DNA from: Chitinophagaceae bacterium
GTDB lineage: Bacteria; Bacteroidota; Bacteroidia; Chitinophagales; Chitinophagaceae
Assembly: GCA_947454235.1 (NCBI GenBank)
Contig: CANGIY010000015.1
Coordinates: 1 to 64,000 of the forward strand
DNA: 64,000 nt
Direction: 5' to 3'
A program made the translations under genes and the position numbers. The notes under the pieces are model-generated. The model was not told the origin of the DNA and searched no databases. It saw nothing but the letters and a program-made list of their open reading frames with translations. The stretch's first letter is position 1. Every line of letters begins with the position of its first letter. Below are positions 1 to 64,000 of this stretch, one piece after another.

Positions 1-4
1 AAAG

Positions 5-43
5 GAAAAACTTCACGAACGGTCGAAAAACTTCACGAACGGT
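5..43. repeat. two-copy 20-bp tandem repeat at window edge
   Basis: The 19-mer gaaaaacttcacgaacggt occurs at 5-23 and again at 25-43, separated by a single c. The bases before the first copy and after the second do not continue the unit. It lies just beyond the atpA terminator. No function is evident. Confidence 0.7.
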
Positions 44-56
44 AATTGACCTATGC

Positions 57-90
57 AAAAAGGAGATGAAATTGCTTCCATCTCCTTTTT
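57..90 (-). terminator. atpA operon terminator
   Basis: The arms ggagatg (62-68) and catctcc (79-85) form a stem extended by A57-61 against T86-90. On the minus strand the stem is followed by a run of U, so it is a Rho-independent terminator directly after the atpA stop codon. It could also work on the plus strand. Confidence 0.8.
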
Positions 91-116
91 TAGTTTTTAT
101 GACTAGTATTTATCTA

Positions 117-1694
117 CTATTTGAACTGAGGAATCAAATCCTGAGCGAGTTTCACCAATTTAGCGATACCATCTTCAGGAAGGTTTCCTTTTTTGAATTC
201 TTTCAATACATCAGGAAGTTTCATTTCCATTTGTTGTAAGAATGTTTCTTCGAAAGCCCTAACATTCTTAACCGGAACTTCTCTGATAAGGTTGTTAGTA
301 CCCAAGTAGATGATAGCAACTTGCTTTTCTACCGAATATGGAGAGTACTGAGCTTGTTTCAGGATTTCCACGTTACGGCTACCTTTATCAATTACGTTTT
401 TAGTAGCAGCATCAAGGTCACCACCGAATTTAGAGAACGCTTCCAACTCACGGTAAAGCGCCTGGTCAAGTTTCAATGTACCGGCAACTTTTTTCATTGA
501 TTTGATTTGAGCGTTACCACCCACACGGCTTACCGAGATACCTACGTTGATCGCAGGACGGATACCAGAGTTGAAGAGGTTAGATTCAAGGAATATCTGA
601 CCGTCAGTGATCGAGATTACGTTCGTTGGAATGTAAGCCGATACGTCACCTGCTTGGGTTTCAATGATTGGCAACGCCGTCAACGAACCACCACCTTTTA
701 CAAGGTGTTTGATACCTTCAGGCAAATCGTTCATTTTGCTTGCTACGGCGTCGTTATTGATCACCTTAGCAGCCCTTTCGAGCAAACGGCTATGGAGATA
801 GAATACGTCACCAGGGTAAGCCTCACGTCCCGGAGGGCGACGAAGCAACAATGACACCTCACGATAAGCTACCGCTTGTTTAGAAAGGTCATCATAAACC
901 ACCAATGCAGGGCGACCAGTATCACGGAAGAACTCACCAATCGCTGCACCCGCAAATGGAGCGTAGAATTGAAGTGGAGCCGGATCGGAAGCAGAAGCCG
1001 CAACAATTGTTGTGTAAGCCATAGCACCTGCGTCTTCAAGTGTTTTCATAACACCTGCAACGGTACTTGCTTTTTGACCAATAGCTACGTATATACAATA
1101 TACTGGTTTACCAGCTTCGAAAAATTCTTTTTGATTGATAATCGTGTCAATACAAATGGCAGTTTTACCAGTTTGACGGTCACCGATTACTAATTCCCTT
1201 TGACCGCGACCAATTGGAATCATCGCGTCAATCGCCTTGATACCAGTTTGAAGTGGTTCTTTTACCGGTTCACGATAAATTACACCCGGAGCTTTACGCT
1301 CAAGTGGCATGTCATAAAGATCTCCTTTAATAGGACCTTTACCATCGATTGCCTCACCAAGTGTGTTTACAACGCGACCAACCATACCTTCACCTACTTT
1401 AATAGATGCGATTTTGCTAGTACGACGTACTTTATCGCCTTCGCGAATGCTTTTGTAGTCACCCATCAATACCACACCCACATTGTCTTCTTCAAGGTTG
1501 AGGGCGATAGCTTTTACGCCATTGTTGAATTCAACGAGCTCACCTTGGCGAACACCTGTAAGACCATAAACGCGAGCGATACCATCACCGATCTGCAATA
1601 CGGTGCCTACTTCTTCCAGGCTCGCAGCGTTGTCAACGTTGCTTAACTGCTGACGCAATATCGCTGAAATTTCATCCGGTTTAATATTAACCAT
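117..1694 (-). CDS. atpA: F1 ATP synthase subunit alpha
   Basis: Alpha subunit of the F1 sector, which carries the non-catalytic nucleotide sites of the alpha3beta3 head. The 525-residue protein has the normal length, with an N-terminal beta-barrel domain, the Walker A loop GDRQTGKT at about residues 171-178, and the conserved stretches typical of alpha near residues 280-300. It starts at ATG 1692-1694. It is the last gene of the atpB-E-F-H-A operon, 48 bp after atpH, and is followed at once by a terminator, so atpG (gamma) is not directly joined here. Identity is certain from overall similarity to the family. Confidence 0.98.
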
Positions 1695-1742
1695 ATAATT
1701 TGTATTAGTATTTTACTTAATTAATTTCGTTGTTGTAAAAAT

Positions 1743-2303
1743 TTAGATTTTGCTCACGTAAGATGTATCAAGCACCATAGTTCTTGCATCCACCAATTTC
1801 TTCCTGATGCTTGCATCGAACAGACGGTCGCCTACTTCAAGTACGAAACCACCAATCAATTCTGGTTCAACCGCCGATTTAAGTTCGATAGTTGTACCCG
1901 GCATAAAGTTAGCCACTTTCCCGACAATTGCCTTTTTAGCCTCTTCAGTAACAGGTGAAGCAGTAGTCAATGAAACAGTTTTAATGTTCTTGATTTCGTT
2001 GTATTGCTCAATGAAAGCATTTACAATTGAAGCAAGGTTCTCTTCCCTGCCTTTGTTCAGCAACAACTTAATGAAACTCATTGTAATTTCATGCAACTGA
2101 CCGGCAACTACAGCTTCAATTACAGCGAGTTTCTTTTGTGCAGAAACAATCGGGCTTTTGAGCATCAGCTCAAATTCATGGCTTTGCTTGCAAATGGCAT
2201 CCAAAAGTTTTATATCGTTCAATGTATCTTCAAGGTTGTTTCTTTCAACCGAAATATCAATGAGCGATTTGGCATATCTGGACGCGAGGCGCGGATTTTC
2301 CAT
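1743..2303 (-). CDS. atpH: F1 ATP synthase subunit delta
   Basis: Delta (OSCP) subunit, part of the peripheral stalk joining F1 to subunit b. The 186 residues match the family length. The N-terminal part (MENPRLASRYAKSLIDIS) is the characteristic OSCP opening and the C-terminal part has the conserved GGFVLEVGDRLFDASIR segment. It lies between atpF and atpA in the usual operon order. A perfect 7-bp hairpin lies in the 59-bp gap after atpF. Confidence 0.96.
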   Translation of the reverse strand: MENPRLASRYAKSLIDISVERNNLEDTLNDIKLLDAICKQSHEFELMLKSPIVSAQKKLAVIEAVVAGQLHEITMSFIKLLLNKGREENLASIVNAFIEQYNEIKNIKTVSLTTASPVTEEAKKAIVGKVANFMPGTTIELKSAVEPELIGGFVLEVGDRLFDASIRKKLVDARTMVLDTSYVSKI

Positions 2304-2335
2304 GTTTTCTTCTAATTGTTTTCTTTATGGATAAA

Positions 2336-2355
2336 GGTGACCTGCAAAGGTCACC
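2336..2355 (-). other. intercistronic hairpin atpF-atpH
   Basis: A perfect 7-bp inverted repeat, ggtgacc (2336-2342) and ggtcacc (2349-2355) with a 6-nt loop, lies between the atpF stop and atpH start. There is no T-run, so it is more likely an mRNA processing, stability or translation element than a terminator. Confidence 0.6.
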
Positions 2356-2362
2356 GTAAATC

Positions 2363-2857
2363 TTAGTTTAATTTGATATCGTTAGAGAGCATGCTCACAT
2401 AAGCTTCTTGGGCATCTTGTGCAGTCAATTGCTTACGAATAATTTTTTCAGCAACGTCAAGTGCCAAAGTACCAATTTGGTTTTTCACTTCAGTCATAGC
2501 AGCATTCTTCTGTTGGTTGATTTGCTGTTGTGCATCAATGATAATTTTGTTGGCTTCAGCCTTAGCTTGTTCTTTAGCTTCGTTGATGATACGATCTTTC
2601 ATCTCTTTAGCTTCTTTCAACATAACTGTTCTTTCTTCGCGAGCCTGAGCCATCAACTTTTCGTTTTCAGCTTTCAATTGACTCATTTCGCCTTTTACGC
2701 GCTCTGCTGTAGAAATAGAATCAGCAATGCCTTTTTCCCTTTCGCTGAGTGATTGAAGGATTGGTTTCCATGCAAATTTCTTAAGTATGAGGAATACACA
2801 CACAAAAGCTAAGAAAGTCCAAAAGAATAAACCGAGTTCCGGGGTTAATAAATCCAT
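2363..2857 (-). CDS. atpF: Fo ATP synthase subunit b
   Basis: Subunit b of Fo, the membrane-anchored peripheral stalk. The 164-residue protein has one N-terminal membrane segment (about residues 7-27, [21 protein letters not shown]) followed by a long charged coiled coil rich in A, E, K and Q, as expected. It sits between atpE and atpH. The gap to atpE (128 bp) holds a strong hairpin. Confidence 0.96.
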
Positions 2858-2936
2858 TTTCTATTTACGATTATTGGTTAAAAACTTATTTTTTTGATAG
2901 AGTTCAATGGGTTGAGCATGTGCCCTGAAAATAAGA

Positions 2937-2975
2937 TTATCAGCACCCGTTGCCCTATGCATTGGGTGCTGATAA
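2937..2975 (-). other. strong hairpin 3' of atpE
   Basis: The arms ttatcagcaccc (2937-2948) and gggtgctgataa (2964-2975) pair perfectly over 12 bp around a 15-nt loop. It starts 11 nt after the atpE stop codon, in the gap before atpF. The following minus-strand sequence is only moderately T-rich, so partial termination or protection of the atpE 3' end are both possible. Confidence 0.75.
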
Positions 2976-2985
2976 AGAGGTCTTA

Positions 2986-3267
<282 letters not shown>

Positions 3268-4404
3268 CTACGCTAATACTTCTTTATGGTGATCGTCATG
3301 ATGATGCTCTTCGTGATGCGCTTCTTCCATTGACTGACCCAGGAACACTGAAGTAAGGTTAGTGAAGATGAACGCCTGAATAGCTGCTACCAGCAATTCG
3401 AGCATGAACATGAAAATTGAGAATGCCAGTGAAACAGGAACGAATGCAGCACCAGCCACTTTGCTTAACACAGCAAAGATGAAGATCATACTGATTACGC
3501 TCAAGATTACGATGTGACCGGCAAGCATGTTAGCGAAAAGACGTATTGTCAACGCTACTGGCTTAATAATCAACGACATAATCTCAATTAATACCAAAAG
3601 AATTTTTACACCGAATGGAACGTTTGGCGGGTTTAAAAGGTGGCTCCAGAAATGCGCGTTACTGTTCACCATCATGTAAATGAAAGTAACGATAGAAAGG
3701 AACAATGTAACAGCAATATTACCTGTAAAGTTAGCACCACCCGGCAACAAACCTAAAAGGTTATTCACCCAAATGAAGAAGAATACAGTTAATAACAAAG
3801 GCATTAGTCTTGGTGCATTTTTCTTACCGAGATTTGGAATAGCAACTTCATCTCTAATGAATAATACAACCACTTCAATGGCATTCTGAAGACCTTTAGG
3901 GGCATTCATTGGGCCATATTTGTAACCTTTAGCAGCTTTAGTAAGCACATACAGCAAAATGAAAATGCTGATGAACATTGAAATTACGTTCTTAGTTAAA
4001 GAGAAATCATACACTGCACTACCGTCGTCAGCAATTACTTTCTCCTTCATTGATTTCTCAATATGCACACCTTCATGGCTGTTAGAAATCATAACGCCAT
4101 TTGCATCTTTATGCCACTCTTCAAAATGTGAAGCAGAAAACATTTTCAATCCTCCGTTTGTTGGAGAATAAATAATCATTGGCAAAGGAATTGCAAAAGG
4201 AATTTCCTTACCGTCAGCAGACTTAGTGCTGAAGAAATGCCACTCGTGAGAATCAGAAATGTGACCGAAAACGATTTCAGTAATATTGATACCTTCTTCT
4301 TTTGCAGGAGCTTGATTTTGAGGCTCTTGAGCCGATACTGTTACGGTTGTACAGAACAGTCCTAAAATCAATGATAATAAAGATAAAAATCGTTTACCGC
4401 GCAT
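3268..4404 (-). CDS. atpB: Fo ATP synthase subunit a
   Basis: Subunit a, the stator channel for protons. The 378-residue protein is long, as in other Bacteroidota: it has a cleavable-looking signal peptide (to about residue 25), a periplasmic N-terminal extension of about 110 residues, then the multi-pass core. Arg288 in TIRLFANML is the essential arginine facing the c-ring. The C-terminus ends in a His/Asp/Glu-rich tail (HHEEHHHDDHH), which could bind metal ions, but this is only inference. It is the first gene of the operon, with a TAnnTTTG box 20 nt upstream. Confidence 0.97.
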   Translation of the reverse strand: MRGKRFLSLLSLILGLFCTTVTVSAQEPQNQAPAKEEGINITEIVFGHISDSHEWHFFSTKSADGKEIPFAIPLPMIIYSPTNGGLKMFSASHFEEWHKDANGVMISNSHEGVHIEKSMKEKVIADDGSAVYDFSLTKNVISMFISIFILLYVLTKAAKGYKYGPMNAPKGLQNAIEVVVLFIRDEVAIPNLGKKNAPRLMPLLLTVFFFIWVNNLLGLLPGGANFTGNIAVTLFLSIVTFIYMMVNSNAHFWSHLLNPPNVPFGVKILLVLIEIMSLIIKPVALTIRLFANMLAGHIVILSVISMIFIFAVLSKVAGAAFVPVSLAFSIFMFMLELLVAAIQAFIFTNLTSVFLGQSMEEAHHEEHHHDDHHKEVLA

Positions 4405-4424
4405 TACCCTTTTGAAATTTTTTG

Positions 4425-4432
4425 CAAAGGTA
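4425..4432 (-). promoter_or_regulatory. -7 box, atp operon
   Basis: On the minus strand this reads TACCTTTG, a full match to the Bacteroidota -7 consensus TAnnTTTG, ending 20 nt before the atpB ATG. No good -33 TTTG was found. Confidence 0.6.
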
Positions 4433-4719
4433 GGAGTTAGAGTTTAAAAAAAGTGATTTTTTGTAGAAATTTTGTGAAACGCAACAAAATTTATTGCCAT
4501 TCAAACAAAAACAACCCAATAATTGATTTTGCCATGTAACTATTACTTTCAACTTTGGTCTACGATTTATGCATCTGTAAACAAGATGATTTTAGTTTTC
4601 TACACAAAACTGTAAACACAAATATATTTATTCCCTAAAATAAATTTTAATACCGTCGTTAAACTATTTTTTGACTACCTTGTCTTTGAAAGAGCTACTA
4701 TTTAAAAAAACATATAATC
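4433..4719. other. AT-rich divergent intergenic region
   Basis: This gap between atpB and the divergent lipoprotein gene is very AT-rich and holds no reading frame of interest. The plus-strand sequence TGTCTTTG at 4681-4688 is a one-mismatch -7 box that could serve the lipoprotein gene. Nothing else was recognised. Confidence 0.4.
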
Positions 4720-5586
4720 ATGGCACAGAAAAAATTATTCAGAGGCATTAGTATTGCCGCAGTTACTTTGGGGCTGTTCGTATTAGCCTTTGGTTGTAAA
4801 AAGAAAAATGAAACAACCACTGAAGATACCAGTTATGCGACCGACCACATTCAAGCTGAAAAAACGTTTAATGACGTTGAAGCCATCAGTGATCAGGCAA
4901 ATAACAATGTTACCGCCGGCACTGGAATGGGTTATCGTGGTACCAGTGAAACGATTGGTGCATGCGCATCGGTGAGCCATACCGGCGATTCAATTATAGT
5001 CGACTTCGGCTCTACCAATTGCAGTTGCTTAGATGGCCGTACCAGAAGGGGTAGGATAATTGTTACTTACACAGGTGGCAGCTATGCAACTGTAGGCTCT
5101 AGCCATACAATCTCTTTCGATAACTATTATGTTGATGACAACCATGTAGAAGGCCACAAAACCGTAACCAATGTAGGCGACTCTGCCGGTCACCTCACTT
5201 TCCATGTTACCATCGACGGAACTATTACACGTACTACGGGTACAGTTGTTCATGCGGTGTGGAACAGAGAACGTTGGTGGTATCAAGGTGATACTACCCG
5301 TACAGGAACTGATGATGCATATATGGTAAGCGGTACAGGTACTGTAACACGCACCCCTTCAGGTGGTTCAGCAACTACTTGCACAGTTACAATTCCTACA
5401 ACAGCACCATTGGTAATGGCTTACGGATGCAGATATGTTGAAGCTGGTACTATCAATTATGTATTATCAACAGGGGCAACAAGAAGCATCAATTTCGGAA
5501 CAACACCTGTTTGCAATAACACTGCAACTGTAACATGGACTACTGCAAGTGGCGCAACCGGTTCAAGAGATATAACTTTACCTTAA
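4720..5586 (+). CDS. lipoprotein of unknown function
   Basis: A 288-residue predicted lipoprotein. The N-terminal signal ends in LAFGC, with Cys26 as the lipid-modified residue, followed by a lysine run (KKK) and a Thr/Glu linker. The rest is Thr-, Ser- and Gly-rich and looks all-beta, with four scattered cysteines in the middle (for example NCSC near residue 105) and two or more nearer the end. No family was recognised. It stands alone, divergent from the atp operon, and ends in a terminator that overlaps the end of the opposite gene. Confidence 0.85.
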   Translation: MAQKKLFRGISIAAVTLGLFVLAFGCKKKNETTTEDTSYATDHIQAEKTFNDVEAISDQANNNVTAGTGMGYRGTSETIGACASVSHTGDSIIVDFGSTNCSCLDGRTRRGRIIVTYTGGSYATVGSSHTISFDNYYVDDNHVEGHKTVTNVGDSAGHLTFHVTIDGTITRTTGTVVHAVWNRERWWYQGDTTRTGTDDAYMVSGTGTVTRTPSGGSATTCTVTIPTTAPLVMAYGCRYVEAGTINYVLSTGATRSINFGTTPVCNNTATVTWTTASGATGSRDITLP

Positions 5587-5597
5587 ACAAGGCTTTT

Positions 5598-6704
5598 TTA
5601 TTCATTTTCTACAGCCTGCTCCACCTGGGGCAGGCTTTTGTTTTTCTTTTGTTTCTTTTCAGGTACTCCCATTACCATTGCCCATGGCTCCATACCTTCA
5701 ACTCGCTCGAAAATGAGCTTTGCAATACCAGCCAACGGTATGAACAGAAACATTCCCGGTATACCCCAAATAAACTCGCCTAAAACAACTACTATAATAG
5801 TAACGAATGAATTCATTTTTACTCTGGAACCCACAATTTTAGGTAGCAATATATTTGAGTCTATCATGTGAAGTATCATCATTCCTACGCCAGCCTCAAG
5901 TGCTATTGTTCCATTAGTATAGGCGAAAGTCAAAAACATGATGAGCGCAATAGAGAAATAAATTCCTACATAAGGCACAATATTGAGCACTGCCGCCATC
6001 ACCCCCAATAATAAAGCATATGGCGCCTTTATTACCAGCAGTAACACCGAATTTGCAACCCCCATTACCAGCATTTCGGTCAAAAGCCCCAGCACATAAC
6101 CACCCACCATATTTTTAGTATCGCTCAATACCGCCTTTACCTTCACAGAATGGTCATCTTTGAACAGGCGAACAGCAAACTGGCACAATAGCTTGTGGTA
6201 GAACAAAATGAAAAACGTGTAAATGAGGATAAACACTACCAGAAACAGCGTATGCGAAAGTGAAAGAAAAAATACACTTACTCCCCCCGCCAGTTTTTGC
6301 ATAATTTCAGCACCTGCCTTTTCAAGGTAGTCACTTTGTTGGGCGCGTGTAATATGTAGTTTGGCTGATACCCAATGTTGTAATTCATGAATGGTTAGTT
6401 GAAACCTCATTTGTAAATCAGGGAAATTCTGAAAAAACTCGGTGAACTGGTCGGTAAGCAAAACAACTACCATTGTTGAACCAACTACCAATGCCACAAT
6501 GCTCATTAATGCAGCGATAGCAGTAGGCATTTTCAATTTATTTTCCAAAAACCTGTGCAATGGGTACAGCATCAGGGCAATAATCAACGCCATAGCAAGC
6601 GGCATGAACAAATCTTTACCCTCCACCGCCAAAAACAATGCACCTATTATGGATATGAGCGCCATCGGTAACCTGATAAAAAAAGATTGAGTGTTGGTTT
6701 GCAT
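5598..6704 (-). CDS. AI-2E family transporter (PerM-like)
   Basis: A 368-residue inner-membrane protein of the AI-2E/PerM (formerly UPF0118) family, whose members export small molecules or ions; the actual substrate is unknown. Several hydrophobic segments are visible, including two at the N-terminus, a cluster near the middle and the C-terminal GIPGMFLFIPLAGIAKL segment typical of the family. The frame is open to 6839, but ATG 6702-6704 is preferred: a complete promoter (-33 TTTG, 19 nt, -7 TAGGTTTG) lies just upstream of it, so earlier starts would not be transcribed. Confidence 0.9.
   Translation of the reverse strand: MQTNTQSFFIRLPMALISIIGALFLAVEGKDLFMPLAMALIIALMLYPLHRFLENKLKMPTAIAALMSIVALVVGSTMVVVLLTDQFTEFFQNFPDLQMRFQLTIHELQHWVSAKLHITRAQQSDYLEKAGAEIMQKLAGGVSVFFLSLSHTLFLVVFILIYTFFILFYHKLLCQFAVRLFKDDHSVKVKAVLSDTKNMVGGYVLGLLTEMLVMGVANSVLLLVIKAPYALLLGVMAAVLNIVPYVGIYFSIALIMFLTFAYTNGTIALEAGVGMMILHMIDSNILLPKIVGSRVKMNSFVTIIVVVLGEFIWGIPGMFLFIPLAGIAKLIFERVEGMEPWAMVMGVPEKKQKKNKSLPQVEQAVENE
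5613..5641 (+). terminator. terminator of the lipoprotein gene
   Basis: The arms agcctgc (5613-5619) and gcaggct (5630-5636) are followed by ttttgttttt on the plus strand. The hairpin lies inside the last codons of the opposite AI-2E family gene. Confidence 0.7.
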
Positions 6705-6727
6705 TCTTAGTGCATTGTTTTGTTTAC

Positions 6728-6758
6728 CAAACCTACTTGAAAATTTGCGTACCTCAAA
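6728..6758 (-). promoter_or_regulatory. complete -33/-7 promoter, AI-2E family gene
   Basis: On the minus strand TTTG (6755-6758), a 19-nt spacer and TAGGTTTG (6728-6735) match both Bacteroidota promoter elements exactly. The -7 box ends 23 nt before the ATG at 6704. This is the best promoter in the window. Confidence 0.8.
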
Positions 6759-6797
6759 AAATGAAATCTTAATTCTGTCACAAACAAGGTTAGTTTC

Positions 6798-6805
6798 TAT
6801 CTTTG
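6798..6805 (+). promoter_or_regulatory. -7 box, rnhB
   Basis: TATCTTTG matches TAnnTTTG and ends 21 nt before ATG 6827. It covers the TTG at 6803 that would otherwise be the first possible start, so ATG 6827 is the start. TTCTG at 6773-6777 is a weak -33 element 20 nt upstream. Confidence 0.65.
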
Positions 6806-6826
6806 GTATTGATACGTAGTAAACGG

Positions 6827-7420
6827 ATGCTGGAGCCATATTTTAGGAAAGGACTTATTGAAGCTGGTTGTGACGAAGCCGGGCGAGGCTGCCTTGCTGG
6901 TCCGGTATATGCTGCCGCTGTGATTCTTCCATCAGACTTTCATCACCCCTTGCTTAATGATAGTAAGCAGGTGAGTGAAAAAAACAGAGAGCTACTGCGC
7001 CCAATAATTGAAAAGGAAGCAATTGCTTGGCAAGTAGTAAGCCAAACGGTGGAAGATATTGATAGGGTGAATATTTTAAATGCTTCAATGACTGCCATGC
7101 ACATTTGTATCGAGCGACTTTCTGTGATGCCCGAACTATTGCTGATTGACGGTAAGTACTTTCCACCTTATTTCGGTATTGCGCACCAATGTATTGTACA
7201 AGGCGACGGAAAATTTACATCTATTGCAGCTGCAAGCATACTTGCAAAAACCCACCGAGATGAATACATGAATCAACTTCACCATTCATTTCCACATTAT
7301 AACTGGCACAACAACAAAGGGTATGGTTCAGAGGAACACAGACTGGCTATTTTAAAACATGGGACAACCATACACCATAGAAAGTCTTTTAAAATGGGTA
7401 CTGAAAAGCTAACTTTATAG
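6827..7420 (+). CDS. rnhB: ribonuclease HII
   Basis: RNase HII cuts the RNA strand of RNA-DNA hybrids and starts the removal of single ribonucleotides from DNA. The 197-residue protein has the typical length, and the catalytic acidic residues are visible: Asp16 and Glu17 in CDEAGRG and Asp108 in LLIDGK, plus the DSKQ motif near residue 45. ATG 6827 was chosen because the -7 box covers the earlier TTG. It is divergent from the AI-2E family gene, with the two promoters back to back. Confidence 0.95.
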   Translation: MLEPYFRKGLIEAGCDEAGRGCLAGPVYAAAVILPSDFHHPLLNDSKQVSEKNRELLRPIIEKEAIAWQVVSQTVEDIDRVNILNASMTAMHICIERLSVMPELLLIDGKYFPPYFGIAHQCIVQGDGKFTSIAAASILAKTHRDEYMNQLHHSFPHYNWHNNKGYGSEEHRLAILKHGTTIHHRKSFKMGTEKLTL

Positions 7421-7542
7421 TGCATTGTAACTTTCAAGTATTTTGTGGGTCTCAATAAAACAATGTTAAATGGGGTAATGTCCGCAACATTTAAATGTAC
7501 AAACACGTTTTTAGTTTATTAAAACAACCGAAAAAATAAAAA

Positions 7543-7959
7543 ATGGAAAGAAAAGAGTTTTTAAAGCTTACGATGGCACTCGCAGGTGCATCAGTAGTTC
7601 CGGCTACTTTGTTGAACAGTTGCAAGAAAACCAGTTATTCGGGTCCATCAAATGTAAATTTCACTATAGACCTCACGAATTCAACTTATGCTTCTCTGAA
7701 CTCTGTGGGGGGTAGCTACACAAACCCTATTGGTGTTATCGTTATTTGCACAGCCGCAAATACCTGGGTCGCACTCAGCAATTCATGCACTCATGAAGGT
7801 TGCGCAATCAATTATTCCGCATCTGCAAGTCAGCTCATTTGTCCTTGCCACAGCGGTAAATTCAGCACTACAGGTGCAGTTATTTCAGGTCCGCCACCAA
7901 GTGCACTTACGTCGTATAAAGTTTCAAAAACAGGCAATACCCTTACAATCACTTCCTAA
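7543..7959 (+). CDS. Rieske [2Fe-2S] lipoprotein
   Basis: A 138-residue exported Rieske protein, likely an electron carrier on the outer face of the inner membrane. The cluster ligands are Cys82 and His84 (CTHEGC) and Cys100 and His103 (CPCH); Cys87 and Cys102 are the usual disulfide pair. The N-terminus has KEFLKL, a hydrophobic stretch and a lipobox ending at Cys27 (LLNSC). It stands alone, without a cytochrome b or other complex III partner, so it is probably not the bc1 subunit. Its electron partner is unknown. Confidence 0.88.
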   Translation: MERKEFLKLTMALAGASVVPATLLNSCKKTSYSGPSNVNFTIDLTNSTYASLNSVGGSYTNPIGVIVICTAANTWVALSNSCTHEGCAINYSASASQLICPCHSGKFSTTGAVISGPPPSALTSYKVSKTGNTLTITS

Positions 7960-7985
7960 TATTCATTAGAAATCTTTTAAAAAAC

Positions 7986-8020
7986 AGAGCCGCCGGAACA
8001 ACCCCTGCGGCTCTATTTTT
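7986..8020 (+). terminator. terminator of Rieske gene
   Basis: The arms agagccgc (7986-7993) and gcggctct (8007-8014) are followed by attttt. It lies between convergent genes and serves the plus strand. Confidence 0.8.
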
Positions 8021-8042
8021 ATGTCAAATTTTTAACCCGATA

Positions 8043-8627
8043 CTAACCATTCAGTTTACCTCGGTATTCTTTGGCTACAGCATCAAGTGTATTGTAGAAC
8101 TCTTCTCCATATTTCCTGATGATAGGTTCTTTCAAAAACTCATACACAGGCACTTTAAGTTTATTTCCTAGTTTACATGCCGGGCGGCACAATTGTTTGC
8201 GCGGCTCATAATTCACGGCTTCAAACCCCTCAACAGAAGTAACCCTAAGTGGGTACAAATGACATGAAATAGGCTTTTTAAAACTGATAAGCCCTTGTAA
8301 ATAAGCTTGTTCTATGCCGCATTTTACTATACCCTCCTCGTCATAAAATCCGTATACACATATACCTCCGTTGATGGTTGGTGTTACATATCCATGCTCA
8401 GGGTCCATTACGTGGGTTCCCTGCAATTCTATTTCCTTAATAAATTGTTCAGGCAGAAACTGTTTTACAATCGGTAAAACCTCAGCTATTATTTTTGCTT
8501 CTTCCTCGGTTAATGGAGCACCACAGTCACCTTCCACACAGCACCCACCCTTGCACTTTTCCAGATGGCAAACAAAATTGGCTTCAATTACATCATCACT
8601 TAACAGTACGTCGTCTATTGCTATCAT
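8043..8627 (-). CDS. DUF3109 family cysteine-cluster protein
   Basis: A 194-residue cytoplasmic protein recognised as DUF3109, a family of unknown function common in Bacteroidota. It has a cysteine-rich N-terminus (residues 20-37, including CHLEKCKGGCC and GDCG) and further cysteines in the middle (GGICVYG, KCGIEQ, SCHLYPL) and near residue 150 (QLCRPACKLG), a pattern suggesting metal or Fe-S binding. Its ATG overlaps the stop codon of the CBS gene (TAATG), so translation is probably coupled. Confidence 0.88.
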   Translation of the reverse strand: MIAIDDVLLSDDVIEANFVCHLEKCKGGCCVEGDCGAPLTEEEAKIIAEVLPIVKQFLPEQFIKEIELQGTHVMDPEHGYVTPTINGGICVYGFYDEEGIVKCGIEQAYLQGLISFKKPISCHLYPLRVTSVEGFEAVNYEPRKQLCRPACKLGNKLKVPVYEFLKEPIIRKYGEEFYNTLDAVAKEYRGKLNG

Positions 8628-9286
8628 TACATATTCAGGTAGGTCATCAACAAATGGTACTTATCCATAAGGTCTTCCATGTGGCGCTGGTCGCCGTACA
8701 CTTCCTTGACATTAATTCCATGGCGATCAAAAGAATTTGCCAGGGCATCGAGTGAAGTCTTATTTGTTTTCAGTGTTACCTCCAACATTCCGTCGGGTGT
8801 AGTGAAAATTTGAGAATGTAACACTGTAATATCTTCGTTTTCGCAAATACGGGCTATTTGCACCAAACTATAGTTTATTGGTGTCATTTCCAGTACCAAA
8901 ATACCACCGGGACCGGTAATACCACTTTGGTCGGACATGTACCTGAGTAATGCCTCACCTGTTACAACACCATTGTATTTATTTTCTGAATCAAGAACAG
9001 GCAATATCGCCAATTGTATTTGCCCCTGTACTTTTATTGCTTCAAAGGGGTGTACTGACATTGGAATTGCAGGTCTGAAATTAGATAGTACACCGATGTC
9101 AGAAAGTAAGGTTTCATCATCCATTTCTAACATGTCGCTCTCCTTCACCAGGCACACATATTGCTCCTCGTCAACGACGGGCAATGCATCATAACCACCA
9201 TCTTCCATTAAATCTAATGCCTTTCTTACCGAATCGGTTGAGTGCACTACTGGCATGTCATTAGTAACAAGAGATACAACGCTCAT
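8627..9286 (-). CDS. CBS-domain protein
   Basis: A 219-residue protein with two CBS motifs in the N-terminal 125 residues (the first opens VHSTDSVRKALDLMEDGGYDALPVVDE), which usually bind adenine nucleotides, and a C-terminal part from about residue 135 (ILVLEMTPINYSLVQIARICENEDI) with an ACT-like look, as in AcuB-type proteins. It is the middle gene of an operon: the hydrolase is 38 bp upstream and DUF3109 overlaps its stop codon. A sensing role is inferred only from the domains. Confidence 0.88.
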   Translation of the reverse strand: MSVVSLVTNDMPVVHSTDSVRKALDLMEDGGYDALPVVDEEQYVCLVKESDMLEMDDETLLSDIGVLSNFRPAIPMSVHPFEAIKVQGQIQLAILPVLDSENKYNGVVTGEALLRYMSDQSGITGPGGILVLEMTPINYSLVQIARICENEDITVLHSQIFTTPDGMLEVTLKTNKTSLDALANSFDRHGINVKEVYGDQRHMEDLMDKYHLLMTYLNM

Positions 9287-9324
9287 AAACTTTCAGAATG
9301 GTGAAGTGAGTAGAAAACCGTTGT

Positions 9325-10086
9325 TTACGATTTATGTTTGTCTAAAAATACTGATAGAATCTTGTTGAATTCAACAGGCACTTCCATCATTGGGGCATGT
9401 CCACACTTATCTATCCAGTTCAATTCAGAATTAGGTAATAATTTGTGGAACTCCTCTGCCACCATTGGAGGCGTAATAGTATCGTTCTTACCCCAGATAA
9501 GGCAAGCTGGTATTTTGATATCTTTTAGCTCTTCACCCAGATTGTTTTTAATAGCTGAACGCGCCATTGTAATAATTTTCAGCGCCTTCATTCTATTATT
9601 GACTATTTCATAAACTTCGTCAACCAGTTCGTCAGTAGCCACTTTCGGGTCAAAGAATGTCAGTTCTGTCTTTTTGCGGATATACTCTTTGTCTCCTCTT
9701 TTCGGATAGGTTTCACCCATACCGTTTTCAAACAATCCAGAACTACCTGTAAGTGTCAGCGTCCTTACTTTGCTCAAGTGCTTAAGCGTGTACACCAATG
9801 CAACATGGCCACCCAAGGAATTGCCTAAAAGGTGGAAGTTATTGAGTTTACGATGCTCTACGAATTTGGTAAAGAATTTAGCCAATCCAGCAACGGAAGT
9901 TTCAAGTATGTTCAGGTCAAACAATGGCAACAAAGGGATAATCACCTTGTGCGTATGCCTGAAATGCTCAACGAGATCTTTAAAGTTACTGAGTGCTCCA
10001 AATAAACCATGCAAAAGCACTAATGGTTCTCCCGTTCCTTCTTCGATGTAAGTGAATTTCCCTGACTGCTTGATTTCGTATTCCAT
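9325..10086 (-). CDS. alpha/beta hydrolase
   Basis: A 253-residue cytoplasmic hydrolase of the alpha/beta fold. The oxyanion HG motif is LLHGLFG, the nucleophile elbow is GNSLGG, the acid is probably the Asp in GKNDTITP, and the base is the His of CGHAPMMEVP. The substrate cannot be told. The frame stays open to 10146, but a TAnnTTTG box at 10133-10140 lies between that ATG and ATG 10086, so the inner start is preferred. It is the first gene of the operon with the CBS and DUF3109 genes. Confidence 0.88.
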   Translation of the reverse strand: MEYEIKQSGKFTYIEEGTGEPLVLLHGLFGALSNFKDLVEHFRHTHKVIIPLLPLFDLNILETSVAGLAKFFTKFVEHRKLNNFHLLGNSLGGHVALVYTLKHLSKVRTLTLTGSSGLFENGMGETYPKRGDKEYIRKKTELTFFDPKVATDELVDEVYEIVNNRMKALKIITMARSAIKNNLGEELKDIKIPACLIWGKNDTITPPMVAEEFHKLLPNSELNWIDKCGHAPMMEVPVEFNKILSVFLDKHKS

Positions 10087-10132
10087 TAATGAGTATCGTA
10101 GTTCGCTAAAATAGTGAATCGTTTCTAAACCA

Positions 10133-10140
10133 CAAAAGTA
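10133..10140 (-). promoter_or_regulatory. -7 box, hydrolase-CBS-DUF3109 operon
   Basis: TACTTTTG on the minus strand matches TAnnTTTG. It ends 46 nt before ATG 10086, longer than for most genes here, and rules out the upstream ATG at 10146. Confidence 0.5.
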
Positions 10141-10223
10141 GAACAAAGAAAACTTCCGCGAATTAAATATAAGTTAAACCATAATTTATTTATCCTGTGG
10201 CGGTGCTTAGGTGTAAACACATA

Positions 10224-10251
10224 AAAAAATCCCGCCGTGTGGCGGGATTTT
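10224..10251 (-). terminator. gldJ terminator
   Basis: The arms aatcccgcc (10228-10236) and ggcgggatt (10241-10249) with a 4-nt loop are followed on the minus strand by a run of T. It lies just after the gldJ stop codon. Confidence 0.85.
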
Positions 10252-10269
10252 CTCTATATCGAATATCGA

Positions 10270-11829
10270 CTATTTCCTGTGTGTTTTTGATGCACCGAAG
10301 CTGTTACCTGCTGGTTCATTGTTACCACTTGGGCTTCCAAGACGGTCAACAACGCAACGGAAACCAATAGTGTTGTAAGATGTACCACCATTTACGAACC
10401 TGCGTGTACCTGGAGATAACCAGTAAGCGCGATCGGCCCATGAACCACCTTTGTACACTTTAGAAGAATCGTTAACAAGCGTGTTTTCGCCAGTCAAATA
10501 TCTTCCGTAGATACCGCTTCCGCCACCATAGCTTGTGTCGCCATCTTTGTAATTATGCAATTTGCTAGTACGTACTTTATAGTGACCTTGTGCAGCTAAA
10601 TCAGCAGCAGTTACGTCAGCATAAGGAAGGTGACCAGTGCTATCTCTTTCTTCGTCAGTACCATCTTCCTGGCGAACTTTTTTCTTCCATTCGTTACCAC
10701 GGAACGGACGGAACTCATCACCATCTTCATGTGAAGCAGGGCGGTAAGTATCCATAACCCATTCGTTTACGTTACCTGCCATGTTGTACAAGCCCCAAGC
10801 GTTAGGTTGGTAGCTACGAACAGGAGCAGTTACGTCAGCGTTATCGTTCAATGCACCAGCAACACCCATTACGTCGCCTTTGCCACGCATGAAGTTACCC
10901 ATGATTTCACCTTGATACATATTGTGGATGTCGTAACGAGCTGTGTTACGCGGTCCCCAAGGCAATACGTTACGGTCAGTGAACACCTCCTCACCGCGAC
11001 GACGCTTCGTTTCAGGAGCAGGGTTGTTACCAACTGTACCAAGTGCAGCATATTCCCACTCAGCTTCTGTTGGAAGGCGATAATCAGGCATGAATACACC
11101 ATCTGATGGTTTGTAAGTTCTTGTACCTGCACCGTTCGGGTCAAGATCTTTCTTCAGGTTAGAACCCAAAGTACCTTGATATTGACCGTTAATATATGTC
11201 TCAGTAGTAAATACGTCTTCACCCGTTCCGTTCCAGTTTGGTTTCAATGCACCTTTCTGAATCAAGAGGAATTCGTTAATCCTATCTGTACGCCATTTAC
11301 AATAATCTGAAGCCTGATACCAGTTAACACCTACAACCGGATATTGGTCGTAAGCCGCATGCTTGAAATAATTTTTTACGTAGTTTTCGTTGTAACCCAT
11401 AGGAGACCTCCAAACAGTCTCATCAGGCCATGCACCGCTAACAATCTCAGGAAGATCGTTTCCGTATGCACGCTGTAACCAGTAAATGTACTCGCGATAA
11501 TCAACGTTTCTAATCTCAGTTTCATCCATATAGAACGAAGAAACTGAAACAGTACGCCTTACGTTATTGTTTTCAAGAGTAGGCATTTCATCGTCGTTAG
11601 CTCCCATTGTAAAACGACCACCCTGAACCAGCACCATGCCAATTGGCGTTTGCTGACCTTCGTAGTTGGTAACGTCGAAACCACCAAAACGTGGGTCGTT
11701 GTAAAACCAACCTGTAGTGGAAGAAATACCTTCACCCCTGCCTTTTTCTCTTGAAGTAGACTCGCAAGAAGACAAAGAAAGAGCTATTCCAATGCAAACC
11801 AAAGCAACTCCTGATAGTTTTTGTTTCAT
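10270..11829 (-). CDS. gldJ: gliding motility lipoprotein GldJ
   Basis: GldJ is an outer-membrane-associated lipoprotein needed for gliding and for stability of the GldK/GldN T9SS complex in Flavobacterium. The 519-residue protein has a lipoprotein signal ending at Cys22 (LSLSSC), the GldJ-type opening TTGWFYNDPRFGGFDV, and a formylglycine-generating-enzyme (SUMF1)-like domain filling most of the rest (MVLVQGGRFTMGANDDE, RLPTEAEWEYAA, NVNEWVMDTYRP, RGGSWADR-like KGGSWADRAYWLSP, TIGFRCV). It lies divergent from porU, the same gene company as in F. johnsoniae. Confidence 0.94.
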   Translation of the reverse strand: MKQKLSGVALVCIGIALSLSSCESTSREKGRGEGISSTTGWFYNDPRFGGFDVTNYEGQQTPIGMVLVQGGRFTMGANDDEMPTLENNNVRRTVSVSSFYMDETEIRNVDYREYIYWLQRAYGNDLPEIVSGAWPDETVWRSPMGYNENYVKNYFKHAAYDQYPVVGVNWYQASDYCKWRTDRINEFLLIQKGALKPNWNGTGEDVFTTETYINGQYQGTLGSNLKKDLDPNGAGTRTYKPSDGVFMPDYRLPTEAEWEYAALGTVGNNPAPETKRRRGEEVFTDRNVLPWGPRNTARYDIHNMYQGEIMGNFMRGKGDVMGVAGALNDNADVTAPVRSYQPNAWGLYNMAGNVNEWVMDTYRPASHEDGDEFRPFRGNEWKKKVRQEDGTDEERDSTGHLPYADVTAADLAAQGHYKVRTSKLHNYKDGDTSYGGGSGIYGRYLTGENTLVNDSSKVYKGGSWADRAYWLSPGTRRFVNGGTSYNTIGFRCVVDRLGSPSGNNEPAGNSFGASKTHRK

Positions 11830-11883
11830 AAGCTAACAAAGAAATTTTTTTGTTCCCAAATGATGAGAATTCAATTAAGGGAA

Positions 11884-11914
11884 CAATGTTAGTACATTCT
11901 TTCGAACTTTTCAA
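11884..11914 (-). promoter_or_regulatory. candidate gldJ promoter
   Basis: On the minus strand TTG (11912-11914), a 20-nt spacer and TAACATTG (11884-11891) fit the promoter with one mismatch in the -7 box. It would give a leader of about 50 nt. Confidence 0.4.
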
Positions 11915-12038
11915 CTTTTGTGTGGAAAAAATCTGAAAACAGTATTTTCAGATACTTTTTTGTGCCACAAAATAAGCTTATTTATTTTCCGTTATTAAAG
12001 CACTCTCATTCTTTATGTCAGGGTTGTGGAGTAATGTA

Positions 12039-12046
12039 TAACTTTG
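12039..12046 (+). promoter_or_regulatory. -7 box, porU
   Basis: TAACTTTG matches TAnnTTTG and ends 31 nt before the porU ATG. The -33 region is weak (TATG at 12014-12017, 21-nt spacer). Confidence 0.5.
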
Positions 12047-12077
12047 AATTGTTTTTCAATCAACATACCATCTATCA

Positions 12078-15000
12078 ATGTATTCTTTTAGGTTAAAATC
12101 TTGGCTGGGACGCACGTTGTTTTTTTGTATCACAATGGTGCCGTTTATAAGCTTTGGATATAATAAAGTAGTGAATGTAACAGATGCCACTGTTTCCGGT
12201 GGGTATTTTAGTTGTAAAATTCCGTTACAGTACTCAGCTAAGCCTACTATTAATATCAGTGCGCGTCAGTACACCAATATCGAAGTGTTACCAAAGGGTG
12301 CCGAGGTGCTTCCTGCCGATGATGTGAAAACATTTTTGATTGGGGAACGCAAAAACAGCTACCTGATTATAAGAGTACCTATCTATCTCCGGAAGCAAAC
12401 AGCTTTCCAAAAGCTTGAGTCATTCCAGCTTTCTTTTGAAGAATCAGAACCACTTAAAGTAGCCAACAAAAACACTGGATTCAATGATGTACCACAATCG
12501 GTATTGGCAAGTGGCACCTGGTATAAAATAGGAATTACCAAAACTGGATTTTATAAGCTCGATTTCAATTTCTTCAATTCCCTTGGTATCACAGCTTCAA
12601 GCATCGATCCTAAAAAAATTAGAATTTTCGGAAACGGAGGTGCAATGCTTTCAGAAAACAATCTTGTAAGTAGACCTGCTGATCTCAAAGAAAACGCAAT
12701 TTGGGTGAATGATGGCGGTGACAATACTTTCAATAATGGTGACTTTGCTGTATTCTATGGTGTTGGCACAACATCGTGGACAGCCGATACAGTAAATAAA
12801 AGGTTCAAACACACAACAAATCTTTATTCTGACACTGCTTTCTATTTTATTACAGTAGATAATGGTGACGGTTTGAGGATTGGAGGACAAGGCACACCAC
12901 CGACTGCAAACACAACCTCCTCAGGATTTGACTACAGAGATGTTCATGAACTTGAACTTGTGAACCCATACAAATATGGCAAGAGCTGGTTTGGAGAAAC
13001 AATGTCGTCACAAATAGGCACATCGTTAGGTGTAAGCTTTGATTTGGGTGATGTTGCAGGGCAGTCAACCATCATCACATCGTTTGCATACGAGCAGGGC
13101 AATTCAGGCAGCTCAATGGATATTTCAGTGAATGGTTCAAGTGCAGGTAGACTCAATTTTTGGAAAGTCACTGACCCGAACGGTCTTAATACATTGGTGG
13201 GGCATTCAGGTCTTAAGTACACTGGCGACTTGAACAGCCGTACCCTGAACATGCAATTTAGCTATACGCCAACGGCACCTTCGGCAGCGGTTACAGCTAA
13301 AGCCTATCTTGACTTTGTTGAAGTGAATGCAAGACGTCCATTAAATATGAATGGTGCTGGACAACTTTCGTTTCGTGACTTGCAAACTACAGGTGCCGGT
13401 AAAATCACTTCGTTTGCACTACAAGGAGCTAATTCCAATACCCAGGTTTGGGATATCACCGATGCTCAGGTGCCTGTGTTGATGAATGGTTCTTTAAGTG
13501 GTAACACCTATACTTTCGTTCAAAACACATCGACTGTGTGTGAGTTTGCAGCCACGAATCAATCAGATTTTTTGACACCGGTCGCTAAGGGCACCGTAAA
13601 CAATCAAAATCTACATGGTCAGGTTCAGCCTAATTTGATCATTGTTACGCACCCTGATTTTAAAGATGCCGCTGAAAGAGTTGCAAGATACCATGAAACC
13701 CACGATGGCATGAAAGTGGTAATTGCAACTACAACACAGGTGTATAACGAGTTCTCTTCCGGTGCGCAAGATGTGTCAGCGATTCGCGACTATGCGCGCA
13801 TGTTTTATAAAAGAGCTAAAGACAGTGCCGACGCCCCTGGCTACCTATTATTATACGGCTGCGGCTCTATAGACTATAAAAATCGGTTAGGCAACAATGC
13901 AAACTATGTTCCTACTTATGAAACTGCCAACGACTCTTCAAATCTTGATGGTTATCTAAGTGATGATATTTTTGGGTTTCTGGACGATTCGGAAAATATT
14001 GGCAACTTCGTAATTCCTAATATCGTAGATATAGGTGTAGGGCGTATTCCTGCGAGAAATGTAACTGATGCCAATGTTGCTGCTGATAAAATTATAAGAT
14101 ATGGCTCTTCTGCCAGCCTTGGTCCATGGCGTATTGCATCTATGGTGGTAGCTGAAGCTGAAGACGGCGCAGGCTTTCACTTATACGATGCTGAACGTGC
14201 AGAATCAACTTTCAACCGCGCAGCCAACAATTTGTATAATGTACAAAAGGTGTATGTTGATGCAATGCCATTAATCGTTACTCCGGGAGGTACCCGTTGC
14301 CCAACAGCAAACGCTGCTATCAACGATCAAATTTTTCAGGGCGTTTTCTTCGTGAACTATACAGGGCATGGCAACACTGAAGTTTGGGCTAATGAACGCA
14401 TTTTAACTCAAGACGATTTCAACTCGTGGAACAATATAAACACGATGCCGTTCATGGTTACTGCAACCTGCGACTTTGGTCAGTTCGATAACCCAACTGC
14501 TTCTGCTGCTGAATTAATGGTATTGCATGAGGGCGGTGGCGCAATTGGCATTGTAACTACTACCGGCGCAGTTTATGAATCGTTCAACATTCCTATGAAC
14601 CTCGATTTTCTGGAAGCTCAATTCACCAAGCGTGATGATGGAACCTGGCATGCATTTGGAGATGGTGTACGCATCAGCAAAAACTTCGCTTACGTGGCTA
14701 ACCCATCGATAGACGCTATTTCCAATTTCAGAAAATTCGTTTTATTGGGCGACCCTGCTTTGACCCCGGCATTCCCGGTTCATATTGTAAAAACCGACAG
14801 TATTCTTGATGGATTTACAGGTGAAAAAGCTGATACCATTAAAGCACTTGGAAAGTATACACTCAAAGGCAGTGTTACGGACGTGCACGGTGCCTTGTTG
14901 AGTGATTTCAACGGCTCGGTGTATATTTCAATATTTGATAAACCCAACCACTTCGTAATTACAACGGGCAGGGCAGTAGAAGCATACAACGTACAACTGA

Positions 15001-15851
15001 ACCCTATTTATAAAGGTGTTGTAAGTGTAAAAAATGGCAAGTTTGCCGTTACGTTTATTGCACCGAAAGATATTAACTACTACATGGGTAAAGGTAAAGT
15101 GAGCCTGTACGCCCATAATGGAAATGTAGACGGTGCAGGATCTGATTCTACTTTGAGTATAGGAGGCTATTCTGACAACCCGGTTTTGAATGATTCAAAA
15201 CCAATAGTACACCCTTACATCAACGACAGTATGTTCATTAATGGCGGCATCACCGGCAGTTCAACTACATTATTTGTGGCAATTCAATCGGTTACAGGTA
15301 TCAATGTTACAGGCTTCGGATTTGGACATAATTTAATGGCTATTCTGGATGGTAATACCGAACAACCATATATACTGAACAACTACTACCAAACAGCACC
15401 TAACACCTACCAATTGGGCTACGTTAATTTCCCTATTTCTGGTTTAGCCGATGGCAAACACAGTATTACAGTTCGGGCATTTGATGTGAACAATAACGAA
15501 GGGGAAGGCACAGTTGACTTTATTGTTGTTGATGGAAAGGTAATGGCCATTGAAAGTTTGGGTAACTATCCGAACCCATTCAGCAATACCACCAATTTTG
15601 TTTTCGAGCACAATCACCCGAACGAAAACATGAACATCAGCATCAATATTTTCAACGCAGCGGGCGAATCGGTTAAAATAATTGAAGAAAATTTGACGCC
15701 TACAGGTAGCCGCACAGCAGAAATTTCTTGGGATGGCACAAATGGGCATGGCGACAAATTGCCTTCTGGTGTATATTTATACCGCCTTCAAATAAAAACT
15801 GACTCAGGAATTCAGTCGACGGCATACCAAAAACTTGTAATTGTACGTTAA
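12078..15851 (+). CDS. porU: T9SS C-terminal signal peptidase PorU
   Basis: PorU is the gingipain-like (peptidase C25) sortase on the cell surface that removes the C-terminal sorting domain of T9SS cargo and attaches it to LPS or releases it. The 1257-residue protein has a signal peptide (to about residue 28), a beta-rich region, the C25 domain with the catalytic pair His764 (NYTGHGN) and Cys798 (TATCDFGQ), and a C-terminal FlgD-like/type A-like domain (YPNPFSNTTNF and following). porV follows 94 bp downstream, as in F. johnsoniae and P. gingivalis-like systems. Confidence 0.95.
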   Translation: MYSFRLKSWLGRTLFFCITMVPFISFGYNKVVNVTDATVSGGYFSCKIPLQYSAKPTINISARQYTNIEVLPKGAEVLPADDVKTFLIGERKNSYLIIRVPIYLRKQTAFQKLESFQLSFEESEPLKVANKNTGFNDVPQSVLASGTWYKIGITKTGFYKLDFNFFNSLGITASSIDPKKIRIFGNGGAMLSENNLVSRPADLKENAIWVNDGGDNTFNNGDFAVFYGVGTTSWTADTVNKRFKHTTNLYSDTAFYFITVDNGDGLRIGGQGTPPTANTTSSGFDYRDVHELELVNPYKYGKSWFGETMSSQIGTSLGVSFDLGDVAGQSTIITSFAYEQGNSGSSMDISVNGSSAGRLNFWKVTDPNGLNTLVGHSGLKYTGDLNSRTLNMQFSYTPTAPSAAVTAKAYLDFVEVNARRPLNMNGAGQLSFRDLQTTGAGKITSFALQGANSNTQVWDITDAQVPVLMNGSLSGNTYTFVQNTSTVCEFAATNQSDFLTPVAKGTVNNQNLHGQVQPNLIIVTHPDFKDAAERVARYHETHDGMKVVIATTTQVYNEFSSGAQDVSAIRDYARMFYKRAKDSADAPGYLLLYGCGSIDYKNRLGNNANYVPTYETANDSSNLDGYLSDDIFGFLDDSENIGNFVIPNIVDIGVGRIPARNVTDANVAADKIIRYGSSASLGPWRIASMVVAEAEDGAGFHLYDAERAESTFNRAANNLYNVQKVYVDAMPLIVTPGGTRCPTANAAINDQIFQGVFFVNYTGHGNTEVWANERILTQDDFNSWNNINTMPFMVTATCDFGQFDNPTASAAELMVLHEGGGAIGIVTTTGAVYESFNIPMNLDFLEAQFTKRDDGTWHAFGDGVRISKNFAYVANPSIDAISNFRKFVLLGDPALTPAFPVHIVKTDSILDGFTGEKADTIKALGKYTLKGSVTDVHGALLSDFNGSVYISIFDKPNHFVITTGRAVEAYNVQLNPIYKGVVSVKNGKFAVTFIAPKDINYYMGKGKVSLYAHNGNVDGAGSDSTLSIGGYSDNPVLNDSKPIVHPYINDSMFINGGITGSSTTLFVAIQSVTGINVTGFGFGHNLMAILDGNTEQPYILNNYYQTAPNTYQLGYVNFPISGLADGKHSITVRAFDVNNNEGEGTVDFIVVDGKVMAIESLGNYPNPFSNTTNFVFEHNHPNENMNISINIFNAAGESVKIIEENLTPTGSRTAEISWDGTNGHGDKLPSGVYLYRLQIKTDSGIQSTAYQKLVIVR

Positions 15852-15910
15852 ACATGGTAGAAGAATTTTCCGACAAAAGGCAAATTGTTTCCACAGTCGG
15901 CAAATTTGGA

Positions 15911-15918
15911 TATTTTTG
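15911..15918 (+). promoter_or_regulatory. -7 box, porV
   Basis: TATTTTTG matches TAnnTTTG and ends 27 nt before the porV ATG, so porV may have its own promoter as well as readthrough from porU. Confidence 0.5.
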
Positions 15919-15945
15919 CAAAACTTTATAAAATATAATATTTAA

Positions 15946-17154
15946 ATGACGAAGCACTTTTCAATAGCGGGTTTGTTCTTAACTACCTTATTGATGTCTA
16001 ACACCGGTTATACCCAAACTTCACTGGACGGAACTAAGAATTTTACGACCACAGCAGTACCATTTTTGAGAATTTCTCCTGACGCCCGTTCAGGCGCTAT
16101 GGGCGATGCAGGTATTGCAATTGATGGTGACGAAAATTCACAGTATTGGAATGTGGGCAAGATGCCATTCAACGAAAAAAAATACGGCATTGCAGCTACT
16201 TATACTCCGTGGTTGAAAGATTTGGTGCCTGATATCTTCCTTGCTTACATTTCAGGTTATGGAAAATTTGGCGAAGATGACAATCAAACCATCAGTGCAT
16301 CAATGAGGTACTTCTCTTTAGGTACCATCAACTATACTGATATTACCGGAGCACCAACGGGTACAGGTAGCCCACGTGAATATTCTTTCGATTTGGGCTA
16401 TGCAAGGAAACTTTCTGAAAACTTAGGTTTGGGCGTAACGGGTCGTTACATTCACTCAGCAATTGTTTCGAATGTATCGTACCAACCGGGCGTTGATTAC
16501 CATCCGGGTAATGCGGTAAGCGCTGACCTCGGTTTGTTTTACACCAAGACGAAGGAAATGGAAGATGCCAAAAACAGGAAACTGAATTTGGGTGTGGTGA
16601 TTAGCAACCTCGGCTCTAAAATATCTTACAACAACACAAGAAAAGACTTCATTCCGATGAACCTTGGCTTGGGTGCTGCTTATACAACCCAATTTGACGA
16701 GTACAATAAAATCACATTTGCACTCGACGTCAATAAACTTTTGGTGCCACCACAAGCTATTCTTACTGCTGACTCAAACGCTTCTATTATCACTGCGATG
16801 ACTAAATCGTTTCAGGGTGGTGACCAATTGAAAAAATTGGACATTTCACTGGGTGCAGAATTCTGGTATCAAAACCAATTTGCTGTAAGAGCAGGTTATT
16901 TCTACGAAGACAAATCAAACGGTGACAGACAGTATATCACCGCAGGTGTAGGTATTAAGTACAATACATTTGCTTTGAACTGTTCTTACATCATTCCTCA
17001 AGGTTCAGGCATTACACGTAACCCGCTTTCTAACACATTGCGTTTTACATTGTACTACAGCTTCGACAAATTTGAAACTCCTGCACCTGAAAGCACACCT
17101 AGTGGTGAGCCTGCACCAGCTCCGGCTCCTGCGCCACCTGCTGAAGGAAAATAA
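15946..17154 (+). CDS. porV: T9SS outer membrane shuttle protein PorV
   Basis: PorV (LptO) is a FadL-like outer-membrane beta-barrel that takes T9SS cargo from the translocon and brings it to PorU. The 402-residue protein has a signal peptide ending near ANTGYTQ, then the family signature FLRISPDARSGAMGDAGIAID near residues 40-60, and many alternating beta strands. The tail is a Pro/Ala repeat (PAPAPAPAPP), which is not part of the barrel. It is followed by a strong bidirectional terminator shared with aroE. Confidence 0.95.
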   Translation: MTKHFSIAGLFLTTLLMSNTGYTQTSLDGTKNFTTTAVPFLRISPDARSGAMGDAGIAIDGDENSQYWNVGKMPFNEKKYGIAATYTPWLKDLVPDIFLAYISGYGKFGEDDNQTISASMRYFSLGTINYTDITGAPTGTGSPREYSFDLGYARKLSENLGLGVTGRYIHSAIVSNVSYQPGVDYHPGNAVSADLGLFYTKTKEMEDAKNRKLNLGVVISNLGSKISYNNTRKDFIPMNLGLGAAYTTQFDEYNKITFALDVNKLLVPPQAILTADSNASIITAMTKSFQGGDQLKKLDISLGAEFWYQNQFAVRAGYFYEDKSNGDRQYITAGVGIKYNTFALNCSYIIPQGSGITRNPLSNTLRFTLYYSFDKFETPAPESTPSGEPAPAPAPAPPAEGK

Positions 17155-17172
17155 TTTTAAAACGATACGTTT

Positions 17173-17204
17173 AAAAAAAGCGAGGCCAAAAGCTTCGCTT
17201 TTTT
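17173..17204. terminator. bidirectional terminator porV/aroE
   Basis: A run of seven A, the stem gcgaggc (17180-17186) against gcttcgc (17192-17198) with one G-T pair, and a run of T give a hairpin that works on both strands between these convergent genes. It touches the aroE stop codon. Confidence 0.8.
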
Positions 17205-17937
17205 AGTGCCCTGAATTCCAGATATCCCAACCTGCTTCGGCTTGAGTGAACAACATTTCAAGGCCACTTTTAACGGCCGCGCCATGCTCTTCTCCCTGCT
17301 TTAAAAATTGTGTCTTTTGCGGGTTATACACCAAATCATACAACAAATGACGCTCTGTAATGAATTTGTAGGGAATCGGTGGCATTCCTTCGATATTGGG
17401 CGACATACCCAATGGAGTTGTATTGATGATAATTGTGTGCTGGAAAATAATCTCCGGGTCTAAAGAAGTGTATTTAATATCACCGTCTCCTCGCCTAACG
17501 ACGGTGAGGTAAGGAATAAATAGCTCATCGAGCACATGCTTAACTGCCTTTGCTGCACCACCGTTCCCGAGTATCAGTGCTTTGTCGTGGTGGGGTTTTA
17601 GTAATGGAATCAAACTCTCCCTGAACCCAATAATATCGGTATTGTAACCGTAGGTCTTACCGTCTTTGATTTTAATACAATTCACTGCACCCAGCTTCTC
17701 TGCTACTATATCAACTTCATCTAAAAAATTGATAATCGCGGTTTTGTGCGGAATAGTCACATTCAGTCCTTCCAGGGTCGGGAAACCTGTGAGCAGATTT
17801 GGGAAATCTTGAATAAACCGCAACTCAAACGGACGATAACGGGCATCGATACCCATACGTTTAAATTTTTCCCTGAAATAAAGCGGGGAAAATGAGTGTT
17901 CAAGCGGGTAACCAATCAGGCCAAATTCTCTTGTCAT
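17203..17937 (-). CDS. aroE: shikimate dehydrogenase
   Basis: AroE reduces 3-dehydroshikimate with NADPH in aromatic amino acid synthesis. The 244-residue protein is a little shorter than E. coli AroE, as in other Bacteroidota. It shows the substrate site SFSPLYF near residue 15, NVTIPHK near residue 59 (with the catalytic Lys), the nucleotide-binding glycine loop LGNGGAAKAV and NTTPLGM. Its ATG overlaps the stop codon of the upstream DUF1648 gene by 4 bases, so the two are co-translated. Confidence 0.95.
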   Translation of the reverse strand: MTREFGLIGYPLEHSFSPLYFREKFKRMGIDARYRPFELRFIQDFPNLLTGFPTLEGLNVTIPHKTAIINFLDEVDIVAEKLGAVNCIKIKDGKTYGYNTDIIGFRESLIPLLKPHHDKALILGNGGAAKAVKHVLDELFIPYLTVVRRGDGDIKYTSLDPEIIFQHTIIINTTPLGMSPNIEGMPPIPYKFITERHLLYDLVYNPQKTQFLKQGEEHGAAVKSGLEMLFTQAEAGWDIWNSGH

Positions 17938-18437
17938 AACGCAATAGGTTTAAATTTCCGTAACCGAACGATAAAGTAAGTGACCACTCCTAAAATAACT
18001 GCTACTGAAATGGGCAAAAACGCAGTGCCTATTCCATCAGTTTTTCCAATGGCGGTTGTGTATGATGTTACAGTAATCCACGCAAAAATGCCCATCACCA
18101 GTATTTTAAGCGTGCGAATAAACCACCCAATTGTTCGGTAGTAGGCTTCTTCTTTGGTTACTTGTACCTTTTTTGAAGTGTTCAGTGACTTTTTTAACCG
18201 TACAACAAAACTCATCTGTAGGTAAACGAATGAACCTATTACAGGCAAAATGAACGAAGAACCTTTATCGCTCCACGCATCAGGCTTACCCGCACCATCG
18301 AAGTGGGTAGGAATTTGTGCCGGCATTTTTGAATAAGACCAAATCAGGAATAGCCACATGAACGCAAAAAGCATAAAAGCGAACAATTCAGCAGCCTTTT
18401 CGGGTAACGTCGCAGCGGGGGCATCTGATTGACTCAT
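17934..18437 (-). CDS. DUF1648 membrane protein
   Basis: A 167-residue membrane protein with the DUF1648 motif (PAQIPTHFDGAGKPDAWSDK) between the first and second hydrophobic segments; about four membrane segments are visible. The family is often linked to SdpI-like immunity or regulation, but no function can be assigned here. The frame is open to 18518, but a perfect -7 box at 18458-18465 lies inside that extension, so ATG 18437 is preferred. It overlaps aroE by 4 bases. Confidence 0.85.
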   Translation of the reverse strand: MSQSDAPAATLPEKAAELFAFMLFAFMWLFLIWSYSKMPAQIPTHFDGAGKPDAWSDKGSSFILPVIGSFVYLQMSFVVRLKKSLNTSKKVQVTKEEAYYRTIGWFIRTLKILVMGIFAWITVTSYTTAIGKTDGIGTAFLPISVAVILGVVTYFIVRLRKFKPIAL

Positions 18438-18457
18438 AGCACTGTAAGTTTGTTCAA

Positions 18458-18465
18458 CAAATTTA
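18458..18465 (-). promoter_or_regulatory. -7 box, DUF1648-aroE operon
   Basis: TAAATTTG on the minus strand matches TAnnTTTG and ends 20 nt before ATG 18437. Confidence 0.6.
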
Positions 18466-18593
18466 AACAACCTATAATACACTTCTATCACCTTCTGGAA
18501 AATTATTCTTGTAATCATTCAGTTTTTGCCAAAACACCAATAGCAAGTCATAAACACTCAATACCCGTTTTTTGAATAACTTGCAATTGCAAA

Positions 18594-19433
18594 ATGCCGC
18601 AGTCAAAGGAAATAGCAGAGTTGCCCGAGCAGTTTTCAGGGTTTGTAAACACCGAAAGAGGCGATTTCCATTATGTGCGTTGGGGAAAGGGGAAACGACT
18701 GGTGCTAGCGTTTCATGGATATGGTGAAAGTTGTACTTCATTTAATTTGTTGCACCCATACCTCGCAGATACATGTACTTTTTATTCATTCGACCTGCCA
18801 CATCATGGCCTTTCAAAATGGAATGCCAACCAACTGGTACAGGCCGATGACTTAAAGAAGTTAGTGAACTTTGTTCTGGATGAAAGCGCTGCACAACATT
18901 GCGCCCTCATAGGGTACAGCATGGGTGGGCGGGTTTGCCTAAAAATCGCTGAGCTATTTCCCGATAAAATAGAGTCAATGACGCTACTGGCTTCTGATGG
19001 ACTGGCCAAAGATTTTTACTATGCGCTTTTCACTGAAAATACTTTTGGGAAATTATTGTTCAAGTCGTTTTTTAAAAACCCCTCTTTTTTTCTGGCGTTG
19101 ATAAAAGGGCTCAATAAGGTAAAACTGATTGATAACTCCCGATACAAATTCATGATGCGCTATATAGGTACACATGAAGGGCGGGAATTATTGAAGCACT
19201 GCTGGCCCGCCATGGAACCCATACAAACCGACATAGCAGCACTGGCGCAACAACTCAACGGAAAAGCCATACCCATTTACCTCTTTATGGGGCGCTACGA
19301 CAGAATAATACCCCTGAAAAACGCTGTGCGTTTTCGGAAATATATGATAGGGGCGCACTTACAAATCATTGAAAAAGGCCACCTCATTCTACGCCCCGAT
19401 ACTGCCGCTGCAATAGCGAAAACATTGATGTAA
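18594..19433 (+). CDS. alpha/beta hydrolase
   Basis: A 279-residue alpha/beta hydrolase, unrelated in detail to the one at 9.3-10.1 kb. It has LAFHGYGES (oxyanion region), the nucleophile elbow GYSMGGR, the acid in GRYDRIIPL and the final His in EKGHLIL. The substrate is unknown. The near-box TAACTTGC at 18577-18584 lies only 9 nt before the ATG, so the promoter is uncertain. A GT2 gene follows 56 bp downstream. Confidence 0.88.
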   Translation: MPQSKEIAELPEQFSGFVNTERGDFHYVRWGKGKRLVLAFHGYGESCTSFNLLHPYLADTCTFYSFDLPHHGLSKWNANQLVQADDLKKLVNFVLDESAAQHCALIGYSMGGRVCLKIAELFPDKIESMTLLASDGLAKDFYYALFTENTFGKLLFKSFFKNPSFFLALIKGLNKVKLIDNSRYKFMMRYIGTHEGRELLKHCWPAMEPIQTDIAALAQQLNGKAIPIYLFMGRYDRIIPLKNAVRFRKYMIGAHLQIIEKGHLILRPDTAAAIAKTLM

Positions 19434-19447
19434 CTTGCACCCCGGTA

Positions 19448-19470
19448 GTTCATATTCATTGTGTATGAAC
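19448..19470 (+). repeat. 7-bp inverted repeat
   Basis: gttcata (19448-19454) and tatgaac (19464-19470) are perfect arms around a 9-nt spacer between the hydrolase stop codon and the GT2 start. No T-run follows. It may be an operator or an mRNA hairpin. Confidence 0.4.
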
Positions 19471-19489
19471 ACGTACCGCTGTTTTACTG

Positions 19490-20632
19490 ATGGGTGTCTT
19501 TATTGTTGTTTGTTGGATTCTGACTGTTTTGTATGTGCTACTGATGGTGGCATACATCGTCGGCTGGAAGAAACAACCGGAATTCAGGCTGCCTGCCAAC
19601 TACGAACCTAAAACCACCATCACCGTTATTATACCCGCCCGAAACGAGAGTGCGCATATAGGCATGTGTGTTTCTTCAGTGTTACAACAAAACTACCCTG
19701 CCCACTTACTTGAATTGATTGTTGTTGACGATTATTCTGATGACGGTACCGCCGACGTGGTGCGACAATTTGAAGACCCTCGCCTGAAATGCCTGGACCT
19801 TGCCCACCACCTGCCGCGCGATAAAAAAATCAACGCCTACAAAAAAGCAGCTTTGGCAGCGGGCATTAGCCGCAGCAACGGCGAACTGATAGTAACTACC
19901 GATGCCGATTGTGTGGTGCCCAATTCGTGGTTGCTGCATATTGCTGCCGCTTACGAACAGAACCAACCTGCAATGATTGTAGCTCCAGTGGTGTTTTTTG
20001 CTACCGGCGGACTATCGCGCGTATTCCAGATGATTGATTTTATGGGTATGCAGGGCATTACTGCCGCCACCCATGCGCTTAATATGGGCAATATGAGCAA
20101 TGGCGCCAACCTCGCCTTCACCCGCAAAGCCTACGACGCCGTACAAGGCTACGAGGGCATTGATCACCTTGCCAGTGGCGATGACTACCTGCTGATGATG
20201 AAGGTGAGCAAGCTACCCCTCGCTCGCATCTTCTACCTTAAATCGAAATCGGCGACCGTAACCACACTGCCCCAGCCCAACTGGATGAGTTTTTTGCGTC
20301 AGCGCATCAGGTGGGCATCAAAATCGGGTAAGTACGACGATAAAAAAATCACTGCTACCCTGCTCCTCGTTTATCTTTTCAACGTAGCTATTGTAGCTGC
20401 TTTTGCAACGAGCATCTATAATATTCATCTTTTTTTCCTGGGTGCCGTAATGCTGGGTGCCAAAACAATCATAGAAGCCATCTTCATGAAACCCGTTGTC
20501 GCCTTCTACGACCGCAAATGGACACGCCCCTACTTCGCATTCCTCCAACCCCTCCACATCATCTACATCGTCCTCGCCGGCTTTCTAGGCTTTGTGGGCA
20601 AGTACGAATGGAAGGGACGGAATGTGAAGTGA
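19490..20632 (+). CDS. GT2 family glycosyltransferase
   Basis: A 380-residue processive-type family 2 glycosyltransferase in the inner membrane. One membrane segment is at the N-terminus and about three are at the C-terminus (from about residue 285). The GT-A core shows TVIIPARNESAHI, VDDYSDDGTADV, the DxD motif TTDADC and the acceptor/product motif QRIRW (residues about 266-270). The sugar and the product cannot be told; similar enzymes make cell-surface polysaccharide or glycolipid. Confidence 0.9.
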   Translation: MGVFIVVCWILTVLYVLLMVAYIVGWKKQPEFRLPANYEPKTTITVIIPARNESAHIGMCVSSVLQQNYPAHLLELIVVDDYSDDGTADVVRQFEDPRLKCLDLAHHLPRDKKINAYKKAALAAGISRSNGELIVTTDADCVVPNSWLLHIAAAYEQNQPAMIVAPVVFFATGGLSRVFQMIDFMGMQGITAATHALNMGNMSNGANLAFTRKAYDAVQGYEGIDHLASGDDYLLMMKVSKLPLARIFYLKSKSATVTTLPQPNWMSFLRQRIRWASKSGKYDDKKITATLLLVYLFNVAIVAAFATSIYNIHLFFLGAVMLGAKTIIEAIFMKPVVAFYDRKWTRPYFAFLQPLHIIYIVLAGFLGFVGKYEWKGRNVK

Positions 20633-20720
20633 TGGGGGATAAAAATGAGGATTCTTTTTACAGCAATCTATAATCAATCGCCAATTTTATTTTTCCATCG
20701 CTACAATTGTTCGCTTAAAG

Positions 20721-21863
20721 CTACCAAATATCTTTCATTGCTTCATCAACTGCTTCCTTTCCAAATAGAAAAACCCCAATTTGCTCTGTAACAAACCTAG
20801 CAAATTCTTCTTTTAATTGCTTCGTTATAATTTTTTTATCTCCATGATTGTCATGAAAAACATCTTTAAATGCCTTATCTATTATTAACCTGATTTCATT
20901 GTCCACTTGTTTCTTTTCCGCAATTGAAATAACTCTTTGCGTCTTTTCTTTTACCGCATCGAAAAATTCAGCCGGAATATTTTTTAAATCATCAAATTCA
21001 CCCTTGGTAAATTTTAGCTTAACTCTTTTTTTAATTTCGCAATTAGAATTTAAATCATAAGCATATGAAAGATTCACATTTTTCCCTGAATAGTCATCTG
21101 ATAGCAATACGATGTAAGAGTGAATACTAAAAAACTCTATATAACAATATAAAATTCTTTTGTGCTTGTCTCCAACTAAGTGTATGAAATGAACAATCTC
21201 ATTTGGCTCCTTTTTATAAATATATTTCTTTGGATGAAAATGTTTAACACAATTTAATTTTTCGTCGCCAAAAATATATGGCAGCAAATGCACTATATTT
21301 TCCCTGAAACCGCATTTCAACATATAAAAATTAACCGCGGTTTTTGCAATTGACTTAAAAGCTAAATCGCCACCGAAAGACTGTTTGAATTCTACAGGCG
21401 TTCTCAGTCTTTCGTTTTTTACTTTTATATTCTTCATGCCGTCTTCAATTTTAAAACCATGATGCTCTTTTTTAACACGCCCCAATAATGTGCGCATTTG
21501 CTTTTCGTCACGAGCAACAATTGCATAATTAAAAACACCGTCTTTCTCTATCACTTCGAAATGAGGATTAACCAAAGTTGGGGTAACACCTTCAGATAAA
21601 TTTATCTTTGTACCATCAGAAAGCAATCCTCCTTTTGTTGTAGGGATTGCCCCGTGATCCCTTTTTACTTGGAGGTACCCAGATAAAAATTTAAATTGTT
21701 CTGCGAGCTCTCCATCCACGTCACTCCCAATTTTACTGTTACAGTCTTTACAAATCAAATTCTTAGATTTTAATCTTCCCCCCATCGCATTTAGTATTAA
21801 ATGCTCGTCACTTTGCTTTCCCGGAATCAACTCAGTTTGACAATTGTAGCATTTTTTTGCCAT
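20721..21863 (-). CDS. HNH endonuclease-like protein
   Basis: A 380-residue protein whose N-terminus looks like an HNH nuclease of the HNH_5 type: CYNCQ (a CxxC zinc knuckle), SDEHLILNAMGG (the His-bearing strand) and NLICKDCNSKIG (second CxxC with Asn). The remaining 320 residues, rich in Lys and Phe, were not recognised and may recognise a target. The frame runs to 21920, but the -7 box at 21884-21891 supports ATG 21863. The gene is AT-rich compared with its neighbours and lies divergent from a Shedu-like gene, so a defence role is inferred, not shown. Confidence 0.75.
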   Translation of the reverse strand: MAKKCYNCQTELIPGKQSDEHLILNAMGGRLKSKNLICKDCNSKIGSDVDGELAEQFKFLSGYLQVKRDHGAIPTTKGGLLSDGTKINLSEGVTPTLVNPHFEVIEKDGVFNYAIVARDEKQMRTLLGRVKKEHHGFKIEDGMKNIKVKNERLRTPVEFKQSFGGDLAFKSIAKTAVNFYMLKCGFRENIVHLLPYIFGDEKLNCVKHFHPKKYIYKKEPNEIVHFIHLVGDKHKRILYCYIEFFSIHSYIVLLSDDYSGKNVNLSYAYDLNSNCEIKKRVKLKFTKGEFDDLKNIPAEFFDAVKEKTQRVISIAEKKQVDNEIRLIIDKAFKDVFHDNHGDKKIITKQLKEEFARFVTEQIGVFLFGKEAVDEAMKDIW

Positions 21864-21883
21864 TTCAATTTCAGTTTTACAAC

Positions 21884-21891
21884 CAAAAATA
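21884..21891 (-). promoter_or_regulatory. -7 box, HNH gene
   Basis: TATTTTTG on the minus strand matches TAnnTTTG and ends 20 nt before ATG 21863, inside the longer open frame. Confidence 0.55.
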
Positions 21892-22050
21892 TCTTTTTTC
21901 AAGCTCACTATAACTTTCATTTCTAATATTTACTACTTTTAAGCAAATTTTAGCATCGTTAATATTTTGACTTCTTTTTATAAATAATATTTATTCACTT
22001 TTTTGAATTTCTGAGACTTTTAATTCGGGAAGAACGAGTTTGACAGATTA

Positions 22051-22824
22051 ATGTTTCCGAAGTACAGAGTATTCAACCGCAATTCTAATTCTATGCTGAC
22101 AAAAGAAATTGAGAACATTTTAAAAGAAATTTTCAGCACATCTAATAGCGGAGTCAACACTAGTGAATTGAAGGCTCCATCATTTGAAGAAGCAATTGAA
22201 TTTGCTCAATTAGTAATTGCAAACTCGAATGAAGAACAATTTCAAAAGTTCCTAGAGCGCAATCCTCATTTTATTATTCGTTCCACTCAGTTTGGAAATG
22301 ATGCGGTTTTGGGAGTAGTTTTCAAACCTCCCATCGGAAATTTCCATAATGCTGATTTTGCAATAGTTAGAGTTGGTCAGGGTGCCCCGTCGATAACATT
22401 AATTGAAATTGAAAGTCCACTTGATAACTTATTTACAAAAAAACTAACTTTTGCGAAAAAACTTCAAAATGCTAAGGGTCAAGTTGACGATTGGAAAGAA
22501 TGGATAAAAGTAAACAACGATGCTTTCACAAACTCAACGTTAGAATTGCTTTGCCGCACGAAGTTACATTCTCAATCCAACCATCAAAGAGGATTAAGAT
22601 TTAGAGACGACAATGAAATAAGAAATGCTTGGAGTGCATTTGGAGGCAATGACTATTGCTTCATTAACTATTTAATAATCATTGGAAGATGGAGCAAGCT
22701 CACAAGTAAAGAACAAAAGCGCCTCCTTTTAATCAATGGCGAGCGAGAGCTTAATGGCGTTCAAATAAGAACATTCGACCAGGTAATTAGATCTGCTTTT
22801 GATGGACCCAGAATCCTTGGGTGA
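22051..22824 (+). CDS. Shedu-like DUF4263 nuclease-fold protein
   Basis: A 257-residue protein whose body resembles the DUF4263 domain of the Shedu anti-phage protein SduA: EEQFQKFLERNPHFI, then a PD-(D/E)XK-like core with Asp in NADFAIV and EIE in LIEIESP, then AKGQVDDW. The usual lysine of the ExK motif is Glu here, so catalysis is uncertain. The N-terminal 40 residues are not recognised. ATG 22051 is the first start; ATG 22093 (MLTKEIENI) is a good alternative. AT-rich, beside an HNH gene. Confidence 0.7.
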   Translation: MFPKYRVFNRNSNSMLTKEIENILKEIFSTSNSGVNTSELKAPSFEEAIEFAQLVIANSNEEQFQKFLERNPHFIIRSTQFGNDAVLGVVFKPPIGNFHNADFAIVRVGQGAPSITLIEIESPLDNLFTKKLTFAKKLQNAKGQVDDWKEWIKVNNDAFTNSTLELLCRTKLHSQSNHQRGLRFRDDNEIRNAWSAFGGNDYCFINYLIIIGRWSKLTSKEQKRLLLINGERELNGVQIRTFDQVIRSAFDGPRILG

Positions 22825-23141
22825 TAATTAATTTGTAAAATTTGCAAGCTACAGGATAAATTATATTTATTTCTCATAATACTAAACTAAAATTCTGGCT
22901 AAACAGACTCATTGTTTAAGAGCGACTAAAATTTAACTATAAAATCAAAAAGAAACAACAAATCATTCAAACACTAAATATACTCGATAAAAGATTTTAA
23001 AACCCGCAAACTAATAAACTAACTATTTGGAATTGCAAATGTCTGTTCAAAGACACCACACAAAATAAGCCCTTTAACACAAATCAACCATGTTCACAAA
23101 ACCAACTGTTCAAGAAACGTGAACAATACAAAATAGTGAAC
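22825..23141. other. AT-rich intergenic region with GTTCA/TGAAC motifs
   Basis: About 320 bp of very AT-rich sequence without a convincing gene. Toward the tRNA end it has several tgttca and gtgaac words, including the inverted pair tgttca (23107-23112) and tgaaca (23120-23125) around a 7-nt spacer. These could be binding sites, but no known operator was recognised. Confidence 0.4.
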
Positions 23142-23169
23142 AAAAAAGGCTGCCCCAAAATTAGACAGC
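23142..23169 (-). terminator. tRNA-Ala terminator
   Basis: On the minus strand GCTGTC (23164-23169) pairs with GGCAGC (23149-23154, one G-T pair), followed by a run of six T. It lies 7 nt after the tRNA CCA end. Confidence 0.65.
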
Positions 23170-23176
23170 ATTAATG

Positions 23177-23253
23177 TGGTGGAGAATACCGGAGTCGAAC
23201 CGGTTACCTCTTGCATGCCATGCAAACGCTCTAGCCAAATGAGCTAATTCCCC
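23177..23253 (-). tRNA. tRNA-Ala(GGC)
   Basis: The minus strand folds as a full cloverleaf of 77 nt with encoded CCA: acceptor stem GGGGAAT/ATTCTCC, D arm GCTC/GAGC, anticodon arm TTTGC/GCAAG with loop ATGGCAT (anticodon GGC, alanine) and T arm ACCGG/CCGGT with loop TTCGACT. It has its own terminator. The 3' end faces the AT-rich nuclease patch. Confidence 0.95.
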
Positions 23254-23320
23254 ATTAATATGGACCGCAAAGATAACGAAATTCCTGAAAAAGGGGTAAT
23301 TTTAGCGAAAATCAGCAGCT

Positions 23321-23494
23321 ATGAAACCATCGTTCAAGGACATGATACTAACGTATTTGTTTCTCAAAAAGAAACCTGCCGATGCGCCTAAAAACATCAA
23401 TTTCTCACTCATGCATGGCATGAACAGAATTTCAATTCTCGTTTTTTTAATTAGTATTATTGTTATGCTGGTGCGTTTATTCCGCCATCATTAG
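23321..23494 (+). CDS. small membrane protein, DUF6728-like
   Basis: A 57-residue protein with a basic N-terminal part (MKPSFKDMILTYLFLKKK), the segment KNINFSLMHGMNRISI and one membrane helix (about residues 38-52) ending in LVRLFRHH. The MHGMNRI segment matches my recollection of the Bacteroidota family DUF6728; function is unknown. A TAATTTTA near-box at 23296-23303 ends 17 nt before the ATG, the usual distance here. Its last 4 bases overlap the end of convergent lpxB. Confidence 0.75.
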   Translation: MKPSFKDMILTYLFLKKKPADAPKNINFSLMHGMNRISILVFLISIIVMLVRLFRHH

Positions 23495-24594
23495 CGGGTA
23501 CCCATTTTTACAATTGCGGTTGCCGCCGCCACCGATGCCTTTTTGGCACCCAATAAGTCCCACAGAGCCTTGTATTGCTGTAAAAGCTGCGCACGTTTGT
23601 TGCCACCTTCAATAATAGCACCCAGCTCTTTTACCAGTTGTTGCTCGTTCAGCTCGTCCTGAATTAGCTCCTTCACTACTTCTTTGTCCATTATCAGATT
23701 CACCAAACTGATGAATTTAACCTTGATGAGCTTCTTTGCCAATTGGTACGAAATAGGATTGCCCTTGTAGCACACCACCTCAGGAATACCCAGTAGCGCA
23801 GTTTCAAGGGTTGCCGTACCGCTAGTAACTAAAGCCGCTTCAGCCTGTCGTAAAACATCGTATGTAGCACCTTTTACTATATCAACATTCTTATGGTCAC
23901 CAATTAACTCGCGGTACAAACTATCGGGCTGCGATGGTGCTTGTGCTATGATAAAGTGATGGTTGGGGAAATGCGAAACAACACTCAACATTACAGGTAG
24001 CTTCACCATTATCTCTTGCTTACGACTACCCGGCAGCAGGGCAATGATGGGCTGTCCGCCTTTAAGGGGTTGCACTGGTTTTTGAAGCTCATCGCCAATC
24101 ACCTCTATCAATGGGTGACCAGTATATTCTACCTCAAAATCCCACTTCTTGTAAAATGCCTGCTCAAAAGGTAGAATCACAAGCATTTTATCGACACTGC
24201 GTTTGATCTTTTTAACCCGATTCTCTTTCCAGGCCCACACCTGCGGCGAAACGTAATAGGCGACCTTTATACCTTGCCCCTTAGCCCATTCGGCGATGCG
24301 CAGGTTAAAGCCGGGGTAGTCTATCAGCACCAGGACATCGGGCTTGTATTGCAGTATATCCTGCTTACAAAATTTGATGTTCCTAAAAATTTCAGGTAAA
24401 TGGCGCACCACTTCCACAAAACCCATGAACGCAAGTTCGCGGTAGTGCTTTATGAGCGCTCCACCGGCAGCCTCCATTTTATCGCCACCCCAGCATCTTA
24501 TATCAGCCTGACTATCGGCATCTTTGAGCGCCTTTATCAGGTAGCTACCCAATAAGTCGCCACTCGCCTCACCGGAAATAATGTAATACTTCAT
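23491..24594 (-). CDS. lpxB: lipid-A-disaccharide synthase
   Basis: LpxB (GT19) joins UDP-2,3-diacylglucosamine and lipid X to form the lipid A disaccharide at the inner membrane. The 367-residue protein has the family opening ISGEASGDLLG, RCWGGDKM, IDYPGFNLRIAEWAK, YYVSPQVWAWKENR and LPGSRKQEI. Its ATG overlaps the stop of the upstream small membrane-protein gene (TAATG), so they are translationally coupled. The Bacteroidota nature of the enzyme fits its 367-residue length. Confidence 0.95.
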   Translation of the reverse strand: MKYYIISGEASGDLLGSYLIKALKDADSQADIRCWGGDKMEAAGGALIKHYRELAFMGFVEVVRHLPEIFRNIKFCKQDILQYKPDVLVLIDYPGFNLRIAEWAKGQGIKVAYYVSPQVWAWKENRVKKIKRSVDKMLVILPFEQAFYKKWDFEVEYTGHPLIEVIGDELQKPVQPLKGGQPIIALLPGSRKQEIMVKLPVMLSVVSHFPNHHFIIAQAPSQPDSLYRELIGDHKNVDIVKGATYDVLRQAEAALVTSGTATLETALLGIPEVVCYKGNPISYQLAKKLIKVKFISLVNLIMDKEVVKELIQDELNEQQLVKELGAIIEGGNKRAQLLQQYKALWDLLGAKKASVAAATAIVKMGTR

Positions 24595-24890
24595 TACCTG
24601 AAGAAATTATATTTCAAAAGCACCACCACTACAGCATAAAGCACCGTGATTGAAACAATACCCCTCAATGCATGGTCGAGGCGCTTGTAGTTGAAATATA
24701 AGAAGGGAGCCAGATTTGCCAATAATGATAGCGTCATCACCTTTCCGCAGGTATCAGGCTGTGCATAGACTGTATGGAAAAATTCCCCAATTCCCTCATG
24801 GTGCCCCCATGCCAGGTAAACAATTGAAAAGCCGACTACCGGCATTACCAATCCGATTAAAAAACCGACAAGCGGAACGTTTATTCTCAT
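24594..24890 (-). CDS. small membrane protein of unknown function
   Basis: A 98-residue protein with three predicted membrane segments (about residues 7-27, 51-66 and 76-92) and a short polar loop HHEGIGEFFHTVYAQPDTCG. No family was recognised. It is the first gene of an operon with lpxB, overlapping it by one base, so a link to the cell envelope is likely but not shown. A perfect -7 box ends only 5 nt before its ATG, so the mRNA may be leaderless. Confidence 0.8.
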   Translation of the reverse strand: MRINVPLVGFLIGLVMPVVGFSIVYLAWGHHEGIGEFFHTVYAQPDTCGKVMTLSLLANLAPFLYFNYKRLDHALRGIVSITVLYAVVVVLLKYNFFR

Positions 24891-24895
24891 TGAAG

Positions 24896-24903
24896 CAAAA
24901 TTA
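24896..24903 (-). promoter_or_regulatory. -7 box very close to start, lpxB operon
   Basis: TAATTTTG on the minus strand matches TAnnTTTG and ends 5 nt before ATG 24890, so transcription would begin at or next to the start codon. Confidence 0.5.
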
Positions 24904-25067
24904 ATACAAAGTACAATGGTATTGAAAAAGCGGTTGCAACACAGGGGTCTGACATGTAAAAATGTTGCAAAAACATGTAAAAACGAACATTTAAAGCATC
25001 ATTCCCCAACACGGCACCTAAATTGCTTGACTATTTTACGTAAAATTGCACATCAAAATTGTTTTTT

Positions 25068-26054
25068 ATGTTAAAGAAACTCCTTTTGTTTTTAGTAATG
25101 CTTGCGCCACTCGCAGGTTTTAGTCAGGGTTGTATCACCATTTTCAGTGAAGATGGCGACAGATTCCAATTATACTTGAACAGCGTCCCGCAAAATCCGA
25201 CGCCTCAAGCCAATGTTCGTGTTGACGGTTTGATGAACGACTACTATTCGGCGAGAATTGTATTCGAAGACAAATCAAAACCAGAAATCAAGAAAAACCT
25301 CTACGTTAAAGATGCTGGCACCAACGCCCTCATGGAAATGACGTACAAAGTAAAAAAGGCTAAAGATGGCGAAATGAAACTCAGGTTCTTCGGCGCTACA
25401 CCAATGCCTGTGAGCTATACCCCAACGCCAGACATGTTCTATGTACATTTTGGACAAGCTGCTGCTCCGGCACCATCTATGGGCGGACAGACTACAACAA
25501 CTACAACCACTACAACGATGAACACAACATCTCCTGATGCTGCAAACATCAATGTAAATGCAGGTGGTGTAAATGTAAACCTTAACGTGCAAGACCCTAC
25601 CAATGGTGGCATGGGCGGTGTGAACATGAATGTAAACATGAATGGCGCACCAATGATGAGCGGAAACGTAACTACGTCTCAAACAACTACGCGCACCACA
25701 ACTACCACTTCACAGTCTTACGATGAACCTGCACCAGCACCGGTAGCGGCACAAGGTGGCGGCTGCGGTTACCCAATGAGTATGACTGATTTTGCAGAAG
25801 CAAAGAAAACAATTGGCGCAGCTAGTTTCGAAGACACAAAACTATCTACTGCAAAAACCATTATTTCTAGCAATTGCCTGTCAACTGATCAGGTAATTCA
25901 AATTTGCAAAATGTTCTCTTACGAGGCAAGCAAACTTGATTTTGCAAAAACTGCTTATGGAAGAACTACCGATAGAGGCAACTATTTTAAGGTGGCAAAC
26001 ATTTTCAGTTTCGATGCCAGCAAAACTGAATTGAACGAATTCATCAGTCACTAA
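25068..26054 (+). CDS. DUF4476 domain protein, secreted
   Basis: A 328-residue exported protein. The signal peptide ends near GFSQ (about residue 20). An N-terminal beta-rich domain is followed by a low-complexity middle part of Thr/Asn-rich repeats (TTTTTTTTMNTTSPD, NVNMNGAPMM) and a C-terminal helical DUF4476 domain (residues about 235-328) with the YPMSMTDFAEAKKTI opening. ATG 25068 is preferred over TTG 25059. TAAAATTG at 25041-25048, a near match to the -7 box, ends 19 nt before it. Function is unknown. Confidence 0.9.
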   Translation: MLKKLLLFLVMLAPLAGFSQGCITIFSEDGDRFQLYLNSVPQNPTPQANVRVDGLMNDYYSARIVFEDKSKPEIKKNLYVKDAGTNALMEMTYKVKKAKDGEMKLRFFGATPMPVSYTPTPDMFYVHFGQAAAPAPSMGGQTTTTTTTTTMNTTSPDAANINVNAGGVNVNLNVQDPTNGGMGGVNMNVNMNGAPMMSGNVTTSQTTTRTTTTTSQSYDEPAPAPVAAQGGGCGYPMSMTDFAEAKKTIGAASFEDTKLSTAKTIISSNCLSTDQVIQICKMFSYEASKLDFAKTAYGRTTDRGNYFKVANIFSFDASKTELNEFISH

Positions 26055-26075
26055 TTCAATAATTTATAATAACGA

Positions 26076-26108
26076 GCCGGAATTACTTTGAGTGATTCCG
26101 GCTTTTTT
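26076..26108 (+). terminator. terminator of DUF4476 gene
   Basis: The arms gccggaat (26076-26083) and attccggc (26095-26102) are followed by ttttttaa. Confidence 0.88.
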
Positions 26109-26178
26109 AATATTAGTTTTTTGAGTTAGAACATAAAAAATCGAAAAAAAGGGTAAAATTTGCGGTTTATTCGAAATC

Positions 26179-26186
26179 TATTTTTG
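26179..26186 (+). promoter_or_regulatory. -7 box, glycosyltransferase gene
   Basis: TATTTTTG matches TAnnTTTG and ends 13 nt before ATG 26200. TTTG at 26159-26162 could be the -33 element, with a short 16-nt spacer. Confidence 0.5.
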
Positions 26187-26199
26187 AGCGCAACAGAGC

Positions 26200-27372
26200 A
26201 TGATGGAGGCAAAACAAAGAAAAAAACTTTTACTTCTTACGTTGGTACACCCCGACTTTTTGCCCCCTGTGTATGCCATTGCCCAAACACTGAGAGATTT
26301 CAATTACGACGTTCATATCCTTACTTTCGACTCACTGGTACCTTCTGATTTTAATCCGGGGGCACACATTTCTGTCGAGCCATTGGGGCAACACCATAAG
26401 GTGGGTACACTTGAGCGTTTCAAATTGAAAGGTAAATTTTCAGGCAGAGTGAAGCAATTGGTAAATGATGCACCTCAGGCAATAATCGCTTTTTGTCCGT
26501 TTTCATATTTGCAGGCTATCAAACACCACGGCGAAATTCCGGTATGTTATGTAGCTATGGAAATTGCCAATTATTCATTTGAAGGTTTCAAACGCTCACC
26601 ATTTACACAACTGGGTAATTACAGGGCAATAAAACAATTGCACAAAGCCGCATTTTTAGCTAACCCATCGGTACAGCGGTCGGCATGGATGGCAGGCAGA
26701 GCCAATTTGCAAAACATGCCTTTCACCATCTTAAATACATCTTACTACGAACCCAAACATGAGAGCAATTCGGTTGAAACGTTCCGCAACTTATTGCCTT
26801 TAGACTACCACGACAAACAGATAATACTGTATACCGGTAATGTAAATTACATGTTGTGCGTGAAAGAACTGGTACAGGCATTTGTATTGCTTGACAATGC
26901 CAACACAAGGTTGGTGGTAACCGGCATGAAAGACAATGATTACTGCAATGAAATAAGACAAATTGCTGCAAGCCACCGCTGCCCCGAACACATAAAATTA
27001 CTCCCCTACGTTACACGGAATGAATTGATTGCTTTGCAAGAAAACTCGCATGTTGGCGCATGCCTCTTCCGCGAAGAAAGTAAGACCATCAATGCAAAAA
27101 TGATTGCTCCGAATAAACTGGGAGAATACCTCAACAAAGGGCTTTTTGTAGTTGGAGTGCGTTCAGAATTCATGATGCAGTTTGAACATGCAGGCGTTGC
27201 TTATCTTGCCGCAGGCACACAGCCGGTTGATATTACCGAAGAGCTAAAAAGAGCAGTAGCAACAACTTCAAACAATTCGTTTAAAGCCCGAATAAGCTCG
27301 TTCATACAGAATGAGTTTTGCATGCAGCAGCAAGCAAAACCCCTCATTCATTTCCTGTCAACACTTAAATAG
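26200..27372 (+). CDS. glycosyltransferase, GT4-like
   Basis: A 390-residue cytoplasmic protein with the two-domain look of GT-B enzymes. The N-terminal part has LLTLVHPDFLPPVYAIAQTLRDFNYDVHIL, the C-terminal part begins near IILYTGNVN and contains the nucleotide-sugar region with LPYVTRNELIAL and a Glu-rich stretch (GACLFREESKTINAKMIAPNKLGEYLNKG). No close family member was recognised; a family 4 assignment is a guess from the fold. It converges with the M28 gene 5 bp away. Confidence 0.7.
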   Translation: MMEAKQRKKLLLLTLVHPDFLPPVYAIAQTLRDFNYDVHILTFDSLVPSDFNPGAHISVEPLGQHHKVGTLERFKLKGKFSGRVKQLVNDAPQAIIAFCPFSYLQAIKHHGEIPVCYVAMEIANYSFEGFKRSPFTQLGNYRAIKQLHKAAFLANPSVQRSAWMAGRANLQNMPFTILNTSYYEPKHESNSVETFRNLLPLDYHDKQIILYTGNVNYMLCVKELVQAFVLLDNANTRLVVTGMKDNDYCNEIRQIAASHRCPEHIKLLPYVTRNELIALQENSHVGACLFREESKTINAKMIAPNKLGEYLNKGLFVVGVRSEFMMQFEHAGVAYLAAGTQPVDITEELKRAVATTSNNSFKARISSFIQNEFCMQQQAKPLIHFLSTLK

Positions 27373-27377
27373 AACAA

Positions 27378-28964
27378 TTACCTGTTCCAGCTGTTGCCGT
27401 TCACCTTGTCTTTTACTTCTGGCAATGGTTTACGTGGCAATTTTTCGTCGCGCATAGCTGCGTTATACACAAACGATGCCATAATTACCGATGCCTGCAT
27501 AAGATCGTTAGCGCTCACACGGTCGTATGAGTCCATATTAGTGTGGTGTGTACGAGTGCCATATTCAAGCGGGTCTTGAATGAACTGAAAACCCGGAACA
27601 CCCACCTCATCAAATGAAATATGATCGGTAGAGCCTGTATTGCGCAATGTAAGCGTTGAAGCACCTAAATCTTTAAATGGCTCAAACCATGCCTCGAAAA
27701 TAGGGCGCATCTGGTCGTTACCTTGCATGTAAATACCTCTTATTTTACCACCACCATTGTCTAAATTGAAGTAGGCAGATATTTTCTTTTGTTCAGGCTT
27801 CATTAACTGTGTAATACGGTCGCCAACGTGCTTTTTCACGTATCCCCTGCTACCTAAAAGGCCTTGCTCTTCGCCGCTCCATAATGCAATTCTTATGGTA
27901 CGGCGTGGTTTGATATTCATTGTTTTGAGAATTCTAACTGCCTCCATACATACAGCCACTCCGGTGCCGTTATCGGTTGCTCCGGTTGATGCATGCCAGC
28001 TATCCATGTGGGCACCCAGCATCACCACTTCATCTTTGAGTTCGGGGTCGGTGCCAGGAATTTCTGCAATTACATTACTTTCTGTACTGTCTTCGGTGTG
28101 AAATGTTGTGCGTGTATCCATTTCAAGTTTCACCTCTTTACCCGATTCCAACAACCTAACCAGACGTGCCAGATGTTCAGCACCCATTTCCAATTCAGGC
28201 ACTACAGCCGGCGCATCCCATGCACGTGAAGCTCCATTTGATGTGAAAACTGTACCCATCGTGCCTCTACCACCACTTAATACAGCCTGAACGCCTTCAC
28301 GAACGAAAAACGAATCAATTGCTTTTCTCAAATTGCGTGCTGCCATCGGGTTTGCCGGAGTAGCTTTTTTTCTGCTGAGGTTGGTATTGCCTTCTTCAAC
28401 ATGCGGATCCATTTCTGTTTTCTCAAGGTCTTCAGCGGTAAGCCTTTTCGCATCGGCGGTAAAATTGGGCTTGGTGTCCATGCTCATTGAGGTAAAAACA
28501 ACAATCTTGCCTCTTAATTTACCGGCATATTTCTCCATGTCATCAATCGTCTCAATTTTTGCAAAAACCGCATCGCCCTTTATCAGTCCGTTTGTGCCCG
28601 GTGTCCATGCCCTTGGGTAAGCGATGAGTGGCTGATAATAAGGCGCCGTCATCGCCACGTAACATTTGTTGATTTCCCAACCCTTACCAAAACCGCCCCA
28701 CGTCTCAATTTGCGCATTAGAAAGCCCCCACGAAGTCAGCTTTTCTTTTGCCCATTTCTCAGCACTCTTCATGCCCGGAGAACCCGTTAAGCGTGGTCCA
28801 TTTACGTCAGTGAGCTCAAACATGGTTTCCATTACCTGAGAGTGATTAAAACCTTCGTTTTTGATATCCATCACCTTTTTCAGGCTTACACGCTCTACGT
28901 TATCACCTTTAAATGACATCAATGCAATAGAAAGACCAGCTATGGTCAACAAAATATGCTTCAT
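27378..28964 (-). CDS. M28 family metallopeptidase, exported
   Basis: A 528-residue secreted zinc peptidase of family M28 (carboxypeptidase Q-like). The signal peptide is at residues 1-18. A PA-type insert (FTSMSMDTKPNF region) precedes the catalytic domain, where the zinc ligands and catalytic acids are visible: GAHMDSWHASTGATDNGTG (His and Asp), SGEEQG (Glu pair) and a late His in STDHISFDEVG. It probably degrades peptides in the periplasm. A near -7 box (TACTTTTA, 28981-28988) ends 16 nt before the ATG. Confidence 0.92.
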   Translation of the reverse strand: MKHILLTIAGLSIALMSFKGDNVERVSLKKVMDIKNEGFNHSQVMETMFELTDVNGPRLTGSPGMKSAEKWAKEKLTSWGLSNAQIETWGGFGKGWEINKCYVAMTAPYYQPLIAYPRAWTPGTNGLIKGDAVFAKIETIDDMEKYAGKLRGKIVVFTSMSMDTKPNFTADAKRLTAEDLEKTEMDPHVEEGNTNLSRKKATPANPMAARNLRKAIDSFFVREGVQAVLSGGRGTMGTVFTSNGASRAWDAPAVVPELEMGAEHLARLVRLLESGKEVKLEMDTRTTFHTEDSTESNVIAEIPGTDPELKDEVVMLGAHMDSWHASTGATDNGTGVAVCMEAVRILKTMNIKPRRTIRIALWSGEEQGLLGSRGYVKKHVGDRITQLMKPEQKKISAYFNLDNGGGKIRGIYMQGNDQMRPIFEAWFEPFKDLGASTLTLRNTGSTDHISFDEVGVPGFQFIQDPLEYGTRTHHTNMDSYDRVSANDLMQASVIMASFVYNAAMRDEKLPRKPLPEVKDKVNGNSWNR

Positions 28965-29085
28965 GAGAATATAATTACGCTAAAAGTAGAAAAAACAGAG
29001 CAGGTTTGCAACGAATATATAAATATCCCCTTGCAAATAACTCTAAGCAGAAAGCCTACTCATAAATATTTTCAATGCACTGCAA

Positions 29086-29117
29086 TTGCTAGGTTTCAGG
29101 TGTAAAAAGTAACTTGC
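29086..29117 (+). promoter_or_regulatory. candidate promoter, DUF2911 gene
   Basis: TTG (29086-29088), a 21-nt spacer and TAACTTGC (29110-29117) resemble the Bacteroidota promoter with a variant -7 box; the box ends 18 nt before ATG 29136. Confidence 0.4.
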
Positions 29118-29135
29118 ATTCAAATTTCGGATATC

Positions 29136-30002
29136 ATGAAAAAACTCATCCTCTCTATTTTTGTATTGTTGTCAGTTTTTGGTGTTGATGCACAAGGACT
29201 TAAGCTTCCGGCACTTAGCCCGAACGCTAAAATTGTACAAGATTTCTCGCTCACTAACATCGAGATTAACTACAGCCGCCCTTCAATGCGCAACCGTAAA
29301 GTATTTGGCGACTTAGTGCCTTATGGAAGTGTATGGAGAACAGGCGCGAATGCAGCTACAAAAATCAAGTTTGGCGAAGACATAGAAATTGCTGGCAACA
29401 AACTAAAAGCCGGTGAATATGCGTTGTACACTATTCCGGGTAAAGAAAACTGGGAAGTAATTATCAATACAGGCGTTGGCAACTGGGGCGCGGAAGGCTA
29501 TTCTCGCGAAAATGATGTTTTGCGCTTTAAAGTAAAACCATCAGCGTTACTGGGCGAGTGTCAAACATTTACAATTGCCATCACCGACATCACTTACACT
29601 ACCTGCAAACTTGAATTGACTTGGGAAAAAACGAAAATCAGCATTCCTATTAAGGCTAAGGCTGAAGAGACAATCAATAAAAACATTGACAAAGCGATTT
29701 ATCACCCGGCTATTCCTTATTTTCAAGTGGCTAACTACTACTTCGAAAACGATACAAAACTCGACATTGCAGCAATGTATGTAGATAAAGCACTTGAAGA
29801 AGACGGTAGTGCATTCTACATGTGGTACCTTAAAGCACGTATCGAAAAGAAATTGGGTCACGAAGAAAAAGCCATTGAAGCTGCTCGTAAATCAATTGAA
29901 ACTGCCAAGGGTTCTGCTTTTGAAGCTGATTATATAAGGAACAATAACAAGCTGATTGACGACATCAAAAAGGCTTCTTACAAAGACCACAGCAAGAAAT
30001 AA
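29136..30002 (+). CDS. DUF2911 domain protein, secreted
   Basis: A 288-residue exported protein with a signal peptide (cut near DAQG, residue 20) and a DUF2911 domain from about residue 30 to 175. Key segments are IEINYSRPSMRNRKVFGDLVPYG and WRTGANAATKIKFGED. The C-terminal 90 residues are helical and TPR-like (IDKAIYHPAIPYFQVANYYFEND onward). The family is common in Bacteroidota and has no known function. Confidence 0.92.
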   Translation: MKKLILSIFVLLSVFGVDAQGLKLPALSPNAKIVQDFSLTNIEINYSRPSMRNRKVFGDLVPYGSVWRTGANAATKIKFGEDIEIAGNKLKAGEYALYTIPGKENWEVIINTGVGNWGAEGYSRENDVLRFKVKPSALLGECQTFTIAITDITYTTCKLELTWEKTKISIPIKAKAEETINKNIDKAIYHPAIPYFQVANYYFENDTKLDIAAMYVDKALEEDGSAFYMWYLKARIEKKLGHEEKAIEAARKSIETAKGSAFEADYIRNNNKLIDDIKKASYKDHSKK

Positions 30003-30023
30003 AAAAATCAGAAATCTACTTCC

Positions 30024-30056
30024 ATCCGGCTCCTTCAACGAGGGGTCGGATTTTTT
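30024..30056 (+). terminator. terminator of DUF2911 gene
   Basis: atccggctcc (30024-30033) pairs with ggggtcggat (30042-30051) allowing two G-T pairs, followed by ttttttatt. It overlaps the stop codon of the convergent gene. Confidence 0.65.
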
Positions 30057-30972
30057 ATTGGTTCACGAAATTGGGCAATATACCCGCGACACCTTTAAGC
30101 GGCGCGCCAAATAAACCCGGTAACAAATAAATTGCCAGCGTAAACACTGCTATCGCCATAAAAAGCCTGAACAAACTTACATACTGCACTCCATACACAT
30201 TCAATTGTGCCATGAAATCGTTGTTGAGCTTAAACCAACCGAGCAAGTAAGACCCCAGAATACAACACAAAACAATCCAGACAAACAGAAATGTACCCCT
30301 GTCGAGTATATGCCACCCCTTGGCAATGTCGGCATTTGAAAACAGCTTTACGCCGATGAAGAACAAAATAAACCCAATAGTCACCTTGACGTAGCTTAAG
30401 GCAGTAGAGGGAACAAGATTAATGATTCTAGGATAAAAGAATGGCGATGCCAGCCCGATAGAAAACCCAAGCATAGCAATCGCAGGCCCCCAAACTCCAT
30501 AATTGCCTGCCAACACCATAATGAGACCTGCAAAAGGGAAAGTAGATGCAAAGGTTACAACCGGTAAAGAAAGAGCCATAAAAAATAAACCCTTAACATC
30601 AACACGTTTTGCCCTATTGTGTGTTGCCCTGATGATTTTCATGGGTAGAGAAAGTTCAAAAGCCCCAATCATTGACAACCCCAGACCCGCCAAAAAACGA
30701 CACAAAAACAAATTGAAAAGCCAGTGTCCGGTAAGCTTGAATAAACCTGTTGATTTGAATATCGTAGAAATGAACAACCCAACCGACGTAAATATGAGCA
30801 CAATAAACGCCGAAAAAATGATTGTATTTTTGGCACCTTCCTCCTTGTTCTTGCTTTGAAAAACAAGGGTACTTAGCGTCATCGGAACAAACGAATGCAG
30901 GTAAGGAGTGAACACAGTAAGCAATCCCCCGGCCAAGCTGCCAAGAAACACCCAAAAGTAAACTGCGATCAT
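30055..30972 (-). CDS. DsbD-like membrane protein lacking redox cysteines
   Basis: A 305-residue inner-membrane protein with about eight membrane segments that match the DsbD/CcdA transmembrane domain: the GGLLTVFTPYLHSFVPMTLS stretch corresponds to the DsbD TPC motif, LSMIGAFELSLP is the DsbD signature, and FASTFPFAGLIMVLAG corresponds to the second cysteine region. Both redox cysteines are replaced (Tyr24, and Ala142/Ser143 at the second site), so electron transfer by the normal route is not expected. ATG 30972 is preferred over GTG 30984; TAATTTTC at 30989-30996 ends 16 nt before it. Confidence 0.82.
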   Translation of the reverse strand: MIAVYFWVFLGSLAGGLLTVFTPYLHSFVPMTLSTLVFQSKNKEEGAKNTIIFSAFIVLIFTSVGLFISTIFKSTGLFKLTGHWLFNLFLCRFLAGLGLSMIGAFELSLPMKIIRATHNRAKRVDVKGLFFMALSLPVVTFASTFPFAGLIMVLAGNYGVWGPAIAMLGFSIGLASPFFYPRIINLVPSTALSYVKVTIGFILFFIGVKLFSNADIAKGWHILDRGTFLFVWIVLCCILGSYLLGWFKLNNDFMAQLNVYGVQYVSLFRLFMAIAVFTLAIYLLPGLFGAPLKGVAGILPNFVNQ

Positions 30973-31066
30973 AAACGAACTCACTCCCGAAAATTAAAGA
31001 CAACAATAACAGTCCGCCATTGGGACTTCACTTTGAAAACGGGCGCTCAATCAGGAGGTGGCTAAA

Positions 31067-31453
31067 CTATGACGCACCAATACGGTGCTTCAGTTCATGC
31101 ACCTGCGAATTCCATAATTGCTCCTGATCTTTGATGTCATTTTTATCGGCAAAATCGGTGATGCGCAAAATGGTTTCGTTGGTAACAGGCCCCTGCTCAA
31201 TGCTGAATTCAAAAAATTCATCAGGACCGTAATAGTCCCACCTGAAACGAATGAATTCATTTTCTACATTCTCTAGCACCATAGCGGTATCAGTAGAACC
31301 ACTCCAGGAAAAAAAGAATTTATGATCGCGTTGATCTACTTTATCAGCAAACCACTCTTGCAACCCAACGGGGGTAGAAAGAAATTCGTATAAGATTGCC
31401 GGCGAACAACGAATAGGATATTCAACCGAGTACATTACTTTTTTCCTGCTCAT
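31067..31453 (-). CDS. START-like domain protein
   Basis: A 128-residue protein with a START/Bet v 1-like fold of the kind common in Bacteroidota: VMYSVEYPIRCSPAILYEFLSTPVGLQEWFAD is the family opening, with the SWSGSTDTAMVLE strand and a C-terminal helix. It should bind a hydrophobic ligand or protein, but the ligand is unknown. It stands alone between the DsbD-like gene and rpoD, read in the opposite direction to rpoD. Confidence 0.85.
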   Translation of the reverse strand: MSRKKVMYSVEYPIRCSPAILYEFLSTPVGLQEWFADKVDQRDHKFFFSWSGSTDTAMVLENVENEFIRFRWDYYGPDEFFEFSIEQGPVTNETILRITDFADKNDIKDQEQLWNSQVHELKHRIGAS

Positions 31454-31697
31454 TTCGGAAATTTTGGACTAACTATCCGCAATAATAAAAAAAGCATGTT
31501 GAAAACGAAATTTTACAGGCATTAAAATTGAATATTTATTTTCTTAAACCGACGCTCAAAACTTTTTGCCGTTAAATCTATCCTAAAGTTTTTTTTGGGT
31601 TGAATTGTTTTCACCCTTAGATTTGCCGAGCAAACAAACTATTGATTGGTTATTTATTTGTGAATTTCAATTTACTTACTCTTAATTTTCTTTACCT

Positions 31698-32573
31698 ATG
31701 TCAATGCGTCAGCTAAAGATTACAAAATCAATTACCAATCGTGAAAGCCAGTCCCTGGAGAAATATCTTCAGGAAATTGGTAAAGTTGACCTGATTACTC
31801 CGGAAGAAGAAGTACAACTCGCCATCAGGATTAAACAGGGAGATGAAAGAGCGTTGGAGAAATTGACGAAAGCAAACCTTCGTTTCGTGGTATCTGTTGC
31901 AAAACAATATCAGAATCAGGGTTTATCGTTAAGTGATTTGATTAACGAAGGTAATCTGGGGCTTATTAAAGCAGCTCAAAGATTCGATGAAACCAGGGGT
32001 TTCAAATTCATTTCTTACGCTGTATGGTGGATCCGTCAGTCTATTTTACAGGCACTTGCCGAACAATCAAGGATTGTAAGGTTGCCTTTGAACAAAGTAG
32101 GACTTTCCAACAAAATCAGTAAAGCTTACTCTCAACTCGAACAAGAGTTTGAGCGCGAACCTTCAACCGAAGAATTAGCAGAATTGCTTGATATTGGTAC
32201 TGAAGAAGTAGAAACAACATTGGGTGTGGCCGCACGCCACGTTTCGGTTGATGCTCCTTTCGTTGACAGTGAAGACAACTCTTTGCTCGATATTCTGGAA
32301 AACCCGAACTCTGATGCTGCCGATGCAGATCTTTACCACCGCGAATCGTTAAGTTGCGAAATTGAGCGTTCTTTAAGCACGCTTACTGACCGCCAACGCG
32401 ATGTAATTATGCTTTATTTTGGTATTGGCGTTCCAAACCCAATGAGCCTTGAAGACATCGGTGAGAAATTCTCATTGACGCGCGAAAGGGTAAGACAGAT
32501 CAAGGACAAAGCAATCACAAAATTGCGCACCCCGGGTCGCTGCCAACTTTTAAAAACATACCTCGGAAACTAA
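31698..32573 (+). CDS. rpoD: primary sigma-70 factor RpoD (SigA)
   Basis: The housekeeping sigma factor. The 291-residue protein is short because region 1.1 and the long non-conserved region are absent, as in all Bacteroidota. Regions 1.2 ([23 protein letters not shown]), 2.1-2.4 ([50 protein letters not shown]), 3 and 4 ([32 protein letters not shown]) are all visible. ATG 31698 was taken; ATG 31704 gives the usual MRQLKITK opening. It reads the unusual TAnnTTTG promoters seen in this window. Confidence 0.96.
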
Positions 32574-32593
32574 TCTCTGAGTATAAAATACAC

Positions 32594-32623
32594 AAAGCCC
32601 GCTACTTCAATGTGGCGGGCTTT
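32594..32623 (+). terminator. rpoD terminator
   Basis: The arms aaagcccgc (32594-32602) and gcgggcttt (32615-32623) form a perfect stem. Only three T follow on the plus strand, so it is probably shared with the convergent gene. Confidence 0.65.
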
Positions 32624-32634
32624 GATTATTAAAA

Positions 32635-34536
32635 TTAATTTTCGACAACTATTTTTTTCATCAGCCTTTGCCCGTCGACAATTGCATTGACAAAGTACAT
32701 ACCAGCAGGTATTCTTAAATCAAGTTCAACTCTTTGATTGGTTACTGCTGCCAATTCTTTCACCTTTTCTCCCACAAGGTTTGTTACTGTTAGTGAAACA
32801 ACTTTTTTTGAAGGGCAGCTAATTTCGGCAAAAAATCTGCCTGAATTTGTGTTCGGGTAAATTGATAGATTTAAGTTTTGCAGTTCAATACCATCAATAT
32901 TAAAAAAACAAGAGCTATGAGGATAGATATTGAACCTTGATGTATCGTTGCCACAACTATTTCCAACTACGTAAAAAATATTTGTTGCGGCTCTTGCTAA
33001 ACCTGTAACCAGCCCAGTAACGGAATCGACAGAAGCAATAGTTGTGTTTGAGCTGTACCAATGGCCTCCACTAGAAGAACTATGCAACGTTGCTGTATCT
33101 CCTAGGCATATACTGTCTATACCCGATATTATTCCTGCTCGAGGTAGCGGAACAATATTCAAGGAGGTAGTTGCGATAGCAAACCCACAAGTATCAGTTA
33201 TAGTGTATGTAATTGTGGCTACACCGGTATCAATACCTGTTACTACACCTGATATAGAATTAATTGTCGCAATAGAAGTACTGGTTGTAGACCAAACACC
33301 ACCTGCAGTTGTATTTGTAAGCCTTGTTGTATCACCCAGACATAATGTTGTGGCGCCAAGTATGGCGGCTACTGAAGGCAATGTGCATTGATTTACCTTT
33401 CGTATACGATAATTATAACCGTCTGAAATGTATAATATTCCAGCCCTACTTACAGCTATTCGAGCCGGGTAGTTTACTCTAGCATCTGTTGCAGGTCCCC
33501 CGTCTCCACTAAAGCCATAATCACCAGTCCCAACTTCGGTGCTTATCATTCCGCTACGCCAAACCTTTCGAATGTGGTTACGATAGTATTCTGCAATGTA
33601 CAAATTACCACTATCGTCCAATGCAAGACCATAGGGAGAAAAAACACCAGCATCTGTAGCGGGCCCACCATCACCGGTGGAACTGCTAGTTCCATTTCCA
33701 GCAATTGTGCTTATTAGTCCGCTAGTGTTTACTTTCCGCACCCTATAATTCCCTTGGTCCGCAATGTAAATATTACCACTTCTATCCACGGCAACATCAA
33801 TTGGATTTTGCAAGTTTGCATCAGTTGCAGCTCCACCATCTCCGCTGAAGCCTAATGTACCATTTCCAGCAATTGTAGTAATTATTCCACTTGCATCTAC
33901 TTTGCGAACACGACTATTTAAATAATCTGCAATATAAATATTGCCACTACTGTCAATTGCGATACCAGTAGGGCCGTTTAAACTCGCATTACTAGCTGCA
34001 TGGCCATCACCACCATAAGCACCACTACCCATGCCTACAATTGTAGTAATCATACCTCCAGTGTCAATTTTTCTGATGCGATTATTGTAATAATCTGCTA
34101 TATAAATATTCCCCCTTTGGTCTAATGCCAATCCGTATGGATAATTAAAACTAGCTGCGGTTGCAGCACTACTATCTCCACTAAATCCGGTCCTGCCATT
34201 TCCAGCTATTGTATTTATTATACCGTTGGTATCAATCTTTCGTATGCGTTCGTTGTAAAAGTCAGCGAGATATAAATTACCTCGATCATCTATGGCTATG
34301 CCCCAAACATTGTACATTCTTGCTGCAGTTGCAGCCGCCCCATCCCCACTAAATCCCGATGTTCCATTCCCTGCAATCGTTCGGATAACATTTGTTTGAC
34401 CAAAAAGTGTGCTTGAAAATACTATGATTGTAACTAGGGCGACCTGAACTAGAATTAATCTAAGAAAACATGACCCAAAGCTTTTCTTTCGGTTTTTTGG
34501 TGGTATATTTATGATGATTGGGTTTACTAGTGCCAT
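32635..34536 (-). CDS. six-repeat NHL T9SS cargo protein
   Basis: A 633-residue secreted protein. After an unusually long basic N-region and signal (hydrophobic core about residues 29-44) it has six NHL repeats of about 55 residues (motif GNGT-GFSGDGGAAT and NIYIADYYNNRIRKI), enough for one six-bladed propeller. Two Ig-like (Big-type) domains with GGVW/GGHW and cysteines follow, and then a type A T9SS sorting domain (LSIYPNTNSGRFF ... GMYFVNAIVDGQRLMKKIVV). It is a paralogue of the gene at 61.2-64 kb. Likely substrate-binding surface protein; the ligand is unknown. Confidence 0.9.
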   Translation of the reverse strand: MALVNPIIINIPPKNRKKSFGSCFLRLILVQVALVTIIVFSSTLFGQTNVIRTIAGNGTSGFSGDGAAATAARMYNVWGIAIDDRGNLYLADFYNERIRKIDTNGIINTIAGNGRTGFSGDSSAATAASFNYPYGLALDQRGNIYIADYYNNRIRKIDTGGMITTIVGMGSGAYGGDGHAASNASLNGPTGIAIDSSGNIYIADYLNSRVRKVDASGIITTIAGNGTLGFSGDGGAATDANLQNPIDVAVDRSGNIYIADQGNYRVRKVNTSGLISTIAGNGTSSSTGDGGPATDAGVFSPYGLALDDSGNLYIAEYYRNHIRKVWRSGMISTEVGTGDYGFSGDGGPATDARVNYPARIAVSRAGILYISDGYNYRIRKVNQCTLPSVAAILGATTLCLGDTTRLTNTTAGGVWSTTSTSIATINSISGVVTGIDTGVATITYTITDTCGFAIATTSLNIVPLPRAGIISGIDSICLGDTATLHSSSSGGHWYSSNTTIASVDSVTGLVTGLARAATNIFYVVGNSCGNDTSRFNIYPHSSCFFNIDGIELQNLNLSIYPNTNSGRFFAEISCPSKKVVSLTVTNLVGEKVKELAAVTNQRVELDLRIPAGMYFVNAIVDGQRLMKKIVVEN

Positions 34537-34900
34537 TTCTATTTGCCTTAAAATGATAAACTTTACATTGTTTTTTTGCGATTCCTTTGAAACATAAAGA
34601 TATGAACAAAATGTTTCTCATGTGTAGATGATATCAAATTCCAGAAGTAAATCTACAAATGCGGAAAAAAACACTGAACCTTTTAACTGCATGAGTGTAG
34701 CGAAAGGCCTCATAGAAAAACCGTTTCCCTCTGTTTAGAAAGAAAGAGCAGCTTACCTGTTTAAGTCCACTAAAAGCTCATTCGATTGCGAGGCAACAAA
34801 GATTTAATTTCATTATTTAAAATGGGGTCAAAATTTAAAGAATTGGCTCAACCTACCCACCCCCACCATCTTTTTTAACACATTGCCCGAAAATTCTTGT
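34537..34900. other. intergenic region, nothing recognised
   Basis: About 365 bp between the divergent NHL gene and the GT2 gene. It holds no convincing frame, hairpin or known site apart from the -7 box of the GT2 gene at its right end. The promoter of the NHL gene was not found. Confidence 0.4.
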
Positions 34901-34908
34901 TATTTTTG
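34901..34908 (+). promoter_or_regulatory. -7 box, GT2 gene
   Basis: TATTTTTG matches TAnnTTTG and ends 25 nt before ATG 34934. The nearest upstream TTG leaves a short 15-nt spacer. Confidence 0.5.
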
Positions 34909-34933
34909 CCGACTGAATTTTTAATAGCTGTTA

Positions 34934-35647
34934 ATGAGTAAGCTTTCAATAGTTATTCCTGCGTACAACGAGGGTGCCACCATCCACCATATCCTGAATA
35001 AGGTGAAGGCGGTTGAATTGGTGAACAACATCTCGAAGGAAGTAATTATTGTGAACGATTGCTCGCGTGATAATACCGAAGAGGCTATTCTCAAGTACAA
35101 AGCTGATAATCCTGAGCTGCCTATTTCTTATTACAAACACGAAATAAACCAAGGAAAGGGTGCAGCATTGCATACGGGCATTAACAAAGCTACGGGCGAC
35201 TATGTGATTATTCAGGATGCCGACCTTGAATACGACCCTGATGAATACAACATTCTGCTGAAACCTATTTTGAATGACTTTGCCGATGTGGTATATGGCT
35301 CAAGGTTTATTGGCGGCAAACCCCACAGAATACTTTTCTTCTGGCATTCAATAGGTAACAAATGGCTCACTGTGCTCTCTAACATGCTTACCAACCTGAA
35401 CCTCACCGACATGGAAACTTGCTACAAACTGTTTCGACGTGAAATCATTCAGGGTATTAAACTGGAAGAAAAGAGATTTGGCTTTGAGCCGGAAGTAACT
35501 GCTAAGGTGGCGCGCCTGGACAAAGTACGCATTTACGAAGTAGGTATTTCTTACTACGGCCGCACCTACGAAGAAGGCAAAAAAATCGGCTGGCGCGATG
35601 GCTTCAGGGCCATTTATTGTATTGTGAAGTACAATATTTTTAAATAA
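34934..35647 (+). CDS. GT2 glycosyltransferase, DPM1-like
   Basis: A 237-residue soluble GT2 enzyme resembling polyprenyl-phosphate (dolichyl-phosphate) mannosyltransferases: [13 protein letters not shown] at the N-terminus, VNDCSRDNT, the metal motif [11 protein letters not shown], and the conserved [12 protein letters not shown] and [13 protein letters not shown]. The C-terminal membrane helices of DPM1 are missing. It probably makes a polyprenyl-phosphate sugar donor for surface glycans; the sugar is unknown. Promoter -7 box 25 nt upstream. Confidence 0.9.
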
Positions 35648-35750
35648 GCGATTTCCAAATATCCTTGTTCCATCCTGCAAGTTATCTGCTTCATTTTTTA
35701 GGGAGTTATAAATACCTCATTTTCAGATTACCTATTTATGAAATTTGAGT

Positions 35751-35758
35751 ATATTTGT
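35751..35758 (+). promoter_or_regulatory. -7 box, outer-membrane-like protein gene
   Basis: TATATTTG matches TAnnTTTG and ends 18 nt before ATG 35777. It follows the earlier in-frame ATG at 35738, which is therefore not the start. Confidence 0.6.
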
Positions 35759-35776
35759 CCCCGGAACCGAATTTCT

Positions 35777-36406
35777 ATGAAGAAGATTTTATTTTTCTTG
35801 GCCGCCGTGGCGATAACGACAAGTGTATTTGCACAAACAAATACCGAAGCGCCGGAGAATGCGCCAAAGGGTAGCCACAAAAAGAAAAATGCCAATAAAA
35901 AGCCTGCTTTATACATCGGATTATCGGGAGGTATCAATAACCCTGCTGGTCTTGCAGGTATAGATTTTAACCTATGCCTGAACCGCTATCTGACACTTGA
36001 TGCTGGTACTGGCGTAAGCACTTGGGGTAACAAGCTCTACATAGGTGGTAAAACGTATTTAAAAGCCAATCAAAGGGGTTTTGCCTTTGGTGGTGGTCTC
36101 AGCTTTAATTCGGGCGTAGAACACCGTGGCATGAGAATTATGACCGGTAATGGACGACAAATGGCAACGTTCAGCACCAACCCTCAAGCAAACATCTTCC
36201 TGAATATGGCGCACTACTGGCGTCTGGGTCATAGAAACAACCGATTCTTTACTGAATTGGGCTGGAGCGTACCTATCACACATCCAAAAGTGCGTGAATT
36301 GTATGGTCCACCGGCATCGCCCGATAACTTCCGTCACATTGAGCGTCTCGCGCCCGGTGGTCTTACATTCGGAATTGGATTTTCTTTTGCACTTTACCGC
36401 AAATAA
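35777..36406 (+). CDS. predicted outer-membrane beta-barrel protein
   Basis: A 209-residue exported protein. The signal peptide (MKKILFFLAAVAITTSVFAQ) is followed by a Lys/Pro-rich linker (HKKKNANKK), then alternating strands (IGLSGGINNPAG, LTLDAGTGVSTWGNKLYIG) ending in GLTFGIGFSFALYRK, typical of a small barrel with a C-terminal aromatic signal. No family was recognised. ATG 35777 is set by the -7 box; the open frame starts earlier at 35738. Confidence 0.8.
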   Translation: MKKILFFLAAVAITTSVFAQTNTEAPENAPKGSHKKKNANKKPALYIGLSGGINNPAGLAGIDFNLCLNRYLTLDAGTGVSTWGNKLYIGGKTYLKANQRGFAFGGGLSFNSGVEHRGMRIMTGNGRQMATFSTNPQANIFLNMAHYWRLGHRNNRFFTELGWSVPITHPKVRELYGPPASPDNFRHIERLAPGGLTFGIGFSFALYRK

Positions 36407-36422
36407 GCTGGAACGTAACGCT

Positions 36423-36430
36423 TAATTTTG
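36423..36430 (+). promoter_or_regulatory. -7 box, DUF5683 gene
   Basis: TAATTTTG matches TAnnTTTG and ends 18 nt before the proposed start at 36449. The TTG at 36428 lies inside the box. Confidence 0.6.
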
Positions 36431-36448
36431 CGCTCTCAATATTATTCG

Positions 36449-36997
36449 TTGAATCGCAGCTCGTTTAAAAAAATTTTTATTGCCTTTGTAATTGCTCTTT
36501 CCGGGCAACAGACGGGCATTTATGCGCAACAAGCGGTTCGCGATACGTCCTATCATCCTTTTCAGCCCAACCCCAAAAGGGCCGGGCTATTCTCTGCCAT
36601 TCTTCCCGGCTTAGGGCAGGCATACAACAGGCAATACTGGAAAGTTCCGGTTATTTATGCGGGCTTAGGCGCAGCAGGCTACTTTATGGTCGATAATTAC
36701 AACAATTACCAAAGCTACCGTAAAGCATACGTAGGGCGCATTAACAACCCTTATTACACCGACCAGTACACCAACATCTACACATCAGCGCAATTAAAGC
36801 AGTTACAGGACGATTACAATCGTTTTCTGGATATGACAGTGTTGTTTACTGGCGTGGGTTACGCATTGCAAATTGTAGAGGCAATGACGGGTGCACACCT
36901 TAAAAACTTCGATGTGTCCCGTGATCTTTCTGTGAATATCAGACCTTCGATTCAACCCAATTATGTAGGAATTGGACTTGTGCTGAGTGTTAAGTAA
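36449..36997 (+). CDS. DUF5683 protein with TTG start
   Basis: A 182-residue exported DUF5683 protein, a Bacteroidota family of unknown function. It has a signal-like N-terminus (to about YAQ), AGLFSAILPGLGQAYNRQYWKVPVIYAGLGAAGYF near residues 45-80 and a tyrosine- and asparagine-rich middle. There is no usable ATG near the N-terminus; TTG 36449 lies 18 nt after the -7 box, the usual distance here, and is the proposed start, while TTG 36428 lies inside the box. Confidence 0.8.
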   Translation: MNRSSFKKIFIAFVIALSGQQTGIYAQQAVRDTSYHPFQPNPKRAGLFSAILPGLGQAYNRQYWKVPVIYAGLGAAGYFMVDNYNNYQSYRKAYVGRINNPYYTDQYTNIYTSAQLKQLQDDYNRFLDMTVLFTGVGYALQIVEAMTGAHLKNFDVSRDLSVNIRPSIQPNYVGIGLVLSVK

Positions 36998-37008
36998 TGC
37001 TTTGCTGT

Positions 37009-38340
37009 TTATTCAGTCTTGCTTGCTTCAAAAAGCTGGTCTTTAGGCACGCTTTTCACTTTCGCTTTATCAGTTAACGTACGCGCAATTGCACCGTAAG
37101 GGGCTACAACCACTTCTTCTCCTTCCTTCAAACCCTCAGTGATTTGAATGTAGGTATTATCCTGCATCAAGGTTTTCACGTCACGAATATGTACTTCCTG
37201 TGTTTTGTTGTCGTACACAAATACAATTTGTCTGATGCCTTCTGTTGCCCTTGGGTCGCTGTTTTTCTTACGTACACTATCAGGCCAGTCGCGAGTAGTA
37301 ACTGCATTCACAGGCACCGAAAGCAAATTCTCCTGACGGTTGGTCTGAATCTCTACAGAAGAAGACATGCCCGGTTTAAAAGGGAATTTCCCTTTTGGCA
37401 GTTTCGCTGTTATATCAGCATAGCTTTCAGGTAAAATCAATATGTGTACGGTATAATTCGTCACCTGGTCGCTGGTTGCTGATGCCAGCGCAGTTTTTGA
37501 ACTTACTGCAATGCGGCTCACCAAACCTACAAATTTGCGGTTGCGATAAGCGTCAGTTTGAATGAAACAAGTATCGCCAATTTTCACTTTTGTAATATCA
37601 GTTTCACTCACATCTACACGCACCTCAAGACGGCTCATATCAGCAACCGTGAGCATTTCGGTACCTGCATATTGCGCTGTACCTACTACCCTTTCGCCTT
37701 TTTTTACGTTCAACTGAGAAACAATGCCCGATGTAGGCGCAATAATCGTTGTTTTGAGCAAGTTTTCTTTTGCCTGATTCAAGCCTGCCTGCGCACCCTT
37801 TACACTGAATTCGCTGCCCATTGCATTGGCTCTTGCAGCATCCAGCGATGCTTTTGCAGAAAGGTATGATGATTTGCTTTGTTCAAATTCAAGGCTTGAA
37901 ATTACCTTTTCTTCATACAATTTCTTGTTGCGCTCATAAGTAGATTTTGCCAAATCATACTGCGATTCTGACTGCGCAATCATTTGCCTGTAATTAGTTG
38001 TACCCGCCCTTGTTTGCTCTACCGATGCTTCCTGTTGGTTCACCATAGAATTGTAGATAGCAGGGTTAATTTTAACCAACACATCGCCTTTTTTAACGCT
38101 GTCGCCCTCATGAAGGTCAAGAAAAATAATCTCACCACTTACTTCAGGGCTTATTTTCACCTCTGTTTCAGGGTATATTTTACCTGTCGCCGATACCAGC
38201 TCGGTAATAGTATGGGGTGCTACCTTTTCGATAGTGACCTTAGTAAAGTCATTTCCACCCATAGATTTCGACATAATGGCCATTACAGAAATGAGCACTA
38301 CACCGATAATAACTATCCACCATATTTTTTTTGACTTCAT
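37009..38340 (-). CDS. efflux RND periplasmic adaptor subunit
   Basis: A 443-residue HlyD/MFP family adaptor anchored in the inner membrane (hydrophobic residues 6-24). It has the biotinyl-lipoyl-like motif (ATGKIYPETEVKISPEVSGEII) near residue 50, a coiled-coil hairpin (about residues 100-190), the second half of the lipoyl domain (IIAPTSGIVSQLNVKKGERV) and beta-barrel domains. It bridges an inner-membrane pump to an outer-membrane channel, but neither pump nor channel lies next to it: metG is upstream and the convergent DUF5683 gene is downstream. Confidence 0.9.
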   Translation of the reverse strand: MKSKKIWWIVIIGVVLISVMAIMSKSMGGNDFTKVTIEKVAPHTITELVSATGKIYPETEVKISPEVSGEIIFLDLHEGDSVKKGDVLVKINPAIYNSMVNQQEASVEQTRAGTTNYRQMIAQSESQYDLAKSTYERNKKLYEEKVISSLEFEQSKSSYLSAKASLDAARANAMGSEFSVKGAQAGLNQAKENLLKTTIIAPTSGIVSQLNVKKGERVVGTAQYAGTEMLTVADMSRLEVRVDVSETDITKVKIGDTCFIQTDAYRNRKFVGLVSRIAVSSKTALASATSDQVTNYTVHILILPESYADITAKLPKGKFPFKPGMSSSVEIQTNRQENLLSVPVNAVTTRDWPDSVRKKNSDPRATEGIRQIVFVYDNKTQEVHIRDVKTLMQDNTYIQITEGLKEGEEVVVAPYGAIARTLTDKAKVKSVPKDQLFEASKTE

Positions 38341-38482
38341 AGCCGCTGGTTTTAACGAGTTTAAACTAATGCATTAAAATCCTGTTGATGCAAAATAACT
38401 TAAGAAAGGGCAAACAACAATCACTCTTAACATATCGTTCTTAAAACACGTAAGAAATAATGTTGTTTGCCCGCAAAATATC

Positions 38483-40573
38483 CTATCGCACTTCACTGCC
38501 ATTATCGGCAGTTTCCAGCGGCGACACAAATTTCAAACTGCCGTCGCTATTTTGCGCCATCAATATCATACCGTTGCTTTCAATGCCTTTCATTTTCCTT
38601 GGAGCAAGATTGGCAACAACTGTAACTTGTTTACCTATAATGTCTTCAGGCTTAAAGTGCATCGCAATGCCCGAAACAACTGTTCTTGTCTCAAAGCCCA
38701 TGTCTAACTGAAGTTTCAGCAATTTGTCAGCTTTTTCTACTTTTTCAGCACTGATGATGGTACCAACCCTCAAATCGATTTTCATGAAGTCGTCGATTGT
38801 AATTACGGGTTTTACCGGTGCAATTTCCGGTTCTTTAGCTGCCTCAGTAGGTGCAGGAGCCTGATTCATATTGTTCACTAAATTTTTTCTGAGTTTTTCT
38901 ACTTGTGCTTCTACTTCTGCATCTTCAATTTTCCTGAACAATAATTCAGGAGCAGGCAGTGGGTAGCTGGTTTTCAAAAGATCGGTTCTACCTCCGTTTT
39001 CCCATTCCAGCATACGGTCAACCACCTTCATCATTTTGCACATTTTCTTAGCCGTAAACGGTAGGAACGGATTGATGTAAATAGCCAGATTCGCCGAAAG
39101 TTGCAGGCACAAATTAATACAGTTGTCAATTTTCGCTTGATTCTCAGCCGCCATTTCAGGGGTTTTAGCTAAACTCCACGGTGCACATTCCTGCAGGTAT
39201 TTATTTCCCTTCCGCGCAAGGTCTATCACCTCTGAAAGTCCTTCCCTGAATTTGTAGCTTTCAATTGAATTTTCTACACTCACCTTCGTAGCTTTTATAG
39301 CTTCAATAAGTGCCAAATCTTCAGGCGTAATCGCATCAGGGTGAACGGCAGGTACGCGACCCTTACAAAGCTTATGCATCAACACAAAAGCTCTGTTGAC
39401 CAAGTTGCCGAACACAGCCACGAGTTCGCTGTTTACGCGCTCCTGAAAATCTTTCCAGGTAAAGTCATTGTCTTTTGACTCTGGCGCATTGGCACAAAGC
39501 ACATACCTCAACAAATCCTGTTGGTCAGGGAAGTCTTTTACATATTCATGCACCCAAACTGCCCAGTTGCGCGATGTAGATACTTTTTCGCCTTCAATAT
39601 TCAGAAATTCATTGGCAGGCACGTTTTCAGGCAACACAAATCCGCCGTGCGCCTTCAACATAGCAGGGAAAATAATGCAGTGGAATACAATGTTATCCTT
39701 ACCAATAAAATGCACGAGCTTAGTGTCTTCACTGCACCAATAGTCCGACCATTGGTTAGTTAATTCTTTTGTCGCACTAATGTACCCGATAGGTGCATCG
39801 AACCACACATAAAGCACCTTACCTTCTGCACCCGGCAACGGCACAGGAACTCCCCAGTTACTGTCTCGGGTCATAGCGCGTGGGTTCAAGCCACTGTCTA
39901 TCCAGCTCTTGCACTGTCCGTAAACGTTTGGTTTCCAGTAGTCTTTCTTACCTTCAACAATCCACTCTTTCAGCCAGCCCTCGTAGTTATTCAAAGGGAA
40001 ATACCAGTGTTTGGTTGGGCGTTTTACCAGTTGTACACTGCTCAACGCACTCCGTGGATTGATTAATTGGTCGGGTGAAAGTGTAGAACCACATTTTTCA
40101 CATTGGTCGCCATAAGCATTTGGGTTTTCACAAATTGGGCAAGTACCCTGAATGTAACGGTCAGCCAAAAACTGTCCGTTTACCTCATCGTAAAATTGTT
40201 CTGACTCTTTTTCTTCAAACAAACCTGCATCATACAGTTTTTTAAAGAAAGCCTGCGACGTTTCGTGGTGAATTTGGTTTGAGGTGCGACTGAAAATGTC
40301 GAAATTAATGCCCATATCCTTAAAGCTCTCGCTGATGATGGCATGGTATTTATCGACAATTGCCTGTGGCGTAGTACCTTCTTTTTGTGCACGAATTGTA
40401 ATAGGCACACCGTGTTCATCGGTGCCGCAAATCAATTTCACATCGCGTTTTTGAGCACGTTGGTAACGTGTATAGATATCAGCAGGCAAGTAACAACCTG
40501 CAAGGTGACCAATGTGTACCGGCCCGTTTGCATAAGGAAGTGCTGCTGTAACTAAAATTCTTTTATGTTCCAA
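38483..40573 (-). CDS. metG: methionyl-tRNA synthetase
   Basis: MetG charges tRNA-Met. The 696-residue protein has the class I HIGH motif at residues 20-23, the zinc knuckle CPICENPNAYGDQCEKCG, the KMSKS-like GEKVSTSRNW loop and NDFTWKDFQERVNSELVAVFGNLVNR. The last about 100 residues form a C-terminal tRNA-binding OB domain (DFMKIDLRVGTIISAEKVEKADKLL), joined by a Pro/Ala/Glu linker. The zinc knuckle and OB domain are standard for this family. Confidence 0.97.
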   Translation of the reverse strand: MEHKRILVTAALPYANGPVHIGHLAGCYLPADIYTRYQRAQKRDVKLICGTDEHGVPITIRAQKEGTTPQAIVDKYHAIISESFKDMGINFDIFSRTSNQIHHETSQAFFKKLYDAGLFEEKESEQFYDEVNGQFLADRYIQGTCPICENPNAYGDQCEKCGSTLSPDQLINPRSALSSVQLVKRPTKHWYFPLNNYEGWLKEWIVEGKKDYWKPNVYGQCKSWIDSGLNPRAMTRDSNWGVPVPLPGAEGKVLYVWFDAPIGYISATKELTNQWSDYWCSEDTKLVHFIGKDNIVFHCIIFPAMLKAHGGFVLPENVPANEFLNIEGEKVSTSRNWAVWVHEYVKDFPDQQDLLRYVLCANAPESKDNDFTWKDFQERVNSELVAVFGNLVNRAFVLMHKLCKGRVPAVHPDAITPEDLALIEAIKATKVSVENSIESYKFREGLSEVIDLARKGNKYLQECAPWSLAKTPEMAAENQAKIDNCINLCLQLSANLAIYINPFLPFTAKKMCKMMKVVDRMLEWENGGRTDLLKTSYPLPAPELLFRKIEDAEVEAQVEKLRKNLVNNMNQAPAPTEAAKEPEIAPVKPVITIDDFMKIDLRVGTIISAEKVEKADKLLKLQLDMGFETRTVVSGIAMHFKPEDIIGKQVTVVANLAPRKMKGIESNGMILMAQNSDGSLKFVSPLETADNGSEVR

Positions 40574-40701
40574 TGTCGTTTGTTTATTGAGTTTTTATTG
40601 CACCCTTGCGGGAATTAATTCTGCGAAATTATCGCTAAAGCATTAACTAAAAAAGGGACAGCCTCAGCCATCCCTTTTAGCTTAAGCTTTTTTACAAAAT
40701 A

Positions 40702-41952
40702 TTATGCGTGCATAGAAACGTTTGGCATTTCTTGTGGGTACAACTTGTTGTCAAGTTTGTAACGCACAGCATCAAATGCAGCCATTGTTTGGTCAATATC
40801 AGCATCAGTATGCGATGCAGTTGGGATAATCCTCAATTCAATTTGTCCTTTCGGAATTACCGGATAAACAACTACTGAACAGAATATATCGAAGTTCTCG
40901 CGCATGTCGTAAGTCAATTGAACAGCATCAAACAAACCTCCCTTCATGAAGACAGGAGTTACACAAGAGTTGGTAGTACCAAGGTCGAAGCCTCTTTCTT
41001 TGAAACCATCCTGCAACCTGCGCACATTGTACCAAAGTTTTTCGCGCAATTCAGGCTGAGTTTTCAAAAGTTCAAGCCTTTTGAGGTTACCCACTACAAA
41101 TGCCATTGGCAAAGATTTTGCGTAAATCTGTGAACGCATGTTGTAGCGAAGGAACGTAATCAGTTTTTTATCGCCCGCAAGGAAACCGCCAATGCTCGCC
41201 ATAGACTTAGCGAACGTTGAGAAATAAAGGTCGATATCTTCAGTGCAATTTTGCTCGTCGCCAACGCCTGCGCCCCTGCTACCCAAGGTACCGAAGCCAT
41301 GTGCATCATCAACAAGCATTCTGAAGTCGTATTTTTCACGCAATACTGCGAGTTCTCTGATTTTACCTTGGTTTCCGCTCATACCGAATACGCCTTCAGT
41401 AATCACTAAGATACCACCACCTGTCTTTTTCACATATTCAGTTGCACGTGCCAATTGTTTATCGGCATCAGCAATATCGTTGTGTTTGTAAACGAACCTG
41501 TGACTAGGCACCATCCTCAAACCGTCAATGATACATGCATGGCATTCAGCATCATAAACAACCACATCGTGCCTGCCGCAAAGACAGTCGATAATGGAAA
41601 TCATACCCTGATAACCATAGTTGAATAACATACCCGCTTCCTTACCTACGAAATCAGCCAAACCACTTTCTAACTGTTCATGGTAATCACTGTTTCCGCT
41701 CATCATTCTTGCACCCATAGGCGATGCAAGACCAAATTTTGCAGCAGCCTCAGCATCAGCCTTTCTCACTTCAGGGTGATTAGCCAAACCAAGATAATTG
41801 TTCAGACTCCAAACAATTTTCTCTTTTCCACGGAACATCATTCTGTTGCCAATTTCACCTTCCAGCTTTGGAAATGCGAAGTAACCCGGTGATTTTTCAG
41901 CGTAGTCGCCAATAGGTCCTAATCTGTTTTCAAACTTTGCAAAAATATCCAT
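40702..41952 (-). CDS. PLP-dependent alpha-oxoamine synthase
   Basis: A 416-residue fold-type I PLP enzyme of the alpha-oxoamine synthase group (KBL, BioF, serine palmitoyltransferase). It has NNYLGLANHPEVRKA, GARMMSGNSDYHEQLE, the aspartate in VDDAHGFGTLGSRGAG and the Schiff-base lysine in STFAKSMASIGGF. The Bacteroidota sphingolipid enzyme serine palmitoyltransferase is a reasonable guess, because the KBL partner Tdh and the biotin genes are not adjacent, but the substrates cannot be told from sequence alone. No promoter was found. Confidence 0.85.
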   Translation of the reverse strand: MDIFAKFENRLGPIGDYAEKSPGYFAFPKLEGEIGNRMMFRGKEKIVWSLNNYLGLANHPEVRKADAEAAAKFGLASPMGARMMSGNSDYHEQLESGLADFVGKEAGMLFNYGYQGMISIIDCLCGRHDVVVYDAECHACIIDGLRMVPSHRFVYKHNDIADADKQLARATEYVKKTGGGILVITEGVFGMSGNQGKIRELAVLREKYDFRMLVDDAHGFGTLGSRGAGVGDEQNCTEDIDLYFSTFAKSMASIGGFLAGDKKLITFLRYNMRSQIYAKSLPMAFVVGNLKRLELLKTQPELREKLWYNVRRLQDGFKERGFDLGTTNSCVTPVFMKGGLFDAVQLTYDMRENFDIFCSVVVYPVIPKGQIELRIIPTASHTDADIDQTMAAFDAVRYKLDNKLYPQEMPNVSMHA

Positions 41953-42179
41953 TGTTTCAACTATATTTTTAGCGGTAGCAATGCCGCCGCAACGTTACTT
42001 GTTCAATTTGTTGTACGAAAAAAATGGAGGGAAATGGGTTTCAAACACACAAAATCCCGGCAAAAAAGACATGTACAACGTTAAAAGAAGTGCAAATTTA
42101 AAAAAAATATAACCGCTGACTAAATGTAAAAATTCGGACCTTCGATTTTTGAAGTAAAATTTAACGAAAAATAACACAC

Positions 42180-43844
42180 ATGAAGTGGAATAAAGCGGTA
42201 GTAGCGGCACTTTTATCAGTAGTGGCACTCTCTTGCAATACGCAACACAAATCGACAAACTTACCCGGCAGACCAAAACTGGTAGTTGGTATTGTGGTTG
42301 ACCAAATGCGCTGGGACTACCTCTATCGCTTTTATAACAAGTATGGCGAAGGCGGCTTCAAGCGTTTGCTGAACGCAGGTTTTACTTGCGAAAACACAAT
42401 GGTGAACTACCTGCCTTCGTTCACTGCTCCGGGGCACTCATGTGTGTATACAGGTTCTGTTCCTTCCATTCATGGCATCTCGGGTAATAACTGGATTGAT
42501 GAAAACGGCAAGAAATGGTATTGTGTGGATGATAGTGCGCATAAAGCTATTTCAGGCAACTCAGCAATGAGCCCAAACACGCTTTTAACAACCACCATCA
42601 CCGACGAATTACGCCTTGCAACCAACTTCAAATCAAGGGTATTTGGTGTTGCCATCAAAGATCGTGGCAGTATTTTACCTGCCGGTCACCTGGGAAATGC
42701 AGCCTATTTTTATTCTGAAGAAACAGGCGTTTTTACAACCACTACTTACTACGCACAACAATACCAAAACCCTGCTTGGCTACAGTCGTTCAACAAAAGA
42801 CATGTAGCCGATAGCCTTGCAAAACAAAACTGGAAACCACTTTTGCCTGCTGCCGAATACGATCAAAGTGTTGATTACAGTGCCTATTATGGCAAAATTT
42901 GTAAGGGTGAAAAAATTCCTTCATTCCCGCACGTAGTAGATACCCTGAACGACACCAACCGTCTTGCTGCCATTAAAACAATGCCGGGTGGTAATACTAT
43001 GACGCTGATGATGGCAAAAGCTTGTCTGGAAGGCGAAAAACTGGGTATGGGTGATGCTACCGACTTTCTGGCTGTCAGCCTTTCGTCAACCGACTATTGC
43101 GGACATACCTACGGTCCTAACTCGGTTGAAATAGAAGATATGTACATCAGGCTCGACCGTGAAATGGCAGATTTGCTTCAGTACCTCGACGAAAAAATGG
43201 GTCAAGGCAATTATACAATGTTCCTTACTGCCGACCACGCTGGTGCCCATAATGCGGTGTTCCTGAAAGACAGAGATGTGCCCGCTGAAGTTGTTGGCTA
43301 CCAAGGTAAAGTGGCTGACCTGAACTACTATCTGAAAACCGAACTGCATCTTGATTCATTCACACGTGTTGTTGAAGACATTATGAACTATCAGGTATTT
43401 TTGAACAATGCTATCGTTGATGCCAACCACATTGACCGCAACAAAGCAAAAGACCTGATTATGGGCTGGTTAAAGAAACAACCGGGCATGCAATATGTGA
43501 TTGATATGGAAAACATTTCTGGTGCCACTGTTCCTGAACCAATCAAACAAATGGTGATTAATGGCTACAACCGCAAGCGCAGTGGCTGCATTGAGTTCAT
43601 CCTCGAACCCGGCTGGTACGAATTTGGAAATTCAAATGGACTCACGCTCACCGGTACTACCCACGGCACCTGGAACCCTTACGATACACACATTCCACTG
43701 CTTTGGTATGGTAAAAGCATTCCGCACGGCACCACCCATACTGTCGTTAACATGACCGACATCGCACCTACTCTTGCCGCTTTGCTGAACATCCAAATGC
43801 CAAATGGTTGCATAGGTAAGCCGATAACTGAGATAGTAAAATAG
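42180..43844 (+). CDS. pafA: alkaline phosphatase, PafA-like
   Basis: A 554-residue periplasmic lipoprotein (lipobox Cys19 in ALSC) of the alkaline phosphatase superfamily, resembling the calcium-stimulated PafA of Elizabethkingia. Asp41 and Thr82 (SFTAPGHS) are the metal ligand and nucleophile, with the other metal-site residues in STDYCGHTYG, LTADHAGAHN and the late HGTWNPYDTHIPL. It releases phosphate from organic phosphates. A GATTTTTG box (42144-42151, one mismatch) ends 28 nt before the ATG. Confidence 0.92.
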   Translation: MKWNKAVVAALLSVVALSCNTQHKSTNLPGRPKLVVGIVVDQMRWDYLYRFYNKYGEGGFKRLLNAGFTCENTMVNYLPSFTAPGHSCVYTGSVPSIHGISGNNWIDENGKKWYCVDDSAHKAISGNSAMSPNTLLTTTITDELRLATNFKSRVFGVAIKDRGSILPAGHLGNAAYFYSEETGVFTTTTYYAQQYQNPAWLQSFNKRHVADSLAKQNWKPLLPAAEYDQSVDYSAYYGKICKGEKIPSFPHVVDTLNDTNRLAAIKTMPGGNTMTLMMAKACLEGEKLGMGDATDFLAVSLSSTDYCGHTYGPNSVEIEDMYIRLDREMADLLQYLDEKMGQGNYTMFLTADHAGAHNAVFLKDRDVPAEVVGYQGKVADLNYYLKTELHLDSFTRVVEDIMNYQVFLNNAIVDANHIDRNKAKDLIMGWLKKQPGMQYVIDMENISGATVPEPIKQMVINGYNRKRSGCIEFILEPGWYEFGNSNGLTLTGTTHGTWNPYDTHIPLLWYGKSIPHGTTHTVVNMTDIAPTLAALLNIQMPNGCIGKPITEIVK

Positions 43845-43874
43845 CAAGCACCAGCCTATTCAGGGTGTGCGTAC

Positions 43875-44123
43875 TTATTTTGATTCGATGGTTGTACTTC
43901 CAACAAGTTGCCTTTGGTGATAGAATTTTAGCGAATCATCATATAGTGAAATACTGTCCATGTACGTGGAATCGGCATCAAAATGATGTTTCAGAAATTC
44001 CTATCTTGCAACCTCTATCAATTCCTGTTTCTGGCTCTTGATGTTCCTAATGAACATACCAACAGCCAGGAGTAGTAGCGCAATAACTACTATTGGAATG
44101 GATTGGTTTTGTTTTGAAGGCAT
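43875..44123 (-). pseudogene. small membrane ORF split by one in-frame TAG
   Basis: ATG 44121-44123 opens a 40-residue frame with one membrane helix (IPIVVIALLLLAVGMF, then basic IRNIKSQKQ) that stops at TAG 44001-44003. The same frame then stays open for 41 more codons and reads EFLKHHFDADSTYMDSISLYDD, ending at TAA 43875. Whether this is a real 40-residue protein, a broken 81-residue gene or chance is not settled. No family was recognised. Confidence 0.3.
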
Positions 44124-44276
44124 ATTTTGAAGGGTGTTTTTTCATTTAAGACACAATTGCAATTTATGATTTTACGGTAAAATTTTGGCTTGACACTTGC
44201 TTAAAACTGTTTGACGGTAGTGTAAATGTATTACAACAAATCAGCGAACTGCACTTCTATATTTTCCCTTATTTCC
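44124..44276. other. intergenic region with no recognised gene
   Basis: This AT-rich stretch between the small frame and the DUF922 gene holds only the start-proximal -7 box of that gene at its right end and the imperfect TAAATTGC at 44158-44165 on the minus strand. Confidence 0.35.
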
Positions 44277-44284
44277 TAATTTTG
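44277..44284 (+). promoter_or_regulatory. -7 box, DUF922 gene
   Basis: TAATTTTG matches TAnnTTTG and ends 19 nt before ATG 44304. Confidence 0.6.
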
Positions 44285-44303
44285 AGCAAAGAATATATCT
44301 GTT

Positions 44304-45515
44304 ATGCGTTCATTGTTACTGGTGGTCTTATTGGGCTTTTCGGGTCAGCTTTTTGCTCAACACAAAATTGAAGATTGGATTGCCCCTGAGGGCCGCATCT
44401 TAAACTACAGAACCCTTAACTGGAAAGACTTCCAGAATAAGGAAGACCAGGAACATGCTGAAAAAAACGCTGCCAAAAACTTGCAGGCACTCGCCTATGT
44501 GTGTCCGTCGATTTATATGACAAGTGATAGCGGTGAACTACTAGATAATGGGCGTGTTACTTTCAAATTCCACGTTAAATGCGCATTTCAAACTAGGTCA
44601 TTCGTACGAGAGTCAACAATGGACTTAAAATCAAACTACGTTTTAATCCATGAGCAAGACCACTATGATATTGCACTCACCTTCGCCAACAAACTGTATT
44701 CCGACCTAAGCACAAGAGATTTCGACAAAGAAAAGTACAAAGATGAGGTTGATAAGATTTACAAAGACCTCATGGATAAATACCACAACGTTCAAAAAAC
44801 ATACGATGGCGAAGTAAACCCAGAGGGCACTGAAGATACCGCCAAACAGTCGTTGTGGGACATGCGCATTAAAAAGGGCATGGAAAACAATTCAATTGAT
44901 TTTTACGGCAGCCCTCTAACCGATGTTATTACAGTAAAATCGATCGGACAATCGGTAAAAAGAAGGGATAATGAAGCACCACTGCAATTTGCGGTGCGTT
45001 GCCGCCCTTTGTATTGGGAATTGCCCGAAGAAATGATGAAGAAAGCAACTGAAGTTACAGAATGGACAAAACTCCCTGCTGTACTCGCATTCTACACACA
45101 ACGCTTCTTTGACGAAGAGAATAAAGAATGCTATCGCACCCTTGGTTGTTTGTTTTTCGCACAGGGCAACGGACAGTACAAACGCAGCATTATAGATACT
45201 TTCTACGGCGAAGGTCAACCGGTAAAAATTGAGTCGGCTTTCTTTGCCAACTGTGACACCGATCAAGCCAAAGAATTGATTATTGTAGCCAGCTCACCGA
45301 AAAAAGACAAGGCTGGCAACGGAACTATTTACATCAACAAAGTGTTTGATAACATCAACAGGGCGTTACCGGGCAAACTTAGACGCCTCGACGATGCCGG
45401 CGAAAAAATACAAGGCGGGCTCGAAGGTTACCTTGGCGGCAAACCTTCAAAAGCCAAATTCAAAAACGAAAAAGAAATTTTAGACGGGCTTAAAAAGTTG
45501 GGGTACAATAACTAA
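44304..45515 (+). CDS. DUF922 protease-like secreted protein
   Basis: A 403-residue exported protein with a signal peptide ending near LFAQH (residue 20). The N-terminal half resembles DUF922, a putative zinc peptidase family: RTLNWKDFQ near residue 36 and the HExxH motif HEQDH at residues 116-120. The C-terminal half is not recognised. The zinc motif supports protease activity, but it has not been tested and the substrate is unknown. The promoter box is 19 nt upstream. Confidence 0.85.
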   Translation: MRSLLLVVLLGFSGQLFAQHKIEDWIAPEGRILNYRTLNWKDFQNKEDQEHAEKNAAKNLQALAYVCPSIYMTSDSGELLDNGRVTFKFHVKCAFQTRSFVRESTMDLKSNYVLIHEQDHYDIALTFANKLYSDLSTRDFDKEKYKDEVDKIYKDLMDKYHNVQKTYDGEVNPEGTEDTAKQSLWDMRIKKGMENNSIDFYGSPLTDVITVKSIGQSVKRRDNEAPLQFAVRCRPLYWELPEEMMKKATEVTEWTKLPAVLAFYTQRFFDEENKECYRTLGCLFFAQGNGQYKRSIIDTFYGEGQPVKIESAFFANCDTDQAKELIIVASSPKKDKAGNGTIYINKVFDNINRALPGKLRRLDDAGEKIQGGLEGYLGGKPSKAKFKNEKEILDGLKKLGYNN

Positions 45516-45648
45516 CGCTTTTGTGAAGGCATTTATGGCTTTCGTGCAATTTTATTTGCGGAACCGCCCGAATGATACAACTAAGCCTTCTGTATTGCCA
45601 ATGTATTCAGATAATTAACGTGAGACAACAAAATCACAACTGTTTTTG

Positions 45649-45656
45649 TACATTTG
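45649..45656 (+). promoter_or_regulatory. -7 box, aminotransferase gene
   Basis: TACATTTG matches TAnnTTTG and ends 22 nt before ATG 45679. The TTG at 45646, the first possible start of the frame, overlaps it and is ruled out. Confidence 0.65.
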
Positions 45657-45678
45657 TAACTTACCATTTCGTCCAAAG

Positions 45679-46884
45679 ATGCAGTTAGCTCAACGACTCA
45701 ATTCAATTGCTGAACCACAGACCATTAAAATGGCCAAGCTCAGCAGAGAATTAAAGGCAAAGGGAATTAGTGTTATTGATATGAGCCTGGGTGAACCTGA
45801 CTTCGGCGTGCCGGAACACATCAAGGAAGCAGCCATCAAAGCAATTAACGATGGCTATTCAAAATACACCCCTGTTGTTGGCTACCCCGACCTGCTTGAG
45901 GCGATTAGTACAAAACTTAAAAGAGACAACAACCTTAACTATCCGCCTAACCAGATAATGGTTTCAACGGGTGCCAAACAATCGCTGATGAATGCAGTGA
46001 TGGCAATCGTAAACCCTGGTGACGAGGTCATTATTCCTACTCCGTTCTGGGTTACTTATGCTACTCAGGTTGAAATGGCAGGTGGTATTGTAAAATACGT
46101 TCATTGCCCTGTTGAGCAAGATTTTAAACTCACGCCTGAACAACTGGAAGATGCGATTTCGCCAAAAACCCGTTTGTTCATGTTCTCTTCCCCATGTAAC
46201 CCTTCGGGAAGTGTGTACAGCAGAGAAGAACTGGCAGGATTGGTAGAAGTATTCAAAAAGTATCCTCAAATAGTTATCATCAGCGACGAAATCTATGAAT
46301 ACATCAACTTCGTTGGTGGTCATGAATCAATTGCTCAGTTTGATGAAATATACGACCGCGTAATTGTGATCAATGGTATGTCGAAAGGCTTTGCAATGAC
46401 GGGCTGGAGACTTGGCTACATGGCAGGTCCGCGCGAAGTGATTCAGGCATGTGATAAACTACAGGCTCAATTTACTTCAGGTACTAACTCGGTAGCCCAA
46501 AGGGCGTCTATTACTGCACTGCTCAGCGACTTAGCACCAACCCACAAAATGACTGAGGAGTACCGCAAAAGGCGCGACTTTATTGTAAGCGAACTACGTG
46601 GTATGCCGGGCATTAAAGCCAACGAACCACACGGTGCGTTTTATGCATTCCCTGACGTAAGCGCTTATTTTGGTGCCAGCGATGGCGAACATGTCATTAA
46701 AAACGATGACGACTTCGCCATGTTTATGCTCAATACAGCCCACGTGAGTACTGTATGCGGCAGCGCATTTGGCAGCCCTGACTGCATTCGTCTTTCTTAT
46801 GCTACCTCCATGGAAAACATAGCCGAGGCGATGAACCGCATGCGTACAGCACTGGCAACACTTAAAATGCCGGTTGCATTTTAA
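45679..46884 (+). CDS. aspC: aspartate aminotransferase (class I)
   Basis: A 401-residue PLP-dependent aminotransferase of the class I (AspC, subgroup Ib) type. It has MSLGEPDFGVP near residue 35, GYSKYTPVVGYPDLLEAIS, SPCNPSGSVYSREEL, the aspartate in IISDEIYEYI, the Schiff-base lysine in GMSKGFAMTGWRLGY and RLSYA at the end. It makes aspartate from oxaloacetate and glutamate. ATG 45679 is set by the promoter box; the earlier TTG gives an unlikely extension. Confidence 0.93.
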   Translation: MQLAQRLNSIAEPQTIKMAKLSRELKAKGISVIDMSLGEPDFGVPEHIKEAAIKAINDGYSKYTPVVGYPDLLEAISTKLKRDNNLNYPPNQIMVSTGAKQSLMNAVMAIVNPGDEVIIPTPFWVTYATQVEMAGGIVKYVHCPVEQDFKLTPEQLEDAISPKTRLFMFSSPCNPSGSVYSREELAGLVEVFKKYPQIVIISDEIYEYINFVGGHESIAQFDEIYDRVIVINGMSKGFAMTGWRLGYMAGPREVIQACDKLQAQFTSGTNSVAQRASITALLSDLAPTHKMTEEYRKRRDFIVSELRGMPGIKANEPHGAFYAFPDVSAYFGASDGEHVIKNDDDFAMFMLNTAHVSTVCGSAFGSPDCIRLSYATSMENIAEAMNRMRTALATLKMPVAF

Positions 46885-47426
46885 TTTTCATGGGATTTTA
46901 TTGGTGTGTTTTTTAAACGGACTGATATTCCGGTTTGGGAATTTACGCACTTATATTAGATAATTTACGTTTTATGAATCGTAAATTGATTGCTGCGCTC
47001 TTTCGCGCGCCAGTCTCACATGATGCTTTTACCGGGCGTAAGCCTTACGCCCCTACATTTTCACATTAAAATTTACCTTTAACTGGTCGCGGCGTCCCGC
47101 CTCGTCCTAATACTGCGCAAGCGTCCGATTGCATTTAAAAAATAATCAATTTATGACCGACAAGCGGGACGCTTGTATGTGTGTAGGTCGAAGCGGATGC
47201 TTCAACCAGGGTGCATTTTTTGGCATTATATTTATCTCCACAGCGTGAGGGATAGTAACGGAAAGCCCGCAGCGCAGCGAGGACTTGCAGTGTATAGCCC
47301 GACCCGTAGGGGCACGCCCAAGTTTTCCGCCAAAATCTCAACCTCAACGTCTTTGATGCCACAGGCATCAATGCACCTTTCTCCGCTGGCTGAGAAGGGC
47401 CGGGGAAGAGGTGGACTAACACCCCA
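46885..47426. other. hairpin-dense intergenic region
   Basis: This 542-bp gap between aspC and the CoA-transferase gene is less AT-rich than other gaps and holds many short hairpins: aatttacg/cgtaaatt (46962-46987), gggcgtaag/cttacgccc (47034-47052), acaagc/gcttgt (47160-47176), ggtcgaagc/gcttcaacc (47186-47207) and tgatgcc/ggcatca (47354-47370). Plus-strand open frames across it look like non-coding translation. It probably consists of repeated intergenic elements. Confidence 0.55.
47243..47319. repeat. candidate dispersed palindromic element
   Basis: A GC-rich unit running from gcgtgagggatagtaacgg through cccgcagcgcagcgagg and ttgcagtgtatagcccg to ggggcacgcc. Its ends gcgtg and cacgc pair. 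I recall very similar intergenic elements in other Bacteroidota genomes, but only one copy is in this window, so its repeat status is inferred. Confidence 0.4.
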
Positions 47427-48719
47427 CTACAATCCCTTGATCATTCTCCCGAACCGTTTGTGGTATGCCTCTTCCAGTGAATAACGATGGTCGGGATGGG
47501 CGATTTGAGTGAGGAGTTGTGCGCGCTGTTCCAGGTTTTTACCGTAAAGGTTCACGACGCCATATTCAGTAGCTACATAGTGTATGTGCCCGCGCGTAGT
47601 TACTACTCCGGCACCCTCATGCAAGTGAGGAACAATTCTTGAAAGCCCCTTACTGGTGACTGATGGTATCGCAATAATAGGCTTACCGCCCTGTGAAAGC
47701 GCAGCACCCCGCATAAAGTCCATTTGACCACCAATACCCGAATACTGATATGTACCAATAGAGTCGGCACACACCTGACCCGTGATATCAATCTCAATTG
47801 CACTGTTGATGGCCACCACCTTAGGGTTTTGCCTGATGATGTCAACATCATTCACAAAGGCAACATCCATACAATGCACCAGCAGGTTGTTGTCAACAAA
47901 GTCGTACACCTTGCGCGTACCCAACACAAACGAACTTACAATTTCGCCACAGGCAATTTTCTTTTCTGAATTGGTTACAACACCACTTTCAACCAACGGA
48001 ATAAGCCCATCAGAGAACATTTCGGTATGTACCCCCAGGTTTTTATGGTTGCCCAGCGACTTTAAGATGTCATTGGGAATGCACCCAATACCCATTTGTA
48101 ATGTAGAGCCGTCTTCTATCAGTTCTGCTACCAGCTTACCAATTTTCTGAGAAATCGGGTCGGCTTTGGCTGAATAATCTACCTCAAATAAATCGGTCTC
48201 TACCCATGTCATTGCCTCGAACTTCGATACATGAATAAATCCTTCGCCTAAAACACGCGGCATCTTAGGGTTCACCTGCGCAATTATTTTTTTGGCGTTG
48301 CGCACTGCACTTATAGCGATATCGGTTGAAGTACCTAGCGTACAATAGCCATGTTCATCGGGCGGAGAAACATGCACCATAGCCACGTCAAGCGGCAAGT
48401 AGCCACGGTCGAACAAATGCGGTATTTCGCTCAGGAACACGGGCACATATCCGCCATATTCTGAATTCGCCCAATCACGAATATTCTCAGAAACGAACAA
48501 AGAATTGAGGTAAAAGCTCTTCAGTACTTCAGGTCTGTTCCAGTTAATAGGTCCGTAGGTACTTATAGCTACCAGCTCAACATTGTTTACCTCGCCTGCC
48601 CTATCGAGCAAAGCATTAATTAAAGTTGTTGGCGTAGCAGCGCTGCCGTGCATAAATACCCTATCCCCCGAAGCCACACACTTCACTGCCTCTGCCGGCG
48701 AAACATAATTCTGGTTCAT
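47427..48719 (-). CDS. acetyl-CoA hydrolase/transferase family protein
   Basis: A 430-residue CoA-transferase of the Cat1/4-hydroxybutyrate CoA-transferase family. Visible motifs are GDRVFMHGSAATPTTLI near the N-terminus, VSPPDEHGYCTLGTSTDIA, MGIGCIPNDI, the glutamate thioester site in HTEMFSDGLI and GGQMDFMRGA. It probably exchanges CoA between acetate and another acid. ATG 48719 is preferred over 48752 because the -7 box at 48741-48748 lies between them. Confidence 0.9.
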   Translation of the reverse strand: MNQNYVSPAEAVKCVASGDRVFMHGSAATPTTLINALLDRAGEVNNVELVAISTYGPINWNRPEVLKSFYLNSLFVSENIRDWANSEYGGYVPVFLSEIPHLFDRGYLPLDVAMVHVSPPDEHGYCTLGTSTDIAISAVRNAKKIIAQVNPKMPRVLGEGFIHVSKFEAMTWVETDLFEVDYSAKADPISQKIGKLVAELIEDGSTLQMGIGCIPNDILKSLGNHKNLGVHTEMFSDGLIPLVESGVVTNSEKKIACGEIVSSFVLGTRKVYDFVDNNLLVHCMDVAFVNDVDIIRQNPKVVAINSAIEIDITGQVCADSIGTYQYSGIGGQMDFMRGAALSQGGKPIIAIPSVTSKGLSRIVPHLHEGAGVVTTRGHIHYVATEYGVVNLYGKNLEQRAQLLTQIAHPDHRYSLEEAYHKRFGRMIKGL

Positions 48720-48740
48720 GTACTGTTCTATCAAAGTGCG

Positions 48741-48748
48741 CAAAAATA
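48741..48748 (-). promoter_or_regulatory. -7 box, CoA-transferase gene
   Basis: TATTTTTG on the minus strand matches TAnnTTTG and ends 21 nt before ATG 48719, ruling out the upstream ATG at 48752. Confidence 0.65.
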
Positions 48749-48838
48749 TCAAATCAAAACCCCTGAAAAACCAACCTCAATCATAGCTAATGATGAATTA
48801 ACATTTTAGCACGCCAATGCAAACGTTATATAAACATT

Positions 48839-48846
48839 TAACTTTG
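48839..48846 (+). promoter_or_regulatory. -7 box, nadC
   Basis: TAACTTTG matches TAnnTTTG and ends 18 nt before ATG 48865. It lies after the earlier in-frame ATG at 48817, which is therefore not the start. Confidence 0.65.
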
Positions 48847-48864
48847 CACCCTCAATCATTTAGA

Positions 48865-49707
48865 ATGAATACAACTGAATTCATTATTGCAGCCCTGAAA
48901 GAAGATATTGGCACCGGCGATTGTTCGACCCTTGCCAGTATTCCCGCTGATGCCCGTGGCGAAGCAACACTTAAAATAAAAGAAGACGGTGTTATTGCCG
49001 GCATTGACCTCGCTACAGCTATCTTCCACCAACTAGAACCGGAAGCACAGTTTACTTATTACAAAAAAGATGGCGACGTAGTTAAAAACGGAGAAACCGC
49101 ATTTGAAGTAAAAGCTAAGGTGCACACCATTTTGCAGGCTGAACGCCTTTCGCTCAATTGTATGCAACGCATGAGCGGCATTGCTACAATTACCCGCACC
49201 TACGTTGATGCGATCAAAGATTACAAAACAAAAATTCTGGATACCCGTAAAACTACGCCATTGTTTCGCGCCCATGAAAAAGCAGCCGTGGCTATTGGTG
49301 GAGGTGAAAACCACCGCATGGGGCTTTATGACATGGTGATGCTTAAAGACAACCACATTGATTTTTGTGGTGGTATAGAAAAAGCCATTGAGAAAACTGT
49401 ACAATGGGTAGCAGCCAATAACCCTGACCTGAAAATAGAGATTGAAACACGTTCATTAGATGATGTTAAACGCGTACTGGCGTATGGCAGAGTACATCGC
49501 ATTATGCTCGACAACTACAATCCGGCACAACTGAAAGAAGCTGTTGACTTTATTGGCGGGCGTTATGAAACTGAAGCATCGGGGGGCATTAAACTTGAAA
49601 ACATAGTAGAATACGCTAAAACGGGTGTCGACTATATTTCGGTGGGTGCTATTATACACCATGCAGTAAGTATGGACTTAAGCCTTAAAGCAAAAATCAC
49701 CGGTTAA
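48865..49707 (+). CDS. nadC: nicotinate-nucleotide pyrophosphorylase
   Basis: NadC makes nicotinate mononucleotide from quinolinate and PRPP in de novo NAD synthesis. The 280-residue protein has EDIGTGDCST near residue 12, ERLSLNCMQRMSGIAT, the substrate site LDTRKTTPLFRAHEK, GGGENHRMGLYDMVMLKDNHI and ASGGIKLENI. ATG 48865 is set by the -7 box. The stop codon overlaps the start of the downstream lipid kinase (TAATG), so the two are coupled. Confidence 0.96.
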   Translation: MNTTEFIIAALKEDIGTGDCSTLASIPADARGEATLKIKEDGVIAGIDLATAIFHQLEPEAQFTYYKKDGDVVKNGETAFEVKAKVHTILQAERLSLNCMQRMSGIATITRTYVDAIKDYKTKILDTRKTTPLFRAHEKAAVAIGGGENHRMGLYDMVMLKDNHIDFCGGIEKAIEKTVQWVAANNPDLKIEIETRSLDDVKRVLAYGRVHRIMLDNYNPAQLKEAVDFIGGRYETEASGGIKLENIVEYAKTGVDYISVGAIIHHAVSMDLSLKAKITG

Positions 49708-50579
49708 TGAAAAACCTGGTTTTTATTGTAAACCCGAAGGCAGGCGTACAACGTGTCAAGGAAATACAAAACGCCATTGAAGCTTCGATTGACCGCACCA
49801 GGTTCCACACCGAAATTGTGACCACCCAATATGCCAAACATGGCGCAGAACTGGCACGTAAAGCCGCTGAAAACGGTGCCTATGCCGTTATTGCCGTAGG
49901 CGGAGACGGCTCGGTGAACGATGTGGTTGATGGGCTGGAAGGCTCCGATGCCATTTTAGGCATCTTGCCGCTTGGGTCAGGGAACGGACTGGCGCGCACA
50001 CTCAATATCCCGCTTGAATTGAACAATGCCATGGCTGTGATCAATCAAGGCAAGACGCTGTTTATGGATGTGGCTATGGTGAATGACCGAAAATTCCTGA
50101 GTAATGCAGGTGTAGCGTTTGATGCGTTGATTGCACAGGTTTTCGCATCGAGCGACAAAAGAGGTTTTACGACTTATAGTTGGCTGGTGCTCAAACACTT
50201 CTGGAACTATACGGTGCGCAATTACCAGATAGAATTTGATGGTAAAACAATCAACCGCGATGCATTCCTGGTAGTGGTTGCCAACGCCAAACAATTTGGT
50301 TATAATTTCAGCATCGCACCTACCGCCGATTTATCAGATGGCTTGCTTAACCTTATTATTCTTAAAAAATTCCCTAAATGGGCAGTAGCCGGGGTAGTGA
50401 ATAGTGCCATGAAGGGGCGTTTGCATCTCAACAAATACGTAGAACATTATACAGTGAAAGAGGTTAACATTCACCACCCTGAACTCACCACTTTACAAAC
50501 CGACGGCGATGCACACCCTTGCGCGCCCAACGTCTATTTCAGGCTTAAAGAAAGAAAACAACAGGTGTTTGTGCCATAA
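49707..50579 (+). CDS. diacylglycerol/lipid kinase family protein
   Basis: A 290-residue protein of the DAGK catalytic-domain family (YegS/BmrU-like). The N-terminal half has the nucleotide loop FIVNPKAG and GGDGSVNDVVDGL, then GILPLGSGNGLARTL; the C-terminal half is the all-beta second domain. It phosphorylates a lipid, perhaps diacylglycerol or a sphingoid base; the exact substrate is unknown. Translationally coupled to nadC by a one-base overlap. Confidence 0.9.
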   Translation: MKNLVFIVNPKAGVQRVKEIQNAIEASIDRTRFHTEIVTTQYAKHGAELARKAAENGAYAVIAVGGDGSVNDVVDGLEGSDAILGILPLGSGNGLARTLNIPLELNNAMAVINQGKTLFMDVAMVNDRKFLSNAGVAFDALIAQVFASSDKRGFTTYSWLVLKHFWNYTVRNYQIEFDGKTINRDAFLVVVANAKQFGYNFSIAPTADLSDGLLNLIILKKFPKWAVAGVVNSAMKGRLHLNKYVEHYTVKEVNIHHPELTTLQTDGDAHPCAPNVYFRLKERKQQVFVP

Positions 50580-50615
50580 AAAAGTCCCTGCTTCATGTAG
50601 AACGCAGGGACTTTT
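50580..50615. terminator. bidirectional terminator
   Basis: The arms aaaagtccctgc (50580-50591) and gcagggactttt (50604-50615) form a perfect 12-bp stem with A and T ends, between the lipid kinase gene and the convergent T9SS cargo gene. Confidence 0.9.
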
Positions 50616-50633
50616 GGTTCAATATTTTGCAGT

Positions 50634-51815
50634 TTAGTGTGTCACCGAAAATTGTTCGTTTGCTAATAAGGTATGGTTTGTACCATAAACTCTTACAACA
50701 TACATGCCATTAGACAGTGGTTGCGCAAAGTCAATTGCAACTGAGCCATTTTTCAAAGTCGCTTTACCATTTTGGATGGTACGACCCAATAAATCAGTCA
50801 CTACATATTCACCCGGAGTAACATCTGTTCCTGTAATCATCACATTCACCGATTGACCTGTTGAAGGGCAAGGGTAAACTACAACGCTTGATACATTAGG
50901 CGCTACAGCTTCAACACCGGTTGCAGTAATAACGCTATCGGTTGAAATGTAAATTGAAATTGGTGTGCTGTACGTGTAATCATGCCTATAGTACAACGAC
51001 ATCAGGAAGTTGAAAGAACCCTTCCTGTAAAAATTGTACCTGTAAGAAGTATCGCTATATTGGTTTTGAGCAACATTCATCGCTGTGAGCATAGCCGCAG
51101 GCGCCGGAGCACCAGACAGGTAAAAACTATCACGTGCAAATTGTTCAATCCTATCCATTAATACATCATACTGAATGCTTGGACCTCCTGACGTGTACAC
51201 CCTCATTTTACCCCATCCTATAACAGAATCTTTTCTATTTGCGTACCATACATGTTTTGCAGGAGTATGGCTCAATGAAAAAGCCGCTACAGTTAAATTA
51301 AAATTCACCTCACGGCGAGATACCGTAGTCCAGTTTGTACCGTAAGTGAACGGGAATTGAACAAATGTTTTTGGTGTAGACAAAATGTATTTCTGTTCAG
51401 GTATTACCATGCTATCGCTGCTTCCGCCTGTGTATGACGAAATATCATAAGCCTGAAACGGTATATATACACCCGCTTCCTGAACCGACGTTGAATTGAA
51501 ATCAATTTCGCTGGTGTAATTGTAGCCCACCATTGCATTGAAAGATTTAAAAGAACCAGCATTAAAATCGATACCGGCATGGGTGAAAAACGTATCAGTT
51601 TCCGGAGTGAATAAAGTAGTGGTTGCAGTGCCTCCGTAGGTTCCGTAATCCCAAACCATGTTGGTGCCACGCGTAGGGTTTGGCGCCGATGGCGAGATGC
51701 TTAGCTCGTTGTATGCTGCAGTTGGCATAGGCATATCAGTAGCATTAATAGTAATTTGGGCATTTGCCGCCGTTGAAAGCGACGCCACCGCAAGAATGGT
51801 AAAAAATTGCTTCAT
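50634..51815 (-). CDS. T9SS type A cargo protein of unknown function
   Basis: A 393-residue secreted protein. The signal peptide ends near ANAQI (residue 21). The middle part (about residues 25-300) is rich in Tyr, Thr and Asn strands and was not recognised. A type A sorting domain ends the protein (VVVYPCPSTGQSVNVMI, YVVTDLLGRTIQNGKA, LSNGMYVVRVYG), so it is a likely client of the PorU/PorV system. Its function is unknown. No clear promoter was seen. Confidence 0.85.
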   Translation of the reverse strand: MKQFFTILAVASLSTAANAQITINATDMPMPTAAYNELSISPSAPNPTRGTNMVWDYGTYGGTATTTLFTPETDTFFTHAGIDFNAGSFKSFNAMVGYNYTSEIDFNSTSVQEAGVYIPFQAYDISSYTGGSSDSMVIPEQKYILSTPKTFVQFPFTYGTNWTTVSRREVNFNLTVAAFSLSHTPAKHVWYANRKDSVIGWGKMRVYTSGGPSIQYDVLMDRIEQFARDSFYLSGAPAPAAMLTAMNVAQNQYSDTSYRYNFYRKGSFNFLMSLYYRHDYTYSTPISIYISTDSVITATGVEAVAPNVSSVVVYPCPSTGQSVNVMITGTDVTPGEYVVTDLLGRTIQNGKATLKNGSVAIDFAQPLSNGMYVVRVYGTNHTLLANEQFSVTH

Positions 51816-51913
51816 ATCAATAATTCGTTTTAGAATGCAAAAATTAGGGACTTAATCGATGTAACCTAGCGTTATTCAACGCTTGCTATGTTAAAGTTCG
51901 CTAAAAACAAGAA

Positions 51914-51943
51914 AAAACCCGCCGAAATAATTCGGCAGGCTTT
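51914..51943 (-). terminator. DinB gene terminator
   Basis: cccgccgaa (51918-51926) pairs with ttcggcagg (51931-51939) with one mismatch; a run of A on the plus strand (51912-51917) becomes U on the minus strand. It serves the gene ending at 51975. Confidence 0.75.
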
Positions 51944-51974
51944 AGGAACGTTGAATAAATAAAATAATTATAGT

Positions 51975-52475
51975 CTAGTGTGGCATTTCATCGGCACTTG
52001 GTCCGTACACACCCGGAATCGGGATATTGAGTAAGCGCAGGTACACTCCTAGTTGTGCGCGATGATGTGTAATTTGACAAAATGCATGTCTGATGGTTTC
52101 AAGCTTCGTCAAGGTCATTAAAACCATTTCTCCATTCCTGAGAACCCATGGTTGTTCGAGGATATCATCGCTGGTATTGCGCATCAATTCCATGGCTTTC
52201 TCATAGTTTTCGTTGTAGTGTTTCACCAACTCTTCTCCGCCGTCAAGGTCTTTTGGTTTGTATGGCGAAGCCGCAAAATCCAACTCGTCTGTCATAATTG
52301 CCATATTTATCCAGCTTGGGATGTCGGCGATATGCGTTGCGAGGTCTTTCATGCGCATACTTTTTTCGTGGGGTTTGTAGTCGCCTTTGTCGGCAGGCAC
52401 CAGTGCCAGCATTTTACGTGTTCCGATGCTTTCCATTTCAAGTTCCTTCAGGAACGATTGCATAAATGTGATCAT
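51975..52475 (-). CDS. DinB family protein
   Basis: A 166-residue four-helix DinB/YfiT-like protein. The metal-binding histidines are probably the His of DLATHIADIPSW (about residue 48) and those of RHAFCQITHHRAQLG (about residues 129-137). Such proteins often bind zinc or iron and are linked to thiol transfer or detoxification; the substrate is unknown. It follows the WYL regulator by 67 bp and has its own perfect -7 box, so it may be regulated both with and apart from it. Confidence 0.88.
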   Translation of the reverse strand: MITFMQSFLKELEMESIGTRKMLALVPADKGDYKPHEKSMRMKDLATHIADIPSWINMAIMTDELDFAASPYKPKDLDGGEELVKHYNENYEKAMELMRNTSDDILEQPWVLRNGEMVLMTLTKLETIRHAFCQITHHRAQLGVYLRLLNIPIPGVYGPSADEMPH

Positions 52476-52497
52476 ATTGTCAATTGTTTTATGAATG

Positions 52498-52505
52498 CAA
52501 ACCTA
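52498..52505 (-). promoter_or_regulatory. -7 box, DinB gene
   Basis: TAGGTTTG on the minus strand matches TAnnTTTG and ends 22 nt before ATG 52475. Confidence 0.6.
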
Positions 52506-52542
52506 CCGGCAGGGTGTGACAACAGTATGTCAGTAGTAATTT

Positions 52543-53496
52543 CTACTGTTCTGTTTTTTTCAAAATTTCTTTTGCCAGCGTAGTTATGTAGGTCTTTATA
52601 CTTGTGGGCTGGGTGATATCAGCGGCATCACCCAGCATCATATACCACCTTGCGAATCCCCATAACGATGAGGTTAGGAAAGTCATTTCCACCCGTTCGC
52701 CCAGGTCGCGTTCTGATATGTAGCCATTGTAGTATTTCTGCTCACCAATAAAACGCATAGCGTGTTTATCAACTTCCATAACCACTGTATGCAGTTCGCG
52801 CTTTTGAGCCGTAATATCCTTTAGGAACGAACTGAGCGGTGCATGTTTCTGTTGAAAATGCTGGCCGGAAGCAACAATTTTAGATATTCTGTCAATCCTG
52901 AAACTGCGATAGTCTTCCCGTAGCCAACAATACGCAACAACGTACCATTTTCCTAATAGGAAAAAAATACCCACCGGCTCAATCTTCCTCGTCGTGAATT
53001 CCTGTGAATGGTTGGCAAAGTAATCGATGGTGATGGTGGTTTTTTGCGCGATGCTTTTGAGTATGGTTTGCAGGTGTATTGAAGTACCCGCATCTTCAGG
53101 CAGGTACGGATTCCCGAGTACTTCTATGTGGTCGCTCATGGTCTCCAGGTGCGACTTGTCATCACCCCGCAGCACGGCCTTAATCTTCATCATCGCCGAA
53201 TTGTACACATCGGCAGTTGTAGGGTCGGTGAACTTTTCAATCAGCTTTTCAGCGGTCATAAGGGCAGTAGCTTCTTCGCGGGTAAACATGACCGGTGGCA
53301 ACCGATACCCATCCATAATTGAATAACCTGTACCCGGCTCACCGATGATAGGCACACCCGCCTCTTCCAGCGTTTTCACATCCCGATAAACCGTCCTTAA
53401 ACTAATGCCAAATTTATCAGCAATATCCTGCCCCTTCACAACCTTTTTAGATTGCAACTGAATCAATATCGCCGAAATTCGATCAATGCGGTTCAT
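52543..53496 (-). CDS. HTH/WYL-domain regulator (YafY-type)
   Basis: A 317-residue transcriptional regulator. The N-terminal winged helix (MNRIDRISAILIQLQSKKVVKGQDIADKFGISLRTVYRDVKTLEEAG) is followed by a WYL domain (GKWYVVAYCWLREDYRSFRIDRI, residues about 195-218), which typically senses nucleotides or small molecules, and a C-terminal WCX-like part. It probably controls itself and the adjacent DinB gene. No perfect -7 box was found upstream. Confidence 0.92.
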   Translation of the reverse strand: MNRIDRISAILIQLQSKKVVKGQDIADKFGISLRTVYRDVKTLEEAGVPIIGEPGTGYSIMDGYRLPPVMFTREEATALMTAEKLIEKFTDPTTADVYNSAMMKIKAVLRGDDKSHLETMSDHIEVLGNPYLPEDAGTSIHLQTILKSIAQKTTITIDYFANHSQEFTTRKIEPVGIFFLLGKWYVVAYCWLREDYRSFRIDRISKIVASGQHFQQKHAPLSSFLKDITAQKRELHTVVMEVDKHAMRFIGEQKYYNGYISERDLGERVEMTFLTSSLWGFARWYMMLGDAADITQPTSIKTYITTLAKEILKKTEQ

Positions 53497-53594
53497 AAGA
53501 GTGAAGGTAGGGGAAAAGGTTCAAGATTCTTACAAAGCTGAAACGTAGGTGCTTATTCCTTTTATTGGATGGTGTGGTTGTTAGAGCCGAAAAA

Positions 53595-53624
53595 TTAACT
53601 TTGCGAAAGAATCTACTATCTTTG
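53595..53624 (+). promoter_or_regulatory. two tandem -7 boxes
   Basis: TAACTTTG (53595-53602) and TATCTTTG (53617-53624) both match TAnnTTTG and lie 25 and 3 nt before the ATG of a 29-codon frame. They probably drive the gene starting at 53736. Confidence 0.4.
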
Positions 53625-53627
53625 AAT

Positions 53628-53717
53628 ATGAAAACACCCAACAATGTTATTCTCTCGCGATTTTGCGTTGACGATTTTATGGCGTTAATAATTGAATACT
53701 CGGGACTACACACTTAA
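53628..53717 (+). CDS. possible upstream mini-ORF
   Basis: A 29-residue frame (MKTPNNVILSRFCVDD and following) that begins 25 nt after the first -7 box and stops 18 nt before the next gene. Its proximity to the promoter and to the downstream start fits a leader peptide, but the sequence shows no feature that proves it is translated. Confidence 0.25.
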   Translation: MKTPNNVILSRFCVDDFMALIIEYSGLHT

Positions 53718-53735
53718 AAGAAAACTATTTAAAAT

Positions 53736-54506
53736 ATGTCTCAAAACAATCCTTCGAAAAACACTTTTGTGATAGTGCTGATTGCACTTTTAACTTTTGG
53801 CTCTTTTGTTACACAATCAAAAGACAATAAGCTGGAATTCAAACACATGGGATATGACAAGAGAAATGTCTTTTATTTCAAACTCTCAGAATATAACGAA
53901 CATGATTCATTAGTTGCTTATGATACCATAGGGCTATTTTGTACTCCGGATAAAATGGAAATTAATGGTCAATTTATATCTTCATGGCGATTTTTGAACC
54001 TTATTAAAGGAAAATACATAACCAACAGAAAATTTGATTTTAACGGATATTCAGGAATTGTGGTTACCGATAGTTTACTGTTCATTCATCCCGACAGAGT
54101 TGATAAATACACACATTTTCAATTTTGTCCCCATCCTTATTTTATGAATAATACTGCTATTGGGGAACCTATAGTATGGGATTTAGTTATCGGCAACCCG
54201 ATGTACAATTTACCACCCTACTACAATCTTGATACTAATTATAATTTCCATTTCTGCTATGTCTTTTCTGGTTTAGACTCAGTTTCATTTAAGGGTTGCG
54301 TGACACATAAGTATATTGCCTCCTCAACGTCGAAATTTGGCGTAACTACTGCAAACTATTTCTTGTGCAATGAGTATGGTTTAGTGAGAATGGAAGTCTA
54401 TCCTTTAGATAAACATAAATATATCTTTGAATACTACGGGAAAGATGCCGATAAAAAAGAAAAAGACTACTTCAATTTGAATAGCTCTATAGATAAAGTC
54501 TACTAA
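53736..54506 (+). CDS. exported protein of unknown function
   Basis: A 256-residue protein with one hydrophobic N-terminal stretch (about residues 11-26, FVIVLIALLTFGSFV), so it is anchored or exported. The rest is rich in Phe, Tyr and Asn with scattered cysteines (FCTPDKM, QFCPHPYF, FKGCVTH, YFLCNEYG). No family was recognised. It is AT-rich compared with its neighbours and stands alone, which suggests recent gain, but composition alone is weak evidence. Confidence 0.75.
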   Translation: MSQNNPSKNTFVIVLIALLTFGSFVTQSKDNKLEFKHMGYDKRNVFYFKLSEYNEHDSLVAYDTIGLFCTPDKMEINGQFISSWRFLNLIKGKYITNRKFDFNGYSGIVVTDSLLFIHPDRVDKYTHFQFCPHPYFMNNTAIGEPIVWDLVIGNPMYNLPPYYNLDTNYNFHFCYVFSGLDSVSFKGCVTHKYIASSTSKFGVTTANYFLCNEYGLVRMEVYPLDKHKYIFEYYGKDADKKEKDYFNLNSSIDKVY

Positions 54507-54592
54507 AAACCGAACGAAATCCTATCAATGCGGTTCGTAGGAGCGTAAGTAGAGGAAAAGTGAAGATTTTGGAAAAAACCAAACTCAATAAC

Positions 54593-54931
54593 TCACTTCT
54601 TCTTTGATGCCTTAGCTAGCTTGTTGAATGCAAGACACAAGCCTAACCAATGGTCAAATTCTGATTTGGAGCGATATCCATTTTCAGCGACAAAAACATA
54701 GCCTTTCATAGGCTTGCCGGTGAATATCATTTCCCGGCACCCGTCTTTTTCAAGTGCCTGTTCGTAAGCATCCGGTCCTATTCGGCACATCAATTCATCA
54801 CCTACTACACCAATACACATTTTCCCGTCTACCATGTAGCAAACACCTCCGAACATGTATTTTTCTTCTATGTCGTTACGAACAGCTAAGGCTTCTCTTA
54901 TTCTGTCTGAAAGTTTCTCGTTAAATGCCAT
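54593..54931 (-). CDS. TfoX/Sxy N-terminal domain protein
   Basis: A 112-residue protein equal to the TfoX N-terminal domain: MAFNEKLSDRIREAL, then EEKYMFGGVCYMVDGKMCIGVVGDELMCRIGPDAYEQAL and GRPMKGYVFV-like GKPMKGYVFVAENG. In Haemophilus TfoX starts competence, but single-domain forms like this one are widespread and of unknown role. It is the last gene of the four-gene minus-strand operon, 3 bp after the SRPBCC gene. Confidence 0.88.
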   Translation of the reverse strand: MAFNEKLSDRIREALAVRNDIEEKYMFGGVCYMVDGKMCIGVVGDELMCRIGPDAYEQALEKDGCREMIFTGKPMKGYVFVAENGYRSKSEFDHWLGLCLAFNKLAKASKKK

Positions 54932-54934
54932 ATT

Positions 54935-55384
54935 CTATCTGCTTTCCTCAACAATATGTTTCAAACCCTGCATAAATTGGTTTATCCCATTGTTAAATTG
55001 CTTCCTTACAACAAGCGCATCCATCAATTTGCCAACAAATCCAAACTTTACCTCATATTCCATAGTCTGGTGAACTACTGTCATTCCGCTATTAGTGGAA
55101 AAGCTGTATGTACGTTTTAGGCTATTGATAGGAAAGGTACAATTTGTTAATTGAATAGCTAATGAATGATCAGGTTGGAAACTGACTATTTTTTCTTCAA
55201 ACCAGTTTTTCCCATCCTTCATGTATACCTTTCTCTTGGCATCAATACCGGTTCTGTCTTTCGATAATAACTCAACTTTGAGTACAGTTGGGTCGTACTT
55301 TTCGAGCGTTGGCATGTCTGCTAGTACCGCCCAAATTTTTTCGACCGACGCGTTGATTTCAATTTCGTTTTTTAAGATAGTCAC
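54935..55384 (-). CDS. SRPBCC family protein (second)
   Basis: A 149-residue protein with the START/Bet v 1-like fold: IEINASVEKIWAVLADMPTLEKYDPTVLKVELLSKDRTG at the N-terminus, FEEKIVSFQPDHSLAIQL and the C-terminal helix ending in FMQGLKHIVEE. Such domains bind hydrophobic ligands. It is the second of two adjacent paralogues and lies 4 bp after the first. Confidence 0.88.
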   Translation of the reverse strand: MTILKNEIEINASVEKIWAVLADMPTLEKYDPTVLKVELLSKDRTGIDAKRKVYMKDGKNWFEEKIVSFQPDHSLAIQLTNCTFPINSLKRTYSFSTNSGMTVVHQTMEYEVKFGFVGKLMDALVVRKQFNNGINQFMQGLKHIVEESR

Positions 55385-55388
55385 TTGG

Positions 55389-55847
55389 TTATTTTGATAA
55401 AACTGTTTGAATATTACTTAAAATTTGCCCATGTATTTTCCCCATTGTACGCTTCATCATTAAAGCATTGAGAACTGACGCAAAGATTGTAGCTGGCTGA
55501 TAGTATGATTCGTTAATAATTTTTGTCCTGTGCTCTGAAACTTTTTCCAGATAGAAACAGAATCTTGTATTGTTCAACATCTTCGACATACCCATGCTAT
55601 CCTCTACAACTGTCCATACAGTTTTCCTAAATGGTTCTAACTCAATGAGCCTTTCAGTCATAGTGCCTTTTTTGCCATTATTGCTCATTTCACACGTTCG
55701 GGTTCCATTTAATTGGTTCATTGTACCGTGTGCACTTACCACACCCGGATTTACCAGATGCAATTGTTTGATATCTGTAATAAGCGCCCAAACTCGGTCG
55801 ATGGGTGCATTTACTACCAATTCATTCCTTGCCTGCAACTTGCTCAT
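55389..55847 (-). CDS. SRPBCC family protein (first)
   Basis: A 152-residue START/Bet v 1-like protein with NELVVNAPIDRVWALITDIKQLHLVNPGV at the N-terminus and a C-terminal helix. It resembles the protein encoded immediately downstream in general fold but not closely in sequence. It is 4 bp from both neighbours and must be co-transcribed with the VOC gene upstream. The ligand is unknown. Confidence 0.88.
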   Translation of the reverse strand: MSKLQARNELVVNAPIDRVWALITDIKQLHLVNPGVVSAHGTMNQLNGTRTCEMSNNGKKGTMTERLIELEPFRKTVWTVVEDSMGMSKMLNNTRFCFYLEKVSEHRTKIINESYYQPATIFASVLNALMMKRTMGKIHGQILSNIQTVLSK

Positions 55848-55851
55848 AGGT

Positions 55852-56220
55852 CTATTTCATTGAATGCAATGCAACTTTATTTCCTTCAGTATCTTCGAAA
55901 TGAGCCATAAAACCATTAGGACCAATAGACGTTTTTGGAAGTACAATCTTTCCTCCGGCACCTTCCACTTTTGATAACACCGTACCCAAATCTTCACCAC
56001 CATTCAAATAAATTAAACTACCAACAGTTGCAGGAACATACCCCTGTGCTTGCGTAATGCAACCACCAATTCCATTTTGTAAGTCTGCCGGAAAAAATGC
56101 TGACTTCATGCCCGGCATTTCCATAGTCATCATTTCAGCACTCAAAATAGCTTCATAAAAAGCTTTTGCCCTATCAAAATTTACTACTGGTATTTCAAAC
56201 CAATTAACAGCGTTTTTCAT
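55852..56220 (-). CDS. VOC/glyoxalase family protein
   Basis: A 122-residue vicinal-oxygen-chelate protein: VNWFEIPVVNFDRAKAFYEAIL is the family opening, with YLNGGEDLGTVLSKVEGAGGKIVLPKT and the C-terminal GFMAHFEDTEGNKVALHS. It probably detoxifies or modifies a small molecule. The frame is open to 56256, but the perfect -7 box at 56241-56248 lies there, so ATG 56220 is used. It is the first gene of the operon and divergent from the GlxA-type regulator. Confidence 0.9.
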   Translation of the reverse strand: MKNAVNWFEIPVVNFDRAKAFYEAILSAEMMTMEMPGMKSAFFPADLQNGIGGCITQAQGYVPATVGSLIYLNGGEDLGTVLSKVEGAGGKIVLPKTSIGPNGFMAHFEDTEGNKVALHSMK

Positions 56221-56240
56221 CTTTTTGTTTTTAGTGAGCG

Positions 56241-56248
56241 CAAAGCTA
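56241..56248 (-). promoter_or_regulatory. -7 box, VOC-SRPBCC-SRPBCC-TfoX operon
   Basis: TAGCTTTG on the minus strand matches TAnnTTTG and ends 20 nt before ATG 56220. Confidence 0.65.
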
Positions 56249-56319
56249 GTGTCCAATTTAACACGGTATGTAGCGAAAAATAGACAATCTCAAGGGCATA
56301 TTTGGACATAGTTTTATCA

Positions 56320-56327
56320 TAGATTTG
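56320..56327 (+). promoter_or_regulatory. -7 box, GlxA-type regulator
   Basis: TAGATTTG matches TAnnTTTG and ends 15 nt before ATG 56343; the TTG at 56325 lies inside it and is not the start. Confidence 0.6.
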
Positions 56328-56342
56328 TTCCAAAAAAAAGAG

Positions 56343-57341
56343 ATGAAGCACCTAACAATTCTAGTTCCAAACGGTCACCCAAATCCCATTACAATCATCA
56401 GCACTTTTATGGCTTTCATGCAAGCAGAAAAGCACCACACCCTGAAAACAGGTCAATCGGTATTTGGGCAAGTGACTATTGCAGGAACTTCAGACAAAGT
56501 AGATGTCTACAACGGTATTTTTTCGGTAACTCCAGTTAGAGATATTTCTGAAATTACAAAAACCGACCTCGTCATCATCCCTGCATTTTTGCCACAAACC
56601 AGCCCTGAACAAAATATAGGACTGAACGAAAAAATGATGGATTGGATAACACTTCAATATAAGCAAGGTGCAGAAATAGCCAGCCTTTGTACGGGCGCTT
56701 ACCTATTAGCCGCAACCGGAATAGCCAATGGACAAAAATGTTCCATTCATTGGAATGACGCTGAAAAATTCAGAAGTATGTTTCCAAAGGTAGACTTGGT
56801 CGCTGACCAGGTAATCACTTACGAAAACGGGATTTATACCTGTGGTGGTGCTTTCTCATTTATGAACCTCATTCTATACTTATTGGAAAAAAATTACGGA
56901 AGAGAGATGGCGATTTTATGTTCTAAGCTGTTCCAAATTGATATCGACCGTTCCAGCCAATCGCCTTATATGGTTTTTAATGGACAAAAATCTCACAACG
57001 ACCCCATTGTGTTGCGGGCTCAGGAATCAATTGAACAAAACATCACCGAAAAATTTTCGGTAGAATCATTGGCGCAGAAACTTGCTGTTAGCAGGCGAAA
57101 TCTTGACAGGCGTTTCATCAATGCTACCGGGAACACCCCCAACGAATATGCACAAAGGGTAAGAATTGAATTAGCGAAAAAGCAGCTTGAAACCACTCGG
57201 AAAACAATTCAGGAAGTCATGTTCGAAGTGGGTTATTCTGACCAAAAAACCTTTCGCGATACATTTAAGAAAATCTCCGGGTTATCGCCACTTGAATACA
57301 AATCAAAATACAACAGAGACGCCGTTGTAAGCACACACTAA
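56343..57341 (+). CDS. GlxA-type AraC-family regulator
   Basis: A 332-residue regulator with an N-terminal DJ-1/PfpI-like domain (VPNGHPNPITI, EIASLCTGAYLLAATG with the cysteine at the nucleophile position) and a C-terminal AraC HTH domain (FSVESLAQKLAVSRRNLDRRFINATG and MFEVGYSDQKTFRDTFKKISG). It probably controls the divergent four-gene operon 123 bp away. ATG 56343 is used because the TTG at 56325 falls inside the -7 box. Confidence 0.9.
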   Translation: MKHLTILVPNGHPNPITIISTFMAFMQAEKHHTLKTGQSVFGQVTIAGTSDKVDVYNGIFSVTPVRDISEITKTDLVIIPAFLPQTSPEQNIGLNEKMMDWITLQYKQGAEIASLCTGAYLLAATGIANGQKCSIHWNDAEKFRSMFPKVDLVADQVITYENGIYTCGGAFSFMNLILYLLEKNYGREMAILCSKLFQIDIDRSSQSPYMVFNGQKSHNDPIVLRAQESIEQNITEKFSVESLAQKLAVSRRNLDRRFINATGNTPNEYAQRVRIELAKKQLETTRKTIQEVMFEVGYSDQKTFRDTFKKISGLSPLEYKSKYNRDAVVSTH

Positions 57342-57379
57342 TAGAGTTATCAATCCAACATCCCCCCTTCAACAACAAA

Positions 57380-57397
57380 AGCCACCTCTCGGTGGCT
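57380..57397. terminator. short terminator between regulator and purL
   Basis: The arms agccacc (57380-57386) and ggtggct (57391-57397) around tctc. On the minus strand a T-rich stretch follows; on the plus strand only two T, so it mainly serves purL. Confidence 0.6.
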
Positions 57398-57421
57398 CTT
57401 GCAAATTATTTAATCATTGGG

Positions 57422-59620
57422 TTACAGCATTTTTTCGAGTGCTGTATCGTATGCTTCTTTCCAATCGTTGAGGTAACCCCAGCTTTCGTTGTCAATCAAA
57501 ATATCCTTGGTTGCGTTTACATTACCAATGCGGCGGTGTGGCAAGCCCTTCAATTCTGCTTCAAACAAATGCTTTAAGTCAGGGTTTACTGTAACTACAA
57601 TCCTGCTTTGAGATTCACCAAATAAATACGCGTCTTTACGCATGTTTTCCATCGTAGCAACTGTAAAGCCTAAGCCGCTCGCCATTCCGCTTTCCAACAA
57701 AGTGGTGAACAAACCACCTTCTGAAACGTCGTGTGCTGACTTGATGAGTTTGTTGTTGATGAGGCGCAATACAGTTTGTTGCAATTGGAACTCGTCGTCT
57801 AAATCGAAGTGCGGTGCAGGTGAATGTGTTTCGCCCACTATGTGGTGCAGGTATTCAGAACAGTTAAAATCTTCTTTTTCATGACCTAACACATAAATGC
57901 AATCGCCAGAGTGCTTGAAGCCAAGCGTCATTTTTTGGTCGAGGTTGTCTAATACACCCACCATACCAATGGTTGGCGTTGGGTACACAGGTCCGTCTTC
58001 GCTTTGGTTGTAGAAACTTACGTTACCACCAGTTACCGGCGTATCGAGCTTGCGACATGCCTCACCCATACCTGTAATAGCATGAACAAACTGATAGTAT
58101 ACTTCAGGGTTGTAAGGGTTACCAAAATTCAGGCAGTTGGTAATTGCCACCGGCACACCACCCGAACAAACAATGTTCCTCGCAGCCTCGCTCACGGCAA
58201 TCATACCACCTTTGTAAGGGTCGGCCCATACGTAGCGGCTATTACAATCGGTAGTCACAGCCAAACCTTTTTGAGTACCATGCACCCTAATTACAGCAGC
58301 ATCGCTGGCACTGTTGGTTTGGGTATTTCCTGTACCTACCATGCTATCGTATTGCTCCCAAATCCAACGTTTAGATGCAATGTTTGGTAGCTGAACCAGT
58401 TGCCAAGCCACCTCTTTAAGGTCGTTAGGCTGAGGTACTTTATTTGGATCGAAAGCAGCAATAGTTTTGAAATATTGCGGCTCGGTATATTCTCTTTTAT
58501 AAACAGGAGCGCCACCGCCCAGTACAAGGCTTTCAGCAGGCACATCAGCTACCATTTCGCCATCTTTGAAGTATTTCAATCTGCCATCGCCTGTTACCTC
58601 ACCTATCTGCACGCAGTGGATATCCCACTTAGTAAAGATGTCCTCAATCACTTTCTCCATGCCTTTTTTCACCACAATCAGCATACGCTCCTGGCTTTCG
58701 CTCAGCAGCATTTCCCATGCTTTCATGTTGTTTTGGCGTGTAGGTACTTTGTCAAGGTCAATAATCATACCATGCTCGCCCTTGGCACTCATTTCACTGG
58801 TGCTGCAAGTAATACCCGCTGCACCCATATCCTGCATACCAATTACTGCACCTGTAGGTATCACTTCAAGGCATGCTTCCAATAATTTCTTTTCTTCGAA
58901 TGGGTCACCCACCTGAACTGCAGGCAATTGCTCAACACTGTTCTCGCTGATATCAGCAGAAGCGAATGACGCACCGCCAATACCATCTTTACCGGTCGCA
59001 GCACCAACAATGAACACCGGATTGCCAACGCCATGTGAAGTTGCAGAAACAGTCTGGCCTTTTTTAACAACACCAACGCTCATTGCGTTTACAAGCGGGT
59101 TGGTTTGATAGCAGCTTTCGTAGTACACCTCACCAGCTACAGTAGGCACACCGAAGCAGTTTCCGTAGTGACCAATGCCCTTTACAACACCTTTAATGAG
59201 CCAGCGTGTTTTAGGGTTATCTACTTTACCAAACCTCAAAGAGTTGAGTGAAGCGATTGGGCGTGCGCCCATTGTAAAAATATCTCTGTGGATACCACCT
59301 ACACCGGTAGCTGCACCTTGGAAAGGCTCAATCGCCGACGGGTGGTTATGGCTTTCAATCTTGAAAACACAACCTAGGTCATCACCAATATCAATGAGAC
59401 CGGCATTTTCATCACCTGCTTTCACCAATACCCTACTGCCGTCGCGAGGGAGTGTTTTCAACCAGGTGATTGAGTTTTTATAGCTACAGTGTTCGCTCCA
59501 CATCACCGAATACATTGCGGTTTCGGTAAAGTTGGGTGTGCGCCCCAGTATTTCTTTTATCTTTTCGAATTCTTCTTCTCTGAGTCCAAGTTTTACTGCT
59601 TGTTCAAGTGTTGCTGCCAT
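57422..59620 (-). CDS. purL: phosphoribosylformylglycinamidine synthase (PurL)
   Basis: PurL uses glutamine-derived ammonia, ATP and FGAR to make FGAM in purine synthesis. The 732-residue size shows the small type that works with separate PurS and PurQ; neither gene is adjacent. Visible motifs are SEHCSYKNS, ESHNHPSAIEPFQGAATGVGGI, MGARPIA, GMQDMGAAGITCSTSEMS and GNTQTNSASDAAVIRVHGT. A perfect -7 box ends only 4 nt before the ATG, so the mRNA looks leaderless. Confidence 0.96.
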   Translation of the reverse strand: MAATLEQAVKLGLREEEFEKIKEILGRTPNFTETAMYSVMWSEHCSYKNSITWLKTLPRDGSRVLVKAGDENAGLIDIGDDLGCVFKIESHNHPSAIEPFQGAATGVGGIHRDIFTMGARPIASLNSLRFGKVDNPKTRWLIKGVVKGIGHYGNCFGVPTVAGEVYYESCYQTNPLVNAMSVGVVKKGQTVSATSHGVGNPVFIVGAATGKDGIGGASFASADISENSVEQLPAVQVGDPFEEKKLLEACLEVIPTGAVIGMQDMGAAGITCSTSEMSAKGEHGMIIDLDKVPTRQNNMKAWEMLLSESQERMLIVVKKGMEKVIEDIFTKWDIHCVQIGEVTGDGRLKYFKDGEMVADVPAESLVLGGGAPVYKREYTEPQYFKTIAAFDPNKVPQPNDLKEVAWQLVQLPNIASKRWIWEQYDSMVGTGNTQTNSASDAAVIRVHGTQKGLAVTTDCNSRYVWADPYKGGMIAVSEAARNIVCSGGVPVAITNCLNFGNPYNPEVYYQFVHAITGMGEACRKLDTPVTGGNVSFYNQSEDGPVYPTPTIGMVGVLDNLDQKMTLGFKHSGDCIYVLGHEKEDFNCSEYLHHIVGETHSPAPHFDLDDEFQLQQTVLRLINNKLIKSAHDVSEGGLFTTLLESGMASGLGFTVATMENMRKDAYLFGESQSRIVVTVNPDLKHLFEAELKGLPHRRIGNVNATKDILIDNESWGYLNDWKEAYDTALEKML

Positions 59621-59624
59621 GGGG

Positions 59625-59632
59625 CAAAAGTA
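59625..59632 (-). promoter_or_regulatory. -7 box touching purL start
   Basis: TACTTTTG on the minus strand matches TAnnTTTG and ends 4 nt before ATG 59620, giving a transcript that starts at or next to the ATG. Confidence 0.55.
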
Positions 59633-59685
59633 GGAATTTTTTTGAGGGGTATATGACCTATAATGGAATCAAAACTGAAAGTCTG

Positions 59686-59723
59686 AATCAGAATTCACAG
59701 AATTTCAGAATTCACAGAATTTT
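59686..59723 (+). repeat. left terminal inverted repeat
   Basis: Starts aatcagaattcacagaattt and matches the reverse complement of 60166-60203 at 31 of 38 positions. It contains an exact tandem 17-mer, tcagaattcacagaatt, at 59688-59704 and 59705-59721. Confidence 0.7.
59688..59721 (+). repeat. exact 17-bp tandem repeat
   Basis: Two adjacent, identical copies of tcagaattcacagaatt, inside the left inverted repeat. The right repeat has a decayed form of the same structure. Confidence 0.85.
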
Positions 59724-59760
59724 TTGACATTAATGATGGCTGAATTACACGACAGAATTA

Positions 59761-60132
59761 TCATTTAGCACCTTTGAAAATTAGCTTGTGCTCCAAACTG
59801 TTTCCTCCAAAATTGACTAATAGTCCAACAGGTAAGTTATAAGCTGTAAGGTAATTCTTTGTTTGTGCAATGTGAGCCGGCAATAGTTCAATAACAGCTT
59901 TCAGCTCCACGATAATTCTCCCATCAACAATGAAATCAACCCGCCTCGAACCCACTAATACCCCCTCGTAAAAAATATCCTGTTCAACCTCACGTTTAAA
60001 ACCCAATTGTGCCTGAGCAAATTCTATCGCTAAACAACGTTGATAAATTACCTCCTGAAACCCGTTTCCAAGTTTACTGTGTACTTTCATAGCACACCCG
60101 ATGATTTTATATGTTATGGGGTCAAAATTCAA
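59761..60132 (-). CDS. GxxExxY protein (PD-(D/E)XK_3 family)
   Basis: A 123-residue small nuclease-fold protein of the GxxExxY family. The signature GFQEVIY is at residues 24-30, followed by a PD-(D/E)XK-like set: the Asp of RVDFIVDG and ELK of IIVELKAVIELL, then QTKNYLTAYNLPVGLLVNFG. The frame starts at TTG 60130-60132; there is no ATG upstream before a stop codon. The whole gene lies between inverted repeats, suggesting it is carried by a small mobile element. Its biological role is unknown. Confidence 0.85.
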   Translation of the reverse strand: MNFDPITYKIIGCAMKVHSKLGNGFQEVIYQRCLAIEFAQAQLGFKREVEQDIFYEGVLVGSRRVDFIVDGRIIVELKAVIELLPAHIAQTKNYLTAYNLPVGLLVNFGGNSLEHKLIFKGAK

Positions 60133-60165
60133 ATTGCCTTTGTAAATTTCTACTCTATTTCAACG

Positions 60166-60203
60166 AAAATTCGGAAAATTCTAAAATTCTGCAAATTTTG
60201 ATT
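60166..60203 (-). repeat. right terminal inverted repeat
   Basis: On the minus strand it starts aatcaaaatttgcagaattt and matches the left repeat at 31 of 38 positions. Its outermost base is the last base of the stop codon of the gene at 60203-61081. Confidence 0.7.
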
Positions 60204-61081
60204 TAGTCCTTTTTCACCTTAATCAATGCCAATTCATTTTTCTTATTGAACGCCTTTACGGGGTGTTTGATAGTGCCGTCGAATAAATTGAGGTTGGCGG
60301 TGTTGGGAGGGTCAGATCCTTCATTTTCAGCTTTGATAATGATGGTGTGTACCTGATTATCGGGTAGTGCAATTTTGATGCGCTTTGGGGTGGGAGTTAT
60401 GGTGTACTGCGTCAGCACATATTTTTTATCGAAGCCAATGCTCACAATGTCTCCGTCAAATCCGCCACCATCCCAAACATCTATCACAACTGTATCAGAA
60501 TTCCATGTGTAGGAAACGTCGGTACCCGCGGTAATCTTGGCTTGTTGTTCTTCTGCTTTCTTCTCTTCAACAACCGGTTCAGGCTCTTTAGGTGCCTGCT
60601 TTTTGCGCGCACTACCCATCGACACTTCAACGTCGTACTTATCATGCGAAGAAAATAATGACTGTAATTGACTGGCATTGGAGAATGTAAGCACACCAGG
60701 CGTACACGCTGTATTATCAATTTCTGCGCTCTTTGCTTTTCCTGTGAGCACATTATCTGTCATTTCCAGCGATGCATTTAGCAGACACATAAATGCCTGT
60801 GTGTGCACATCGTGCGAGGAAAGGATTTCCGTCTCTTTAAACTTGATTTTCTTTTTTTCTTTATCAATGGTGCCTCTTATAACCACCTTCGTAGCAACAG
60901 CGGTGTCGTAGGTGTAGCTTACCCCGGTTAGTATACCAAAAGAGTCTTTGGCAATAATTTTATAGGGGAACTCTTCACCCGTTTCCATTTTTAGTTTGCC
61001 AGATAAATAGATATCGGCAACCTGAGCCCTTCCGCACAAGGGGCTAAGAAACACACAACAAAAAATAATAAAATACTTCAT
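60203..61081 (-). CDS. secreted protein with Bacteroidota-type C-terminal beta domain
   Basis: A 292-residue exported protein (signal peptide MKYFIIFCCVFLSPLCGRAQ). The middle part has a charged Pro/Glu/Lys linker (KKQAPKEPEPVVEEKK, residues about 158-180). The C-terminal 95 residues (VVIDVWDGGGFDGDIVSIGFDKKYVL ... DGTI) resemble a beta domain I have seen repeatedly in secreted Bacteroidota proteins, but I know no family name. The stop codon overlaps the end of the mobile unit. A -7 box ends 19 nt before the ATG. Confidence 0.8.
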   Translation of the reverse strand: MKYFIIFCCVFLSPLCGRAQVADIYLSGKLKMETGEEFPYKIIAKDSFGILTGVSYTYDTAVATKVVIRGTIDKEKKKIKFKETEILSSHDVHTQAFMCLLNASLEMTDNVLTGKAKSAEIDNTACTPGVLTFSNASQLQSLFSSHDKYDVEVSMGSARKKQAPKEPEPVVEEKKAEEQQAKITAGTDVSYTWNSDTVVIDVWDGGGFDGDIVSIGFDKKYVLTQYTITPTPKRIKIALPDNQVHTIIIKAENEGSDPPNTANLNLFDGTIKHPVKAFNKKNELALIKVKKD

Positions 61082-61100
61082 GAACCCGTCAGGATTTTGG

Positions 61101-61108
61101 CAAATCTA
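61101..61108 (-). promoter_or_regulatory. -7 box, secreted protein gene
   Basis: TAGATTTG on the minus strand matches TAnnTTTG and ends 19 nt before ATG 61081. Confidence 0.6.
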
Positions 61109-61163
61109 CGGATAATAAAATACACGCTCGTGTTAAACAAACATTCCCTGCAGACCAGAAAAA

Positions 61164-63983
61164 CTACTCCACTTGCAGCATCTGTGTTTCAGAAACTCCG
61201 TCAATTGTAAGCACAACTGAGTACGTTCCCGGCTTCGATAAGTCAAAATGCCCGTTTGTCGCTTGTATAGCACCAGAGTCCAAAACAAGTCCGCCTAACA
61301 TATCGTATACTCTAATTCGTAAGGTTGAATTATTTTGGCCGTCGAGCAAAAAATTCACGGTGCCTGTCGACGGATTTGGATACAATGTATAAGTTTTACG
61401 GTTTGGTTCTACACCCTTAACTCCCCACTCACACTGCCAACAATGCATATTTACCATTACTGTATCATCGCCACAAGGCGAATGTGCGACATAATAAATT
61501 TGACAAGTACCTAAGCGACGACCTGATACGATTCCTGCACTAGATACACCTGCTATTGTGGTATCAGATGAATACCAAATCCCACCCGCAACTGAAGGAA
61601 TGAGTGTATCAGTAAGCATCAAGCAAACTGAATCAGGGCCAGTAACAGTAACTCCGCTTATAGCGGTATCTACTATGATTGATGTAGTCGCAGTATCAGC
61701 AAAACAAACATTTGAAGCAATATAGGAGACTGTAACTGTACCACCGCGCACACCAACTACCCTGCCTGTGGTATCGATGGTCGCAATTGAGGTATCACTC
61801 ACCGACCAGCTTCCGCCCGACAAAGTATCTGATACAGTGATAGAATTACCACGGCAAAGTCCTGCTTCACCATTAATAGGTGGCACATTTACCGGAAAAC
61901 AAACCTGTATTTTCCTTACTGCGTGATTACCATCGTCAGAAACATAGATATTACCGCACCTGTCGGTCGCAACGCCCGTCTGATTGAACATACTCGCATT
62001 GGTAGCAATACCACCATTACCTGTATAACCCTGAATGGCATTTGATGCAATTGTTGTGATAATACCTGCTGAATTCACTTTTCGCACCCTGTTGTTCGCC
62101 CAGTCTGCAATAAAGAAGTTGCCAAAATTATCAGATGCCACACCAATGGCACCATTGATTTTTGCAGCGGTAGCCGGACCACCATCGCCCGAATAACCGA
62201 CGGTTCCAGTACCCGCAACAGTGGTGATGATTCCGCTCCTGTCTATCTTTCTGATTTTACCCGACTCGCACAAGTAAATATTGCCGGCGGTATCAACATC
62301 TATATCCCAAACGCTATTGAGTCGGGCTGCGGTGGCTGCCCCACCATCACCGGTAGTGCCCATTGTGCCTGTTCCTGCAATGGTTGATATCATGCCTCCG
62401 GTATCTACTTTTCTGATACGGTAGTTATTTTGATCGTTGATGTACAAATTGCCTGCACGGTCAACTGCAACACCTCTTGGTGAATTGAAATACGCAGCGG
62501 TCGCCGGACCGCCATCACCTGAATAGCCCGGACTCCCCACACCAGCTACAGATGTGATAAAACCAGAAGTGCTCACTTTCCTGATGTACCCTGAATTTTC
62601 ACAGATGAATAAGTTACCTGAACGGTCAACAGCAATGCCGCTCAATATTTCAAGACTGGCTGCAGTAGCAGGCCTTAAATCACCCCAGTGGCCCACACGC
62701 CAGCTACCTGCAATTGTGGTGATAGTTCCATCGGTAGCTACTTTTCTAATTCTGTAATTATCGGCATCAGCGATGTAAATATTCAATGCAGAATCTACTT
62801 TTAAACCTATTGGGTGCCTTAGTTGTGCCGCAGTTGCAGCACCACCATCACCCGAAAATCCAGGGTGTCCCATACCAGCAATAGTAGTAATTATGTGCGC
62901 GGTATCAATCTTCCTGATTCTGCCATTGCGCTCGTCAGTCACATAGATATTGTCGCGGCTGTCTACGTAAACTCTGGTTGGAAAGTACAACGAACTGGTT
63001 GTAGCAGCCACACCATCGAATGAATAGCCTACTGAAGTATCGCCCGCAACTGTCGTTATAACCGATGTCGTCGCGGTCACTTTTCTTATTCGGTTGTTAT
63101 CCCGGTCGGCGATATACATATTGTTCCGTGAGTCAAACGCTACACCCGTTGGGTTCATCAATGCTGCCAACACCGAGGCGCTACCATCACCACTGAAACC
63201 CGAAGAGCTTGAACCCGCAACAGTTGAAATATTACCTGTAGTATTGTCAATTTTACGAATTCTGTTATTGAGCATATCGGCTATGTACAAATTGCCCGAT
63301 GTATCACAAGCAATGCCGCATGGCTGGTTGAGCGTTGCAGCAGTTGCAGCACCACCATCGCCTGAAAAACCCGAACTTGAAGTACCACAAACGGTTTCAA
63401 TAAGTCCTGAAGGTTTTATCTTCCTGATTCGGTTATTGACAAAATCAGAGATATAAATGTTGCCCGCCCTATCCATGCATATAGCAGAAGGATTATTGAT
63501 TTTTGCAGCCGTCGCGGCGCCACCATCACCCGAAAAACCTGGCAAACCATTACCCGCAATGGTTGTGATGATACCTGATGTGCTTATTTTCCTGATCTTA
63601 TTGTTGAACCTATCGCAAATAATCAACTCACCTGCAGGCGTATAAATCAATCCGTTGGGAGCAAAAACCCTTGCTGCCGTTGCCATCCCCCCGTCACCTG
63701 ATGCTCCAAAGGCACCATTGCCTGCAATTGTTGTTATTAGACCAGTAGTACTTATTTTTCTAATGCGATTGTTGTACTGGTCGGCGATATAAAAATTACC
63801 TGCCGTGTCCATTGCCATACCCTCAGCAAAATTCAATTGAGCATTTGTAGCCAGAATGCTATCAGCATTGTAGCCGGCACCACCTTGCCCGGCAACCGTT
63901 GAAATAATTTGCCCATCTGTTTGGCTAGCCAAAAGAAGAAAAACAAACAGAGTATGAGCGAGTTTAATAACGGTACGTTTCAT
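61164..63983 (-). CDS. twelve-repeat NHL T9SS cargo protein
   Basis: A 939-residue secreted protein. After a signal peptide (MKRTVIKLAHTLFVFLLLASQTDG) come twelve NHL repeats of about 54-57 residues (ITTIAGNG, GFSGDGGAATAA, NIYIADNNRIRKI-like), which is twice the number in the paralogue at 32.6-34.5 kb and would form two six-bladed propellers. Two Ig-like domains (GGSWSVSD, GGIWYSSD) with cysteines and a type A sorting domain (YTLYPNPSTGTVNFLLDG, GTYSVVLTIDGVSETQML) end the protein. It is a likely surface-exposed binding protein exported by the T9SS; the ligand is unknown. Confidence 0.92.
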   Translation of the reverse strand: MKRTVIKLAHTLFVFLLLASQTDGQIISTVAGQGGAGYNADSILATNAQLNFAEGMAMDTAGNFYIADQYNNRIRKISTTGLITTIAGNGAFGASGDGGMATAARVFAPNGLIYTPAGELIICDRFNNKIRKISTSGIITTIAGNGLPGFSGDGGAATAAKINNPSAICMDRAGNIYISDFVNNRIRKIKPSGLIETVCGTSSSGFSGDGGAATAATLNQPCGIACDTSGNLYIADMLNNRIRKIDNTTGNISTVAGSSSSGFSGDGSASVLAALMNPTGVAFDSRNNMYIADRDNNRIRKVTATTSVITTVAGDTSVGYSFDGVAATTSSLYFPTRVYVDSRDNIYVTDERNGRIRKIDTAHIITTIAGMGHPGFSGDGGAATAAQLRHPIGLKVDSALNIYIADADNYRIRKVATDGTITTIAGSWRVGHWGDLRPATAASLEILSGIAVDRSGNLFICENSGYIRKVSTSGFITSVAGVGSPGYSGDGGPATAAYFNSPRGVAVDRAGNLYINDQNNYRIRKVDTGGMISTIAGTGTMGTTGDGGAATAARLNSVWDIDVDTAGNIYLCESGKIRKIDRSGIITTVAGTGTVGYSGDGGPATAAKINGAIGVASDNFGNFFIADWANNRVRKVNSAGIITTIASNAIQGYTGNGGIATNASMFNQTGVATDRCGNIYVSDDGNHAVRKIQVCFPVNVPPINGEAGLCRGNSITVSDTLSGGSWSVSDTSIATIDTTGRVVGVRGGTVTVSYIASNVCFADTATTSIIVDTAISGVTVTGPDSVCLMLTDTLIPSVAGGIWYSSDTTIAGVSSAGIVSGRRLGTCQIYYVAHSPCGDDTVMVNMHCWQCEWGVKGVEPNRKTYTLYPNPSTGTVNFLLDGQNNSTLRIRVYDMLGGLVLDSGAIQATNGHFDLSKPGTYSVVLTIDGVSETQMLQVE

Positions 63984-64000
63984 AGCAATAGTTTCAACAA

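Follow-up and report, generated by a model that had tools for sequence, protein, structure and literature searches.

In the window, the 64-kb stretch of DNA analyzed here, a lone GxxExxY gene and the sequences on either side of it look like a real and recurrent single-gene inverted-repeat element of a little-studied kind, a minimal mobile or once-mobile unit, as judged from sequence comparisons. Very probably, the unit is a single-gene element of about 530 bp, reaching roughly from 59680 to 60207, in which the gene is flanked by two inverted arms of about 42 nt (Table 1). The explanation that we prefer as a whole, a single-gene inverted-arm element together with the mechanism set out below, has in our estimate slightly the better of an even chance. 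If gene and arms form one element, a role open to testing could be assigned to a common family, found in 106 of 148 sampled genomes of the order, and a large set of intergenic repeats that now lack an explanation could be ascribed to an owner; bacteria would also possess a way of spreading repeats that relies on a restriction-like nuclease and not on a transposase.

Anatomy of the unit in the window

An earlier, sequence-only reading of this DNA had described imperfect inverted repeats of 38 bp. The best ungapped inverted match, 59686-59723 against 60166-60203, indeed has 31 of 38 positions identical, and the true outer ends lie slightly beyond it, with AGTCTGAATC starting at 59680 and, on the minus strand, ACTAAATC starting at 60207. 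The exact 17-bp tandem repeat reported for the left arm was found again, as was its decayed counterpart in the right arm (TRF 60165-60201, period 9, 79% matches); the high-coordinate arm is the more decayed of the two. Each arm has a terminus at its outer end, here TCTGAATC/CTAAATC, and continues inward with about four quasi-repeats, whose variable letters are common to both arms of one element. A transposase was sought within the unit, and none was found, in agreement with the earlier reading.

Among 3,000 random pairs of segments with the same geometry, four scored at least the observed 54, all four being the element itself, and 2,000 shufflings of the two flanks gave a top score of 44, compared with the observed 54. 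When both strands of the 64-kb window were scanned for a third arm with the arm consensus (at least 26 of 40 letters), only the two arms of the unit were detected.

The GxxExxY gene, the 292-aa gene, and purL are all on the minus strand. The TAA stop codon of the 292-aa neighbor (60203-60205) lies inside the right arm end, in the position that TGA takes in the usual terminus, TC-TGA-ATC. When eight orthologs of this neighbor were compared by eye, their tails were seen to stop at about the same place. Thus, the unit is located at the very end of that gene.

Table 1. Coordinates of the putative element and the adjoining genes in the window
Feature	Position	Strand	Description
GxxExxY gene	59761..60132	-	123 aa, TTG start; PD-(D/E)XK nuclease family by profile match
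Arm 3' of gene, low-coordinate side	59680..59723	+	outer end AGTCTGAATC; dialect CAGAATT; consensus match 37/40
Exact 17-bp tandem repeat TCAGAATTCACAGAATT x2, within low-coordinate arm	59688..59721	+	copies 59688-59704 and 59705-59721
Arm 5' of gene, high-coordinate side, inverted	60166..60207	-	outer end ACTAAATC; CAGAATT dialect; consensus match 34/40
Upstream neighbor gene	60203..61081	-	292 aa, no Pfam match; stop TAA within arm terminus
Downstream neighbor purL	57422..59620	-	start about 60 nt from unit

The GxxExxY protein

The product had been read as a PD-(D/E)XK-like GxxExxY protein, and profile searches bear this out, with matches above cut-off to TIGR04256 (133.1 bits, cut-off 35, 5.6e-39) and PF13366 (PDDEXK_3; 127.9 bits, cut-off 22, 3.1e-37) and with the D...ExK residues in place. 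E27, D66, E76, and K78 are conserved in the protein and invariant among 11 sequences. An AlphaFold2 model based on 38 sequences reached a pLDDT of 94.6. Foldseek returned four matches to it at E <= 0.001 (best E 4.6e-05), all to SSO0001, which we take to be a Cas4 protein; with a TM-score of about 0.55 to the query and an rmsd of about 12, only the fold class is taken from this match. Matches above E 0.001 comprised exonucleases, a Cas4-family protein, and R2 retrotransposon endonucleases. The solved structures S100 and OppF, retrieved by sequence at E 0.1 or worse, were treated as chance.

The gene is the sole PF13366 match in its 4.17-Mb genome. GxxExxY genes were present in 26 of 39 genomes in the search of relatives, in which 7 partial matches out of 60 were left out, and in 106 of the 148 genomes sampled from the order. 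The phages searched gave no match, and matches occurred in 8 of the 72,556 plasmid records searched.

The GxxExxY protein is under strong purifying selection, with a dN/dS of about 0.08 between genomes G056 and G083 (dN 0.013, dS 0.154) and of about 0.1 between loci L353 and L355, the latter at a dS close to saturation. Selection of this strength, together with vertical inheritance in two genera and a weak Cas4b match of the window's protein in PADLOC (E 0.0033), would suit a domesticated nuclease with a function in repair or defense, flanked by ordinary regulatory palindromes and devoid of mobility. We nevertheless consider this alternative unlikely: as described in the following sections, gene-less copies are dispersed, the interiors of the gene-less pairs of one genome (G014) are related, the terminus occurs in several phyla, and different occupants were found at one junction.

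Layout and arm dialects at other GxxExxY loci

At many loci, the two arms resemble each other more than they resemble the arms of other loci. Over 106 loci, the median arm score was 33 for own pairs versus 18 for foreign pairs, and the score was above the foreign 95% line at 54 loci and above the 99% line at 21, compared with 1.6% and 0.3% of 322 control open reading frames (ORFs). In a set of 150 loci, 84 and 46 exceeded the two lines, and own arms outscored all 40 foreign partners at 65 loci, where 3.7 were expected; the 66 loci that did not exceed the 95% line count against our preferred explanation. Loci with flanks of up to 100 nt were excluded from these sets (106 of 108 and 150 of 153 used), and L042, with a flank of N, had been dropped before the counts.

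The decanucleotide TGTCTGAAYC, matched at 8 of 10 letters or better, was found in both flanks of 55 of the 106 loci and in one or both flanks of 78; a control with shuffled upstream flanks gave 9 of 106. Among the named loci, which are the best 80 of 561 matches and therefore close to the window's protein, 51 of 79 have it in at least one flank at 9/10 or better. At 9/10, it was found at 16 of 50 GxxExxY loci of relatives, at 2 of 20 in the g55/g75 set, which has other types of arms, and at 1 of 29 loci of four-helix-bundle genes from the search set of the relatives. Among the loci compared, the terminus goes with the GxxExxY subfamily of the window and is rare outside it. The layout occurs across phyla, and by record title the loci with a 9/10 terminus include Fibrobacterota, Chloroflexota, Ignavibacteria, Calditrichia, Poribacteria, and Latescibacteria.

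By eye, the flanks of GxxExxY loci form inverted quasi-tandem arrays, the letters of which vary by locus; the dialects seen were CACAGATT, CGCAAAGA, CACAGAGGA, CAGGATT, CATGATT, and CAGAATT. In G017, G019, and G020, GxxExxY genes of one genome differ in dialect, yet each is matched between its own arms (by eye), which is at odds with a single enzyme that has a single fixed site. In a Mantel test over 60 loci, protein and arm identity were correlated (r=0.295, 0 of 999 permutations); cross-phylum pairs, without permutation, gave 0.20. Protein similarity predicts arm similarity, and joint descent of gene and arms would fit this as well as recognition would. Unusually long matching arms, of about 167 nt, flank a GxxExxY gene in Spirosoma oryzae (L165), and in Bacteroides finegoldii (L331, NZ_OY725952.1) such a gene with CACAGAGGA arms lies between radA and the gene of an FAD-dependent protein.

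Arms without a gene

Arm copies without the gene occur both in the window's own genome and in its relatives. The sequence-only reading had set against mobility the prospect of arms without further copies around a gene that keeps its place among relatives; the arms do recur, and the position of the genes varies. In the own genome, the arm pattern GAATTNNCAGAATTNCAGAAT gave 26 matches with at most three mismatches, including the two in the window, and 14 of these had at most two, versus none for the reversed pattern; the terminus pattern gave 25 matches versus 1 in the control. Fifteen stretches of this genome, out of the 26 pattern matches, were scanned for arms, which yielded 14 arms at 12 places besides the window, each sharing at least 26 of 40 letters with the consensus. 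Arms in both orientations were confined to the window stretch, and the gene-less copies in the scanned stretches are single arms. Elsewhere in the own genome, two divergent Y1 transposase genes (L387 at C5:154359 and L388 at C35:2069) have inverted repeats of their own (L388: AAGCGTCTCGCTTC), and the only four-helix-bundle match (L228 at C4:88277) lies beside a different tandem repeat (GAGAAAGGGAGCGGTGAGCGAGAG...).

In the 148 genomes of the order, terminus matches averaged 3.78 in gene-bearing versus 1.10 in gene-less genomes (Mann-Whitney p=0.007), with 0.34 and 0.31, respectively, for the reversed control, and at least four matches were found in 27 of 106 gene-bearing versus 3 of 42 gene-less genomes. 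The median was 1 for gene-bearing and gene-less genomes alike, which counts against our preferred explanation.

Could the arms belong to another enzyme? Y1_Tnp genes were present in all 17 genomes searched, the own genome included, and a RAYT/Y1 transposase might act on the arms in trans, with GxxExxY as a passenger. However, none of the 11 Y1 genes examined out of 75 matches, the own genome's two among them, had the terminus at 9/10 or better in its flanks, several of them carry hairpin repeats of their own, and the arm type follows the GxxExxY protein; ownership by a RAYT/Y1 transposase thus appears quite improbable.

Gene-less inverted pairs of 107 to 171 bp with this type of terminus were found, among the matches listed, in three genomes; six were examined in G014, six in G043, and one in G154. 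Comparison of the two arms of a pair over their first 40 nt gave 18 to 38 matching positions, and the perfect match at the outer end extended over 0 to 26 nt. In G014, the pairs have related interiors (median score 49 versus 14 between genomes), and the six of them (L229-L234) share an inner hairpin around GTCGTTCA...GAACGAC, as expected of copies of one master. The G043 interiors are unrelated (median score 13 versus 14 between genomes), so these pairs are not simple copies of one master. These gene-less pairs, in G014 apparently copies of one sequence, and the occurrence of the layout across phyla make the case for a mobile unit stronger than the sequence-only reading had put it. Around the G043 gene at C21, a complete inverted pair in the window's dialect was seen on either side (by eye). 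Counting against our preferred explanation, the G014 pairs are, by eye, unlike the arms of the two GxxExxY genes of that genome. At two sites of CAGAATT pairs in G043, other sequence was seen in sister species (L281, L288, L269, L271, and L275 compared with L249 and L250), and one of the two counterpart sites is palindromic (by eye).

Filled and empty junctions

A unit of about 500 bp separates a tRNA-nucleotidyltransferase-like gene from miaA in G132, while in G126 the two genes overlap at ATGA with no unit between them; miaA was named from Pfam IPPT, and the tRNA nucleotidyltransferase match is below cut-off (21.7 versus 27 bits). At L351, the filled miaA junction, the ExK lysine reads Q, and thus this copy may be inactive.

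A second junction is of parE-parC type, named from the Pfam gyrase-B C-terminus and topoisomerase-A, by which parE/parC are not separable from gyrB/gyrA. It is empty in G070, G048, and G129, where one continuous match runs across it; in G078, G104, G126, and G147 the genes are side by side with 70 to 125 nt extra. In all five sampled species of genus g75 it is filled, in four by a GxxExxY gene and in one, G085, by a DUF559 gene (PF04480, 93 bits). The DUF559 gene (L383, about 1901-2463) sits in inverted arms of another kind (CAAATCCCCCTAGCCCCCTTTCTAAAGGGGGAATT; by eye). The four GxxExxY proteins at this junction are mutually closest among 154 compared (62 to 74% identity) and hence probably stem from one old insertion. 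The arms of these units differ among the four species, having changed on both sides (by eye); a single recognition site, fixed across the genome, does not account for this.

Orthologous arms that differ between four species, yet match each other within each unit, could be produced by quasi-palindrome correction, which together with slippage would make neighboring sequences alike and turn the arms into a mutational artifact. The artifact appears very improbable, considering the terminus shared across several phyla, the 400 to 500 nt between the arms, the dispersed copies, and the control genes, which are without the effect.

Vertical inheritance and past mobility

Seven sites are common to the sister species G056, G083, and G090 by descent, namely, L289/L296/L305, L291/L298, L292/L297, and L293/L304 and, from spacing, L295, L299, and L303; the count excludes L290, L294, L301, and L302. 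A gene-bearing unit of G083 in the window's dialect is conserved in G056 (97.5% over 2 kb). Many copies are thus vertically inherited, and vertical inheritance is apparent in two genera. At the counterparts of a single-arm site of G083 (L300, C10), in G056:C51 and G090:C176, the flanks are the same but enclose 4.2 and 2.5 kb of different DNA.

Searches for empty sites with the joined flanks of six G043 pairs in five genomes, and for eight loci of G056, G083, and G090 in four genomes, gave no junction at nucleotide resolution. The 292-aa neighbor of the window's unit was found in all 11 genomes of the genus, the own genome included, and the stretches examined at the best 292-aa-gene loci of 10 relatives contained neither purL nor GxxExxY. 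No clear target duplication was seen by eye in the flanks of 13 gene-less pairs or at the L339/L351 junction; divergence blurs the ends.

The proposal of a small mobile unit, made from the window alone, therefore holds in part. Gene-less arms, differing gene positions, and filled as well as empty junctions support it, and past mobility of the unit is likely; present movement finds no support, the seven sister-species sites being shared by descent.

Proposed mechanism

In our preferred explanation, the unit would insert at the 3' end of a gene and be expressed by read-through. The arms, in the form of a duplex, hairpin, or cruciform, would be what the nuclease recognizes and cuts, and repair after cutting would copy or homogenize the arms, in cis and in trans. 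REPIN/RAYT systems are mostly vertically inherited, and, as said of them, spread would be rare, with most copies now passed on by descent. Whether the GxxExxY protein itself acts on the arms is nearly an even question, to which our answer leans slightly toward no; the mobilization of the unit by its own nuclease, as the sequence-only reading had suggested, is something that we infer.

A broader and rather doubtful view, though one that we do not think far-fetched, is that a widespread class of repeat elements, as yet without a name, has GxxExxY proteins as its enzymes, each recognizing its own arms and driving their copying and homogenization, as a PD-(D/E)XK counterpart of REPIN-RAYT. Parallel classes with arms of their own would then be formed by DUF559 and by four-helix-bundle genes, in competition for the same intergenic sites.

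Of 111 upstream neighbors ending within 250 nt, 102 share the strand of the unit and 9 are on the opposite one, compared with 167 and 40 of 207 in the controls (p=0.009); the test covered 127 loci, 16 of them without a neighbor ending within that distance, at ORF thresholds of 80 and 100 codons. This excess fits expression by read-through. It likewise speaks for an alternative in which the unit is an IVS-like RNA element, whose transcript arms pair and are cut by RNase III, as in the IVS of 23S rRNA, the protein being incidental. The anatomy is as in the Coxiella IVS in the excerpts of PMC4990558, and four-helix-bundle genes have inverted arms here too, 16 of 29 outscoring all foreign partners where 1 was expected (29 of 30 loci used, the 30 being those among the matches listed). 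Against such an RNA element, stem mismatches are without a clear sense-strand G-U preference (153 versus 127, p=0.07), and the five Rfam matches obtained for eight loci were all below gathering scores; we do not think it likely.

Comparison with known systems

The sequence-only reading knew of no described system of this form, and none was found in the literature searched either, from which subscription papers were excluded, so that absence is not proven. Excerpts of this literature mention GxxExxY in passing only. It yielded no stated function of GxxExxY genes, nothing on PDDEXK_3, nothing on DUF559 with inverted repeats, and no paper joining at least two of DUF559, GxxExxY, four helix bundle protein, and 23S rRNA-intervening sequence.

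With MITEs and insertion sequences, the unit shares the existence of gene-less forms with termini like those of the gene-bearing one, and the G014 pairs have their interior in common. It differs in the unrelated G043 interiors, in the lack of a known transposase, and in that no target duplication was seen.

The 23S rRNA intervening sequence (IVS), too, holds a small ORF between terminal inverted repeats and contains short tandem repeats; according to excerpts of PMC4990558, the Coxiella IVS has 28-bp terminal inverted repeats and heptamer repeats ahead of its ORF. However, the window's unit lies outside rRNA, between the 292-aa gene and purL, its ORF is GxxExxY and not S23p/four-helix-bundle, and four-helix-bundle units here seldom have the GxxExxY terminus (1 of 29). 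The TIGR02436 four-helix-bundle genes at L085-L114 are flanked by inverted quasi-tandem arms that follow a different grammar (ACTTATAACTTAC, AGTATTAAGTAC, ATTATTCATT); those at L085, L087, L091, L098, and L101, in different genera and with different arms, sit before what is, by eye, apparently the same conserved gene.

In anatomy, the unit appears closest to REPtrons and TIRtrons, both defined in the excerpts of PMC3733652, and it would work most like a REPtron or TIRtron with a PD-(D/E)XK nuclease instead of the transposase; because its enzyme differs, it is not a member of either. TIRtrons, as these excerpts have it, also hold a gene within long terminal inverted repeats, and their repeats occur as dimers and clusters, but their enzyme is a RAYT tyrosine transposase, of which there is none here, and the terminus TGTCTGAAYC is common across phyla. 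The likeness to REPtrons and REPIN-RAYT systems lies in a single small nuclease gene between inverted repeats, in dispersed single copies (own genome) and inverted pairs without a gene (G014, G043, and G154), and in largely vertical inheritance, described for REPIN/RAYT systems in excerpts of PMC8049555. Their GTAG or CGTC tag, as defined in the excerpts of PMC3733652, where CGTC repeats are apparently without a dedicated transposase, was not seen in the arm ends read by eye, which are TGTCTGAAYC-like. Instead of an HUH/Y1 RAYT transposase, the element encodes a PD-(D/E)XK GxxExxY protein, and its arms are arrays of quasi-repeats, the dialect of which varies between elements of one genome.
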